Virus record (IMG/VR): IMGVR_UViG_3300044730_001157
Coordinates: 1 to 42,043 of that record
DNA from: a virus
Strand: one strand, 5' to 3'
Length of the DNA stretch: 42,043 bases
Part shown: in pieces, positions 1 to 42,043 of the stretch
Position numbering within the stretch: the first letter of the stretch is position 1
Layout of the letters: each line of letters starts with the position of its first letter
Program-made: the position numbers and the translations under genes
Notes under the pieces: model-generated
The model's database searches: none
Told to the model about the DNA's origin: nothing
The model's input: only the letters and a program-made list of their open reading frames with translations

Positions 1-236
1 TGGTTGACGATCCATCCGTGACTGTTGAAATCGCTCAAGAAAGGATCATCCGAAAGATGGCTTCTCAACCACTAGGCGGGGCCGTCGAGGGCTCCAGTTT
101 CAGCGTGACCGAATCGGAGCATGATAAGTTCATGGCTCAAGCTTCGGCGGGCTTGGTGCAGCGATGCTTCCAAGGCCAGATCAAGCATCAAAAAGCCCCT
201 GATGTTCAAGGCGCGGAACACTTCCGCAACCTTGGG
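1..236. repeat. Terminal redundancy, left copy (variant allele)
   Basis: Bases 1-236 match 41808-42043. The first 127 are identical and the remaining 109 carry 15 differences by my count, most of them silent; the changed residues are Phe-Gln to Trp-Lys and His to Thr. This is what a circular genome assembled from a mixed population would give. A true packaged terminal repeat would normally be identical. Confidence 0.9.
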
Positions 237-1280
237 CTCTATCGGCTTGCTGAGGCTTGCGTCCGGCGAATGGGTGTTAATCCAGAACACCACAACAAGG
301 GCGATATCGTTCGTATTGCAATGGGCCACCCAGGGATTGTTGGCCGACTGAATATTCGTCGATCCAACGACGTTTACCACACGAGCGGATCGTTTTCCAG
401 CTTGCTGTTGGATGCGGCTAGCAAGACACTCACGGCGTCCTACGTCGAGGCCCCTTACACTTGGGACCAATGGGTAAGGCAAGCACAGTCGGTTGACGAC
501 TTCAAGAACATCAATCGCGTCAGCCTTGGCGAATCGCCTAACCTTGAGGTGGTCCCCGAAGGTAAGGACTACCCAGAGGGCAAGGTTGTCGATCAACGCA
601 AGAGCTACAAGATCGAGAAGTACGGAAAAGAATTCACGATCACCTGGGAGATGGTTATCGGCGATGACCTCGATGCTCTTTCCCGTATCCCAGCGATGCA
701 CGGCTCGGCGGCTCGTAGGACGCAAGAAAAAGCGATCTATGATGTTTTCCTTGCCAACCCAACCATGCCCGATGGAGTTTCGCTGTTTAGCGCTTCGCAC
801 GCATCCGGGACTAACCTCTCGGGCGGTGCAGCGGCTCCAAGCAAGACGACCCTCGACAAAGCCTTTGAGGTGATGGGCAAGCAAAAGGGGCTAAACAGCG
901 ATGTCTTCCTCGGGCTTACCCCGTCGATCCTCTTGGTGCCTTTGGCCTACGCAGGGACGGCATTGGAGCTTGTCAATTCGACGGCATCGGTCGAGAGCGA
1001 GAAAAATAGCGGCGTCTCGAACCTTTACGGGCGCGGCGGTGCTCGGCAGTTGCGGGTTGTTGCAAGCCCTTACCTGGACGCCAACAGCGCGACCAACTGG
1101 TATGCAATCGCCGACAACAGCTTGATTGACACGGTTGAAATCAGCTTCTTGAGTGGTGAGGAATCGCCGGTCTTGGAGTCGGATTACAACATCCGAAACG
1201 ATTCGTACATCTACACGGTTCGCCAATCGTTCGCAGCGGCGGTTATCGAGCATCGCGGCATCTTCGCTAATCGTGCGTAG
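1..1280 (+). CDS. Prohead protease/major capsid protein fusion, C-terminal (capsid) part
   Basis: This is the 3' part of a gene whose 5' part lies at 40898-42043; the frame is open from base 3 and a GTG at 18 is only an internal codon. The product is the major head subunit, which assembles the icosahedral shell after its N-terminal protease domain has acted. The region after about residue 90 resembles the Mu gpT-like/HK97-type subunit of protease-capsid fusions, with stretches such as KSYKIEKYGKEFTITWEM and the C-terminal YTVRQSFAAAVIEHRGIFANRA-like end. Joined with its upstream half the protein would be about 729 aa. A hairpin terminator follows at once, as expected for a highly expressed capsid gene. 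Family assignment is from motif recognition, not a search. Confidence 0.85.
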   Translation, partial: VDDPSVTVEIAQERIIRKMASQPLGGAVEGSSFSVTESEHDKFMAQASAGLVQRCFQGQIKHQKAPDVQGAEHFRNLGLYRLAEACVRRMGVNPEHHNKGDIVRIAMGHPGIVGRLNIRRSNDVYHTSGSFSSLLLDAASKTLTASYVEAPYTWDQWVRQAQSVDDFKNINRVSLGESPNLEVVPEGKDYPEGKVVDQRKSYKIEKYGKEFTITWEMVIGDDLDALSRIPAMHGSAARRTQEKAIYDVFLANPTMPDGVSLFSASHASGTNLSGGAAAPSKTTLDKAFEVMGKQKGLNSDVFLGLTPSILLVPLAYAGTALELVNSTASVESEKNSGVSNLYGRGGARQLRVVASPYLDANSATNWYAIADNSLIDTVEISFLSGEESPVLESDYNIRNDSYIYTVRQSFAAAVIEHRGIFANRA

Positions 1281-1295
1281 TGTCGATTGAAATCT

Positions 1296-1325
1296 AGCCC
1301 CTGGGCGATTGCTTGGGGGCTTTTT
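1296..1325 (+). terminator. Rho-independent terminator after the capsid gene
   Basis: An 11-bp stem that includes several G-U pairs (1296-1306 with 1311-1321) is closed by a GATT tetraloop and followed by five T. It sits 15 bases after the capsid stop codon. It should lower transcription of the tail genes relative to the capsid gene, although read-through must occur because no clear promoter is seen before the next gene. Confidence 0.75.
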
Positions 1326-1363
1326 GGGACGGCAACAAAATTCACAAAACAGGAAATAAGAAC

Positions 1364-2029
1364 ATGGCAGGCATGCAAGACTTCAAACCGTATTTCGATG
1401 ACTTTATCGGACCAGCGGTATCCTTTCCGACTTCGGCAAACATCGCTTCTCCTTGGGTCTATACGATCACTGGGGCGGCTCCTCCGACAGCACAGCGGAA
1501 CAATGATCGAAAGGTCTTGACCCTTACAAGTGCGAGTCAAATTCAGATCCTCGGCGGCGGCCACGGCGATGCTTTGGCGTTCGACATCGACGACGTTCAG
1601 AGCGTCGAAATGCGGGCTCGTATCGGGGCATCGACCTTTACGAGCGGATCTATCTTGGTATTCGGTTTGGGCTCGGCTCGAAACGATACCGCCGACAGCG
1701 TGGCGGCTCATGCTTGGTTCAGGATGGAAGGGGCCAACAGTACGAGCCTTGTCTACGCCGAAACCGATGACGAGGTACGGGACAATAACGACGTTTCGAC
1801 GGGCGTTACCCTTGGCAACACGTTCAAAAAGTTCGTGATTGACTTCCGGGGCGGCAAGAGTAACGTCCGGTTCTTTATTGACGGCGTCCAGGTCTGCAAA
1901 GAGACGACCTTCGATATGTCTGGCTACTCCGGAAGCTTCCAGCCTATCGTTCAACTCCAAAAAGCGGCCAACACAAACGCCGACGTTTTCGAGATGGATT
2001 ACATCGAAATCGATGGCAAGCGGGTCTAA
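1364..2029 (+). CDS. Putative head decoration or virion protein with lectin-like fold
   Basis: 221 aa. I chose ATG 1364 because AGGAAATAAGAAC precedes it; an upstream in-frame ATG at 1313 lies within the terminator. The sequence is rich in beta-strand patterns, and the segment around FFIDGVQV is typical of concanavalin A/LamG-like jelly rolls, often found in proteins that bind sugars or decorate capsids. It lies between the capsid gene and the head-tail joining genes, where decoration proteins are common. I do not recognise a specific family. A second LamG-like protein is encoded at 33434-34249. Confidence 0.6.
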   Translation: MAGMQDFKPYFDDFIGPAVSFPTSANIASPWVYTITGAAPPTAQRNNDRKVLTLTSASQIQILGGGHGDALAFDIDDVQSVEMRARIGASTFTSGSILVFGLGSARNDTADSVAAHAWFRMEGANSTSLVYAETDDEVRDNNDVSTGVTLGNTFKKFVIDFRGGKSNVRFFIDGVQVCKETTFDMSGYSGSFQPIVQLQKAANTNADVFEMDYIEIDGKRV

Positions 2030-2032
2030 TCC

Positions 2033-2380
2033 GTGACCTTGCACGATACCATTATCGAGGATGCCAAGAAGGTATTCGCCAACCCGCAATACTTCGCCGA
2101 GCCGGTCGTTTACTACAAAAGAAACGGTCGGTCGAGGAAGATAAACGCGGTGGTCATTCGCGAGGCCCTTGGCATCCTGCCCGAAGATGGTGACGTTGTT
2201 TATCCGATGTTTGAAATTCACGTTGCTAACGACCCCTCCGAGGGAATCGCAAGCGACGAATTGAACCTAGGCGGCGATCAATTGGAATTTGCGGATCGAG
2301 TCGGACAGCCACCAAAGCGGCATTCGATCCTAAAGCTACTCAGCCACGATGAAGGGATGTTGGTTCTCGAATGCCGCTAG
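2033..2380 (+). CDS. Head-tail joining protein (lambda FII-like position)
   Basis: 115 aa, GTG start 3 bases after the preceding stop. Position right after the capsid region and before a gpU-like and a gpZ-like gene matches the lambda FII or phage attachment family. The C-terminal half (EIHVANDPSEGI, then DRVGQPPKRHSILKLL) looks like the small beta-barrel used by such connectors. It would attach the neck to the tail tube. Family call rests mainly on gene order. Confidence 0.6.
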   Translation: MTLHDTIIEDAKKVFANPQYFAEPVVYYKRNGRSRKINAVVIREALGILPEDGDVVYPMFEIHVANDPSEGIASDELNLGGDQLEFADRVGQPPKRHSILKLLSHDEGMLVLECR

Positions 2381-2859
2381 CAGTTGTCGAAGAAATAGCA
2401 GTTGTTTTGAAATCGCGTCTCGATGCGATGATTGATAACGCTACGTACTCGACGGCAATCAGCGAAGTACAGCGACCGAATCGATTTGCCAACTTCACGC
2501 CTGCCCATAATCAGATTGTCCTAACGCAAGGGCCAGCCGAGCGAGTCCCTGACTTGGACCGACCGGGCAATCCTCCTGCCAACGCGATGCGGCAGACGTT
2601 CAATATCCACTGCCATATCATGCAGGATGAACGCGGGACAGAAACCATCGACGAGCTACTAAACGCTTTTCATGCCGACGTTATCAAGGCCGTTTGCAAT
2701 GGCTCTAGCACTTGGCACACGTTCGGCGGCAATGCGATCGATGCAACTTGGGGCTCCATTCAATTCATCGCGGCAGACGGCGGGATTGATGGCTTGACGA
2801 TCCCGCTACAGATTACTTGCCGATACTCCGAAGACGACCCAACGGAGCTACGGAACTAA
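2371..2859 (+). CDS. Tail terminator-like protein
   Basis: 162 aa; the start overlaps the previous stop by 10 bases. The N-terminal helix (VVEEIAVVLKSRLDAMID) followed by beta strands and the segment MRQTFNIHCHIMQDERGTE fits the small alpha/beta fold of tail terminators (lambda gpU-like), which cap the finished tail and meet the head connector. The assignment comes from its length and its place between the joining protein and the gpZ-like gene. Confidence 0.5.
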   Translation: MPLAVVEEIAVVLKSRLDAMIDNATYSTAISEVQRPNRFANFTPAHNQIVLTQGPAERVPDLDRPGNPPANAMRQTFNIHCHIMQDERGTETIDELLNAFHADVIKAVCNGSSTWHTFGGNAIDATWGSIQFIAADGGIDGLTIPLQITCRYSEDDPTELRN

Positions 2860-3515
2860 TGATTAACGTAACAGTCGATCAAGAATCGTTGCGACAGATG
2901 CGGGCCAATTTAGGGGCCTTCGGTGACCATTTGCCGAGGCATCTAGCGACAGCGGTAAACAGGGCGGCTAGGTCCGTTCGGGTCGAATGCGCTCAAGCCT
3001 TGGGGCCTTTGGTGAACCTCAAGGTAAGCAGCGAAAACAAGGGTATCGTCAAGCAGTTCAGCAAGGCAAAGACGCTAAAGAAAACGATCAAGCAAAAGAA
3101 CAAAGCGACCCCAGGCAACGCGGGCGTCACGATCGGACTTTGGGAAGGGCATAACTTCCCGGTCAAGTATTTCGAGGGTAAGTCCTATAGCCGAATGAAA
3201 CGCGGCAAGCGTAAAAGCCTTGGGGCTCAGTACAAGTCAAGTGTAGGCGGCGGTTGGACAGTGGTGCAAGATGGCTTTGTGGCCTCTCGATGGCGGGGCG
3301 ATATTTATCGACCGGCAGCGGAAGGATCCCGAAAGCTTCTCAGGGTGCTTGGCAAAAGACCCGGCGATTTCTTCCGAGAGGGCAATATCGGGGAGATTGC
3401 AGGGGCTAAAGCACGCGAACGGCTACCCATCGAAATCAATCGACGGCTACGCGAAATCACACTGGCGGCGAGCGGCAAAATCAAACTCAGGGCATCCAAG
3501 GAACTAGGGCAATGA
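2859..3515 (+). CDS. Minor tail protein Z-like
   Basis: 218 aa. I chose ATG 2859, which overlaps the upstream stop as TAATG, over an in-frame ATG at 2817 inside the previous gene. The N-terminal LPRHLATAVNRAARSVRVE and the strongly basic middle (KTLKKTIKQKNK, then YSRMKRGKRKSLGAQYK) match the prophage minor tail protein Z family. In lambda, gpZ is needed for correct joining of tail to head. It overlaps the tail tube gene by 4 bases, so the two are probably translationally coupled. Confidence 0.7.
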   Translation: MINVTVDQESLRQMRANLGAFGDHLPRHLATAVNRAARSVRVECAQALGPLVNLKVSSENKGIVKQFSKAKTLKKTIKQKNKATPGNAGVTIGLWEGHNFPVKYFEGKSYSRMKRGKRKSLGAQYKSSVGGGWTVVQDGFVASRWRGDIYRPAAEGSRKLLRVLGKRPGDFFREGNIGEIAGAKARERLPIEINRRLREITLAASGKIKLRASKELGQ

Positions 3516-4447
3516 CACTATTAAAACGCAAGCGGGTATTGGCAGCGAAGATCGAGACTACTCCAGGCACCGCCGAAGCATTGACGGCAGCGGAAGCCTC
3601 TTTTAATTGCTACGAGATTGCCATTCAGCACGAGATCGAGACCGAAGCCCGAGAGGGCCAAGGATCGTTCGGGATGCGTCCATCGACTCCAGGCGGCTAC
3701 AAGGGCAAAGTAACATTCAAACACGATGCAAGCTGGGACGGAACAGCTACTGAGCCATCTTGGGCCGATACATTCTTACCGGCTTGCGGATGGGTCAAGA
3801 GCGGTCAAGTATTTACCCCTCGCACAGAGGCCCCGGGAACCAACGTCAAGACCCTTACGATTGCGGTCTACATCGACGGCAAACGCAAGACATTGCGGGG
3901 ATGCGTCGGCACGTTCAAAATCAATTGCATGAGTGGAAAGACGGCGGTTGTTGAATTTGAATTTATCGGAATTTGGGATTCGCCTACCGACGTTGCGATC
4001 CTCGCGCCGACTTACCCAACGGCTAGCCCATTGCGATTTGCGTCAAGCGTGACGACCTGGAACAGCGTTGACCTTGCGGTGGAATCGATGGTGCTCGATT
4101 CGGGTAACTCGATGCTGCTTCGAGAAGATTCGAGCGACGTTTCCGGTTTCAAGGCGGGGCTAATTTCCAACCGCATCGTTAAGATCACTGGCAACCCGGA
4201 AGCCAAGCTTGTCGCGATTCAAGACCGATACGGCAAGCTTCTCGATATGAGCGAACATGCTTTAACCTTCGACATCGACGGACCAACGAATAGCAAGATC
4301 ACAATCGCGGCTCCAAAGGCTCAGATTGTGGCGATCAGCGAAGCCGATCGGGAAAATATGGTTGTCGACGAAATCGAGTGGCAAGCCAACCGCAACGGCT
4401 CGACGGCAGACCAAGAATGTTCGATCACCTTTACGGCAGCGACCTAA
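3512..4447 (+). CDS. Major tail tube protein
   Basis: 311 aa, ATGA-coupled to the previous gene. N-terminal LLKRKRVLAAKIETTPGTAE, then GSFGMRPSTPGGYKGKVTFK and a repeated beta-sandwich with hydrophobic strands, are typical of the phage tail tube family that stacks as hexamers to form the non-contractile tail. It is followed directly by the chaperone pair and tape measure, the normal siphovirus order. No sheath gene is seen nearby, which supports a non-contractile tail. Confidence 0.8.
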   Translation: MTLLKRKRVLAAKIETTPGTAEALTAAEASFNCYEIAIQHEIETEAREGQGSFGMRPSTPGGYKGKVTFKHDASWDGTATEPSWADTFLPACGWVKSGQVFTPRTEAPGTNVKTLTIAVYIDGKRKTLRGCVGTFKINCMSGKTAVVEFEFIGIWDSPTDVAILAPTYPTASPLRFASSVTTWNSVDLAVESMVLDSGNSMLLREDSSDVSGFKAGLISNRIVKITGNPEAKLVAIQDRYGKLLDMSEHALTFDIDGPTNSKITIAAPKAQIVAISEADRENMVVDEIEWQANRNGSTADQECSITFTAAT

Positions 4448-4459
4448 CACGGAGAGACC

Positions 4460-4810
4460 ATGCCAATTTTCCTAGAGCCAGATCAGAGTTTCCCGGTCTG
4501 GTTGGAATCCGACAAAGATAAGCCCGAAGAATCGAGACCTACGTTTTTCGTCCGATCCCAATCGATGCGAAATCAACGGAAGGTGCTCGAAGTGCTTGAC
4601 GTTATCCACAGGCCGGGCGTGACGGTCGAGCAGATTTTCAACGAGACCGTTGAGCAACTAAAAAAGGTGCTTGCGGGTTGGTCGAACATGAACAGCATCC
4701 CGTTTGGCCCCGAGGCTATCGAGGACGTTTTCACGTTGACGGAAGCTAGGGAACTGCTGAGGCTGGTTGCCTACAATCAACGAATGGACACAACCGAAAA
4801 AAAAGGCTGA
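4460..4810 (+). CDS. Tail assembly chaperone, short form (lambda gpG-like)
   Basis: 116 aa; start 4460 is preceded by ACGGAGAGACC, a good ribosome site. Such proteins bind the tape measure during tail assembly. The sequence is a small acidic-basic helical protein (LFxxSDKDKPEES-like start, VLEVLDVIHRPGVTVEQIFNE). It ends in a run of eight A just before TGA, and the following zinc-ribbon reading frame is in -1 phase and open across the join. This is the standard arrangement for a G/GT-type frameshift product. Position between tail tube and tape measure supports the call. Confidence 0.75.
   Translation: MPIFLEPDQSFPVWLESDKDKPEESRPTFFVRSQSMRNQRKVLEVLDVIHRPGVTVEQIFNETVEQLKKVLAGWSNMNSIPFGPEAIEDVFTLTEARELLRLVAYNQRMDTTEKKG
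4797..4805 (+). promoter_or_regulatory. -1 ribosomal frameshift slippery site
   Basis: Eight A (4797-4804) follow a G and precede GG. In the zero frame the codons are GAA AAA AAA GGC TGA, so A-AAA-AAA is a tandem Lys slippery heptamer just before the stop. Slipping back one base joins 115 residues of the chaperone to the frame of 4822-5142, which is open from the slip site onward, giving a 227-aa product. Confidence 0.75.
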
Positions 4811-4821
4811 GAGTCGCGGCG

Positions 4822-5142
4822 ATGATTAGGCAAGGAATGCTTTGCCTACATTGCAGCGACAAGGAATGCAAGGACAAGGGGACCGATGCAGAGCCAATTG
4901 AAATCGAGTGCGTTGCGTGCAACGGGACAGGATGCGACGAATGCACCGAGGGCGTTTATCGCGTCGATGGATGCCCGAATCAGTATTGCAGCGGACTTAC
5001 TCAGTTTGTCGAGTTGGTCGATTTATTCGATGAGGGATTGCCCCCGGTAGCAGGCGGGGCGTTGGATCAGTCGGCTAGTTTTATTGAGGCGTCACGTAGG
5101 TTTAAGCAAGAAGAACAACGAGCGAAAGCGGAACGGAAATAA
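4822..5142 (+). CDS. Zinc-ribbon T domain of the tail chaperone, expressed by frameshift
   Basis: 106 aa counted from ATG 4822, but that start has no clear ribosome site. Expression is more likely as the C-terminal extension of the upstream chaperone by -1 frameshifting, since the frame is open back to the slip site. The sequence has at least nine cysteines in CxxC-type pairs (CLHCSDKEC, CVACNGTGCDEC, CPNQYC), a DnaJ-like zinc pattern, followed by a charged helical tail. In lambda the T domain recruits tail tube protein to the tape measure. The zinc-ribbon makes this T domain different from lambda's. Confidence 0.7.
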   Translation: MIRQGMLCLHCSDKECKDKGTDAEPIEIECVACNGTGCDECTEGVYRVDGCPNQYCSGLTQFVELVDLFDEGLPPVAGGALDQSASFIEASRRFKQEEQRAKAERK

Positions 5143-5148
5143 ACCACG

Positions 5149-6537
5149 ATGGCCGGCGACGCAATCAAGATCGTTATCGAAGCAGAGGACAAGGCATCTG
5201 CGCAGGCGATCAACGCATCGAGGAATATCGAAAATGCGGTCAAGGGCGTCAAGGAAACGGGCCAAAAGGCCAAGGCATCGACTGAGTTTATCGGCGTGCT
5301 AGCAGGGCAGCTAGGCGGCTCGCAATTTCAAGCGGCAGCTAGCGGAGTCGCAGCGATCACGGAGAAGGTAGGGCAGTTCTCTGAGGTAATGAAAGCCGGT
5401 GGCGTTGGGGCGATGGCGTTTCAGGCCGGGGTTACGCTCTTGGTGACGACGCTATCGTTTAACCTCGGCAAGGCGATCGGCGAATCGATCTTTGGCGTCC
5501 AAGAGCTTAAAGACGAATTCGGTGAAGCGAGGGCCCAAATCGAGGGATTCACGCAGTCAATGATTTCGGCAGCGGATAAAGGCTTCAAAGAGAAGCTTGA
5601 GGATATCAGCCTAATCAAAGACCCGGCCAAGCAGCAGAATGAAGCGGTAGCAGCGTTTGCGGAAATCCAGGGAGCGATCAACAAAGCCTACGACAACTTC
5701 CATTACCGCCAACAGGAAATCGAACGGCTACGCGGCGAAACGGATATTCTCGGCAACAATGACGAAGCTATCGCGATGCTCGAATTGGAGAACGAGCAAT
5801 ACAACGCAACGATAGCGAGCTTAGAGAAACAGAAATGGGCGTTGTCCGACGTTTACGGCGAACGAGCGAATAACCTCAAGGCGATCAAGGCTCAACAGAA
5901 AGCCGAGGATGAAGCAGCGGCCAAAGCCAAGCAAACGCAAGCCTCCATCGAGTCGCAGCTAAAGAAAAACAACTACGCTTACATTGAGCTTACCAAAGGC
6001 GTCGAGGCGGCTCGGATGGCTCAATTGGCCGATGAGGGCATCGACGAGGCCAACGCGAAGCGGATCGTATTTGCCGAGCAAGCGACACGACTAGAAAAAG
6101 AACGGGCCGACAAGAAGAAAAAAGACGACGACCAAGAAGCCCAAAGGATTCAACGCATCGCAGATTTGCAGGCCAGCGAAATCGACCGAATCAAAGAGCA
6201 AAAAATCTTGCTCGAAGAGGGCGAAGAGGCGGCGAACCGATTTCGGCTTGAGCAACAGGGGCTAGGCAAGGAAGCAGCGGCTCGCATCGCATCGGAGCAA
6301 GCGGCCTTAGACCGGCAAAAGAAACAGGGCGAACTAGCCAAGAAGCTTGCCGAGAAACCTCAGCTAATGTCGGTCGAGCAGCGGCTAGTATCGCGTGGCG
6401 TCAACGAGGACACGCAAAAAGACATTGCAGCCAACACGCTCAAGACCGTGGAGCGGCTCGATGCTGTTGCCGAAGCGATTAAAAACCAATCCAAGCCCCA
6501 GGGGGCAGACGCTCTACAATTGGAGTTTGTTGGATGA
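5149..6537 (+). CDS. Tape measure protein (short)
   Basis: 462 aa. N-terminal IKIVIEAEDKASAQAINASRN is a classic tape-measure start. A hydrophobic stretch around residues 80-115 (MAFQAGVTLLVTTLSF) precedes long charged coiled coils rich in Ala, Glu, Lys and Gln. Such proteins set tail length and pass through the tail into the cell envelope. At the usual 1.5 angstrom per residue this would suggest a tail of about 70 nm, short for a siphovirus. The position after the chaperone pair supports the call. Confidence 0.75.
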   Translation: MAGDAIKIVIEAEDKASAQAINASRNIENAVKGVKETGQKAKASTEFIGVLAGQLGGSQFQAAASGVAAITEKVGQFSEVMKAGGVGAMAFQAGVTLLVTTLSFNLGKAIGESIFGVQELKDEFGEARAQIEGFTQSMISAADKGFKEKLEDISLIKDPAKQQNEAVAAFAEIQGAINKAYDNFHYRQQEIERLRGETDILGNNDEAIAMLELENEQYNATIASLEKQKWALSDVYGERANNLKAIKAQQKAEDEAAAKAKQTQASIESQLKKNNYAYIELTKGVEAARMAQLADEGIDEANAKRIVFAEQATRLEKERADKKKKDDDQEAQRIQRIADLQASEIDRIKEQKILLEEGEEAANRFRLEQQGLGKEAAARIASEQAALDRQKKQGELAKKLAEKPQLMSVEQRLVSRGVNEDTQKDIAANTLKTVERLDAVAEAIKNQSKPQGADALQLEFVG

Positions 6538-7418
6538 GCAATATCATCGAAGTGACTGAAATGTGGAGCAAGCCGACTTCATCGATCAGCCTGACGGATA
6601 AATTCCGCAAGCGATCGATTAAGCTACAGCGGGCATTCCAGATCCTCACTACGCCAACAGCCAATGAGTTTGATTGCTATCGCTCAACGGGCATCCTCGA
6701 AGGCGATCGGTTCAGCGATCAATTCCCCTATGCCTTTGCGGACAATTTTTCCCTGTCGCGCCAAAGCTTGATTCTATGGCAGCTAAACATCGACTACAGC
6801 GGCGAACTAGGGCCAAGCGAGAATGAGGACAACCCACTATTCACCCCTCCTAGAATCGATTGGGACGACGTAGAAACCGAAGAGGAAATAGACGAAGACT
6901 GGGACGGAAAGCCAATTCAGACGATTAACGGCGAACCGATCGAGGGCGTCAAGACATTGCTACCGGATCAAACCGTAACGATTAAGCGTAACATGCTTTT
7001 GTTTAACCCGTTCACCCAAGCCCGATACCGTCGATCGGTCAACAGCGATTCCTATCTCGGCTGGCCTCCCGGCACTGCCAAGCTAATGAAATTGTCCGCT
7101 TCAAATGTCGTCACTCCAGAGCTAGCCTACTGGGAGGTAACCGGGCAGATCCGATTCCGCTATCCATACCGCACGACCAATGAGCGGGCATGGTATCGAC
7201 GGGTCCGGCATCAAGGCTATTATAAGCGTGTCGACATCGGCAACGACGAAACGCAGATCATCCGAGCGATGAAAGGCGGCGAACCGACAAACAGGCCAGT
7301 TTTGCTTGATGCCGAAGGCTACGAGATCCCGCAGGGTGACGGCCAAAGCGTCGAGGCCCATTGGCTTGAATTTAAGATTTACGATTCCCTTCCTTACGGA
7401 GCATTGGGCTTACTATGA
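6534..7418 (+). CDS. Putative distal tail protein, unknown family
   Basis: 294 aa, ATGA-coupled to the tape measure gene. It begins with a beta-rich region, has an acidic stretch in the middle (DDVETEEEIDEDWDG), and then aromatic and Arg-rich strands (RFRYPYRTTNERAWYRRVRHQGYY). No catalytic motif is visible. Its position immediately after the tape measure is that of distal tail or tail-tip proteins in siphoviruses, so a structural role is inferred from context only. Confidence 0.6.
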   Translation: MSNIIEVTEMWSKPTSSISLTDKFRKRSIKLQRAFQILTTPTANEFDCYRSTGILEGDRFSDQFPYAFADNFSLSRQSLILWQLNIDYSGELGPSENEDNPLFTPPRIDWDDVETEEEIDEDWDGKPIQTINGEPIEGVKTLLPDQTVTIKRNMLLFNPFTQARYRRSVNSDSYLGWPPGTAKLMKLSASNVVTPELAYWEVTGQIRFRYPYRTTNERAWYRRVRHQGYYKRVDIGNDETQIIRAMKGGEPTNRPVLLDAEGYEIPQGDGQSVEAHWLEFKIYDSLPYGALGLL

Positions 7419-8044
7419 CAACCGTACCAGACGTAACAATGATTCTGCCCCCCGAGGTGATTACAAATTACACCATCGCGGGTAATGCCGACATCGCGAC
7501 GACCAAGCTAGCCCAAAGGGTGCTTGCTGAGTCGATTGTCCCGTTGACCCAAGCTAGAACCTGGAACGCAGTCGCAACAAACCTACCAGCGGCGGCGGCT
7601 GACGACGATCTAGGGCTAGTCTCAGGCACTTGGGGAACAGATCCGGCCAGAATCACGGCGGGCAATGTTAAGGCTCTTGGAGCGACTACCAGACGCCTCT
7701 ATTTGGCAATTCCGATACCGGCCAACTACGAGGACGGGCAGACGATCCAGCTACAGATCCGGGCCAAGATGGAGACGACCGTTGCGGATGTTTCTTGCAC
7801 GATCGACGCGGAGGCTTACGTCGGCTCAGATGGGGTTCTTGGAGCGGATTTGGTGACTGCGGCCGCACAGTCAATGAATAGCCTCTCGGCGGCGGCTTAC
7901 ACGTTCACGGTCAACGCAACAGGCGTCGACCCGGGGGACTTGCTCGAAGTTCGCCTGTCGATCAGTAGCAACGATGCAGCAACGGCTACGGCGGTAACCC
8001 CGGCGATCTATTCGATAGCCCTCCTCTGCGATACGAGGGGCTAA
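7415..8044 (+). CDS. Putative tail protein, beta-rich
   Basis: 209 aa, ATGA-coupled to the previous gene. The composition is rich in Ala, Thr, Val and Asp with alternating beta patterns (LQIRAKMETTVADVSCTIDAE, FTVNATGVDPGDLLEVRLSI), as in immunoglobulin-like or fibre domains. There is no motif for a reaction. It likely forms part of the tail tip or a side fibre, inferred from the gene neighbourhood. Confidence 0.6.
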   Translation: MTTVPDVTMILPPEVITNYTIAGNADIATTKLAQRVLAESIVPLTQARTWNAVATNLPAAAADDDLGLVSGTWGTDPARITAGNVKALGATTRRLYLAIPIPANYEDGQTIQLQIRAKMETTVADVSCTIDAEAYVGSDGVLGADLVTAAAQSMNSLSAAAYTFTVNATGVDPGDLLEVRLSISSNDAATATAVTPAIYSIALLCDTRG

Positions 8045-8045
8045 C

Positions 8046-8729
8046 GTGGCCAGAGAGGCGGGGATATACTCACCGAAGTTAGCCAAGCGGATTTGGGATT
8101 CCGTCCAAGCCTTTGAGCGGATGGGGTCGACATCGGCAGCGATGGCGATTCCCTATACGCCGACTCCGATCTATTTCGTCAATCGATCAGCCGCAAAGAT
8201 CCCTGGTTATGGCTGTATGCAGATGGTCGGCTCAAGCGACATCGACGGAACGACCTATATCGAGGTCAAGAGGCCCTTCGAGTACGCCAATTCCGTCATT
8301 GGGCCATTCCTTCTGAATGGTCCGGGCGAATGCTTGCAAGATGAAATCGGCACCGCTCAATGGGGGCCGATCTTCCGGGCAAAAAAAGACTCAGCGACCT
8401 ACACGACCGGAACACGCATGGGGCCGGTTGAATCATCGTTCGACCTGTCGAAGGGATGCCTCTTTACGTTTATCGGTGACGACGAGCAAGAGGACGATTT
8501 AATTAGGGTGATTGCTTGCGAGACGCCATTGCTGGCGATTGTTGGGGCCTCTGGCATCGCGGGCAATAGCAGCGGGACCGTGACAGCCAAGCAACCCGCG
8601 AGCGGCAATTGGACAGCGGGCAGCGTGACCTATACGGCATGGGCTCCGACAGCAACGGCAATAGCAGCGGCGGCTACGGTTATGATATTTCCGATCGATG
8701 CCAAATGGGTGGCCGTGGAGGTTTGCTAA
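8046..8729 (+). CDS. Putative tail protein
   Basis: 227 aa with a GTG start one base after the previous stop. An N-terminal helical part (YSPKLAKRIWDSVQAFERMG) precedes beta-rich repeats and an Ala/Thr-rich C-terminus. I recognise no family. It is the third member of a coupled series between the tape measure and the cysteine-rich protein and is probably structural. Confidence 0.6.
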   Translation: MAREAGIYSPKLAKRIWDSVQAFERMGSTSAAMAIPYTPTPIYFVNRSAAKIPGYGCMQMVGSSDIDGTTYIEVKRPFEYANSVIGPFLLNGPGECLQDEIGTAQWGPIFRAKKDSATYTTGTRMGPVESSFDLSKGCLFTFIGDDEQEDDLIRVIACETPLLAIVGASGIAGNSSGTVTAKQPASGNWTAGSVTYTAWAPTATAIAAAATVMIFPIDAKWVAVEVC

Positions 8730-10139
8730 ATGGGATGCTTCGGGCGTTGTAATTGCGGTGACTGTTGCATGGACCCGGAAGAACTGGCCGAGCTTGTCTC
8801 GAATATCACGGTCGACGGGCCAAGCCTTGCAGGGGCGGTGCTAGAATTTGAGTCGTCGAATTGTTGCCATATTGCACGGCGCGAACTAGTCAATCCAGGC
8901 TATACGACCGACTGCAAAAAGATTGCCGAAGAGACGATCAACGAATCGTCGACAACATCGATCAAGATCATCGAGTCTCAAAAGTTCGCAGCTAGCCCGG
9001 CGTGGACAATCTATTTTGATGCGACCCTAGGCAGTTGCATCTACGAGACAAGTAACGCAAGTGTTACCGGGGCTCAGGCTTGCGGGGAAATCATCAATTG
9101 CGGCACGACTCAAATTGATTTCGAGCTAATCGAGGAATACTACTTCGCGGCAAAGTATCGTTACCTTGCGGTAAATATCGCGATTTACAAACGCGAAATG
9201 ATTTGCCCCCCTGGAACCGAAGTTGTTTGTCGCTACGTCGTTGAATGTACGATTGAATATGAGGTTCAAGAGGGCGGTGGTATCTACAATTCGTTTACCC
9301 GTGACGTAACTTACTCGGACGAGTTTGGATGTTGCGAGCGGACTGCTTGCGATACCGAAAAGCTAACGCATGATCCGGCGTTCGACTGCGAAACCGACTT
9401 GACCTTTGGTAATCCCGAAACGCGGTATATGACTAAGGTTCGAGTTTACGATACGCTCGAGGACATCCCTAGCGTAATTACGTTTGACGACGATACGCCG
9501 ATCACGCAATGCAACTTCGATTTTTGCGTACCGGGTGCTCTTTACGATCGAAACGACTTAGGCTTTTGCGTTCAGGCTGATAACGTAAACATCGAGGAAG
9601 TTGAGGGCGGCATACGCGAAGAGCTTTCAATATCGGCATCATGCTTGTTTTGCCTTGATACGGGGGCCTCTTGCGACAACGACCTTGTCAACACAACTGA
9701 GGGCGAAGTCGAGTATTGCCCGCGGATACCCGGCTACCCTTGCGACTGCGAAAGCAATCGGTTTCTTGGCAGAGGGCTTTCGGCTGGTAGTATCAGCCCT
9801 CCCTACGATTACTCGATTTTCACGGTTGCCGGGGCATCTGGTGTAAGCGTCTCAGGGTGCCACCAGCTCAGAGATCAAAACATCAACACAACCCAAGATT
9901 GCCCGCCTTTGTGCCAAAGCCCGGACACCTATCCAGGTGTGAACATTGACGACCGAACGTCCTGCAATTGGTGGGATTGCTCAAGTTGCATCGCGGGTGA
10001 AGATCCGATTGTTATGCCGTACCAAAACAGAGGGCCAACGGTCGATGCTTATTCGTTTAGTCAGTCGATCAACTATCTAACGGGCAATTACCGAATTTGC
10101 GTACCGTTTCCACCCGTAACAGTGACGCTTAACCCATGA
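8730..10139 (+). CDS. Cysteine-rich tail protein
   Basis: 469 aa with 34 cysteines by my count, spread over the whole length and often paired (CNCGDCC, SSNCCH, FGCCERTAC, CDC, CSSC). The remaining sequence is acidic and beta-like with little Lys. No zinc-finger spacing repeats regularly, so disulfides in the virion are more likely than metal sites. The start is ATG 8730 directly after the upstream TAA. It lies at the end of the tail-tip series, where receptor-contact proteins are found. The next gene resembles an Erv1-type thiol oxidase, which would suit a partner needing disulfides; that link is inference. Confidence 0.75.
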   Translation: MGCFGRCNCGDCCMDPEELAELVSNITVDGPSLAGAVLEFESSNCCHIARRELVNPGYTTDCKKIAEETINESSTTSIKIIESQKFAASPAWTIYFDATLGSCIYETSNASVTGAQACGEIINCGTTQIDFELIEEYYFAAKYRYLAVNIAIYKREMICPPGTEVVCRYVVECTIEYEVQEGGGIYNSFTRDVTYSDEFGCCERTACDTEKLTHDPAFDCETDLTFGNPETRYMTKVRVYDTLEDIPSVITFDDDTPITQCNFDFCVPGALYDRNDLGFCVQADNVNIEEVEGGIREELSISASCLFCLDTGASCDNDLVNTTEGEVEYCPRIPGYPCDCESNRFLGRGLSAGSISPPYDYSIFTVAGASGVSVSGCHQLRDQNINTTQDCPPLCQSPDTYPGVNIDDRTSCNWWDCSSCIAGEDPIVMPYQNRGPTVDAYSFSQSINYLTGNYRICVPFPPVTVTLNP

Positions 10140-10579
10140 GCACAGTAAAAATTGTCGACTTTGCGGAACTCGTCAAGCAATGCCGAAAGCCCGGACAGCC
10201 AAGGCCACAACCGACCCCAAGGCCAACGCCGATGAGCAATGAGGAACTATTGGCCAAGCAGCAAGAGCGATCTAATCAGGCTGGGCGGCTAGCTTGGGCC
10301 AAGCTCCACGGCTATCGCGGTTGCGACCCCCAATGGTTGGACATCTGGCAGTACCTAATTCCCCAGCGGTGCGATTGCAAGGACGGATACCAGCGAATAC
10401 TTGCCGACATGCCCCCCGACTTCTTATCCCCCGAAGCATTTTTCGCATGGGGCGTTCGGCTCCACAACGCGGTCAATGCAAAGCTTGGCAAGCCTGAAAT
10501 CACGATCGACGAAGCCTTATCTATTTGGAGAAAATCAGATGGCTTGGAAGTTAAAGCGGATATCGAACAACGTCCATGA
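10136..10579 (+). CDS. Erv1/Alr sulfhydryl oxidase-like protein
   Basis: 147 aa, ATGA-coupled to the cysteine-rich protein gene. After a Pro/Gln-rich N-terminus, residues about 54-125 follow the Erv1/Alr pattern: Trp-rich helix, Cys-rich turn, PPDFLSPEAFFAWGVRLHN, then VNAKLGKP (HNxVNxxLGKP is the family hallmark). Erv1 enzymes pass electrons from dithiols to oxygen through FAD and a CxxC. Here the cysteines are C79-D-C81, a CxC rather than CxxC, so activity is uncertain. It may help form disulfides in the neighbouring protein, or be a structural relative that has lost oxidase function. Confidence 0.55.
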   Translation: MSTVKIVDFAELVKQCRKPGQPRPQPTPRPTPMSNEELLAKQQERSNQAGRLAWAKLHGYRGCDPQWLDIWQYLIPQRCDCKDGYQRILADMPPDFLSPEAFFAWGVRLHNAVNAKLGKPEITIDEALSIWRKSDGLEVKADIEQRP

Positions 10580-11417
10580 GATAACGATCGACCTAAACCG
10601 GAACAAAGATTGGGAGCAATGGGTATTGCTTCGATCGGATGTTCACCACGATAACCCAAAGTGCAACCAAGACCTAGAGCGGCAACATCTCCAAGAGGCC
10701 GTCGAGTACGACGCACCCGTCATTGATAACGGGGATTTATTTTGTGCGATGCAAGGCCGGTGGGATAAGCGAGCAGATAAATCAGCACTCAGGCCAGAGC
10801 ATCAAGGGAGCAACTATTTCGATTTGCTGGTCGAGACGGCGGCGGACTTCTACGAGCCGTTCAAGAGCCAGCTAGCGGTACTCGGCAGGGGCAACCATGA
10901 AACGGCAATGACGAAGGCCCACGAGACGGACTTAACCGACCGGCTGGCATCGCGATTAAGGCATCGCGGCGGTATTGCAGAGGCGAGCGGATACGGCGGT
11001 TGGGTTATCTTCCGGTTTGCAGATCCGAACCAATCAGGAGGCAAGGCGATCAAGGATACAGTGACCCTTTACCATTACCACGGGACGGGCGGCGGCGGGC
11101 CAGTGACGCGGGGAACTATTCAAACCAATCGCCTAGCGGTTATCACCCCTGACGCCAATATCATCCTGAGCGGTCATACCCACGATGAATGGCAGCTACC
11201 GATTCCAAGGCAGCGGATTTCGACCAACGGGGTAATCTTTCACGATGAGCAACTACACATCCGGCCACCAGGGTACAAAGACGCATGGGGCAACGGAGAA
11301 GGCGGTTTCGAGGTCGAGCGAATGCTAGGCGTGAAAAACATAGGGGCGGCTTGGCTAAAGTTCTATTGGGACTACAAAAGCTATTGCGTTCGGTACGATT
11401 CGCAGAGGGCCAAGTAG
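10539..11417 (+). CDS. Calcineurin-like metallophosphoesterase
   Basis: 292 aa. ATG 10539 is chosen because GGAG lies nine bases upstream and homologous motifs begin after it; it overlaps the previous gene by 41 bases. All metal-ligand motifs are present in order: D34-x-H36 (SDVHHD), G65-D66 (DNGD), G118-N-H-E (GRGNHE) and GHTH at 212-215. The enzyme should hydrolyse phosphodiester or phosphomonoester bonds using two metal ions. The substrate cannot be read from sequence; nucleic acid and protein phosphates are both possible. It sits at the end of the tail block with the SprT-like gene starting on the next base, so it is probably made late. Confidence 0.85.
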   Translation: MAWKLKRISNNVHEITIDLNRNKDWEQWVLLRSDVHHDNPKCNQDLERQHLQEAVEYDAPVIDNGDLFCAMQGRWDKRADKSALRPEHQGSNYFDLLVETAADFYEPFKSQLAVLGRGNHETAMTKAHETDLTDRLASRLRHRGGIAEASGYGGWVIFRFADPNQSGGKAIKDTVTLYHYHGTGGGGPVTRGTIQTNRLAVITPDANIILSGHTHDEWQLPIPRQRISTNGVIFHDEQLHIRPPGYKDAWGNGEGGFEVERMLGVKNIGAAWLKFYWDYKSYCVRYDSQRAK

Positions 11418-11714
11418 ATGGACCTGTTCGCCAAGCTACGCGATTCGCTAAAGGCGAAACACCCAACCATTGCGGTATCGGTGCGACGTTGCCGGATGCC
11501 CAAGCGGCTCTTGGGTGATTGTTGCCGACAGGTCGATCACTTTCTGATTCGCGTCGATGCAAGCCAACCAGAGCAAGGCCAGCTAGATACCCTGGTTCAC
11601 GAGTTCGCGCACGCCGTAGCCTTTCTGGAGTTCGAGGAAACCGGGCAGCATGGGCCGATTTGGGCTAGTGCCTACGCCGATTGCTACAGAATCTACGAGC
11701 AAATAGCCACCTAG
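11418..11714 (+). CDS. SprT-like zinc metallopeptidase domain
   Basis: 98 aa, starting on the base after the previous stop. HEFAH at 61-65 is an HExxH zinc site, and a third ligand is probably His78 in TGQHGPIW, the spacing seen in minimal SprT-like gluzincin domains. There is no signal peptide. Such small enzymes may process virion or host proteins, but the target is unknown. It is the last gene before the promoter region at 11.8 kb, so it closes the late block. Confidence 0.65.
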   Translation: MDLFAKLRDSLKAKHPTIAVSVRRCRMPKRLLGDCCRQVDHFLIRVDASQPEQGQLDTLVHEFAHAVAFLEFEETGQHGPIWASAYADCYRIYEQIAT

Positions 11715-11887
11715 CCAAAAAAACCAGAATCTTTTTTCCCTGCGTTTTCGTTGGCGAAACGATTATTTTGGGAAAAACTTCTAGATCTTTATCGGTAAAG
11801 GTGTTGATGTTTGTTTGGTGGGTCGATAATATACACACGTCGGAAGCAAATGAGACGACCGACGCAAACCTAACCAGGACAGTAAAG
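11715..11887 (+). promoter_or_regulatory. Early promoter region P1, with sigma70-type promoter at 11804-11832
   Basis: This 173-base gap carries TTGATG (11804-11809), a 17-base spacer and TAATAT (11827-11832). An inverted repeat CGTCGG/CCGACG (11838-11864) begins at the predicted transcript start and could be a leader hairpin or an operator. The upstream part is AT-rich with A and T tracts. A second copy with the same core lies at 12357. Together they probably drive the early small-gene block. Confidence 0.75.
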
Positions 11888-12049
11888 ATGAACGCAACAT
11901 TCGAGCAAGCAATCAACGCAGCAAACGACCTGCTCAAAAGCGACGACGCAATTGTATCAGTCGAAATCGAGTTTTCGCTTTCAACAGGCCAAGTATACCG
12001 AGGGGAATGGGACGGGCTCAACTTCCTGAGTTTGGCAAAGATCAGCTAG
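11888..12049 (+). CDS. Small early protein
   Basis: 53 aa beginning MNATFEQAINAAND, preceded by the P1 leader. It is short, acidic and mostly one amphipathic helix followed by beta strands (VSVEIEFSLSTGQVYRGEW). No function is recognised. The first four residues and the bases around the start are the same as for the gene after P2 at 12437, indicating that the promoter-leader-start segment was copied between two unrelated bodies. Confidence 0.7.
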   Translation: MNATFEQAINAANDLLKSDDAIVSVEIEFSLSTGQVYRGEWDGLNFLSLAKIS

Positions 12050-12066
12050 TTCGCTATACGCCTGAT

Positions 12067-12084
12067 GCCGGGATGGGCTCCGGC
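12067..12084 (+). repeat. Intergenic hairpin, copy 1
   Basis: GCCGGG-ATGGGC-TCCGGC, a six-base-pair stem (one G-U) with a six-base loop. Near-identical copies lie at 13007-13024 and 13348-13365, always between small early genes just upstream of a start codon. None is followed by a proper T-run, so a leader, processing or protein-binding role is more likely than termination. Confidence 0.65.
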
Positions 12085-12100
12085 TTTGAGGGGTGAAGCG

Positions 12101-12319
12101 ATGGAAACACGACAATGGAAGGTAACGGCGTACACAGGCAAGAATCGAAACGTCTTGCTTGGTTCTAGCTACGTCTTGGCAGACAGCGAATCCGAGGCGA
12201 TAAGCCTTGGCAAACAAGCGTTGCGGTTAATTGGGGTGCGCGGGACATTTCGCGTTTCAGCGACTCGATACAACCCGCTCAGAGACTTGGCTTTCCAAGG
12301 TTTTGTTAGGGCGGTATAG
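12101..12319 (+). CDS. Small early protein
   Basis: 72 aa; ATG 12101 is preceded by GAGGGGTGAAGCG, and the repeated hairpin copy 1 lies just upstream. The sequence METRQWKVTAYTGKNRNVLLG looks like a small beta-strand phage domain followed by a helix (SESEAISLGKQALRL). No function is recognised. It is the second gene of the P1 unit. Confidence 0.65.
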   Translation: METRQWKVTAYTGKNRNVLLGSSYVLADSESEAISLGKQALRLIGVRGTFRVSATRYNPLRDLAFQGFVRAV

Positions 12320-12436
12320 CCCCAAAAAAACTTCCATATTTTTTCCCAAAAACCTGTTGATCTTTATCCCCAGGGTCGATAATATACACACGTCGGCAAC
12401 AACGCTGACGCAAACCACTAACCGGAGACGATGACG
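12320..12436 (+). promoter_or_regulatory. Early promoter region P2, with sigma70-type promoter at 12357-12385
   Basis: TTGATC (12357-12362), 17-base spacer, TAATAT (12380-12385). The bases GGGTCGATAATATACACACG are shared with P1 apart from the first positions. A 20-base hairpin, CGTCGGC-AACAAC-GCTGACG, occupies 12391-12410 at the predicted 5' end of the transcript. A-rich and T-rich tracts upstream also resemble P1. Confidence 0.8.
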
Positions 12437-12670
12437 ATGAACGCAACGCAAATCTACAAGGTCACAGGAAAAGACGCTTTCGGTTGCAGGGCTCAACTCA
12501 AAGCAGACGGGTTTGTTTTTTATGGCGATTTGAAAATGTGGCTCGGGACGCAAGAATCGATTGATCGTTTTCTGTCTCGCGGCTTTCGCGTCAAGGTGTT
12601 CTTTGCCAAGATCAGCCTGGATCCGAACGTTGAAGCAAAGCTTTTTGGCGATTGCCAAGCAGCACGCTAG
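12437..12670 (+). CDS. Small early protein
   Basis: 77 aa. ATG 12437 is preferred to ATG 12431 because GGAG at 12424-12427 is nine bases away and the start MNAT matches the gene after P1. The sequence has a pattern seen in small phage proteins that bind nucleic acid or partners (IYKVTGKDAFGCRAQLKADG, then FDLKMWLG-like and SIDRFLSRGFRVKVFFAK), but no known motif. Expressed directly from P2. Confidence 0.65.
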   Translation: MNATQIYKVTGKDAFGCRAQLKADGFVFYGDLKMWLGTQESIDRFLSRGFRVKVFFAKISLDPNVEAKLFGDCQAAR

Positions 12671-12743
12671 CCCACTAACCAGCCACAACGGCGAAACCCT
12701 TCGGGGTCTGGGTTTAATCACACTTTTTTGGAGACGATGAACG
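12671..12743 (+). promoter_or_regulatory. Leader with UUCG hairpin and U-rich ribosome site
   Basis: AAACCCTTCGGGGTCTGGGTTT can form ACCC-TTCG-GGGT, a UUCG tetraloop hairpin. It is followed by a U-rich tract and GGAGACGATGA before the start at 12744. The U-tract plus GGAG block is shared with the leaders at 13025-13053 and 13366-13391. U-rich tracts upstream of a Shine-Dalgarno site often act as translation enhancers. Confidence 0.5.
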
Positions 12744-12989
12744 ATGACAACGACAACAGCAATCCGCAAGACAACCTGGAACGCCTACGCCGTCAATGGC
12801 TACACCTACGACTGCGCGAACGATCAGAGATCCGCAGGCGGCGTCCACATTCACCAAGTGCGACTTGGTAAGCACGGGTGGCAGCACAGGATCTGCCAGT
12901 CCAACGGCGGCCGCAGGGCATATTCTCCGGTGACGCCAATCGACGACGCCCAGGGCGAGGCGTGGTTCGAGCAAGCCAAGAACTACTAG
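12744..12989 (+). CDS. Small early protein
   Basis: 81 aa; GGAG at 12730-12733 supports ATG 12744 rather than the out-of-frame ATG at 12737. Thr-rich start, then YAVNGYTYDCANDQ and HIHQVRLGKHGWQHR. No known domain. It is one of three adjacent genes with the same U-rich leader but different bodies. Confidence 0.6.
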   Translation: MTTTTAIRKTTWNAYAVNGYTYDCANDQRSAGGVHIHQVRLGKHGWQHRICQSNGGRRAYSPVTPIDDAQGEAWFEQAKNY

Positions 12990-13006
12990 GCCCCCCTAGC
13001 CCCCCT

Positions 13007-13024
13007 GCCGGGATGGGCTCCGGC
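13007..13024 (+). repeat. Intergenic hairpin, copy 2
   Basis: The same GCCGGG-ATGGGC-TCCGGC hairpin as at 12067, here preceded by a C-rich CCCCCTAGCCCCCCT tract and followed by the U-rich ribosome-site leader of the next gene. Confidence 0.65.
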
Positions 13025-13053
13025 TTACTCACACTTTTTGGAGACGATGAAAC

Positions 13054-13341
13054 ATGCAATTTACAAAGACAGCAAGCGGCAATTGGGCAAGGCAGACGCA
13101 AACCAGGGAGAGCAAGTCTCTCGGCACTTACTTGACTGAATCGGAAGCCCAAGCGGTTCCAGGCGTCGACGAGGTTAGCCCGCTTGTCGCAAATGGCAAG
13201 GTGGCAAAGCGGCACGGCGTAGCAGTCGGTACGGTGGTCTATCTGGCGATCAAGTACGGCAAGACTCGGCGATACATGGTTCACGCTTCGGCAGCGGATT
13301 GCTTGGCTCGCGGCGTGGTCCCTAATGCTTGCAACCCCTAG
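13054..13341 (+). CDS. Small early protein
   Basis: 95 aa; ATG 13054 has GGAG at 13040-13043. The sequence (MQFTKTASGNWARQTQTRES, then GVAVGTVVYLAIKYGKTRRY) is basic and partly beta-like. The function is unknown. Hairpin copy 2 lies upstream and copy 3 downstream. Confidence 0.6.
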   Translation: MQFTKTASGNWARQTQTRESKSLGTYLTESEAQAVPGVDEVSPLVANGKVAKRHGVAVGTVVYLAIKYGKTRRYMVHASAADCLARGVVPNACNP

Positions 13342-13347
13342 CCCCCT

Positions 13348-13365
13348 GCCGAGATGGGCTCCGGC
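13348..13365 (+). repeat. Intergenic hairpin, copy 3
   Basis: GCCGAG-ATGGGC-TCCGGC, a version of copies 1 and 2 with one stem mismatch (A opposite C) but an unchanged loop. Loop conservation with a broken stem pair hints that the loop sequence matters. Confidence 0.6.
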
Positions 13366-13391
13366 TTAACATTTTTTTGGAGGCGAATATC

Positions 13392-13655
13392 ATGGCAGGC
13401 GGATGGCACTGTGTATACGGCTGGCGGGTGACCCGCAGCGACGGAAAGACCTCTGGCGAATATATGAGCATGGAGCACGCCGAGACAGCGGCGGCTCAAG
13501 CCAGGCTCGTTTGGCCTGATATTCAATTTTCTTTGGTATCGACCCAAGACGAGGACCGACGCCACCCCATAGCGGACGAGCTGTGGACGAGCGAGCCCGA
13601 ATGGCGGGCGGCTCACGATGGCATGGGCAGGTTTGTCTTGGGTGCGAGGCGATGA
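13392..13655 (+). CDS. Small early protein
   Basis: 87 aa; start chosen because GGAGG lies ten bases upstream. The body, GGWHCVYGWRVTRSDGKTSG followed by MEHAETAAAQARLVWPDI, resembles a small beta hairpin plus helix domain found in many phage hypothetical proteins. ATGA-coupled to the zinc-finger gene that follows. Confidence 0.65.
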   Translation: MAGGWHCVYGWRVTRSDGKTSGEYMSMEHAETAAAQARLVWPDIQFSLVSTQDEDRRHPIADELWTSEPEWRAAHDGMGRFVLGARR

Positions 13656-13858
13656 AACCTTGCACCAAATGCCAGACCACCAAGCCCCTCTCGGAGTACC
13701 GTAAATCCAACCGGACTTGCGACGGGCTAGACACTCAATGCCGATCATGCCGACAGGCCAAGGCCAAGACGGCAGAGGCGCGAAACACACCTTCGACGCG
13801 GGCCAACTGGGCTCGCGGGACGCTGGCGAAACTACACTTAACCGAGAGGGATTATTGA
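13652..13858 (+). CDS. Small zinc-binding protein (HNH-like zinc module)
   Basis: 68 aa, ATGA-coupled. CTKCQTTKPLSEYRKSNRTC...CRSC contains CxxC pairs with the KPLSEY spacing typical of small phage zinc proteins related to the N-terminal part of HNH or endonuclease VII-like proteins. No catalytic His-Asn-His set is visible here, so it is probably a DNA- or protein-binding module and not a nuclease. Confidence 0.65.
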   Translation: MKPCTKCQTTKPLSEYRKSNRTCDGLDTQCRSCRQAKAKTAEARNTPSTRANWARGTLAKLHLTERDY

Positions 13859-14091
13859 TGAAGAAAACAGACGCGGAGTTGATTGACGATATCCGGCGAT
13901 CGGGGAATTTGATCGATGAGCACTGGGACCGGGCTTTTTCGATTGTTGGCAAAATCGACCTTGAAGGGTTGATTATGATCGAGAGCCATGCCAACGCACT
14001 TGCGATCTACTGCAAACTGCTTCGGCAGCGGCTCGAAGAACAAGACCCGGCAATCCAACACTTACGCAAGACACTAACGGAGGGCGAATAG
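13858..14091 (+). CDS. Small helical protein, tandem paralogue A
   Basis: 77 aa, TGATG-coupled. It is all-helical and charged (DAELIDDIRRSGNLIDEHWD). The C-terminal half HANALAIYCKLLRQRLEE and the end LTEGE match the next protein (SQRLTDLCAVLRGRLEA, LAEGE), so the two are tandem duplicates. Function unknown. Confidence 0.6.
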   Translation: MKKTDAELIDDIRRSGNLIDEHWDRAFSIVGKIDLEGLIMIESHANALAIYCKLLRQRLEEQDPAIQHLRKTLTEGE

Positions 14092-14092
14092 C

Positions 14093-14299
14093 ATGGAGAT
14101 AGGCGACAAAACGAAAGTGGAACTGCTAATGGATATCAGGGACGCGGCTTGGCTAGTTGGAAACGGCAGCGAAAAAATACCGATGGATAGGGATTGCCTT
14201 TTGCGATTACAAAGCCATAGCCAGCGGCTAACCGACCTATGCGCGGTACTGCGAGGTCGACTTGAAGCAACACAACCAACACTAGCGGAGGGCGAATGA
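14093..14299 (+). CDS. Small helical protein, tandem paralogue B
   Basis: 68 aa, paralogue of the preceding gene (see its C-terminal match), starting two bases after it. Helical, with VELLMDIRDAAWLVGNGSEK at the start. The ribosome site GGAGGGCGAAT is shared by both genes. Function unknown. Confidence 0.6.
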   Translation: MEIGDKTKVELLMDIRDAAWLVGNGSEKIPMDRDCLLRLQSHSQRLTDLCAVLRGRLEATQPTLAEGE

Positions 14300-14685
14300 T
14301 GTCGAATCAAATACCGGGCGTACCGGAGGGCTGGGAAGCAGTCAGTTTTGACTACGTAAGCGACGGGGAGCATTGGCTTGACAAAGACGGCGACCCGATA
14401 CAACACACCTCATCCGTTCGCACTCAATGCAAGCGGCTCATCATCCGCAAGATCGAGAAGCCCGCACGCTATCGACCGTTTAGGGATGCGGAAGAATACA
14501 TGCCTCACTGGGGCAAGCCGATTCGCCTAAAAGGCGGCGTAGGATTTGACAGCGTAGTTAGCACAAGCAGGATTGGCATCTACGTCGCAAACGAAACCCT
14601 GATTACTCGATACGGGTTGCGTGATGCTTTTGAGAGGCTTGAATTCGCCGACGGAACCCCCTTTGGAGTACGAATTGATGAGTAA
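14296..14685 (+). CDS. Phage protein of unknown function
   Basis: 129 aa from ATG 14296, or 128 from ATG 14299. GVPEGWEAVSFDYVSDGEHW, RPFRDAEEYMPHWGKP and the C-terminal FERLEFADGTPFGV are like widely seen small phage proteins with PxGWE and DAEE(F/Y)xPH motifs whose function is unknown to me. No catalytic motif. Confidence 0.65.
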   Translation: MMSNQIPGVPEGWEAVSFDYVSDGEHWLDKDGDPIQHTSSVRTQCKRLIIRKIEKPARYRPFRDAEEYMPHWGKPIRLKGGVGFDSVVSTSRIGIYVANETLITRYGLRDAFERLEFADGTPFGVRIDE

Positions 14686-14938
14686 CCCAACGGTCAATGT
14701 AAACACAACGCAACCAGCCGACTGGGCAGAATTCATCCGCAACGCGGCATCCGTCGAGGGCATTGAGCTTTCGGCGTTCTATGGTTTCGCGGCAGTCGAC
14801 AGGGCTATTGCGGTGCTAGGGCTCGATGCAGTCGACGCTTGGAAGCATCTCAGCGAACGAAAGCGAGGGCGGCCAGTCCGATATGACCCTGCGAAAGCTC
14901 CGGCGATCAAACGAAAGCGAGGGCGGGCGAATGGATGA
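14678..14938 (+). CDS. Small basic protein with AT-hook-like tail
   Basis: 86 aa; ATG 14678 overlaps the previous stop by 8 bases. The helical N-terminal part (WAEFIRNAASVEGIELSAFY) ends in two KRGR-type stretches (ERKRGRPVRYD and IKRKRGRANG) that resemble AT-hooks. The DNA encoding them is a 51-base-spaced direct repeat of GAACGAAAGCGAGGGCGG-like sequence. A DNA-binding role is possible. Confidence 0.55.
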   Translation: MSNPTVNVNTTQPADWAEFIRNAASVEGIELSAFYGFAAVDRAIAVLGLDAVDAWKHLSERKRGRPVRYDPAKAPAIKRKRGRANG

Positions 14939-15275
14939 GTTTTATTTGTTGGTGACGGCTCGGCGGCTCAACGGCGATCCGGACACGATGAGCCGGGTAG
15001 CCAAGTGCGTTTTCGATAAGGATGCGGTTTATGACGGCATCAAGACGGGTCGATGGTATCGGCTCGAAGTATTCGACGACCCATTCCCAAAGGATCTTGA
15101 TTCGGTCTTTGTGGGGCTGTCGAGCGATCCTGGTGTCAGGGGAGCCGAAACGCTTGGAGAGCGATTCGAGACAAGCTTGAACCGTGCAAGCAAGCATCGG
15201 TGGAGGCTGGCCTACTGCGAGCCCATTGACGCCGAGGATGCGGCGTTATTGCGAATTGAGTTGGAAGTTGTTTAA
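14931..15275 (+). CDS. Phage protein of unknown function
   Basis: 114 aa; ATG 14931 overlaps the previous stop by 8 bases and is chosen over an upstream out-of-operon start. FYLLVTARRLNGDPDTMSR, GRWYRLEVFDDPFPKDLDS and the C-terminal AEDAALLRIELEVV are beta-alpha-like with no catalytic motif. Function unknown. Confidence 0.6.
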   Translation: MDEFYLLVTARRLNGDPDTMSRVAKCVFDKDAVYDGIKTGRWYRLEVFDDPFPKDLDSVFVGLSSDPGVRGAETLGERFETSLNRASKHRWRLAYCEPIDAEDAALLRIELEVV

Positions 15276-15296
15276 CCTTTTTTGGAGATTGAAACG

Positions 15297-15755
15297 ATGA
15301 ATAAATTCGAGGCGTTAGCACAGTTTCAGGGCTGGCCCCCTGAGTGGCAGCGGCTTTGTGCAGAATACTGGATTGAGACGGGCGAGGATCGGCCAGCGGT
15401 GCAGGCTACCGTTAGCAATGTCTCGCAAGCCTGGTGCCACGCCGATCAAGTCGAGCTAGCCAAAAAGCTACTTGAGCCGGTGGCTACGTTGGCCCATGAA
15501 AGCGTATCGACGCGGTTGGCGCAAGACAAGGCGGCGAAGGTGGCAGCCAATGCCCGAAGGCGAAAGCAGAGTATTAGCCTGCCTTGGTCGATCACGGAAT
15601 CAGAGTACCTTTTGAAGCTAGCTAGCGAGCAATGGGAGCAATGCCACGTCGTTCAGATGTTCCTAGAAAAATATCCAGGGCGGTCGCCGGATGCTGTTAG
15701 GCGTCGCGTTTGGGGTATCAGAAGCGGTAAGGAATCTGGCGAGGTCAAATACTAA
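15297..15755 (+). CDS. Phage protein, SANT/Myb-like helical segment
   Basis: 152 aa; GGAG at 15284-15287 supports ATG 15297. N-terminal GWPPEWQRLCAEYWIETGE, a helical middle with VSTRLAQDKAAKVAANARRR, and SLPWSITESEYLLKLASEQW near residue 110, which has the Trp-helix-helix spacing of Myb/SANT domains. DNA binding is possible but not shown. Confidence 0.6.
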   Translation: MNKFEALAQFQGWPPEWQRLCAEYWIETGEDRPAVQATVSNVSQAWCHADQVELAKKLLEPVATLAHESVSTRLAQDKAAKVAANARRRKQSISLPWSITESEYLLKLASEQWEQCHVVQMFLEKYPGRSPDAVRRRVWGIRSGKESGEVKY

Positions 15756-15841
15756 TGGAAATCCTACTTGTCTTGGCGGGCTTTACGATCGGTTGCTCCT
15801 TTGGTTGCGGAATGGTGCTATGGGGGCCCATGGATGATTGA
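15755..15841 (+). CDS. 28-residue single-span membrane peptide
   Basis: ATG overlaps the previous stop as TAATG. The peptide is MEILLVLAGFTIGCSFGCGM... and is almost entirely hydrophobic, with two cysteines. It overlaps the next tiny gene by 8 bases. Tight coupling on both sides argues that it is real. The function is unknown; such peptides in phages may alter the membrane or act against host systems. Confidence 0.5.
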   Translation: MEILLVLAGFTIGCSFGCGMVLWGPMDD

Positions 15842-15932
15842 TACCGTCGAAATCTGCCGAGCATTGTTTGCCGGTGGTTGTGTTGCGATTCTTTTGCAGA
15901 TTTTTGCTGAGGTGATTTATGGACGGGAATGA
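15834..15932 (+). CDS. 32-residue membrane peptide
   Basis: The peptide starts MIDTVEICRALFAGG and continues with a hydrophobic stretch (CVAILLQIFAEVIY) long enough for one span. It overlaps the upstream peptide and the downstream gene by 8 and 14 bases. The function is unknown; it is judged real from context. Confidence 0.45.
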   Translation: MIDTVEICRALFAGGCVAILLQIFAEVIYGRE

Positions 15933-16197
15933 TTTGGCGAATCCGGTCAAATACCTGTTTGGAGAGGAGTTTTTTACTGTTGGCGGCTTTACCAAGCGAG
16001 AATTAATCGCGGCGATGGCGATGCAGGGGATGTTGGCAGGGTGTCCGATTTACGACCCCAACGGAGTCGCCAGGACTGCGGTTGCCTACGCCGATGCACT
16101 CATCGAGAGACTGTCCGCTGATCCGGTGGCCGAGGGGCTTAATCTGTTGCCTATGTACAGTCCCGAATTGGATGAGGGGCTTGCAGATGACAAGTGA
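15919..16197 (+). CDS. Protein of unknown function, upstream of RecE-like gene
   Basis: 92 aa; GAGGTGATTT precedes ATG 15919. KYLFGEEFFTVGGFTKRELI, then AMAMQGMLAGCPIYDPNGVA, with helical C-terminus. This resembles small proteins often found upstream of phage recombination genes, with no known activity. It overlaps the next gene by 11 bases. Confidence 0.6.
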   Translation: MDGNDLANPVKYLFGEEFFTVGGFTKRELIAAMAMQGMLAGCPIYDPNGVARTAVAYADALIERLSADPVAEGLNLLPMYSPELDEGLADDK

Positions 16198-16987
16198 TTA
16201 TTACGCGATTAAGGCAATCAACTGTAGCGGCATCAAGGAGTATCACGAATCCAAAGCCCAATACTATTACCGGCACATTGCAAAGACCTGGGAGGGGCAT
16301 CAGTCGGACGCGTTCCGGCTTGGGTCGATGCTTCACACAATGGTTTTGGAGCCCGAGAAGTTTACCGCCGAGTGGACTTGTGAAGACCCTCCAGCGGGCA
16401 AGGCAAAGGATTCCGGGCCGGTTAAGAGCGGCAAGGCTTACGACACTTGGGCCAGCGAAATGATTAAGCGACCGGATCAGCGATGGCACACAACCGCCGA
16501 GCACGATGAAGCGGTCTTGTGGATGCAAGCACTACGCAATCACGGCAAGATAAACGCAATGCTTGAACACAGCGGGCGGCAAGTCGAGAAGACGTTGCTT
16601 GCCACATACGGAGAACGCCATTCGCTCAAGGGCCGATGCGATTTAATTATCCCCTCGGAGCGAATTATTCTCGACGTTAAAACGTCGGTGTCTGAGTTGC
16701 CCGGCGAGTTTAGGAGAACGGCGTACCAGCGTGACTATCACATGCAAGCAGCGACTTACACGTCGCTTGCGGAATGCACTTACGGCGAACCTTTCCGGTT
16801 TTTGTTTGCGGTGGTATCGAAGGGCGATAAAAAGGCGTCGCTGATCGAGTTACCGCCGACGATGATGGAGCAAGGGCACAAGAGGCTCAAGGAACAATCG
16901 GAGCGGCTAATTGAATCCCTTGAGCAATGGGCTAGGGGCGAGAACATTCCGGGCGATTGGCGAACGGAAGTTTGTGTTTGTGATTAA
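16187..16987 (+). CDS. RecE-like exonuclease (PD-(D/E)XK)
   Basis: 266 aa; ATG 16187 overlaps the upstream gene. Motifs of the RecE/exonuclease VIII-like fold appear in order: H50 in RLGSMLHTMVLEP, D152 in LKGRCDLI, D163-V-K165 in ILDVKTS, then Q187/Y191 in DYHMQAATY. The enzyme should resect double-stranded DNA ends to 3' single strands, for loading of the annealing protein encoded by the next gene. A Cys-rich C-terminus (VCVCD) follows. The RecE-RecT order is typical of phage recombination operons. Confidence 0.8.
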   Translation: MTSDYYAIKAINCSGIKEYHESKAQYYYRHIAKTWEGHQSDAFRLGSMLHTMVLEPEKFTAEWTCEDPPAGKAKDSGPVKSGKAYDTWASEMIKRPDQRWHTTAEHDEAVLWMQALRNHGKINAMLEHSGRQVEKTLLATYGERHSLKGRCDLIIPSERIILDVKTSVSELPGEFRRTAYQRDYHMQAATYTSLAECTYGEPFRFLFAVVSKGDKKASLIELPPTMMEQGHKRLKEQSERLIESLEQWARGENIPGDWRTEVCVCD

Positions 16988-17013
16988 CGAATTGTTCACG
17001 AAGGAGAATAACA

Positions 17014-17958
17014 ATGACGAAAACGACAACAGATCAACCAGCGACGGCGGTAGAAATTCCTACCGGAAAACAGCCAGCGGTGGAGATCCCGCTATCGGGC
17101 GAACAGACTGCGGGGACCGTTCAGGCGGTTCACGCGATCAAGAAAATTCCGACATTCCGAGAGCGATGCTACGATATCAGCCTTGGGATGCTCACGACCT
17201 GGGTAGGCGAAGAAAGGGCCAGGGAATCGGCCGGTCGCGTCTCAGCGGCATTGGCGGCGGCTAGGGCAAGTGCAAAAGACCCTACCGACTTCGATGGATG
17301 CACCTTGCAGAGCATCGGCCAAGTAGTGGCGGTTTCGGCTCTGACCGGCATCTACCCATCGACAGGGGCAGCGGCCTTGGCTTATGCGATTCCGAGAAGG
17401 CCCCGCAAAGGTGAGGCTCCACAGCTAACCTACCAGCTATCGCATCGAGGGCTAAACGCTCTAGCGAACCGGGCAGGGTCGCACATGGTTGCGATTCCGA
17501 TCAGCTACAACGATCAGATCGAGGTGACTGAGACCGGGGACGCGGTCATTAAGTGGATGGACCTGGACAACCCTCCGACGACCGAAGCGGAATTGCGGGG
17601 CGTTGTGGTCTTGGTCAAGAGGCACGATACAGGCACGCTTCTATGCTCTGCCTGGGTCGCGAAGAAGCTAATCGACCAGCGACGCGAAACCTCGGACTCG
17701 TACCGATACGCCGAAAAGCCCGGGAACGAGTGGGCGAAATCTTCAAGCCCCTGGCACGCTTGGCCAGTTCCTCAAGCGATGAAGACGGCGATGCACTACG
17801 TCATAGGCAGGGGGCTTTGCGTGATTGACGATACCGAAGCTCAGCGGGCTTTGTCGGCTGACGTTCAGGGCGATATCATCGACGTTGAGTCCAGGCCCCT
17901 GGATCGCGTCAGGCTCACCCGCAACGAACTACCAGCGATTGAGGGGCCAACGGAATAG
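17014..17958 (+). CDS. RecT-like single-strand annealing protein
   Basis: 314 aa; start has AAGGAGAATAAC upstream. After a Pro/Thr-rich leader, residues 60-250 match the RecT pattern: LQSIGQVVAVSALTGIYPS, AYAIPR, LTYQLSHRGLNALANRAG, and Trp-rich C-terminal motifs with WHAWPVPQAMKTAMHYVIGR. It anneals complementary single strands during recombination and partners the exonuclease encoded just upstream. Host RecA may not be needed for this pathway. Confidence 0.85.
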   Translation: MTKTTTDQPATAVEIPTGKQPAVEIPLSGEQTAGTVQAVHAIKKIPTFRERCYDISLGMLTTWVGEERARESAGRVSAALAAARASAKDPTDFDGCTLQSIGQVVAVSALTGIYPSTGAAALAYAIPRRPRKGEAPQLTYQLSHRGLNALANRAGSHMVAIPISYNDQIEVTETGDAVIKWMDLDNPPTTEAELRGVVVLVKRHDTGTLLCSAWVAKKLIDQRRETSDSYRYAEKPGNEWAKSSSPWHAWPVPQAMKTAMHYVIGRGLCVIDDTEAQRALSADVQGDIIDVESRPLDRVRLTRNELPAIEGPTE

Positions 17959-18035
17959 CGAAACAGGATCGGCGGCGTGGGGAAAACATCGAGTATCCCT
18001 CGCCAAGCAGGTAGCCAATCCTTCCCGATCCTTTT

Positions 18036-18105
18036 GCCCCGGAAGTTATTGCGGCGGAACGCCTGAGCGATCAGGAAGCGAGGGTTCAAATCCCTCTCGG
18101 GGCTT
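18036..18105 (+). ncRNA. tRNA-like element without an anticodon loop
   Basis: A cloverleaf can be drawn: acceptor GCCCCGG/TCGGGGC (one G-U), D arm GTT-loop-AAC, and a perfect T arm GAGGG-TTCAAAT-CCCTC. The position of the anticodon arm holds CCTGA-GCGA-TCAGG, a stem capped by a GNRA tetraloop, about three bases too short for a seven-base anticodon loop. It is therefore not a working tRNA for translation. It could be an RNA mimic, a decayed tRNA, or a remnant of an attachment site (the 3' half of a tRNA gene). TTTT follows the acceptor. Confidence 0.5.
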
Positions 18106-18144
18106 TTGCCAACCCACTTCGGGGCGGCGTATGGAGGTTGAAAT

Positions 18145-18216
18145 ATGCTGGAGATACTACTGTGGTTTATCGCGTTTGCTGCCTTTGTGTTTGTTGTTGC
18201 ATTTACTTTTTCCTAG
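18145..18216 (+). CDS. 23-residue membrane peptide
   Basis: A strong ribosome site, GGAGGTTGAAAT, sits just before ATG 18145. The peptide, MLEILLWFIAFAAFV..., is one uninterrupted hydrophobic span. It follows the tRNA-like element. The strong ribosome site argues for translation; the function is unknown. Confidence 0.5.
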   Translation: MLEILLWFIAFAAFVFVVAFTFS

Positions 18217-18261
18217 GGTGCAGATCGCAACCCGCATTGTATGAAATCATCGAGGTAAAAC

Positions 18262-18906
18262 ATGGCGAAAAGATGCTCGATATGCACCGATGGAATCGAG
18301 GCGTCTGGCGTCGATCGATGCCCGAAGTGCCAAGACTTGACAGACCTTGGTATCGATCGGATTGCAATCCTAGAGAGGCACGCTAAGAAAATCCCGCGAC
18401 GGGACGAGCGGTATTTGGCCAGGGTCCAACACTTCCGAGAGATCGACGCTAAGACAGCAGAGGCGTCAAAGGCTGCCGTTGAGGTGATGCCTGAGCCGGT
18501 TGCTCAAAAGCACTGCAAGATTTGCGGAACGCCACCACGGCTAAAGGATCGCAACTGTTGCCGGGAATGCTTCGGCATCAAAAAAACGATCAGCGACCCC
18601 TACGAGATTTGCCAATTCTTGATGCAAAAGCGACCTGAAAAAACGGCTCAATATCAGGCGATGGCGGACCAGCATCGGCAGCGGATGATCGAATCGTCGG
18701 TGGACGCAGAAAGGCAGATCCGAATCAACAGCCGGCTAGCGGCTTTGGCGGCTAGCATCAAGCCTTGCAAGCCGAGGATTGTGACGACCAACGGAGTCGA
18801 GTCGACCTGCCAATACTGGCGGTGTGGGCGTTGTCGGTGTGTGCTGACGACGCGAACGTGCTTGAAGTGTGAAATGATTATTAAAGGAGAGATTCAAGAT
18901 GAGTAA
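18262..18906 (+). CDS. Multi-zinc-finger protein
   Basis: 214 aa. Three separate cysteine clusters are seen: CSICTDG...CPKC (about residues 5-23), CKIC...CCREC (about 84-103) and CQYWRCGRCRCVLTTRTCLKC (about 186-206). The parts between are basic helices. Zinc-binding and nucleic-acid or protein interaction are likely. The family is not recognised. GAGGTAAAAC precedes the start. Confidence 0.7.
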   Translation: MAKRCSICTDGIEASGVDRCPKCQDLTDLGIDRIAILERHAKKIPRRDERYLARVQHFREIDAKTAEASKAAVEVMPEPVAQKHCKICGTPPRLKDRNCCRECFGIKKTISDPYEICQFLMQKRPEKTAQYQAMADQHRQRMIESSVDAERQIRINSRLAALAASIKPCKPRIVTTNGVESTCQYWRCGRCRCVLTTRTCLKCEMIIKGEIQDE

Positions 18907-19426
18907 AAAGATTGAAGCATTTTGGGAGAACGCAACCGCTGATGATGTTGCGGGAATCGCGAACACTCGCAAGTCAATTCAAGCTAGGTTCAGGGATGAG
19001 GAAACCGAAGACTGGGTAGATTGCTTGCTTGCGGGATGGAAGTTAAGCAGGCATCTTCCGGGCGCAGTCTGGATCGATGCAGACGGAGCGAGCTGGGCGC
19101 ACTGCCAAGTCTACCGCGAACCCTCCTGGCACGCGAACAAGCCCGATCCGGGGCCGGGGTTCAGGTTGCTAGGGAAGTTTCCCGATGAGCTTTTGGCGGT
19201 TGGCGATGAGTTTTTCAGGGACGGCGAGTGGCATCCGTCTTGCCGTGAGATCGGCGATCCGCAAACGCATGGTCTTTGGTATCGCCGGCGCATCGAGCCG
19301 GTGGAGCCCCTCGAGAGCAAGCCGGTTTTAATTCGCCGAAGGGTAGTCGAGATCGGCGATGAAATTAAGCTACCAAACGGGCGCGTACTGGTGTTTAACG
19401 GCGAAGGCTTTGAGGTGACGCAGTGA
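18899..19426 (+). CDS. Phage protein of unknown function
   Basis: 175 aa, 8-base overlap with the upstream gene; AAAGGAGAGATTCAAG precedes the start. The central FRLLGKFPDELLAVGDEFFR and GEWHPS, WYRRRIEP are a common phage pattern of unknown role. The C-terminus (VEIGDEIKLPNGRVLVF) is beta-like. No catalytic motif. Confidence 0.6.
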   Translation: MSKKIEAFWENATADDVAGIANTRKSIQARFRDEETEDWVDCLLAGWKLSRHLPGAVWIDADGASWAHCQVYREPSWHANKPDPGPGFRLLGKFPDELLAVGDEFFRDGEWHPSCREIGDPQTHGLWYRRRIEPVEPLESKPVLIRRRVVEIGDEIKLPNGRVLVFNGEGFEVTQ

Positions 19427-19728
19427 GCAACCCAAAGTGGTTTCTTCTGAGGCATTTTTTTGCGAGGCACTGGAAGCCGTTCTTCTCGGAGGTCGCGATT
19501 GCGTTTTCGGTTATCGCTGTTGCGTTTGCCGTCACGCTCTGGATAGCGATTGAAATTGAGCAAGGCAGCCCCAGCGACCCCCAACGCTACACCGTACACT
19601 TCGACGGAATCGACTACCAAGACCTGACGCGAGACTATCACGGGCTATCTAGGGATCGATCGGCGTACAAAACCAAAGCGGGAAAACGTATTGAATTTCA
19701 TGGCAATTTTTATGAGGTAGAGCAATGA
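19423..19728 (+). CDS. Membrane protein of unknown function
   Basis: 101 aa, GTG start coupled to the previous stop. One membrane span, EVAIAFSVIAVAFAVTLWIA (about residues 23-42), is followed by a hydrophilic domain with tyrosine-rich strands. The upstream part is basic and would stay in the cytoplasm. Function unknown. Confidence 0.6.
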   Translation: MSNPKWFLLRHFFARHWKPFFSEVAIAFSVIAVAFAVTLWIAIEIEQGSPSDPQRYTVHFDGIDYQDLTRDYHGLSRDRSAYKTKAGKRIEFHGNFYEVEQ

Positions 19729-20147
19729 CACAATGGAAAGCAATGACACGGGGCGGGCATCAATACCGGATCACAATAAGCGATCCCAGCTCACACCGTC
19801 CGATACGCGGCGAGGTTGACGATTCAGGGCTTGTGGTCGAAGTCCACTGGACGGAAACCGGTAGGTGTCTTGCACACGGCGAAAGCCCCTACGACCTAAT
19901 CCCCATCGAACCAGAGGCCAGCCCCGCGAAGGTACGAGTCGATTTGGCCCTGGCGGCGATGGCGTACAAGCGGGCTTGCGATTCTGTGGAGGCGGCGAGG
20001 GAGTCCGCAGGGCTTACTCGCGATGCTTTAGTCGCGGCGGTCAAGCAGCGCGGCAGAAATCCGGTCGTCGTCAAGATCGACGGATTGTATTTTCTTTTCG
20101 AGTTCCATGATACGCAGATTGAATTCTCGGAAATCGAGGTGCTTTGA
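19725..20147 (+). CDS. Phage protein, TRGG domain paralogue A
   Basis: 140 aa. The first 60 residues (WKAMTRGGHQYRI, RGEVDDSGL, HGESPYDLI) share a pattern with the next protein (WEPTTRGGYWVR, RGEVGNHSS, EKESVFDLM). The remaining part is a helix and a beta hairpin. It is a tandem duplicate with a C-terminal addition. Function unknown. Confidence 0.6.
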   Translation: MTQWKAMTRGGHQYRITISDPSSHRPIRGEVDDSGLVVEVHWTETGRCLAHGESPYDLIPIEPEASPAKVRVDLALAAMAYKRACDSVEAARESAGLTRDALVAAVKQRGRNPVVVKIDGLYFLFEFHDTQIEFSEIEVL

Positions 20148-20374
20148 TGAAGCGACAATGGGAACCAACGACACGCGGCGGCTACTGGGTGCGGGGCATC
20201 GAAGAGATCAACAGCGAAGCCGAATTCCATGACCTACGCGGGGAAGTCGGCAATCACAGCAGCGAGCCGCCGAGCGAAGATCCGGCCGATTGGGCTTGGG
20301 AAACTTGGCGAAGCGATGGGCGGTATATGGTTGAGAAGGAAAGCGTTTTTGATTTAATGGAGGTGCAAGCATGA
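20144..20374 (+). CDS. Phage protein, TRGG domain paralogue B
   Basis: 76 aa, ATGA-coupled, corresponding to the N-terminal domain of the preceding protein. ATG 20144 or 20147 (MMKR) could start it. Trp-rich: PADWAWETWRSDGRY. Function unknown. Confidence 0.6.
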   Translation: MMKRQWEPTTRGGYWVRGIEEINSEAEFHDLRGEVGNHSSEPPSEDPADWAWETWRSDGRYMVEKESVFDLMEVQA

Positions 20375-20748
20375 TCTACATCTACAAAGCCCAGTTAATC
20401 CGCGTCGTCGATGGCGATACCGTAGACCTGATAAGCGACCTGGGATTTGACACGCTTAAGCGCGAGCGATTTCGGCTCTACGGCGTCGATGCACCGGAAA
20501 TGAATACCGAAGCGGGCAAGGCAGCTAAGGCGTGGCTATGGGATGCGTTGCAGCCCCTTGAGGCGATCTACGTCCAGACGATCCAGCTAGAGACCAAGGC
20601 CAAGCGGGACAAATACGGGCGGTTTCTGGCGGTGCTTTATAGAGAATTTGGCGACGTTCGCACAAAGCTACCGGAGAAACGTCTCGCTTTGGAATCGATC
20701 AATTCTGAAATGATCGAAGTAGGTCACGCAAAGGAAAGGTACTGGTAA
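20371..20748 (+). CDS. Staphylococcal nuclease-like thermonuclease
   Basis: 125 aa, cytoplasmic (no signal peptide). Motifs: VVDGDTVDL at 12-20, RFRLYGVDAPE with R35, D40 and E43, and KYGRFLAVLY with R84 as the second catalytic arginine. The enzyme cleaves DNA or RNA phosphodiesters with calcium. In this cluster it may degrade host DNA or salvage nucleotides. ATGA-coupled to its neighbour. Confidence 0.85.
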   Translation: MIYIYKAQLIRVVDGDTVDLISDLGFDTLKRERFRLYGVDAPEMNTEAGKAAKAWLWDALQPLEAIYVQTIQLETKAKRDKYGRFLAVLYREFGDVRTKLPEKRLALESINSEMIEVGHAKERYW

Positions 20749-20913
20749 ATGAACCCCTACGAACCCCCTGACTCCGACGAAAGCCAACTCGACCGGATCG
20801 AGCGGAAGCTAGACAAGTTGAGCGGCGAATTTGTCGTTACGCTTTTATTGGGCGCGGTATTCACGTTGCTGGTTTTTTTGCTGGTCGAAATCGTTTCGGC
20901 CAGGTGGAAGTGA
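20749..20913 (+). CDS. 54-residue membrane protein
   Basis: The start follows the nuclease stop directly. A charged helix (SQLDRIERKLDKLSGEF) is followed by a single hydrophobic span of about 20 residues (VVTLLLGAVFTLLVFLLVEI) and a short basic tail. The layout fits a small membrane-anchored phage protein. The function is unknown. Confidence 0.6.
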   Translation: MNPYEPPDSDESQLDRIERKLDKLSGEFVVTLLLGAVFTLLVFLLVEIVSARWK

Positions 20914-20928
20914 TAGAAAGGCTACTCG

Positions 20929-23025
20929 ATGAAATCTGAACTACACCACGGCGATTGCCTCGACGTACTCAAGACCCTTGCTGATTGCTCGGTCGATGCG
21001 ATTGTTACAGATCCTCCTTATGGGCTAGGTAAAGAACCTGACCCAGTTAAGGTAATGGCGGCGTGGATATTGCAGGGGTATTTTGAAGTTGAGGGAAGCG
21101 GGTTTATGGGCAAAAAATGGGATGCTTTTGTCCCACAACCTATTATCTGGAAGGAGGTTTTCAGGGTGCTTAAACCGGGCGGGCATTTACTAGCCTTTGC
21201 AGGCACTCGAACGCAAGACTGGATGGCAATGTCGCTGAGGTTCGCAGGCTTTGAAATCCGCGATATGATCGCTTGGGTATATGGTTCTGGGATGCCGAAA
21301 AGTTTTAATCTAAAACGATCTGGTGTATGCGATTGCGTTCCCGCTGAAAATGCGTTACCATACACCTATGAGCAAAACACCAAACACGACGTGCGACCAT
21401 TGCAAAATGGCGATTTACAAGAGGCCGGACCATATGGCAAGGAACGCGGGCAAATACTGCTCCCGATCCTGCCGAAACAAGGCGAACATAGTGACGGGCA
21501 AGCGCGGGAAAAACCCCAAGCTAGCGATGGAAAACAACCCGGCATGGAAGGGAGGGAGGTATATCGAGCCGAAGAAAGGGTATGTGATGATTCGCCGACC
21601 GGATCACCCCCGAGCCAGACAGAACGGCTACGTACTGGAGCATATCTTGGTAGCGGAAAAGATGCTAGGAAGGCCGCTGGCGGAAAACGAGGAGGTTCAT
21701 CACAAGAACAGGAACCGAGCGGACAACCGACCGGAAAACCTGCAAGTGTACTCAAGCCACTTGGAACACTGGATGAAGGAGCATTACACGGATGTGGCCA
21801 ATGCCAGAGATGCGGCAAGATCAAAAAAAACCTAGAGGGTTTCGGAACAACTCTCAAGCCTTCTCTAGAGCCGATCACGCTAGCCCGCAAGCCCCCTATC
21901 GGCACCGTTGCAACCAACGTACTCCAACACGGAACGGGCGGGCTGAATATCGATGGGTGCAGGGTGGGCGATACGGTGGAAACGTGGCCAGCTACTCGCA
22001 GTTATGGGGGCGGGACCGAATACGCATTCACCAACACGTCAAAGGGCGTCGTGAACTCTCAGCCAACAGGCAAAGCCCCAGAGGGCCGTTGGCCTGCTAA
22101 CTTCATCCATGATGGCAGCGAGGAGGTGCTGGCGTTGTTAGGTGAGGCGGCTAGGTTTTTTATGGTATTCCAAGATAAAGAGGTTTCTTTGCTGCCCGAA
22201 AACCAGTATAATGAGCAGCTAGCCAAAGGAGGACAATCATGGCAAACCAAAAACGACCCGCTATTTCTTGCGGGCACTGCGGCAAAGAGTTTATCCCTGC
22301 CAAAAGCACTAGAGTTTATTGCTCAAAGCGTTGTAGCAACCTCGGATCACCAAGAGGTAACAGCCTCAAGCGACTCGAAGGGACATTCTATTTACGTCAC
22401 TCAGGAAGAGTTAAAGACGCTTTGCGAGTGCGTTACCACAGCGATGATGATTTTAGGAAACGGGTTCTCGCTAGAGTCAAAGCTAGAAAAGCACACCCTG
22501 ACAAAAAGCCTTGTGAAAGTTGCGGCAACGAAAGAGCCGACAGGCATCACGACGATTATGACAAGCCTACTGAAATTCGATGGCTCTGCCGAAAATGCCA
22601 CATTGCGCATCACGCAAAAGAGTACGGCTCTTGGGGGACAGGCTTATCGAATCGCGTACATTCCTAAGGCAAGTCGCGACGACCGGGACGAAGGGTGCGG
22701 GGCGTTTGAGGAGCGAGGAAACAATCGGTACGGTGAGTTTAGAGGGACCGAAGATCATGCGCCAAAAACCCAAGACCACAACAAGAGCCGCAATCCTCAT
22801 CCAACGGTCAAACCTACCGACCTGATGCGTTACCTATGCCGACTTATCACACCGCCCGGCGGCATTGTCCTAGACCCCTTCATGGGCTCAGGATCGACCG
22901 GCAAGGCGGCGATGGCAGAGGGCTTTCGGTTCATCGGAATCGAACGGGAGGCCGAATACATCGAAATCGCTCGGGCTAGAATTTCCGCCGAGGCTGAAAA
23001 GCCAAGGCAGTTGAGTTTGTTTTGA
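20929..23025 (+). CDS. DNA methyltransferase (beta-type), ORF interrupted by two nested HNH genes
   Basis: 698 codons. N-terminal part: DPPYG at 28-32 (catalytic motif IV), FMGKKWD, KPGGHLLAFAGTR (82-94), GFEIRDMIAWVYGSGMPKS to 125. C-terminal: LDPFMGSGST at 651-657 (SAM motif I) and FIGIEREAEYIEIARARI. The order DPPY first, FxGxG last fits the beta group that methylates adenine N6 or cytosine N4. Residues about 128-301 and 412-576 do not look like the family: they are out-of-frame readings of two HNH genes. Removing them restores SFN-LEGFGTTLKP and ARFF-YIPKASRDDRDEG, both family-like. Whether the 698-residue protein is made, spliced or inactive is unclear. Confidence 0.85.
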   Translation: MKSELHHGDCLDVLKTLADCSVDAIVTDPPYGLGKEPDPVKVMAAWILQGYFEVEGSGFMGKKWDAFVPQPIIWKEVFRVLKPGGHLLAFAGTRTQDWMAMSLRFAGFEIRDMIAWVYGSGMPKSFNLKRSGVCDCVPAENALPYTYEQNTKHDVRPLQNGDLQEAGPYGKERGQILLPILPKQGEHSDGQAREKPQASDGKQPGMEGREVYRAEERVCDDSPTGSPPSQTERLRTGAYLGSGKDARKAAGGKRGGSSQEQEPSGQPTGKPASVLKPLGTLDEGALHGCGQCQRCGKIKKNLEGFGTTLKPSLEPITLARKPPIGTVATNVLQHGTGGLNIDGCRVGDTVETWPATRSYGGGTEYAFTNTSKGVVNSQPTGKAPEGRWPANFIHDGSEEVLALLGEAARFFMVFQDKEVSLLPENQYNEQLAKGGQSWQTKNDPLFLAGTAAKSLSLPKALEFIAQSVVATSDHQEVTASSDSKGHSIYVTQEELKTLCECVTTAMMILGNGFSLESKLEKHTLTKSLVKVAATKEPTGITTIMTSLLKFDGSAENATLRITQKSTALGGQAYRIAYIPKASRDDRDEGCGAFEERGNNRYGEFRGTEDHAPKTQDHNKSRNPHPTVKPTDLMRYLCRLITPPGGIVLDPFMGSGSTGKAAMAEGFRFIGIEREAEYIEIARARISAEAEKPRQLSLF
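21333..21361 (+). promoter_or_regulatory. Possible promoter of the first nested HNH gene
   Basis: TTGCGT, 17-base spacer, TACCAT; only 6 bases separate the -10 box from ATG 21368, so a transcript would be leaderless or nearly so. Each box is 4/6 to consensus, so the support is moderate. A similar layout with a better match is seen at 26364. Confidence 0.4.
21368..21835 (+). CDS. HNH homing endonuclease, nested +1 in the methyltransferase ORF
   Basis: 155 aa; ATG 21368 is chosen because the zinc finger starts right after it, though ATG 21323 is possible. N-terminal zinc finger C9xxC12 ... YCSRSC (C31, C35). Then the HNH fold: GYVLEHILVAEKMLGRPLAE, EEVHH (H111, H112), N114/N120, RPENLQVYSSHLEH. 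It cleaves DNA and would spread its own gene. It lies entirely inside the methyltransferase ORF in another frame. It ends at A8-CCTAG; a -1 slip there would enter the methyltransferase frame. Confidence 0.85.
   Translation: MSKTPNTTCDHCKMAIYKRPDHMARNAGKYCSRSCRNKANIVTGKRGKNPKLAMENNPAWKGGRYIEPKKGYVMIRRPDHPRARQNGYVLEHILVAEKMLGRPLAENEEVHHKNRNRADNRPENLQVYSSHLEHWMKEHYTDVANARDAARSKKT
22207..22232 (+). promoter_or_regulatory. -10 box and strong ribosome site of the second nested HNH gene
   Basis: TATAAT (22207-22212) is a perfect -10 hexamer, although no good -35 is seen at 16-18 bases upstream. AAAGGAGG (22225-22232) is near-perfect Shine-Dalgarno, six bases before ATG 22239. Both lie inside the methyltransferase ORF and are not needed for that frame, arguing for independent expression of the nested gene. 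Confidence 0.6.
22239..22667 (+). CDS. HNH-type zinc endonuclease-like protein, nested in the methyltransferase ORF
   Basis: 142 aa, in the -1 frame of the methyltransferase. Two zinc modules: CGHCGKEFIPAKSTRVYCSKRC (C11, C14, C28, C32) and CESCGNERADRHHDDYDKP...WLCRKCH (C92, C95, H103, H104, C117, C120, H121). The second is the treble-clef HNH-like type common in phages (HHDDYxKPxxxxWLCxxCH). Endonuclease function is likely but not certain. It has its own ribosome site and a perfect -10 box. It is a different family from the first nested gene, so the two insertions were independent. Confidence 0.75.
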   Translation: MANQKRPAISCGHCGKEFIPAKSTRVYCSKRCSNLGSPRGNSLKRLEGTFYLRHSGRVKDALRVRYHSDDDFRKRVLARVKARKAHPDKKPCESCGNERADRHHDDYDKPTEIRWLCRKCHIAHHAKEYGSWGTGLSNRVHS

Positions 23026-23247
23026 CCCCAAAGAGGCTGGTCCCCCTTGGCAAAGGTGCTTGCTGTCTACTGGCAAGAATCCCGCTAAACGGACTGGTGC
23101 GCGGTACGAGCCGGGTTAATCGACCTAATCGACCGTTGGCTAAGTGGCGTTAAAACTTCCGCTACTTGCCCCCAGGGCCGCTTGTTCTAACGGGCGGGCG
23201 GCTCTTTTACGCTCCGTGTGGGGCGGTTCAACTCGAAAGGAAATGAA
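23026..23247. other. Gap between methyltransferase and replication block
   Basis: 222 bases without a convincing gene. The last third carries the terminator at 23174-23208 and the ribosome-site leader of the next gene. The first 140 bases are GC-rich and show no tRNA or hairpin I can support. Confidence 0.6.
23174..23208 (+). terminator. Rho-independent terminator of the early block
   Basis: AGGGCCGC (23174-23181) pairs with GCGGCTCT (23198-23205) to give an 8-bp stem with one G-U pair and a 16-base loop, followed by TTT. It lies 150 bases after the methyltransferase stop and probably separates the early and replication units. Confidence 0.7.
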
Positions 23248-23251
23248 ATGG
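23230..23251 (+). repeat. Duplicated ribosome-site leader, copy 1
   Basis: ACTCGAAAGGAAATGAAATG ending at the start codon 23248 is repeated at 23513-23534 before the next gene, with the first two residues also identical. The protein bodies are unrelated, so the start cassette was copied. Confidence 0.75.
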
Positions 23252-23484
23252 CATCAATCAAAGACGTAATCGAAGGACTGGAGATACTTGCAAAAACGGC
23301 AGCGGTCCCAGTTTTTCTGGCCGAGCAAGGATCGACCGATAGGCGAGAGGCTCACCTAGGCGGCGCGAGTCACGATGTTATTTGGGGTCCAGAGGCGGAC
23401 CCGAGCGAAGATGACGAGGCTAGACTGGGCGAGCTTGGGTGGTATTTCGACGGCGAGTCGGGTTGCTGGGCGCGGTTTGTTTAG
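23248..23484 (+). CDS. Small protein of unknown function
   Basis: 78 aa starting MASIKDVIEGLEILAKTAAV; a helix then an acidic part with WGPEADPSEDDEARLGELGW. AAAGG is the ribosome site. It is the first gene after the early terminator. The function is unknown. Confidence 0.65.
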   Translation: MASIKDVIEGLEILAKTAAVPVFLAEQGSTDRREAHLGGASHDVIWGPEADPSEDDEARLGELGWYFDGESGCWARFV

Positions 23485-23512
23485 TGTGGTCTTGGATTGA
23501 TTGTTAGTTGGT

Positions 23513-23534
23513 AACTCGAAAGGAAATGAAATGG
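23513..23534 (+). repeat. Duplicated ribosome-site leader, copy 2
   Basis: Same leader as at 23230, ending in the start codon of the gene at 23531. Confidence 0.75.
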
Positions 23535-23821
23535 CAGAATCGAAATTTACTCCGGGGCCTTTGTCGGTCGAGGAAAACAATTGGCAAGACGACACGTGGA
23601 ACATCTTTGTGGGCGATACCTACATAGGGGTCGCGATTGAAACAGGCGTAGAGGGGGAGGCTAAAGCCAACGCCGAACTTTGGGCAGACGCTCCGAGGAT
23701 GCTGGAGGCATTGCGATCGCTTCACGATTTCGCCCTGCCTTTGCGTGAAAGGGGCCTAGCGGCAGAGTCCGAGCAAGCATTCGCAGACGCTCGGGCGTTA
23801 CTCGAAAAACACGGCGGCTAG
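23531..23821 (+). CDS. Small phage protein of the FTPGP...DAPRMLEAL type
   Basis: 96 aa. Starts MAESKFTPGPLSV and contains NAELWADAPRMLEALRSLHD and a C-terminal helix (AFADARALLEKHGG). This is a common small protein of phage replication regions, of unknown role. Located just before the initiator. Confidence 0.7.
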   Translation: MAESKFTPGPLSVEENNWQDDTWNIFVGDTYIGVAIETGVEGEAKANAELWADAPRMLEALRSLHDFALPLRERGLAAESEQAFADARALLEKHGG

Positions 23822-23855
23822 ATTGTTGTTCGGTGGTTTAATTGGAGTGCGAATT

Positions 23856-24614
23856 ATGGCCGGTGATTGGATTAAGATCGAGCATGGGCTATTGGGCAAG
23901 CCCGAAGTGATGCTGCTGGCCGACGTTCTTGACGCTTCGCCCCATGAAGTGGTAGGGCATTTAGTCGCGTTTTGGCTATGGGTCGACCTGAATTTGTCCC
24001 CAGATTGTCCCCAAGTGAAGGGGACAAAAAAGGGACTAGATAGGGTCGCAGGGAGGGACGGGTTTTCCGATGCGTTGATTTCGGTGGGCTGGTTATACGT
24101 CGAGGATGGCGTGGTTTCGATTCCTGGGTACGAGGTTCACCTGTCGAAAAGCGCGAAAGAACGTGCAAAAGGCCAGAAAAAGAAGGCTATGCAGCGGATA
24201 AAGCTGTCCCCTGAGAAGGGGGACAAAAAGAGGGACAAAACCGGGACGGAACAGGGGACCAGAGAAGAGAAGAGAAGAGAAGAGTATTCAAATATAGACA
24301 CATTGCCCGAATGGCTCAAAAAAGATTGGGTACGATGGCTGGACTTCCGATTCGCCAAAGACGGGCAGTGGATGCCGGAGGCCCAAGCCGATGCGGTGAT
24401 TATGGACTTGCTCCGAAGGGGCGAAGCCAAGGCCCTAAAAGACATCGAGTTTTCGATCCGCATTGGGGCAAAGAACATTTGCCACGATGACGGCGGGCAA
24501 GGCTTGCTAAAGCCGGTCGGCGGGTCGGCGGCAGGATCCCAAACCGGGAGGAAGCTAACCAACGCAGAAAAGACCCTTAAGCTCATCGAGGAGATGAACA
24601 ATGGAAACGTCTGA
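23856..24614 (+). CDS. Replication initiator-like protein with internal origin
   Basis: 252 aa; GGAG at 23844-23847 supports ATG 23856. Residues 1-100 (GDWIKIEHGLLGKPEVMLLA, VVGHLVAFWLWVDLN, LISVGWLYVEDG) resemble the winged-helix N-domain of phage replisome organisers. A charged low-complexity linker (KGDKKRDKTGTEQ, EEKRREEY) follows, then a helical C-domain (WLKKDWVRWLDFRFA, AEKTLKLIEEMNN). The DNA coding for the linker has iterons and an AGAGA microsatellite, as in lambda O, whose gene contains the origin. It should bind the iterons and recruit the helicase machinery. Confidence 0.7.
   Translation: MAGDWIKIEHGLLGKPEVMLLADVLDASPHEVVGHLVAFWLWVDLNLSPDCPQVKGTKKGLDRVAGRDGFSDALISVGWLYVEDGVVSIPGYEVHLSKSAKERAKGQKKKAMQRIKLSPEKGDKKRDKTGTEQGTREEKRREEYSNIDTLPEWLKKDWVRWLDFRFAKDGQWMPEAQADAVIMDLLRRGEAKALKDIEFSIRIGAKNICHDDGGQGLLKPVGGSAAGSQTGRKLTNAEKTLKLIEEMNNGNV
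23995..24300. other. Candidate replication origin: iterons, purine tract and AT-rich DNA
   Basis: Two TGTCCCC-N7-GGGGACA inverted modules lie at 24006-24026 and 24205-24225, 199 bp apart. An extra TGTCCCC at 23995 is 11 bp before the first. GGGAC follows at 24021 and 24032, and at 24220, 24232, 24243 and 24255, i.e. spacing of 11-12 bp, so they fall on one helix face. After them come the AGAGA tandem repeat (24261-24284) and an AT-rich stretch, which fits a melting region. They sit within the initiator gene, a classic arrangement. Confidence 0.65.
24261..24284 (+). repeat. AGAGA tandem repeat
   Basis: Four full AGAGA units plus a part, coding for REEKRREE in the initiator linker. Pure-purine strand next to iterons; may bend or unwind the DNA and may vary in copy number by slippage. 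Confidence 0.8.
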
Positions 24615-25068
24615 GAATCGAGAATTTTTTACGAGAATCGCCATGATCCATTTTCCGAGTCTTGGCACTTATCTCAACAAAGAAACCAGCAGCGTACTTG
24701 GGACGATCGACGCATGGGCGATGACGCTACGGGACATTACAACCCAGGAGGCAATCTCAGTGGTCTATCGATGGTCCAAGGACGAGCTACCAAGGCCTCA
24801 ATACTACGAACTCGGCGATTTCGCTTTGCATCTTCGAGCGGTTGTCTTGCAGGATCGCGTCAACGCTCGCAAGACGCAACTGGTTGACATGATTCGCAGC
24901 CGGGAGGAATCGACCAAGGGCTACAGCCATGTTTCGCTACGTCCATTCATAGCCAGGGTGCTTGAATCCGGCGAACAATGCAGGCTTGGCAAGATCACAA
25001 AGCAAGAACACTACGCGACGCGGGACCAAGTGCTAGCGGAACTAGCAGCGGCTCAGGTGCGACGATGA
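24601..25068 (+). CDS. Putative helicase loader or replication accessory protein
   Basis: 155 aa, 14-base overlap with the initiator. All-helical: REFFTRIAMIHFPSLGTYLN, IDAWAMTLRDITTQEAISVV, YYELGDFALHLRAVVLQDRV. No Walker motifs. Its place after an O-like gene suggests a role such as lambda P (bringing host DnaB), but no sequence motif confirms it. Confidence 0.5.
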   Translation: METSENREFFTRIAMIHFPSLGTYLNKETSSVLGTIDAWAMTLRDITTQEAISVVYRWSKDELPRPQYYELGDFALHLRAVVLQDRVNARKTQLVDMIRSREESTKGYSHVSLRPFIARVLESGEQCRLGKITKQEHYATRDQVLAELAAAQVRR

Positions 25069-25217
25069 CCGACGACGAAAAGACCCGCAACCTTCAGGAC
25101 AAAGTGTACTGGTTGGAAATGCGGGTAAAGTTACTACAAGCAAGAAACAAGGAGCTTAGGAAATGGATCACGAAACTAACGACGAAAAACCATCCAGCAA
25201 GGAGGGCGGGCAAGTGA
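25065..25217 (+). CDS. 50-residue coiled-coil protein
   Basis: ATGA-coupled. MTDDEKTRNLQDKVYWLEMR followed by a heptad-like helix and a basic tail (KLTTKNHPARRAGK). Probably an oligomerising helix. Function unknown. Confidence 0.55.
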   Translation: MTDDEKTRNLQDKVYWLEMRVKLLQARNKELRKWITKLTTKNHPARRAGK

Positions 25218-25537
25218 AGGCAGGCGATAAGGTTTGGGTTCGGGCCACAGTCGGAAATGCCGATGCAGACAGGCCAGGGTGGTTTAATTTTTGGTTCACT
25301 GGCAGCAATGGGCTGTATCTTCCTGCAAGCGACTGCCGACTTGCCAATCAAGACCAAGACGGTTACCCATTCCGATTTAAGGTCGGAGACGAAGTTATTT
25401 CGCTGTGCGGGCGTGAGGGCGTAGTCGAAGCGATCGACCTAATCGAAGGGTACCCTATAACCGTAAGGCATTCGATTCGAGAGCAGGTCTCGTACTTGGT
25501 TTGCGACGTTAGGCACAGGGGCGATTCAAATGCTTGA
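25163..25537 (+). CDS. Beta-barrel-like protein, tandem paralogue A
   Basis: 124 aa. The PSSKEGGQVKAGDKVWVRA segment and later FRFKVGDEVISLCGREGVVE suggest SH3/KOW-like barrels that bind nucleic acid. The first motif is repeated in the next protein (PSSKEGGQVQAGDFVWVKC), and the encoding DNA is near-identical for about 25 bases. Overlaps the preceding gene by 55 bases. Function unknown. Confidence 0.55.
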   Translation: MDHETNDEKPSSKEGGQVKAGDKVWVRATVGNADADRPGWFNFWFTGSNGLYLPASDCRLANQDQDGYPFRFKVGDEVISLCGREGVVEAIDLIEGYPITVRHSIREQVSYLVCDVRHRGDSNA

Positions 25538-26132
25538 AGCAACTAACAGACAAGAACCATCCAGCAAGGAGGGTGGGCAAGTGCAAGCAGGCGATTTTGT
25601 CTGGGTTAAGTGCAAGGTGATTGAGCCATGCGAAAACCTAATGAAGGTGACGGGAAGCGGCGATGACAACGGGTTTTGGGCTGGCCGTGGCCAGTGCCGA
25701 CCCGTCGAGCCCGTCAACTCTCCGGAAATCCCGAATAGTTCGAGCGACCCTATCAAGGTTGGCGATGCGGTGCGATTCGTTTCGCCTGGGCATGATCGGC
25801 ATGGGACGGAGGGAATTATTCTTTCGATCGTCAGGGGCCCAAACCGCCAATATCGATTCGAGTCTAATTGCGGCCAGTTCCATCGCTATTGCACGATCGC
25901 GGAATTGGAGCACTACGACCAAGCCGAGACCGTGGACGTTAAAGGCTCGATGCAATCGCTCGACGGGGCCGACACAATCCAGGAAGGTGATTTGCAGTGG
26001 ACCGACAGGGACAGCAAATACCGGCTATGCAATTTTACGATCGGGATGCGGGTCCACGAAGCAATCCAGCGGGGCAAGGCCCGCGGCGAAAAATGGGTGT
26101 TTTATCGGAAGTTCAAGGAGGTGGGCGAATGA
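25530..26132 (+). CDS. Beta-barrel-like protein, tandem paralogue B
   Basis: 200 aa; shares the EPSSKEGGQVxAGDxVWV start with paralogue A and the IKVGDAVRFVSPGHDRHGTE barrel motif. A C-terminal addition, WTDRDSKYRLCNFTIGMRVH then GEKWVFYRKFKEVGE, is a phage domain of unknown role. Function unknown. Confidence 0.6.
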   Translation: MLEATNRQEPSSKEGGQVQAGDFVWVKCKVIEPCENLMKVTGSGDDNGFWAGRGQCRPVEPVNSPEIPNSSSDPIKVGDAVRFVSPGHDRHGTEGIILSIVRGPNRQYRFESNCGQFHRYCTIAELEHYDQAETVDVKGSMQSLDGADTIQEGDLQWTDRDSKYRLCNFTIGMRVHEAIQRGKARGEKWVFYRKFKEVGE

Positions 26133-26296
26133 AAATCAGGCAAGCAAGAAAAATCTTTCGGCGTGCAATATCTGGCCGGAAGGCGAACGAGTATTTTTTA
26201 CGGATCAAGTTGCAGACCTACGACAAGGCTCTTGATTCTAGGTATGCAGAAGCGATTAGAATTTTTCGCAAGCGACGAAAGGAGGTGGGCGAATGA
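26129..26296 (+). CDS. Small basic helical protein
   Basis: 55 aa; GGAGGTGGGCGA precedes the start. MKIRQARKIFRRAISGRK, then ALDSRYAEAIRIFRKRRKEV. Strongly basic, helical, and possibly DNA-binding. The same ribosome-site and start segment is repeated before the RusA stub. Confidence 0.6.
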   Translation: MKIRQARKIFRRAISGRKANEYFLRIKLQTYDKALDSRYAEAIRIFRKRRKEVGE

Positions 26297-26367
26297 AAAT
26301 CTTCATCCCAGGCGAACCAATCGCACAACCTCGGGTCAAGGTCTCGACGAAGGGCGGCTTTGCTTGA
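26293..26367 (+). pseudogene. rusA: Truncated RusA-type Holliday junction resolvase (24 aa)
   Basis: The ORF reads MKIFIPGEPIAQPRVKVSTK then GGFA and stops. This is the RusA N-terminus (IPGEPxAQxR) and nothing after it; RusA is normally about 120 aa, with catalytic Asp residues further on. The remainder is not seen anywhere downstream. The break coincides with the -35 box and start of a homing endonuclease. It has lost function. Confidence 0.75.
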
Positions 26368-26392
26368 CAATAAAGCCTGATTGTGATAACAT
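26364..26392 (+). promoter_or_regulatory. Strong promoter for the homing endonuclease
   Basis: TTGACA (26364-26369, perfect -35), 17-base spacer, TAACAT (26387-26392). Only nine bases separate it from ATG 26402, so the transcript would start close to the start codon (near-leaderless). The -35 overlaps the stop of the RusA stub. Confidence 0.8.
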
Positions 26393-26401
26393 AGGGCCAC
26401 T

Positions 26402-27283
26402 ATGCCAGCACAAAGAAAATGGACCGACTCAGATATTCAGTTCCTCAAGGATAACTACCCATCGAAAGGGAAAGCCTTTTGCTGCAAAGCTCTTGGCAAG
26501 ACCGACGGCGCAGTAAGGCAAATGGCTAGCGATCTAAAGTTAAAAGCAAGCAGGGAATCTGAGTTTTTCAGGGACTGGCAATCAAGGGCGGCTAAGTCAA
26601 AGGTCGGCAAAAAAAGACCGTCTCAGTCCCTAGTTATGAAGCGTCTTCATCTAGAAGGCAAGCTTCAAAAAAACGAACAGCAAAGGAAGGCTATAAGTGA
26701 AAGAAATAAGAAAATGTGGAAGGAAAGAGAGCACCCAAAAGGCATGAAAGGCAAAAAACACAGCAAGGAAACTCTCGCTAAACTTTCCGAAATTTCTTTG
26801 GAGAGAGCAAAAAACACTACCGATGAGCAATGGCTTGCAAGAACAGTCAAATCGCAAGCTACGAGAGAAAAAAGAGGGACGCAATTACCTTGCAGGACTA
26901 ACGTAACTTGGAAAGCGGCTTGGCGCGAAATCGGAGGAACCAGGAAGTTTTATCGGTCAAGGTGGGAGGCAAACTACGCAAGGTATCTGGAATTCTTAAA
27001 GCAGCAAGGGAAGATTAAAGACTGGAAGCACGAGCCCAAGACGTTTTGGTTTGAGGGCATTAAGCGTGGGTGCGTAAGCTACTTGCCTGACTTTCTCGTC
27101 ATTGAGAACGATGGATCGGAGGCTTACCACGAGGTCAAGGGATGGATGGACGATAGATCCAAAACCAAAATAAGGCGAATGGCAAAGTACTTCCCTAGCG
27201 TAAATTTGATTGTGATAGATTCCAAGGCGTACAAGGCGCTTCAAAAAACAGCGGCAGCGATTGTTCCCGGATGGGATTCCTAG
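26402..27283 (+). CDS. Homing endonuclease with PD-(D/E)XK domain
   Basis: 293 aa. N-terminal helix-turn-helix like (KWTDSDIQFLKDNYPSKGKA, residues 6-45), NUMOD3-like motif HPKGMKGKKHSKETLAKLSE (111-130), and a C-terminal nuclease with E190 in SRWEANYARYLE, PD at 229-230 and EVK at 244-246, the T7 endonuclease I-like pattern. It binds DNA with its modules and cleaves with the C-domain. It replaced the rest of rusA. It has its own promoter and is Lys-rich, unlike its neighbours, suggesting recent transfer. Confidence 0.8.
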   Translation: MPAQRKWTDSDIQFLKDNYPSKGKAFCCKALGKTDGAVRQMASDLKLKASRESEFFRDWQSRAAKSKVGKKRPSQSLVMKRLHLEGKLQKNEQQRKAISERNKKMWKEREHPKGMKGKKHSKETLAKLSEISLERAKNTTDEQWLARTVKSQATREKRGTQLPCRTNVTWKAAWREIGGTRKFYRSRWEANYARYLEFLKQQGKIKDWKHEPKTFWFEGIKRGCVSYLPDFLVIENDGSEAYHEVKGWMDDRSKTKIRRMAKYFPSVNLIVIDSKAYKALQKTAAAIVPGWDS

Positions 27284-27319
27284 TTTTTTTATTCAAACGA
27301 TTATCGAGGTGACGCAATA

Positions 27320-27715
27320 ATGGAACGCAAGAACATATATCTTTGTGGTCCAATCAACGGGTGTACCGATGATGAGGCGATGACATGGAGAGATTGGTTT
27401 AAATCACAGCAATGCGGTTTCGATTTTGTCGACCCGATGAAACGGGATTACCGAGGGAGGGAGGCAGAGGACTATCGCGAGATTGTCGACCTAGACAAGC
27501 AAGATGTTCGGAGCGTAGATTATCTGGTTGTAATGTACACGCAGCCAAGCGTCGGAACGGCGATGGAGATTTTTTACGCCTGGACAATTGGAAAGCCAGT
27601 GCTTGTCATCAACGAGAGCAACAAGCCTCTTTCGCCTTGGTTGCGATACCATGCGACGGCAATTGTCAGAACGAAAGAATTGGCGTTAATTAAACTTAAG
27701 GAATGGAACAAATGA
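27320..27715 (+). CDS. Nucleoside 2-deoxyribosyltransferase-like protein
   Basis: 131 aa; GAGGTGACGCAATA precedes the start. IYLCGPINGCTDDEA and PSVGTAMEIFYAWTIGKPVL (E83) match the family that moves deoxyribose between bases or hydrolyses nucleotide glycosidic bonds. DxxD-like residues lie in VDLDKQDVRSVDYLVVM. It may salvage or modify nucleotides for phage DNA. The first bases of the gene match the start of 28577. Confidence 0.75.
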   Translation: MERKNIYLCGPINGCTDDEAMTWRDWFKSQQCGFDFVDPMKRDYRGREAEDYREIVDLDKQDVRSVDYLVVMYTQPSVGTAMEIFYAWTIGKPVLVINESNKPLSPWLRYHATAIVRTKELALIKLKEWNK

Positions 27716-27873
27716 GCACAGAACAAAAAGACGTTGTAGTGGTTTTTCTTGAAAGGCTAGTCGCCGAAATTGAATCGTCTCGCTACGGCGAGGGAGGGCA
27801 GCATTTAGATTTTTTGTATCAGGCAATCAATAAACGAAAAAAGGAAATCGAGGTAGGTGCAAAATGCTTGTAA
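27712..27873 (+). CDS. 53-residue protein of unknown function
   Basis: ATGA-coupled; MSTEQKDVVVVFLERLVAEI then SSRYGEGGQHLDFLYQAINK. A helical acidic/basic protein that overlaps the next gene by 10 bases. Function unknown. Confidence 0.6.
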   Translation: MSTEQKDVVVVFLERLVAEIESSRYGEGGQHLDFLYQAINKRKKEIEVGAKCL

Positions 27874-28565
27874 TGCCAGCGAATTCTACCGGGTGGTTTT
27901 GGCACTGTCTTGCAAGAGAGACGGGTCGGATTGGACATCTTTACTCCCCAGGGGCTCAGCGCGGGCCGTTCCCCTGGTTTCCTTTTGCGTTGGACAACGG
28001 CGCGTTTTCGTGCTGGGATCGACACGCGAACGTGTTTGATTTCGACAAGTGGAATTCGATCGAACCGAAATGGCAGCGGATGATTGAATGGGCCGGGCTT
28101 GGTGCTCAGACCCCTCGATGGGCTATCGTTCCAGACGTTCCAGGAAATGCCGAAGCGACCTTAGAGCGATGGGGCAAGTACGTTCAGCGGGTTCACGATT
28201 GCGAAATCAACGCGGCTATCGCGGTGCAAGACGGGATGACCGTTGAGCAAGTCAAAGCATTGCGACCCGGGCCGGTTGTGATTTGCGTAGGCGGGACCGA
28301 TGAATTTAAGTGGGGGACGCTCCAGCAATGGACAGCCAATTTCCCAAGGGTCCACGTTTTGCGAGTCAACCAACCGGACAAACTCAACTTCCTGGAGTCG
28401 CTAGGCGTCGAGTCTTGCGACGGGACTGGCTGGAATCGAGGCAACCGAAAGCAGACCAGGGGCGTTGAGGAATGGGCCAGAAACAAGCCGACGCCAACGC
28501 AATCGCATATCTGGCGGTGGTGCTGTCGGAGCGAAGACAAGCAAGACGAACTTTTCTCGAACTAG
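27864..28565 (+). CDS. DpdA/TGT-like deazaguanine transferase-like protein
   Basis: 233 aa. HLYSPGAQRGPF, FALDNGAFSCWD, AIVPDVPGNAEATLERW, AIAVQDGMT, VICVGGTDEFKW and VESCDGTGWNRG follow the order of a TIM-barrel family of phage proteins related to tRNA-guanine transglycosylase, thought to insert 7-deazaguanines into DNA (DpdA). The conserved Asp in VPDV and SCDG fits the barrel's catalytic acids. No preQ0 synthesis genes are in the window, so the base would come from the host. Function is inferred. Confidence 0.65.
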   Translation: MLVMPANSTGWFWHCLARETGRIGHLYSPGAQRGPFPWFPFALDNGAFSCWDRHANVFDFDKWNSIEPKWQRMIEWAGLGAQTPRWAIVPDVPGNAEATLERWGKYVQRVHDCEINAAIAVQDGMTVEQVKALRPGPVVICVGGTDEFKWGTLQQWTANFPRVHVLRVNQPDKLNFLESLGVESCDGTGWNRGNRKQTRGVEEWARNKPTPTQSHIWRWCCRSEDKQDELFSN

Positions 28566-28576
28566 GAACGCGAATA

Positions 28577-28792
28577 ATGGAACGCAAAAACATAATCCAG
28601 CCTCCCGAAGTATGGGCGGCTTGGTCTCAAGTCGCTGAGGCGAAGGGCTGGACAATGGCTCACCTGATTTTTGAGTCTGTCAACCATCGCCACAGGCTCA
28701 ACCAAGAGCGACCGGGGCGAGGTCGGCCAAAGTCCAAGCCGGTGGCTCGGAAGCGCAGGAGGGGCAAGGGAATCGGAGTGAGAACTAGGTGA
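28577..28792 (+). CDS. Small basic protein with AT-hook-like tail
   Basis: 71 aa. ERKNIIQPPEVWAAWSQVAE then a basic end PGRGRPKSKPVARKRRRGKG containing GRPKSKP (AT-hook-like). DNA binding is likely. The start region repeats that of 27320. Confidence 0.6.
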   Translation: MERKNIIQPPEVWAAWSQVAEAKGWTMAHLIFESVNHRHRLNQERPGRGRPKSKPVARKRRRGKGIGVRTR

Positions 28793-28834
28793 ACGGCGAC
28801 TTCGGTTCAATGCTTTGTTATAGGATGATTTGAA

Positions 28835-29425
28835 ATGATTAATCGCGCCGGTGACGTAAGGGTTGCATATCCGCTTTTCCAAGCGGAAGGAGGCGGTTCG
28901 ATTCCGACCTCGGCGATTCAATTGCGATTTGAGGAGATTCATGTAAAGCGTGCAAGGGATTTGAATGCCCTGTGGCATTCTCGTCTTCCAGTTTACGACA
29001 CAGGGTTTTGTTTAAATTCTACGATTTCATACGGTGCAGAATTTGAGGGAGTGTATTACGCAATAGCAATTTGGACGAACCCGGTGGCGGCGGCGCTGCC
29101 TCAGTATGAGTGGCTTGAATTGAGACGGATGGCTATTTCAGATGATGCCCCCAAAAACACAGCGAGCAGAATGCTCGGTTTTATGGCTAAAGATATCAGA
29201 AAACGATTTCCGCAAGTGGTGCGGTTAATTTCGTATCAAGATTGCGAAGCTCACGCTGGAACGATTTACAAAGCAGCGGGATGGCAAGCCACAGTAACAC
29301 ACAAAGGCGGGTCGTGGAATAGACCGAACGCTAAAAACAGAAACGGGAAGCCAAGGACAAGGCCAGACAAAAACAACGCAACAGGTGCAAAGCAACGATG
29401 GGAGCTGGAAATAGCGAGAGCCTGA
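28835..29425 (+). CDS. Mom-like DNA modification protein (GNAT fold)
   Basis: 196 aa from ATG 28835. RFEEIHVKRARDLNALWHSR, LELRRMAISDDAPKNTASRM and RLISYQDCEAHAGTIYKAAGW match phage Mom, a GNAT-like enzyme that changes adenine and blocks restriction. Homologues as I recall start near RFEEI, so the true start may be TTG 28922. The first 29 codons overlap a tRNA-like fold. The C-terminal (KNRNGKPRTRPDKNN) is basic. Co-occurrence with DpdA-like and MTase suggests an anti-restriction set. Confidence 0.7.
   Translation: MINRAGDVRVAYPLFQAEGGGSIPTSAIQLRFEEIHVKRARDLNALWHSRLPVYDTGFCLNSTISYGAEFEGVYYAIAIWTNPVAAALPQYEWLELRRMAISDDAPKNTASRMLGFMAKDIRKRFPQVVRLISYQDCEAHAGTIYKAAGWQATVTHKGGSWNRPNAKNRNGKPRTRPDKNNATGAKQRWELEIARA
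28846..28916 (+). ncRNA. Possible tRNA-like element
   Basis: GGCGG-TTCGATT-CCGAC (one mismatch) is a T arm with the GGTTCGATTCC hallmark; TCCGC-TTTTCCAA-GCGGA is an anticodon-like arm with an 8-base loop; acceptor CGCCGGT/CTCGGCG has one G-U and one mismatch. The D arm does not fold well. It could be a diverged tRNA (UCC or UUC anticodon), a tRNA mimic, or chance. It overlaps the 5' end of the Mom-like ORF. Confidence 0.3.
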
Positions 29426-29598
29426 ATCCGGCATTTTGTCGAGTGGCTCATGGGACTCCCGCTCGGGTGGACCGACTTAGAGGACTCGGAAACGCCGTAG
29501 TTCCACAGGTTGCCGAGTTTGTTGGCAAAATGGTGTTGCAGCGGCTCCGAAGCGGCAAAAGCGAAATTCGGGAGGCTAGTGATTGTCAAGCCCCTTGA
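29398..29598 (+). CDS. C-terminal remnant of a cytosine-5 DNA methyltransferase
   Basis: 66 aa. SLNPAFCRVAHGTPARVDRL and GLGNAVVPQVAEFVG match the conserved motif IX-X end of C5-methyltransferases; the catalytic PC motif, SAM motif and target domain are absent. It is either a decayed fragment or one of the short proteins of this type seen in phages. Overlaps the Mom-like gene by 28 bases. Confidence 0.6.
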   Translation: MGAGNSESLNPAFCRVAHGTPARVDRLRGLGNAVVPQVAEFVGKMVLQRLRSGKSEIREASDCQAP

Positions 29599-29633
29599 CT
29601 GGGGATAAGATGTTCACAAAGGAGAAAAACCAA

Positions 29634-29879
29634 ATGGACTTTTTTAACGACCTTATTAGCGGATGGGTGGCATCCTTCCGATCTAAGCGAACGCAAGCAG
29701 CGGCGGTGAGTTTGGCTACCATCGGATGGCGAATCTACACACTGGTAAAATCCGGGCAGCCGGTTCCCTCGGAACTGATTCTTAGCTTTTTCGGCATCCT
29801 CGGGCTGTGGATCAAGACTGACGGCGAACGACCAACAGCACCCAGGCCAACCCCCAAACCCGATGAGGTGGCATCGTGA
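29634..29879 (+). CDS. Putative holin-like membrane protein
   Basis: 81 aa; GGAG at 29621-29624 supports ATG 29634. MDFFNDLISGWVASFRSKRT then two hydrophobic stretches (QAAAVSLATIGWRIYTLV and LILSFFGILGLWIK) and a Pro-rich acidic end. Layout is like small holins. First of several membrane genes in the lysis region. Confidence 0.55.
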   Translation: MDFFNDLISGWVASFRSKRTQAAAVSLATIGWRIYTLVKSGQPVPSELILSFFGILGLWIKTDGERPTAPRPTPKPDEVAS

Positions 29880-30175
29880 GCCGATTGAAACTCGCAGACC
29901 GACGCGCAGCACGCAGAGCGGCTAGGGAAATCTGGATCGCTTCCAAGACCGACGCCGAACTTGCCAAGCTGGTCAAGCAGGCGGTTGACGGCGATGAGGA
30001 CGCGCAAAAGCTTCTCTTTGCAACCCATCCCGAAATGCCGGTCGGTATCGATCCGGCTACGCTGTTTTTGCTCATCCAGATCGCTTTGAAGCTTTGGATT
30101 TGGTGGCAGCAAAACAAGGTTGAAAGCCCATCGGAATCGGTCGATTTGGGCGAACCGTTCGACGACGACGAATAA
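29876..30175 (+). CDS. Membrane-associated protein of unknown function
   Basis: 99 aa, GTG start coupled to the previous stop. Basic N-terminus (SRLKLADRRAARRAAREIW), a hydrophobic span (PATLFLLIQIALKLWIWW) and an acidic tail. May be a holin partner. Function unknown. Confidence 0.55.
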   Translation: MSRLKLADRRAARRAAREIWIASKTDAELAKLVKQAVDGDEDAQKLLFATHPEMPVGIDPATLFLLIQIALKLWIWWQQNKVESPSESVDLGEPFDDDE

Positions 30176-30224
30176 CCCCTAGCCAACCCGAACTTTTCCG
30201 ATGCTAGGGGCTCGGTGAGTTGGC
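30176..30224 (+). promoter_or_regulatory. Possible H-type pseudoknot or switch between membrane genes
   Basis: CCCCTAGC (30176-30183) pairs with GCTAGGGG (30203-30210), and GCCAAC (30182-30187) can pair with GTTGGC (30219-30224). The two share bases 30182-30183, so they form a pseudoknot with a trimmed first stem, or two alternative states. It lies just upstream of the ribosome site of 30247. Confidence 0.5.
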
Positions 30225-30246
30225 AGGGGGCAAAATGGAGTGACGG

Positions 30247-30624
30247 ATGGCGAAGAAAGAAAACAACTGGATTCCTTGGGTAATCATTGGGGGGCTTGTC
30301 TTCTACGTGATGAACCAACAGCCAAAGGGAGGGGGTGATTCATCTAAGCCTGCCGGGGTTACTGCGGTGGTCCGGTCGACGATTCCATCGATCAGGGCGG
30401 CTTACAAACAAGCCTTTCTTGATGCAGCGGCGAAGATCGAAGCGGGCGAAATCGCCAACCAAGAGCAATGGACCAAGTTTATCTCGGACAATGCAGGCGG
30501 GAAGAATCGCGAGGCCTTGGACAAGGTGTACTCAGCAATCGACAAGCTGGATTTGCCGGTGACGTTTGCGGGCAAGGAAAAAGAGTTGGCAGAAATCAAT
30601 CGGAAAATAGCGAGTGCGTGGTAA
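30247..30624 (+). CDS. Membrane-anchored protein of unknown function
   Basis: 125 aa; GGAG 10 bases upstream of ATG. An N-terminal span (WIPWVIIGGLVFYVM) is followed by a Gly/Ser linker and a helical domain (YKQAFLDAAAKIEAGEIANQ, DKVYSAIDKLDLPV). A spanin-like layout is possible but no lipobox is seen. Function unknown. Confidence 0.55.
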   Translation: MAKKENNWIPWVIIGGLVFYVMNQQPKGGGDSSKPAGVTAVVRSTIPSIRAAYKQAFLDAAAKIEAGEIANQEQWTKFISDNAGGKNREALDKVYSAIDKLDLPVTFAGKEKELAEINRKIASAW

Positions 30625-30863
30625 TGACTGAAATCGGATTAATTACTTGGTACATCGTTCAGTGGGTGCTATGGGCAGGGCCTTTGGGTGTTGGGGCGTT
30701 CTTGGCGGCGATCGCGGGAGCGGCGTTCTTCGCGGGTTACTCGATGCGACCCAAAGCCGATAAGCCGATGGGCAACGTCAAAATGGATCATATCAAATAC
30801 GATATCCTGCCCGATGGCACTTTGGGCCCGGGTGACAATCGAGGGCTGGAGGATGGCGAATGA
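30624..30863 (+). CDS. Membrane protein of unknown function
   Basis: 79 aa; TAATG coupling. Hydrophobic N-terminus with two possible spans (LITWYIVQWVLWAGPLGVGA, FLAAIAGAAFFAGY), then a short polar tail. Likely in the lysis cassette. Confidence 0.55.
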   Translation: MTEIGLITWYIVQWVLWAGPLGVGAFLAAIAGAAFFAGYSMRPKADKPMGNVKMDHIKYDILPDGTLGPGDNRGLEDGE

Positions 30864-31012
30864 AGCGGGTAAGGCGGTATGCGGCTAGGGCGGTGTTTGT
30901 GGTGCTTTGGTTAGCATTCCTGCCGGTAGCGTTTGCGCATGCGTTGCTAGAGGCGGTTATGATCGGAGTCTACTCGGTGCTCGACGGCTTGGAGGGAATT
31001 ATTCATGGATGA
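30860..31012 (+). CDS. 50-residue protein with signal-like segment
   Basis: ATGA-coupled. RRYAARAVFVVLWLAFLPVA followed by FAHA resembles a signal peptide with an Ala-x-Ala cut site, then a short C-terminal segment with hydrophobic residues (VMIGVYSVLDGLEGI). It overlaps the protease gene by 8 bases. May be an exported lysis peptide. Confidence 0.5.
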   Translation: MKRVRRYAARAVFVVLWLAFLPVAFAHALLEAVMIGVYSVLDGLEGIIHG

Positions 31013-31832
31013 TTTTTTCTCTGGCTACGACCCAACGATCGAAAACCGCGATGAGATCCGAGCGACATCGACCGAGCTTGGGTTTCGCGTCGGCGATTAC
31101 GAGGCTCCGGAAGAGATCGATTTCCGAAAGCTTATTAGGCACGACGACCAATCGCGGATGAATTCCTGCGGGGCCTTTGGTAACACCAGTTGCGGCGAGG
31201 GCCTTTGGGCCTTGGGTCACGGCGAAATGAGTGACGAGCGGCAATTTTCGCAGTTATTTACCTACATCGAAACCCAGAGGAAAGACGGCAACGGGCTTTT
31301 CGGTGTAGATCGAGGATCGACGGTAAGCGGCGGGTTGTGGGTTAGTACAAACATCGGCTATTTGCCCTACAAGCACTTGCCATATCGGACTCCATATCCA
31401 TCAAACGCCAAGACGCTCATCACTGACGAAATGCGGACGCTTGCTAGCCCCTTCAAGATCAGGTCGCACACTTGGCTGGATTCGTATGACGCAATCAAAA
31501 ACTACTTCGCTTCGGGCGTAGGCCTTGGCTTTGCTGGCACTCTTTGGAATGATTCGTTCTACGCCAGCGATGGCGTACTTAGATCAGTCAACCTGCGAAG
31601 CGGCGGCGGTCATGCCTATTGCTTGGCGGGCTACTCGAAACGCAAAGACTCCATGGGCCGGAATTACATTTGGCGGCTAAATAGTCACGCAAACGACTCA
31701 TGGACCGAAATTGCCCCTTCGGTAATCGATCAACTTTGTCGACACGAATACACATCGATCGTCGGCGTATCGGATTTGTCGACGCCAGGACCAAGGACGG
31801 TATCTTGGATGAAAGATAGGCCACTAGGATGA
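31005..31832 (+). CDS. Papain-like cysteine peptidase (family C1)
   Basis: 275 aa. The papain triad is visible: Q49 (oxyanion hole) and C55 in QSRMNSCGAFG, H203 in GGGHAYCLAGY, and N226 in WRLNSHANDSW. It is in the lysis region and overlaps its neighbours on both sides. No other endolysin is evident. It may cut envelope or virion proteins. No signal peptide is visible, so export would rely on the holin-like proteins. C1 peptidases are unusual in phages. Confidence 0.75.
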   Translation: MDDFFSGYDPTIENRDEIRATSTELGFRVGDYEAPEEIDFRKLIRHDDQSRMNSCGAFGNTSCGEGLWALGHGEMSDERQFSQLFTYIETQRKDGNGLFGVDRGSTVSGGLWVSTNIGYLPYKHLPYRTPYPSNAKTLITDEMRTLASPFKIRSHTWLDSYDAIKNYFASGVGLGFAGTLWNDSFYASDGVLRSVNLRSGGGHAYCLAGYSKRKDSMGRNYIWRLNSHANDSWTEIAPSVIDQLCRHEYTSIVGVSDLSTPGPRTVSWMKDRPLG

Positions 31833-32251
31833 ACGAAAAAGGGAGTCCAATCTTGTTAATACTTGTACTCAGTGTGCTTTACTGGGCGTCTATTCCTACC
31901 GTTCAAGACCCTACGCAATGCGACTTGTTGGACTCAACGCCGTTGATCGAGGAGGTCGCAAAGGTTGAGTTTGTCGCAAGCCCAAAGGAACCGGACCCCA
32001 CGCCAAGCCCGAGCGACAGGCACGAAAAGACAAAACGCGAGATCCTGATTTTCGTCTCGAAGAATTGCCCCCCATGCGAGAAGTGGAAGCGGTGTGAAAT
32101 GCAGCGTTTCATGGATGCCGGATGGGCTGTTGGAATCGTCGAGGCGCATTCCTACGGGCTTACCCCAACCTTTGAAATCGAGTCAGGCGATAAAAAGGCG
32201 ACGATCAAAGGCTACACAACCCTCGAGCAAGCAGCGGAGGCGGTGCGATGA
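31829..32251 (+). CDS. Exported thioredoxin-like protein
   Basis: 140 aa, ATGA-coupled. Membrane anchor or signal (PILLILVLSVLYWASIP), a flexible Pro-rich linker (PKEPDPTPSPSDRH), then a thioredoxin-like domain: FVSKNCPPCEKW with C80-P-P-C83, and cis-Pro in LTPTFE (P113). It should reduce or exchange disulfides outside the cytoplasm, possibly keeping the upstream cysteine protease active. Confidence 0.7.
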   Translation: MNEKGSPILLILVLSVLYWASIPTVQDPTQCDLLDSTPLIEEVAKVEFVASPKEPDPTPSPSDRHEKTKREILIFVSKNCPPCEKWKRCEMQRFMDAGWAVGIVEAHSYGLTPTFEIESGDKKATIKGYTTLEQAAEAVR

Positions 32252-32496
32252 GTTGGTTTTTATTGGCTCAGATTACATCCAACGACAACCTCCTGCTTGG
32301 GATAATTACCACGGCAGGCGGTGCGATGGCAGGGGCGATTGTCCACCTTTATTACCGCGATGCGACCAAAAGCAAAGAGCTTGTCGACATGGTCTCGAAG
32401 GAGTTTACGGAATGCAAAGAGGACCGTGAAAAAATCTGGAGAATGTACTATGAGCTAAAGGGCAGCCTGACAGCGATCAGCAAGGAGCAAAAATGA
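32248..32496 (+). CDS. Membrane protein with coiled coil (holin-like)
   Basis: 82 aa, ATGA-coupled. One or two spans (WFLLAQ, LLLGIITTAGGAMAGAIVHL), then a coiled coil (ELVDMVSKEFTECKEDREK). Similar to XhlA-like or holin accessory proteins. Function inferred. Confidence 0.55.
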   Translation: MSWFLLAQITSNDNLLLGIITTAGGAMAGAIVHLYYRDATKSKELVDMVSKEFTECKEDREKIWRMYYELKGSLTAISKEQK

Positions 32497-32936
32497 GCCA
32501 AGCACTAATTGACGAGCTTTCCAAAGCCGAATACGCAAGCCTGAGCGACCAAGCGGCGGCGGATGCAATCAATGCCAAGACGGTGACGGTGCGAAAGCCC
32601 GTAGACCTTTGGATGGTTGTCGAGCATTCGTCTAGGAATGGTTATAGGGCCAAATTGGAGCTTGCAAGAAAGAACGGCAATCATCTATGCCAAGAGACGG
32701 CAATCAATATCCTTGAGTACATCAATTCGCCAAGGCTCCAAACGGTCGACATGGATTTGCCTGCTACGCGCGGAATGGTGCAAGCCTTAGTCCAGTGTCA
32801 ATTTGCTACGCAAGCGATGGCCGACGAACTGCTAGCCCTAGCCGATCAAACTATTCGATGGGTCGACCATAACGGCATCGGTACGCTAGGCGTTGGCTTG
32901 GTGCGCAACGCTAGAAAGAAGATGGAGGCCCAGTAA
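32493..32936 (+). CDS. Protein of unknown function before the fibre genes
   Basis: 147 aa, ATGA-coupled to 32248. Helical: QALIDELSKAEYASLSDQAA, RNGYRAKLELARKNGNHLCQ, GMVQALVQCQFATQAMADEL. No catalytic motif. Likely structural or assembly-related. Confidence 0.6.
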   Translation: MSQALIDELSKAEYASLSDQAAADAINAKTVTVRKPVDLWMVVEHSSRNGYRAKLELARKNGNHLCQETAINILEYINSPRLQTVDMDLPATRGMVQALVQCQFATQAMADELLALADQTIRWVDHNGIGTLGVGLVRNARKKMEAQ

Positions 32937-33434
32937 ATGCCAGATATCAAAATTGCCTACGGTTCAGCCTTCGACCTAACAATTACTCTGGCATCCCTTG
33001 CAAGCGATACTAACTTGCTCGATGGTCGAGAGTCGGCAGCGATCGACAACACGACCGATAAGATGCTTGACTACCTTATCAGCGGAAAAATCACAACAGG
33101 CACAAGCCCAACGACGGCTAGGTCAATTCAGATTTGGGCGGTTGCTTCCTTTGATGGAACATCGTGGCCGGATGTTTTCGACGGGACGGATTCGGCTGAA
33201 TTGATTAGCTTGGCAAGCGTCAAAAACAGTTCGGTTTGCCGATTGGTCGATGAGTTATCGACGACATCAACAAGCAATGAAGATTACTACTTTGCAGGCG
33301 TTTCGATCGCCCGGTTGTTCGGCTCAGTGCCTCCTAAGTTCGTTTTGTTTGTGACGCACAATACCGGCGTCGCACTCAACGCAACTGCGGGCAATCACAT
33401 TATCCGAGTCCAGCCAGTTTACAGGACTGTCTAG
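32937..33434 (+). CDS. Putative tail or fibre protein
   Basis: 165 aa. Beta-rich with Ser/Thr-rich turns (ITTGTSPTTARSIQIWAVAS, GVALNATAGNHIIRVQPVYR). Likely structural and next to the LamG-like and fibre genes. Confidence 0.6.
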   Translation: MPDIKIAYGSAFDLTITLASLASDTNLLDGRESAAIDNTTDKMLDYLISGKITTGTSPTTARSIQIWAVASFDGTSWPDVFDGTDSAELISLASVKNSSVCRLVDELSTTSTSNEDYYFAGVSIARLFGSVPPKFVLFVTHNTGVALNATAGNHIIRVQPVYRTV

Positions 33435-34249
33435 TGCCAAGCCTACCGCGATCGCATAACATCGTTGACAGATGGGTGCCCTCAGCGGGTGCTACGGGCT
33501 TTCGCTTGGTCGATCGCGTTCGCTCGAATCATGGCACGTTGACGAATATGGATGCGGCGAGCGATTGGGTTGTTAGTGGCGGCAGGGGTGCGTTGGATTT
33601 TGACGGCTCTAATGACTACGCTTCTACGCTTCAAACCGCAGCCGTAGGGGCTAGATTCTCCGCGTTCGGTTGGGTGCGAAAAACGACTACGCAAAGTCAG
33701 GTTCAGATTGTCGGACAATACCAAACGACCACGAACCAAAGGGCTTGGCAGTTAATAACTTCGACTTCTTCGCTTGGCGGAGCAGCGGACGGAACGCAGC
33801 TAGGCTTTATCGCTAGCGCAGACGGAACCTCAACAAACAGCACGCTGCGAGGTGCGTTTACCAGTGGCACAATATCAGATGGAAATTGGTATCACGTAGG
33901 CGTTGTTTTCAATTCCGGCGTGATTTCGCTTTATCGTAACGGGATTGACGAAACAATAGTTTCGACATTATTTACCGGGACATTTACCGCACCGTTTTCA
34001 ACTAATGCACCTTGGTCAATTGGGGCGTTCAATCCAAATTCCGGCGGTGCTGGTTTTTTGCTAGGGCAATTAGACGACATCATCATTTTCAACACCGCCC
34101 TAACCGCCAACGAAGTACGCGAAATCTACCGGCTTGGGCGTGGCTACGGTGTATTCCCCGAGCCCGATTTCGATGAAGGCTTCGCGGCGGCTGGTTTCAA
34201 GGCGTACTGGGCAAGGCGTCAATCACAACTAATTGGAGGCGGTGTCTAA
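33434..34249 (+). CDS. LamG/concanavalin-like tail fibre or receptor-binding protein
   Basis: 271 aa, GTG start as TAGTG. GALDFDGSNDYASTLQTAAV, then NWYHVGVVFNSGVISLYRNG and GQLDDIIIFNTALTANEVRE are the hallmarks of LamG_3 domains, which bind sugars. It may contact a host glycan. It lies beside the fibre gene. Confidence 0.8.
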   Translation: MPSLPRSHNIVDRWVPSAGATGFRLVDRVRSNHGTLTNMDAASDWVVSGGRGALDFDGSNDYASTLQTAAVGARFSAFGWVRKTTTQSQVQIVGQYQTTTNQRAWQLITSTSSLGGAADGTQLGFIASADGTSTNSTLRGAFTSGTISDGNWYHVGVVFNSGVISLYRNGIDETIVSTLFTGTFTAPFSTNAPWSIGAFNPNSGGAGFLLGQLDDIIIFNTALTANEVREIYRLGRGYGVFPEPDFDEGFAAAGFKAYWARRQSQLIGGGV

Positions 34250-35868
34250 TGTACCCACGCAACGCAGCAAGCCCACAACGAATCTCGATTGGTCCAGTGG
34301 TCCAGATCAGCGATGGAGCGGTGCAAACGGCAGGCGTGACCGTTCGGGTGTTGCCTTTCGGCGGTAGTGAGGCTGACGGCGTGGGGACTGTTGCTTACTC
34401 GACCGATGGCGTAGTTTTGTACACGCCGACGCAAGGCGAAACCAACTATACTTCGTTCGTTTTGATCGCCAAGAAAACGGGTTGCATTCCAGCGGATAAG
34501 ACGGTCGTTACTTCGGCTAGTGCTGTTGCGGGACATGCGGGGACCGATCAATCGAAGATCACCAATGCGACTTCTACGGTGAACTTAAGCGGGACCACGA
34601 TCAAGACAGCAACAGACGTTGAGATCGATACCCAGGATATTCAAACGAGACTTCCAGCGGCTCTGGTCGATGGACGAATTGCGGCTAATGCTCAGGTCGT
34701 TGGCGATAAGACCGGCTACACAGCAACAGTCTCAGATAAAACAGGATTTAAGCTAGCAAGCGATGGCTTGGCTCTTGTCACGGCGTGGACCGTTGGTATT
34801 ACAGGCAACCTTACGGGCAACGTGACAGGCTCGGTCGGTTCGATCAGCGGGGTGACATTCCCGGCTAATTTTGGCAATCTTGACATTACGTCCGGCGGGG
34901 CGATTGCTGAGCTTGGGGCTAGTGCTCTTACGGCCAATGGTGCAGGCGATGCGATCGAAACCTACGTTTGGGGTGCATTGCTTGCGAACCACACGACGGC
35001 TAATAGCTTCGGGGCTCGGATTATCCGGTCGGTCAACTCGAATAACACGGTACAAATCAGCGGCGGCGGCAGCAATCATATCTTTGCAGTGCTTCACGAC
35101 GCCGAACCGAATTCGATTCCCGAGGATGCTTTCGTCGATGGCGCGTTGTCGGCTCGGGTGATTGCAACCGACGCAATAGACGCCGATGCAATGGCGGCAA
35201 GTGCGAACACAGAGATAGCCAACGCGGTTGCAGCTACCCAGGCCCTTAGCAGGCTCGACAGCATGATCGAGAGCGATGGCGCGGGGCAATTCCGTTTCGA
35301 TACGATCGCTCTTGAGAACGCCCCTGCCGGTGGCGGCGGTGGCGGGACGGATTGGACGGCCAACGAGCGGACAGCTATCAGGGCGATCCTCGGCGTACCT
35401 ACCAGCGGGACAACGCCGACCGATCCGGCGAGCGGAATACTGGATGAGATACGGGACAAGACGGCATTGATTACCAACGGCGGTACGGTCTACGTCGCTA
35501 GCCCAGTGACGGCAACGGGTCAACTGGCAAGCCCGTTGATTATCGGGGATGACTACTTGGCAGCCAACGGAAGGCGATTCAGATGGACGGTGGCGTTGCC
35601 TAGCGGGTACGTTATCGGCACCTCGACGGCTCGATTCGGCATGCGGTATGAGGACGATGAGGGCGTCAATTCCTTCATCGCTACCGGGACAGTGACCGAT
35701 GCGACGGGCGGCAGCGTCTACCTCGATTTTGACGTTGCCAAAACGGTTACAGGCACGCTCAGGCCGGGATGGTACGAATGGTCGGTTGAAATTGTCAGTG
35801 CTACAGGCGTCGAGATTACCAGGGTTAAGAGCGGGAAGAATGCTGAGTGGCAGGAGAAGCAAACGTGA
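34249..35868 (+). CDS. Tail fibre-like protein
   Basis: 539 aa, ATG as first base of overlap. Repetitive Gly/Thr/Asn-rich parts (GNLTGNVTGSVGS), a hexa-Gly linker near residue 365, and TDWTANERTAIRAILGVPTS then DPASGILDEIRDKTALI, common in phage tail-fibre proteins. A C-terminal beta domain with YVIGTSTARFGMRYEDDEGV. Likely receptor binding. Confidence 0.75.
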   Translation: MYPRNAASPQRISIGPVVQISDGAVQTAGVTVRVLPFGGSEADGVGTVAYSTDGVVLYTPTQGETNYTSFVLIAKKTGCIPADKTVVTSASAVAGHAGTDQSKITNATSTVNLSGTTIKTATDVEIDTQDIQTRLPAALVDGRIAANAQVVGDKTGYTATVSDKTGFKLASDGLALVTAWTVGITGNLTGNVTGSVGSISGVTFPANFGNLDITSGGAIAELGASALTANGAGDAIETYVWGALLANHTTANSFGARIIRSVNSNNTVQISGGGSNHIFAVLHDAEPNSIPEDAFVDGALSARVIATDAIDADAMAASANTEIANAVAATQALSRLDSMIESDGAGQFRFDTIALENAPAGGGGGGTDWTANERTAIRAILGVPTSGTTPTDPASGILDEIRDKTALITNGGTVYVASPVTATGQLASPLIIGDDYLAANGRRFRWTVALPSGYVIGTSTARFGMRYEDDEGVNSFIATGTVTDATGGSVYLDFDVAKTVTGTLRPGWYEWSVEIVSATGVEITRVKSGKNAEWQEKQT

Positions 35869-35993
35869 TAGGCCCCCCTAGGTCAAAGGTACTTTCAGAG
35901 GCTCGGCGTTTTAGTACGCAGATCATTAGCCCAGGATTTCAGATGAAAGTTAGCACGTTAGCAAGCGGTTTCGCGGGGTAGGGGGCGGTTTGG
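35869..35993. promoter_or_regulatory. Gap before terminase; candidate packaging (cos/pac) site
   Basis: 125 bases without a convincing gene. It starts with TAGGCCCCCCTAG, shared with 12987-12999, has an inverted GTACT/AGTAC pair (35889-35893, 35913-35917), and ends in a G-rich segment (CGCGGGGTAGGGGGCGGTTT). Lambda cos lies just upstream of the small terminase, so by position this is the best candidate. No exact cos motif is recognised. Confidence 0.35.
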
Positions 35994-36308
35994 TTGGAGA
36001 TCAGGACATCGAAGGATTTACGCTTGGTCAATCGAGCCCTCAAGGAAAAATGGAACGTCGACAAAGAGGCGATCAAAGCGGCGTTGATGCAATGCTTGGC
36101 CGATCCAGATTTGGCGATCGATGCAGCCAAGGTACTACTCGCAGCCGACGCGATCGATTGCAAACGCGAAGAGCTCGACGCGAAGCGGGAGGTAAAAGAA
36201 AATGAGCAACGACTCCGACTTCTTGAACTCGCTCAGTCTGTCCCAATTGCAGAACTTGCTAAGCTTGCATCCGAAAACGGCATTACAGGCCGACCCGGTC
36301 AAGGGTGA
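35994..36308 (+). CDS. Terminase small subunit-like protein
   Basis: 104 aa with a TTG start; an alternative start is not evident. Helical (SKDLRLVNRALKEKWNVDKE, AAKVLLAADAIDCKREELDA) with a charged coiled-coil middle. Its position upstream of, and 107-base overlap with, the large terminase supports a small-subunit role of DNA recognition. The family is not confirmed. Confidence 0.55.
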   Translation: MEIRTSKDLRLVNRALKEKWNVDKEAIKAALMQCLADPDLAIDAAKVLLAADAIDCKREELDAKREVKENEQRLRLLELAQSVPIAELAKLASENGITGRPGQG

Positions 36309-38412
36309 CCGTCGAGCATACCAACGCGATTTGATGGCCAAGAAACGGGCCAGCCAACGGGATATTTTCATCCTTCCACCCCTAGACCCCTCCAGGCGTC
36401 TTGAAGCCGAGTCTGATTGCTCCCTGTGGCTATCCACCTATTTCGGCTCGCAGTTCTTCGAGGCGTGGACCAGCGACCGGCTAGCCATGATCGAATCGAT
36501 TATCGACGCGGCTAAGTACGGCGGGGATCAAGGCATCGCAGGGCCTCGCGGCGAAGGTAAAACGACGTTAGCTATTCGCGTTGCCTTATTCCTAATGGTC
36601 CGTGGTTTATCGACGTTTCCCGTCGTTATTGGGAAGAACGCTGACAAGGCGAAAAAGGAAGTACGCGACCTAGTTGAGCAACTGCAACAAAACGACCTTT
36701 TCATCCAGGATTACCCAGAGATCGGGATCCCATTCCAGGCCGTTGGCGGTTGGTCGAGCCGCGGGAGGATGCAGACTTGCCAGGGCCAAGCGACCAATAT
36801 CGTTATCGGGCCGGAATTCTTTGTCTTCCCTACGATCAACCGCAGCCAGATCCCCGATTGGCCCAAGGAAATCGAGCCATGCAGCAAGGGCCAAGTGTTC
36901 TACTCCCTGGGTATCGATGGGGCTATTCGCGGGACCAAGTTCAGATCGGCTAGGCCAACGCTGGCAATTCTCGACGACATCGAAGACCGTGAAGCCGCGG
37001 CTAGCGAAACGATGATTGCGAAGAATGAGGAAATCATCGAGCAAGACATCGGCGGGCTCGGGCAGTCCTCGGAGCGGATCCCTCGGGTGATGCTCTGCAC
37101 GATTCAAAATAGGAAGTGTATCGCCTTCAAATACACAGACCCTAAGCAGAAGCCCAGTTGGCGTGGAAAGCGATACCGCAAACTCGTCACCAAGCCGGAT
37201 CGAATGGACTTGACCGAACAGTACATCGACCTACGCAAGGGACGCAAAACCGACGACCCGGACGCCAGAGAAGCCTTCCGTTTCTATCGCGACAATCAAG
37301 CCGAGATCGAACGCGGGGCGGTAGTAAGCAATCAGGCTAGCTATTCCAAAAAGACCCACAGCGACGGGGAGCCGATGGAGCTATCTGCAGTTCATAGCTA
37401 CTTCAATCGGGTAGCCGACCGTGGACAAAAAGCAGTATCGACCGAAGACGACAACGACCCACCAGAGGAAGCCGGGCCAATGGGCTTAGGGATTACTCCG
37501 GCTTTGGTCGAGTCGCGGATAAGCGGCTTGGTCCGGCGGCAACTACCGGCCAATACCGTGGCACTGACAGCGGCGATCGACTTAGGCAAGTATTACCTCC
37601 ATTGGGTTGTTACGGCGTGGTGGCACGGGGCTGGAGGCGTTGTAGTGGACTACGGCATCCAGCAAGTCTACGGGACAGACAAAAGCATGGATCACGAGGC
37701 CAGCGAGCCGATGATCTACCAAGCCCTGTTAAGCCTTCGGGACGAACTACTCCAGAAAGAATTCACCGACACAACCGGAACGCGGAGGCCGATCGACTTT
37801 TGCCTAGTAGACTCAGGGGCTTTCACCAATGCGGCGTATCAGTTTTGTCGCGAAGTCGGCGGGATCTTCCACCCGTCGAAGGGACAAGACCCGTACCATC
37901 GAAAGGCCAAGTCTAGTTCGGTGACGATCGCAGGGGCAAACCTTCACGCTCAAAAGTTGCCGTCGTCCAATGTTTGGCTCTATGAGTTAGATACATCGTA
38001 CTGGAAGCAGTTCATCCATGAACGATTCCTTACGCCGACTTTTGACGATGCGAACATGCTTCGGCGCGGGTCGCTTTCAGTGTTTAGCCTTGAAGATGAA
38101 AAACGACATTCGCAGTACGCTCAACATATCGCAGCCGAAGAGCTAGTCACCAAGTTCACTGAGGGCAAAGGGGCTAAAACCTACTGGAATGTCCGGGACT
38201 CGAATAACCATTGGCTCGATGCAACTTACATGGCTGCGGCAGGGTCCGAAGCCTGCGGCGTAAAATTGATTGCCCCAAGCGAAATCGAGGTAGCCCCAAA
38301 GCATATCAGCGATGAGCCGAAACAAGCCAAGCCTGTTCAGCAAGCCTACAGGCACGGGCAGCAACGATTCAAGCAACGACAAGGTGGATGGATTCCCAAG
38401 CGAAGAGGGTGA
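36202..38412 (+). CDS. Terminase large subunit (GpA-like)
   Basis: 736 aa; GGAGG at 36188-36192 supports ATG 36202, inside the small subunit gene. Walker A GPRGEGKTT (114-122), Walker B LAILDDIED (254-262). The C-terminal nuclease has AAIDLG, CLVDSGA and a final Asp in HWLDATYMA. It packages DNA into the prohead through ATP hydrolysis and cuts it. GpA type terminase with lambda-type portal suggests a cos packaging mechanism. Confidence 0.9.
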   Translation: MSNDSDFLNSLSLSQLQNLLSLHPKTALQADPVKGDRRAYQRDLMAKKRASQRDIFILPPLDPSRRLEAESDCSLWLSTYFGSQFFEAWTSDRLAMIESIIDAAKYGGDQGIAGPRGEGKTTLAIRVALFLMVRGLSTFPVVIGKNADKAKKEVRDLVEQLQQNDLFIQDYPEIGIPFQAVGGWSSRGRMQTCQGQATNIVIGPEFFVFPTINRSQIPDWPKEIEPCSKGQVFYSLGIDGAIRGTKFRSARPTLAILDDIEDREAAASETMIAKNEEIIEQDIGGLGQSSERIPRVMLCTIQNRKCIAFKYTDPKQKPSWRGKRYRKLVTKPDRMDLTEQYIDLRKGRKTDDPDAREAFRFYRDNQAEIERGAVVSNQASYSKKTHSDGEPMELSAVHSYFNRVADRGQKAVSTEDDNDPPEEAGPMGLGITPALVESRISGLVRRQLPANTVALTAAIDLGKYYLHWVVTAWWHGAGGVVVDYGIQQVYGTDKSMDHEASEPMIYQALLSLRDELLQKEFTDTTGTRRPIDFCLVDSGAFTNAAYQFCREVGGIFHPSKGQDPYHRKAKSSSVTIAGANLHAQKLPSSNVWLYELDTSYWKQFIHERFLTPTFDDANMLRRGSLSVFSLEDEKRHSQYAQHIAAEELVTKFTEGKGAKTYWNVRDSNNHWLDATYMAAAGSEACGVKLIAPSEIEVAPKHISDEPKQAKPVQQAYRHGQQRFKQRQGGWIPKRRG

Positions 38413-38413
38413 T

Positions 38414-38836
38414 ATGAGCAAGAGACCAAAGCGGACCAACAGACCAGCAACGCAAGAGGCTATCGAGCTAATCGACCCTATCCGCGAAATGGTCGCAGCG
38501 ATAAAGCAAGAGCAGCACGACAGGTTGCTAGCCTGCATCCCCAAAGAGGGCAAGTTACACTCGGAGCCAACCGGAACCGGGACCCCATCGACGTCAATAA
38601 CAACTTACGACGGATGGACGGGCGTTGTTTCTAGGGTTGTTCGGACCGACGAAACCGGAAAGGTAATCGAGGATTACAAGCCCGTCCCCCGCGAAGACGA
38701 GGCAAGGCCCTGCACCCTATGCGAATCACGCCGACCCATCGGCAAGAGCTACTCAAGGGTTTATTGCACTAAGAGCAATGCCCGGTACTGCAAATGCTCG
38801 TACTGCGGCCACACATGGACCCAAGAGCGTAAATAA
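38414..38836 (+). CDS. Zinc-ribbon protein between terminase and portal
   Basis: 140 aa; ATG 38414 just after the terminase stop. A basic helical N-terminus (KRPKRTNRPATQEAIELIDP), then C-terminal CTLCESRRPI...YCTKSNARYCKCSYCGHTW, a zinc ribbon. Resembles Com/Ogr-type zinc regulators in outline only. Function unknown. Confidence 0.6.
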   Translation: MSKRPKRTNRPATQEAIELIDPIREMVAAIKQEQHDRLLACIPKEGKLHSEPTGTGTPSTSITTYDGWTGVVSRVVRTDETGKVIEDYKPVPREDEARPCTLCESRRPIGKSYSRVYCTKSNARYCKCSYCGHTWTQERK

Positions 38837-38846
38837 TTTGTAGCAG

Positions 38847-38866
38847 TGTACTAATGGAATAGTACA
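38847..38866. promoter_or_regulatory. Perfect 7-bp palindrome before gpW
   Basis: TGTACTA-ATGGAA-TAGTACA. There is no T-run, so a terminator is unlikely. It could bind a repressor or terminase. The core GTACT/AGTAC is also seen at 35889-35917. Confidence 0.5.
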
Positions 38867-38907
38867 GGCATCTACCAAGGGCCCGCAAGCCATGCAACGA
38901 TTGACGC

Positions 38908-39123
38908 ATGGCATCAGCGGCAAGCCTTCTAGCACTAATCGACGCAGCTATCGAGGCCCTTCTAACCGGAGGGGCGTCTCAGTATTCCATTGGCTCGCGG
39001 ACAGTTACCAAGCTTGACCTAGCGTCATTGTTTGAACAGCGAAACAAGCTACTCCACCAAGTCCAGCGTGAAAGCGGATCGGGCGGTATCTCCCTCGGAA
39101 GAATCGTAGGGGGCCGTCGATGA
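38908..39123 (+). CDS. Head-tail joining protein gpW-like
   Basis: 71 aa, about the size of lambda gpW (68). SLLALIDAAIEALLTGGASQ, SRTVTKLDLASLFEQRNKLL match the family pattern of two helices and a beta hairpin. It lies between terminase and portal as in lambda. No clear ribosome site is seen before ATG 38908. Confidence 0.7.
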   Translation: MASAASLLALIDAAIEALLTGGASQYSIGSRTVTKLDLASLFEQRNKLLHQVQRESGSGGISLGRIVGGRR

Positions 39124-40901
39124 TTGCTCGATTTATCGATTCGGTAGTCTCGGCGGTTAGCCCTATCGCGGGATTGCGACGGCAGGCGGCTAGAAGGGCC
39201 CTTGCGCGATCCTTCCAAGGGGCCGAACCGTCGCGGGTATCGAGCAACAGACACCCGAAGAATCTACCAGCCGACCAAGAGCTTATGGGGCCATTCGGGG
39301 CCGATCGTCTTAGGGCAGAGGCTCGGCGGCTGGTTCGCGATAATTCCTACGCTTGGGGCGTGGTCGATACGATCGTCTCTTCCGTGGTCGGTGCGGGCAT
39401 CCAGGCCCAATCGACCTTCGAAACTCCCGAAGGGGATGACATTGAGGACATCAACGACCTACGTGATAAGGCTTGGTCTGAGTGGTCGGAAGTGGCGGAT
39501 ATCAACGGCAGGCTTACCCTTGAAGAAATCCAAACTATCGCACTTCGCGAAATGGTTGAAGCGGGCGAAGTGCTGATTCGCATCGTGAATTTACCCTCAA
39601 CCGAATACCGGGGTATTTCTCGACCGATTCCGATGGCCTTGGAAATCATCGAAGCCGACCGGCTAGCGACCGATCGCGACACCTACACGATGGGCATCGA
39701 TCGCGGCGATGGTACGCGGGTTATTCGCGGGATTAAAGTCGATGAATCGGGCAAGCCCCTAGCCTACATGATTTATGACGATCATCCGCTACAGCCATAC
39801 GCGGTAAGCCGAACGCCGAAGGAAATCCCAGCCCGGGAAATCATCCACCTATTCCGACAAGATCGAGTCGGACAGACGCGGGGCGTGACTTGGTTCGCTC
39901 CGGCGTTGGCATCGATTCGCGACCTCGGCACCTACCTAGACAACGAACTCCAAGCTTCGGCTATTGCGTCTTGCTTTACGGCAGCGATCAAGACCGAAAC
40001 GCCAATGGGCGACTTGAGCAACCCAAGGACTGGCAGCGGAACCGACAAGGATGGAAACAGGGAGCGATACCTAGAGCCGGGCCTAATCTTCGATTTAAAC
40101 CCGAATGAGTCCGTCGAGGTTATCAACCCAACTCGACCAAACACGAGCGCGGGCGAATGGACCAAGGTTATCCTTCGAGGGATCGCAGTTGGGACCGGGC
40201 TAAGCTACGAGGTTGTAGCACGCGACTATTCGCAGACCTCCTACAGTTCGAGCCGGACCAGCCAACTCGAAGACCGTCGGCGGTTTCGCATTATCCAGAA
40301 ATACATCATTCGGCACTTGCTACAGCCTGTTTGGGATCGCTTTTGTGACGCAGCGACTCGAACTAGCCTCGATGGTTTTCCATCGCCTATTGACCTGTTG
40401 AGCGATCGTAGGCGGTTTGCCCCTGTTGAATGGCAAACGCCGAAGTGGGAATGGGTCGATCCAGGCGTCGAGCAACAAACAAGCGAATCGGGCATCAACT
40501 CATTTACCGCGACCTACTCCGAAGTGCTAGGGGCCCAGGGGCTCAATTGGCGAACTGTGTTCTATCAAAGAGCCAAAGAGGATCGAGTATTGCAAAAGCT
40601 CAACTTGCGAACCCCAGAACAGCAACAGCTAGCCATTTCAGCGGCTCAGACTCAAGGGGCGGCAGAAACGCAACCAGCGACCGGCAGCGGCGAAATGATG
40701 GGGCTATCAACGCTTCAATTCAAGCGCAACCGCAAGGCCATTGCAACGACCCTCGACGAGCTTTCCAGCGGGGCTATTAGCGAAGCGGCGGCTAGGGTGT
40801 TCCTATCGTCGGTCGGCATGAGCGAAGCGAGCGTACAGGCCCTAATCGACGACGCAAAAGACGGATCGGTTGACACGCTATTGGCTGAGGTGACAGCATG
40901 A
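39120..40901 (+). CDS. Portal protein (lambda B-like)
   Basis: 593 aa, ATGA-coupled to gpW. RLRAEARRLVRDNSYAWGVV, RQDRVGQTRGVTWFAPALAS and YSSSRTSQLEDRRRFRIIQK follow the lambda portal family. It forms the dodecameric DNA channel at one capsid vertex. The C-terminal helical part (ELSSGAISEAAARVFLSSVG) is typical. Coupled by ATGA to the protease-capsid gene. Confidence 0.9.
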   Translation: MIARFIDSVVSAVSPIAGLRRQAARRALARSFQGAEPSRVSSNRHPKNLPADQELMGPFGADRLRAEARRLVRDNSYAWGVVDTIVSSVVGAGIQAQSTFETPEGDDIEDINDLRDKAWSEWSEVADINGRLTLEEIQTIALREMVEAGEVLIRIVNLPSTEYRGISRPIPMALEIIEADRLATDRDTYTMGIDRGDGTRVIRGIKVDESGKPLAYMIYDDHPLQPYAVSRTPKEIPAREIIHLFRQDRVGQTRGVTWFAPALASIRDLGTYLDNELQASAIASCFTAAIKTETPMGDLSNPRTGSGTDKDGNRERYLEPGLIFDLNPNESVEVINPTRPNTSAGEWTKVILRGIAVGTGLSYEVVARDYSQTSYSSSRTSQLEDRRRFRIIQKYIIRHLLQPVWDRFCDAATRTSLDGFPSPIDLLSDRRRFAPVEWQTPKWEWVDPGVEQQTSESGINSFTATYSEVLGAQGLNWRTVFYQRAKEDRVLQKLNLRTPEQQQLAISAAQTQGAAETQPATGSGEMMGLSTLQFKRNRKAIATTLDELSSGAISEAAARVFLSSVGMSEASVQALIDDAKDGSVDTLLAEVTA

Positions 40902-42043
40902 AAAAGCAAGATCTAATCAAGCGACGAAAAGAACTCGACGCAAGACACCAATCCAAGCCTGTCGAGGGCGGTTCGATCGTTCGCCAATTCGGGGCCGTGA
41001 AAGATGGTCGAGCGGTGATTGCAACCGAAACGCCAGTAATGGTTTATCGAGAGGATCGAGGCTGGGTAAGCCAAGTCCTTTTAATGGAGGGCGTCCGGTT
41101 TCGCAATGACAAGCGAAAACTCCCGATTGTCGACAGTCACAGACCGGATTCTGTTGGCAACGTCTTCGGCTCGATTCGCAATATCGTTATCGAAGGCGAT
41201 CAGCTAATCGGCATCCCTGAGTTTGCCAGCGACGAGCAGGCTCAGGTCATCGCGACAAGATACAACGAAGGTCATTTGAACGACTTTAGCATCGAAGCGG
41301 TGCCACTAGAAAGCAAGATCGTTCGAGAGGGCCAAACGTACACTACCCCAAGGGGTCAAGTGATTGAGGGGCCAGCGGAAATTGTTACCGCATGGGAACC
41401 TCATAACGCATCGATCTGCGTAACGGGCGCGGATCCGAATTCTACTGTTCGCAGGTCTTACGACCAGGAAAGGGTTACGCGTATGGACGAGTCGCTTTTG
41501 GCAACTCTCAAGGGGCTCGGGTTGCCAGAAGGCATGACCGATCCTACTCAAATCATTGTTTTCCTCGCAGGAAAAGCAGCGGGGCAAGCCGGTTCTGACG
41601 CGGCTCCGATGGGGCAAGTCGAATCGATGGCAGGAATGGAAAAAGAGCCCGAAGAGGCGATGAGGGCCGAGACTCCACCAACCGAAGACACCGAAAAGAA
41701 AGTCGAGGCCGAAGTTGCGCGGCAACTACAGGCCCACGAACACCGACGCAAAACAATCGTTGCTCATTGTACGCTTGCGAAGCTTGAGCGAAGCTTCGCA
41801 GACTCTTTGGTTGACGATCCATCCGTGACTGTTGAAATCGCTCAAGAAAGGATCATCCGAAAGATGGCTTCTCAACCACTAGGCGGGGCCGTCGAGGGCT
41901 CCAGTTTCAGCGTGACCGAATCGGAGCATGATAAATTCATGGCTCAAGCTTCGGCGGGTCTTGTGCAACGATGCTGGAAAGGCCAGATCAAGACTCAAAA
42001 GGCCCCAGACGTACAAGGCGCGGAACACTTCCGAAACCTTGGG
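40898..42043 (+). CDS. Prohead protease/major capsid fusion, N-terminal (protease) part
   Basis: 382 codons open to the end of the window, continuing at base 1. Protease motifs of the HK97-like (U35) type: KLPIVDSHRPDSVGNVFGSI with the catalytic His, LNDFSIEAVPLES with the likely Ser, and VTAWEPHNASICVTGADPNS. A scaffold-like acidic coiled linker (EKEPEEAMRAETPPTEDTEK) follows before the capsid part. It should cut the scaffold region in the assembling prohead. Fusion of protease to capsid is known in some phages. Confidence 0.85.
   Translation, partial: MKKQDLIKRRKELDARHQSKPVEGGSIVRQFGAVKDGRAVIATETPVMVYREDRGWVSQVLLMEGVRFRNDKRKLPIVDSHRPDSVGNVFGSIRNIVIEGDQLIGIPEFASDEQAQVIATRYNEGHLNDFSIEAVPLESKIVREGQTYTTPRGQVIEGPAEIVTAWEPHNASICVTGADPNSTVRRSYDQERVTRMDESLLATLKGLGLPEGMTDPTQIIVFLAGKAAGQAGSDAAPMGQVESMAGMEKEPEEAMRAETPPTEDTEKKVEAEVARQLQAHEHRRKTIVAHCTLAKLERSFADSLVDDPSVTVEIAQERIIRKMASQPLGGAVEGSSFSVTESEHDKFMAQASAGLVQRCWKGQIKTQKAPDVQGAEHFRNLG
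41808..42043. repeat. Terminal redundancy, right copy
   Basis: Repeats bases 1-236. Identity is complete for 127 bases, a typical assembly k-mer overlap length, and then falls to about 86 percent, which indicates that the end comes from a slightly different genome in the population. Confidence 0.9.

Follow-up and report, generated by a model that had tools for sequence, protein, structure and literature searches.

Out-of-frame HNH endonuclease genes nested in a phage DNA methyltransferase gene and the absence of stop codons from the host reading frame

Background

Selfish genes that reside inside useful genes usually need a splicing device. Here we describe a phage DNA methyltransferase (MTase) gene that has been invaded twice by small HNH endonuclease genes written in other reading frames. 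A survey of related phages shows that the host frame is kept free of stop codons, so the invader apparently spreads without killing the gene it sits in. In 41 non-redundant nested HNH genes the host frame holds 0 stops, while shuffling of synonymous codons predicts 85 (P about 1e-50).

The architecture itself is not new. Arsenault, Gosselin and Gogarten described it in 2025 as the “ShiLan domain” (PMC11855218), an out-of-frame HNH gene in a mycobacteriophage methylase. We did not find in that paper a test of selection, further families and sites, two elements per gene, internal TATAAT promoters, or homologues nested inside a probable intein, antisense, or in other genes. A term search of the paper found no mention of selection or antisense.

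The object of the study is a stretch of 42,043 nucleotides, IMG/VR virus record IMGVR_UViG_3300044730_001157, hereafter “the window”. A sequence-only reading had proposed that one MTase frame carries two unrelated HNH genes out of frame, that removal of 174 and 165 codons restores the junctions SFN-LEGFG and ARFF-YIPK, and that the open host frame suggests selection for read-through. The observation is confirmed and the proposed selection is supported, with the qualifications given below.

Results

The methyltransferase gene and its two nested genes

The MTase gene and the features described for it are on the plus strand. The ORF at 20929-23025 is a single open frame of 698 codons that encodes an N6/N4 (beta-class) DNA MTase. 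It matches Pfam PF01555 (N6_N4_Mtase, E=9.5e-35) and phrog_67 (E=6e-73), and the best Foldseek match of its predicted structure is CcrM (6pbd). The catalytic motif DPPY is at 21010-21021 (residues 28-31) and the SAM-binding motif FMGSG is at 22879-22893 (residues 651-655). D28, P30 and Y31 of the former and F651, G653 and G655 of the latter are invariant in 41 MTases. In the predicted structure the MTase core is confident (pLDDT above 90), while the inserts, read in the host frame, lie mostly below pLDDT 50.

Nested gene 1 (21368-21835, 155 aa from ATG) is in the +1 frame relative to the host. Its product is an HNH endonuclease by profile: it matches HNH_3 (PF13392, E=5e-11, 42.5 bits with a cut-off of 24.8) and the HNH family phrog_20891 (E=2e-30). 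Its dN/dS against the relative L006 (relatives are denoted by L and a number) is 0.13. Nested gene 2 (22239-22667, 142 aa) is in the -1 frame relative to the host. It does not match HNH_3 but matches the PHROG endonuclease families phrog_2340 (E=6e-11) and phrog_1271 (E=1e-9). It belongs to a zinc/HNH family with 30 invariant columns in 12 relatives, including invariant Cys and His, and is predicted to fold with a mean pLDDT of 85. No sequence relatives of the nested proteins were found in PDB, and a Foldseek search with nested protein 2 gave nothing significant. Both HNH families are shared with many phages.

Empty sites and insert borders

A scan of viral contigs returned close relatives that provide empty sites. 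L006 has insert 1 but not insert 2 (SAARFFYCAKASRDDRDEGC), and L007 has neither. L008 and L011 have different nested HNH genes at third and fourth sites.

The window and L006 are 90-100% (mostly 97-100%) identical over 21289-21830 and 73-97% identical in the flanking blocks. The moving tract of insert 1 is thus roughly 21286-21834 (about 174 codons in phase). Its dS against L006 is 0.09, while dS in the adjoining MTase codons upstream is 0.83, so the insert has moved independently of its host gene. The region around insert 1 is a naturally hypervariable loop, with 25 to 170 aa between anchors in relatives, so the junction SFN-LEGFG is plausible but not unique. In a number of relatives (L002, L004, L015, L017, L019-L023, L063-L065 and L097) this loop, between GSGFPKS and GWGTALKP, often carries an in-frame stretch of 60-90 aa that resembles a small helix-turn-helix module (e.g., CTPSSVRDWEEGR, AMASHYLTDKAQPAIPT). 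The suggestion that similar inserts occur at the first position in other phage MTases proved right (L088, L089 and L012).

Insert 2 (22162-22656, residues 412-576, about 165 codons in phase) lies between ARFF and YIPKAS. The corresponding empty site in L006 and L007 is SAARFFYCAKAS. The same site is filled in L097-L111 and in L275 from Paraburkholderia.

One could suppose that the segments are old MTase domains and that the HNH frames arose later by overprinting. The variable length of the loop at site 1 is in line with this. However, the nested HNHs have stand-alone homologues, empty sites exist in close relatives, and it is the HNH frame, not the host frame, that carries the amino-acid constraint. 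We regard this explanation as very improbable.

Nested HNH genes in related phage methyltransferases

Six HNH families recur in related phage MTases, each at its own site: h1 and h2 (the families of window genes 1 and 2), h8, h11, hB and hC. Families h1 and hB are found near GSGxPKS, hC between ALKP and EPI, h11 after ARKPL, h2 between SAARFF and YCAKAS, and h8 mostly between DDRDEGC and HPTVKP. The host frame relative to the HNH gene is the same within each family. At least six hosts carry two nested HNH genes (the window, L100, L109, L202, L052 and L236). The relatives include isolates suitable for experiments, namely Escherichia phage BUCT618, Cylindrospermopsis phage Cr-LKS3, and Mycobacterium phages Mantra and Starcevich. 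No E. coli prophage copies of the BUCT618 gene were found. In the records that we read the nuclease is not annotated and the whole is called “methyltransferase”.

The searches started from HNH proteins and did not require an open host frame. A profile-based re-count gave 80 instances of an HNH gene flanked by both MTase halves (some contigs were fetched by two searches), 74 of them in one unbroken frame. The six exceptions come from three records. In L231 (=L259) an HNH gene of another type, a frame of 239 codons at 4789-5508, has split the MTase into frames of 818 and 248 codons, while an hC element in the same gene is open. In ShiLan and OwlsT2W, which carry the hC-type element, the MTase is broken downstream of an open insert, so a working host is not always kept.

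In the hC family six loci have inserts that are 90-96% identical in nucleotides, while their MTase flanks are 36-78% identical. Together with the empty sites this indicates recent horizontal spread, for which homing is the likely route.

Avoidance of stop codons in the host frame

To test selection for read-through, we shuffled synonymous codons, which keeps each HNH protein and its codon usage. For the window alone, the probability of an open host frame is 0.042 for insert 1 and 0.019 for insert 2, or about 1e-4 once both must also be in phase (a factor of 1/9). Over the 41 non-redundant nested HNHs (under 75% identical within a family) the host frame has 0 stops against 85.1 expected (log10 P -49.7). 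The unused third frame has 391 stops against 404.5 expected, and stand-alone HNH relatives in the same phase have 275 against 283.3. Family h1 alone gives 0 against 47.1. The nested HNH proteins are also stop-poor at the amino-acid level, with 0.78 against 4.44 expected stops per 100 codons.

Chance openness, noticed because it is striking, is thereby rejected, unless the sampling was biased in a way that we have not seen. It is true that the chance for the window alone is only about 1e-4 and that the host-phase frame of several families is intrinsically stop-poor. Yet 41 of 41 loci are open, and the controls are flat.

A two-frame substitution count shows purifying selection in the HNH frame and fewer changes through stop codons in the host frame (SX/SS 0.16-0.41 for nested genes, 0.9-1.6 for stand-alone ones). 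Strong amino-acid selection on the spacer, i.e., on the insert as read in the host frame, is not supported (dNN/dNS about 0.9-1.3; dN/dS 0.68-1.07). The dSN/dSS values of 0.38-0.48 in five families hint at weak constraint, but they rest on few SS sites and are 0.6-1.4 in stand-alone controls. The spacer appears to have to be readable, not specific. The MTase flanks have dN/dS of 0.04 against L007 on both sides, which fits the idea that the parasite does not kill its host gene. This purifying selection is averaged over history and may partly predate the inserts.

Absence of detectable introns and inteins

Homing endonuclease genes usually ride on introns or inteins. We considered that the inserts are removed before the protein is made or used, by a degenerate group I intron, an intein, or translational bypassing. 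No Rfam match to a group I/II intron or another RNA element was found, even at E up to 5. The inserts are almost wholly nuclease gene, which leaves no room for a ribozyme core. There is no intein model among the NCBIfam hits of the window ORF, and no splicing blocks were seen by inspection. Above all, an excised segment would not be selected to lack stops.

In several families the insert ends mimic the host sequence on the other side of the insertion site. The 5' end, read in the host frame, resembles the host sequence just downstream of the site (TVTFASKPY for PITLARKPL in hC; VSKQIDQQE for VSKAIDKAA in hB). The 3' end resembles the host sequence upstream (GVKPNL for ALKPAL in hC; SRFxYCAKAS after SAARFF in h2). 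Such ends were seen in hC, hB, h2 and h11 loci (e.g., L003:1910-2000 and 2427-2520), and the first half of this was noted for ShiLan in the 2025 paper. The repeats could recall splice or bypass sites, or may complete the interrupted strand from both sides. On balance we consider removal of the inserts unlikely.

Candidate expression signals

Nested gene 2 has a Shine-Dalgarno sequence AAGGAGG at 22226-22232, a 7-base match 6 nt before its ATG at 22239. TATAAT at 22207-22212 is its candidate -10 element, without a good -35. An exact TATAAT lies upstream of 20 of 46 nested HNH genes, against 1.25 expected, 2 of 274 control windows in the same genes, and 8 of 56 stand-alone HNH genes. The 46 include close relatives, so the count is not of independent events. 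L048 and L232 have the complete TTGACA-17-TATAAT. This is consensus evidence only. For nested gene 1 no clear promoter, strong sigma-70 promoter or Shine-Dalgarno sequence was found.

In ShiLan gp65 (L250:2423-2503) the published HNH start seems to be a GTG about 78 nt upstream of another GTG (2501), which aligns with the hC ATG and follows GGAGG by 4 nt. The published remark that no ribosome-binding site is detectable may reflect the start chosen.

Nested HNH genes in a probable intein, in antisense and in other genes

HNH genes 31-41% like window gene 1 (distant h1 relatives) lie out of frame inside what looks like an intein of the MTase at YGC...TGN/SGFPKS, the site of the ShiLan intein (L052:583-1080, L109:2683-3420, L202:2806-3564, L028:4503-5282 and L030:3491-3949). 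They are located between an N-block (CLSxDTEVL...VSRNHR) and a C-block (VWCVxVPTGAFVARRNGKVFVTGN/S), so that the splicing domains and the endonuclease would be in different frames. The N-block of L052 matches TIGR01445 at 23.6 bits (cut-off 24.5), better than the ShiLan intein does (15.7), but two of the four N-blocks gave no match. The intein frame has 0 stops against 6.4-11.9 expected in the four tested. A related preprint on actinobacteriophage inteins (10.1101/2025.01.02.630785) may overlap with this observation.

In Mycobacterium phage MKC-IRE-02 (L253:2507-2881) an HNH_3 gene (E=4e-10) is nested antisense inside an open MTase frame, and the host antisense frame has 0 stops against 1.75 expected. 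Out-of-frame HNHs were also found inside other genes: a C5 cytosine MTase (L147:5875-6555), two phrog_1008 proteins (L238:3962-4423 and L258:3001-3423), and a 1088-codon GGDEF/ParB-like ORF of a gammaproteobacterial MAG (L281:3357-3734; 0 stops against 6.0 expected). In the window itself, the terminase large subunit ORF (36202-38412, 736 aa) has two PHROG matches (residues 31-311 and 443-734) separated by about 130 aa, but no intein or nested HNH was seen there.

Discussion

The explanation that we consider highly likely is as follows. The two inserts are mobile HNH homing-type genes that consist of little more than the nuclease gene itself and have inserted in phase into conserved or loop positions of a phage MTase. 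The nuclease is read from its own start, for gene 2 with its own Shine-Dalgarno sequence and a TATAAT. Ribosomes reading the MTase pass straight through in another frame and add an unstructured spacer of 165-174 aa that the MTase tolerates. Purifying selection on the host gene removes any stop in the spacer frame, and the HNH proteins themselves have become stop-poor. The nesting, the empty sites, the conservation of the HNH frame, the stop avoidance and the independent movement of inserts are supported directly by the sequences. That a full-length, active MTase is made, that the nuclease cuts the empty allele, and that spread is by homing are inferences in the absence of expression, methylation or cleavage data.

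It is also conceivable that the MTase is no longer needed as one protein. The open frame could merely keep ribosomes on the mRNA (transcription-translation coupling), so that the nested gene or downstream genes are expressed, or the MTase could work in pieces, possibly as the split ribonucleotide reductase of phage Aeh1 does. This would also select against stops, and some hosts (ShiLan, OwlsT2W) do have a broken C-terminus downstream. On the other hand, the flank dN/dS is 0.04 and the motifs are intact, nested genes often have their own TATAAT and Shine-Dalgarno sequence, and pieces would not need the open frame between them. We find this possibility doubtful.

The closest known system is the ShiLan domain of Mycobacterium phage ShiLan gp65 (Gosselin et al. 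2023, PMC9957025; PMC11855218). It shares with the window an out-of-frame HNH gene inserted in phase in the same MTase family, no stops in the host frame, no intron or intein features, and a patchy distribution. The hC family is the relative of the ShiLan element (about 49-50% identical, same site). The window's two HNHs belong to other families at other sites (SFN and ARFF), there are two in one gene, and gene 2 has a Shine-Dalgarno sequence and a TATAAT, so it is the same kind of arrangement but not the same element. Hidden out-of-frame HNH-like genes in a phage methylase have also been noted in the actinobacteriophages Pacc40 (gp60; PMC11855218) and Applejack (gp54/gp55; PMC12613952). Inteins with homing endonucleases are likewise selfish, in phase, at conserved coding sites and with an open host frame, but the window inserts have no splicing blocks and their endonuclease is in another frame. 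The free-standing mobE in nrdA of Aeromonas phage Aeh1 is probably an HNH-type gene inserted in a phage metabolic gene without intron or intein (see PMC2988022). There the host appears to become two ORFs, as with the splitting insertion in L231, while here the host frame stays whole.

It is more likely than not that out-of-frame nested HNHs are a broad class of frame-permissive homing genes and not a mycobacteriophage oddity. In this reading, at least six families have settled at distinct conserved sites of phage MTases, up to two per gene. Many carry internal promoters, their own proteins have evolved stop-poor shadows, and they also occur inside a probable intein, antisense and in other genes.

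The window and its relatives turn one published curiosity into a general rule with a quantitative test. They suggest how the hidden gene is expressed, by its own promoter and ribosome-binding site, a question that the earlier paper left open. The arrangement is another way for a selfish gene to live inside a useful one without a splicing device: the invader is written in one frame while the host apparently reads through in another, and selection polices the overlap.

Follow-up and report, generated by a model that had tools for sequence, protein, structure and literature searches.

In lambdoid and Stx phages, the replication origin, ori-lambda, is located in the middle of the O gene and its iterons are bound by the O protein that the gene encodes (PMC7466680). 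The AT-rich region of the lambda origin includes a run of 18 purines, AAAAGAAAAAAGAAAAGA, that follows soon after the last iteron on the strand of the iterons. A second type of in-gene origin is that of the RepA_N initiators, as the Rep proteins of pSK41 and pSK1 have a winged-helix N-terminal domain of about 120 aa and a separate C-terminal domain, and the Rep boxes are situated in DNA coding for a dispensable linker (PMC5703833). The Rac prophage has an active origin, oriJ (PMC3945230).

The window studied here is the whole stretch of 42,043 nucleotides of a viral record (IMG/VR IMGVR_UViG_3300044730_001157). Based on its sequence and that of its relatives, positions 23995-24305 very probably constitute a phage replication origin situated inside the coding sequence of its cognate initiator, for which we propose a scheme of binding, opening and loading below. 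The features of the region are as follows.

23856..24614, (+) strand: replication initiator coding sequence, 252 aa, start MAGDWIK
23995..24001, (-) strand: outer half-site TGTCCCC of site A, 11 bp ahead of the dyad
24006..24026: site A dyad, TGTCCCCAAGTGAAGGGGACA, with a 19-bp core GTCCCC-N7-GGGGAC
24032..24036, (+) strand: half-site GGGAC of site A, +11 step
24055..24059, (+) strand: half-site GGGAC of site A, +23 step
24147..24206, (+) strand: codons of the putative recognition helix, aa 98-117, in which residues 106, 110 and 113 track box type
24205..24225: site B dyad, TGTCCCCTGAGAAGGGGGACA, of the same TGTCCCC-N7-GGGGACA form as site A
24232..24236, (+) strand: half-site GGGAC of site B, +12 step
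24243..24247, (+) strand: half-site GGGAC of site B, +11 step
24254..24259, (+) strand: final half-site GGGGAC of site B, abutting a C and the purine tract
24261..24284, (+) strand: purine tract (AGAGA)n, AGAGAAGAGAAGAGAAGAGAAGAG, 24 nt, candidate opening/helicase-entry element
24285..24305: AT-rich DNA after the tract, by base composition read from the sequence
24601..25068, (+) strand: downstream gene (155 aa) that overlaps the end of the initiator gene; its position alone makes it a candidate helicase loader

The layout resembles that of lambda O (NC_001416) in having in-gene iterons with an AT-rich or purine-rich region directly after the last of them. There are also differences: lambda has four separate 18-bp iterons and an A-rich run, in place of which the window has a 19-bp dyad plus half-sites spaced 11-12 bp apart and an (AGAGA)n tract, respectively; the window also has a second site (A) within the DNA-binding domain. 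By sequence, the initiator could not be assigned to lambda O (best BLASTP E 1.1). In lambda the next gene is the helicase loader, whereas ORF 24601-25068 had no PHROG or Pfam assignment and no fold match, and neither family nor fold searches supported it as a G39P, DnaC or P loader. In several relatives the same slot holds a DnaB helicase, a DnaC-like or P-like loader, or a primase. The likeness to RepA_N is one of position, with the candidate origin in linker DNA between the DNA-binding and C-terminal domains; the window differs in being a phage gene, in its box geometry and in its purine tract, and the RepA_N Pfam family (PF06970) gave no match at E <= 1.

The ORF that the original prediction had called initiator-like matched PHROG 2509, "replication initiation protein", in a profile search (E 2.3e-37, aa 1-152). 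The phage kin in this PHROG include Rac YdaU, epsilon15, Xanthomonas CP2 and Pseudomonas phages. Rac YdaU, epsilon15 and CP2 share with the window the protein family, the type of site-B array and the purine tract, and differ in box letters (GTAACGC in Rac, GTCCGC in epsilon15 and GTCCCC in the window). Rac YdaU has GTAACGC dyads at both A and B and a variant of the purine tract. In its proposed mode of action the locus resembles lambda O and RepA_N origins; in identity it is a PHROG 2509 initiator.

The protein appears to consist of a winged-helix-like N-terminal DNA-binding half, a linker and an exchangeable C-terminal half. The AF2 model of the DNA-binding half (pLDDT 89) has a winged-helix-like core plus the helix at aa 98-117, and the linker directly after this helix (aa 117-143) is coded by site B and the tract. 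Among solved structures, the DNA-binding domain had no match at Foldseek E <= 0.001 and showed common winged-helix likenesses only. The fold matches included winged-helix regulators (CRP family, Z up to 6.2) and the pSK1-type initiators 5kbj, 4pql and 4pt7, the latter at Z 4.7-4.8, which is weak and at the level of a common arrangement. Among viral models, the matches were N-domains of phage replisome organisers.

The repeats in the initiator gene are real and non-random. The two TGTCCCC-N7-GGGGACA copies originally reported are located exactly at 24006-24026 and 24205-24225, and the further GGGAC boxes at 11-12 bp steps, the AGAGA tract and the AT-rich DNA said to follow them were all confirmed by their coordinates. 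By outer base, the half-sites of site A are at 23996(-), 24007(-), 24025(+), 24036(+) and 24059(+), and those of site B at 24206(-), 24224(+), 24236(+), 24247(+) and 24259(+), with steps of 11, 11-12 and 23 bp in addition to the 19-bp dyads. No third match to the dyad was found in the 42 kb at up to 3 mismatches. All three copies of TGTCCCC in the window (23995, 24006 and 24205), and two of the three copies of GGGGACA, are inside one 230-bp stretch. Protein-preserving codon shuffles of the gene gave a mean of 3.8 GGGAC/GTCCC words against the 10 observed (0/5000 reached 10) and a mean of 0.12 dyads against the 2 observed (14/5000 reached 2). The purine tract was not significant in the window gene alone, being reached in 794/5000 shuffles, and became significant across the relatives, unlike in this single gene.

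To place these elements in a wider context, relatives were drawn from IMG/VR and bacterial genomes, giving 264 usable genes that clustered at 80% DNA identity into 132 representatives. The purine tract was present in 131 of these, with the site-B array ahead of it in most. The exception, L048, has an HNH endonuclease-like segment (L048:3001-3920) in place of site B and the tract, perhaps a homing element residing in an origin.

The geometry of the array was mostly constant across the representatives. Inverted-repeat spans peaked at 19 and 21 bp, with counts of 117 and 93 where protein-preserving shuffles gave 18 and 16, and a second peak at 30 and 32 bp corresponded to the next half-site. With the representatives aligned on the tract, half-sites ended at -1, -12/-13, -24/-25 and -36, while the dyad's left arm started mostly at -31/-32, -43 or -55; the unpaired half-sites had one orientation and were spaced at steps of about 11.7 bp. 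In most relatives, site A had the same position and the same 19-bp core with other letters. The box types were GTTAC (67 representatives), CGGAC (26), GTGAC (22), TCTAC (6), GGGAC (4, the type of the window) and CTGAC (1). When the half-sites of A and B were read independently, they agreed in 64 of the 131 genes, compared with a mean of 22 and a maximum of 34 in 2000 permutations, so that the two sites change their letters together. The CGGAC subfamily, that of epsilon15, has site B only and is without the site A dyad, which indicates that site A is not essential to the design; it may be accessory and serve as a spare array, for control or for pairing.

The tract was read in frames 0, 2 and 1 in 76, 49 and 6 representatives, respectively, indicating conservation at the level of the DNA. 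In the boxes and tract, ten close relatives of the window showed 0.070 synonymous differences per comparison, against 0.263 elsewhere, and none of 20000 permutations was as low. In the 131 representatives, GC content dropped from a gene-wide 55% to 30-39% over the 30 nt that begin with the tract. The junction AC-C-AGAGA was the most conserved DNA of the PHROG 2509 family.

We then compared the box letters with the protein. The highest mutual information with box type was found for residues 106, 110 and 113, which are on one face of helix 98-117 and outranked even the columns coded by site A itself; box words overlapped codon 106 in 2 and codon 110 in 1 of 126 representatives. Box type changed at least 27 times on a tree built with the helix and site A left out, which is poorly resolved. 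TCTAC boxes went with K-Q-W at 106/110/113 in all six representatives, which are scattered over the tree, and GTTAC boxes mostly with V at 110. Of the 30 representatives with xGGAC boxes, 28 have D or E at 106. In one fully supported clade, two loci with GTTAC boxes (L209 and L301) have T-V-H and one with CGGAC boxes (L244) has D-K-D. The window itself fits imperfectly: it has G106-K110-Q113, whereas position 106 is E or D in the GGGAC loci closest to it.

Out-of-sample loci were retrieved by box and tract DNA alone. Those retrieved by GTCTACCAGAGAAG... had KQW in nine of nine independent TCTAC loci (Fisher p 2e-9, with kinship not corrected for), and the three-residue rule was correct in 39 of 42 new loci. 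Strict phylogenetic contrasts provided one or two well-supported independent pairs per trait, which is too few for significance; nearly all of the well-supported contrasts were in the expected direction. No description of such a box-residue code was found in the open-access papers searched. The original prediction was of an in-gene, lambda O-like origin bound by the encoded initiator, to be doubted if relatives kept the protein and lost the box spacing. The relatives hold the spacing and change the letters along with the matching helix residues, and by this comparison of sequences the predicted reading is the one best supported.

Natural recombinants were found among the relatives. Four loci (L009, L010, L013 and L014) have the C-terminal half of the window, with about 90% DNA identity from the tract on, and a differing DNA-binding half with GTTAC boxes. 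In L014, the upstream DNA is in part 78-100% identical to the window, and the block that differs starts shortly ahead of the gene and ends at the tract. The swap is the other way round in L015, with its DNA-binding half and boxes about 90% as in the window and its C-terminal half about 50%. The joints of L014 and L015 are both at the tract, at window position about 24261, which indicates that the DNA-binding half and the boxes travel as one cassette. A working natural precedent for such a swap is plasmid pPR9, in which a block of roughly 500 bp comprising the N-terminal domain of Rep and the origin was exchanged for phage-like sequence (PMC5703833).

A blind scan of viral contigs for the exact tract AGAGAAGAGAAGAGAAGAG gave 120 contigs among the matches listed, 80 of which carried it in the PHROG 2509-type initiator family. 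The other 40 included two cut copies of the window's initiator family (L291 and L293), four near copies of a replication-matching ORF and four matches in short or non-coding DNA. Of the 30 non-family tract ORFs scanned, 23 matched replication initiation, primosomal, replisome-organiser or replication-protein PHROGs and seven had no family match. Counting the family members, replication-matching ORFs and copies, about 109 of the 120 listed tracts are in replication-initiation-type genes. Several non-family ORFs have repeats of their own just upstream of the tract (e.g., L217, L225, L228, L262, L312 and L328), and repeated 6-mers before the tract were significant in 9 of the 27 tested, so that own iterons are common in these ORFs, not universal. 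As the viral fold matches of the window's DNA-binding half were N-domains of replisome organisers, the tract-bearing families may be remote kin and not unrelated. Across L215-L334, the tract recurs in many other phage initiator families and is a candidate general origin marker. In the open-access literature searched, nothing relevant was found on AGAGAAGAG tracts or their coded peptide in phage origins.

Based on these findings, we propose that the helix at aa 98-117 of the N-terminal half would read the half-site, GGGAC in the window, in the major groove, with two protomers on each 19-bp dyad. Extra protomers could occupy the half-sites about 11-12 bp apart, in an array ending flush at the (AGAGA)n tract. 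The assembled array would then open the purine tract and the AT-rich DNA beyond it, and the C-terminal half would recruit a helicase or loader, as lambda O and P do. Direct binding, the dimer state, tract opening, helicase loading and direction are what we infer within this scheme.

Four other explanations of the repeats were considered. The one we weigh most, while still thinking it unlikely, is that the tract is chiefly a recombination seam or a product of slippage, such that its conservation would be uninformative on replication. In its favour, the tract is where L014 and L015 are joined, and the coded peptide REEKRREE is simple and linker-like. However, the tract is in fixed register to the last half-site (AC-C-AGAGA), and it occurs in three reading frames and in the initiator genes of other families. 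Seam and replication element may also both hold at once. It is less probable again, and in our view quite improbable, that the boxes are operators through which the initiator or another regulator represses its own gene, with the origin elsewhere. The dyads have typical operator shapes, the fold matches include the CRP-family regulators, and site A, missing in one subfamily, could be a regulatory add-on. Yet the sites are 140-400 bp inside the gene, where there was no promoter-like match above chance, the array is flush with a conserved purine tract followed by low-GC DNA as in the lambda ori layout, and most of the other tract-bearing ORFs matched replication initiation, primosomal or replication-protein families (23/30).

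A role of the dyads as mRNA hairpins controlling translation or decay of the initiator message seems very improbable. Although both segments folded better than shuffles (z -3.8 and -3.6), any perfect dyad folds in this way, the unpaired one-orientation half-sites at about 11.7-bp steps would have no role in a hairpin, and hairpins need neither the sharing of letters between A and B nor letters that track three helix residues. There is next to no chance, in our estimation, that the repeats arise from a need of the protein for a repeated LSP/KGTKK motif. A similar LSP peptide had been noticed at both modules in the original prediction; this was correct for the copies of TGTCCCC at 23995 and 24205, which are in frame 1 and read LSP, and did not hold for that at 24006, which is in frame 0 and reads CPQ. 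The boxes of the window gene occupy all three reading frames, as does the tract across the family, synonymous positions are constrained, and codon shuffles fail to recreate the words. An origin bound by its own initiator remains our preferred reading.

Two further suggestions made at the outset concerned DNA looping and base composition. The distance of 199 bp between the two modules is correct in the window; the proposal that A and B are looped together by helical phase gained no support, since A-B distances varied widely among the relatives, being mostly 184 to 251 bp, and the distinct values were unphased (Rayleigh p about 0.5). Cumulative GC skew, which had been put forward as a check, showed no turn at 24 kb, and it is uninformative as an origin marker here because the genes mostly run one way.

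The origins of most phages known from metagenomes alone are unknown. The junction of a half-site AC-C-AGAGAAGAGAAGAG points to a likely origin from sequence alone, and residues 106, 110 and 113 allow a guess at the box letters. As relatives exchange boxes and DNA-reading part together at constant spacing, the pairing of protein and box becomes predictable. We consider it about an even chance that phage initiators of this fold form a modular, evolvable origin system, with a three-residue code on one helix that sets the box letters, a cassette of boxes and reading domain on a fixed 19 + 11-12 bp scaffold, and an (AGAGA)n element, common to several other initiator families, for strand opening or helicase entry and for crossover. 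Such naturally occurring initiator/box pairs form a series in which to ask how replication specificity can shift while function is retained, and what combinations of initiators a single cell can carry. That other initiator families have this tract as well points to a common step following binding, which the papers searched do not name.

Some additional features were noted in the course of these analyses. Five loci (L223, L227, L232, L240 and L329) form a long-branch subgroup with overlapping boxes, e.g., CGTAACG...CGTTACG, in another register; their tract is about 90 nt later in the gene and their geometry is unlike the 19-bp dyad. In the window, positions 20929-23025 encode a 698-aa DNA methyltransferase (N6_N4_Mtase, PHROG 67) with its conserved parts towards both ends and a long middle segment without other Pfam match. 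The ORF at 26402-27283 has a C-terminal part that is DUF1064 or Holliday-junction-resolvase-like and an N-terminal part with weak matches to transcription-regulator and homing-endonuclease families.
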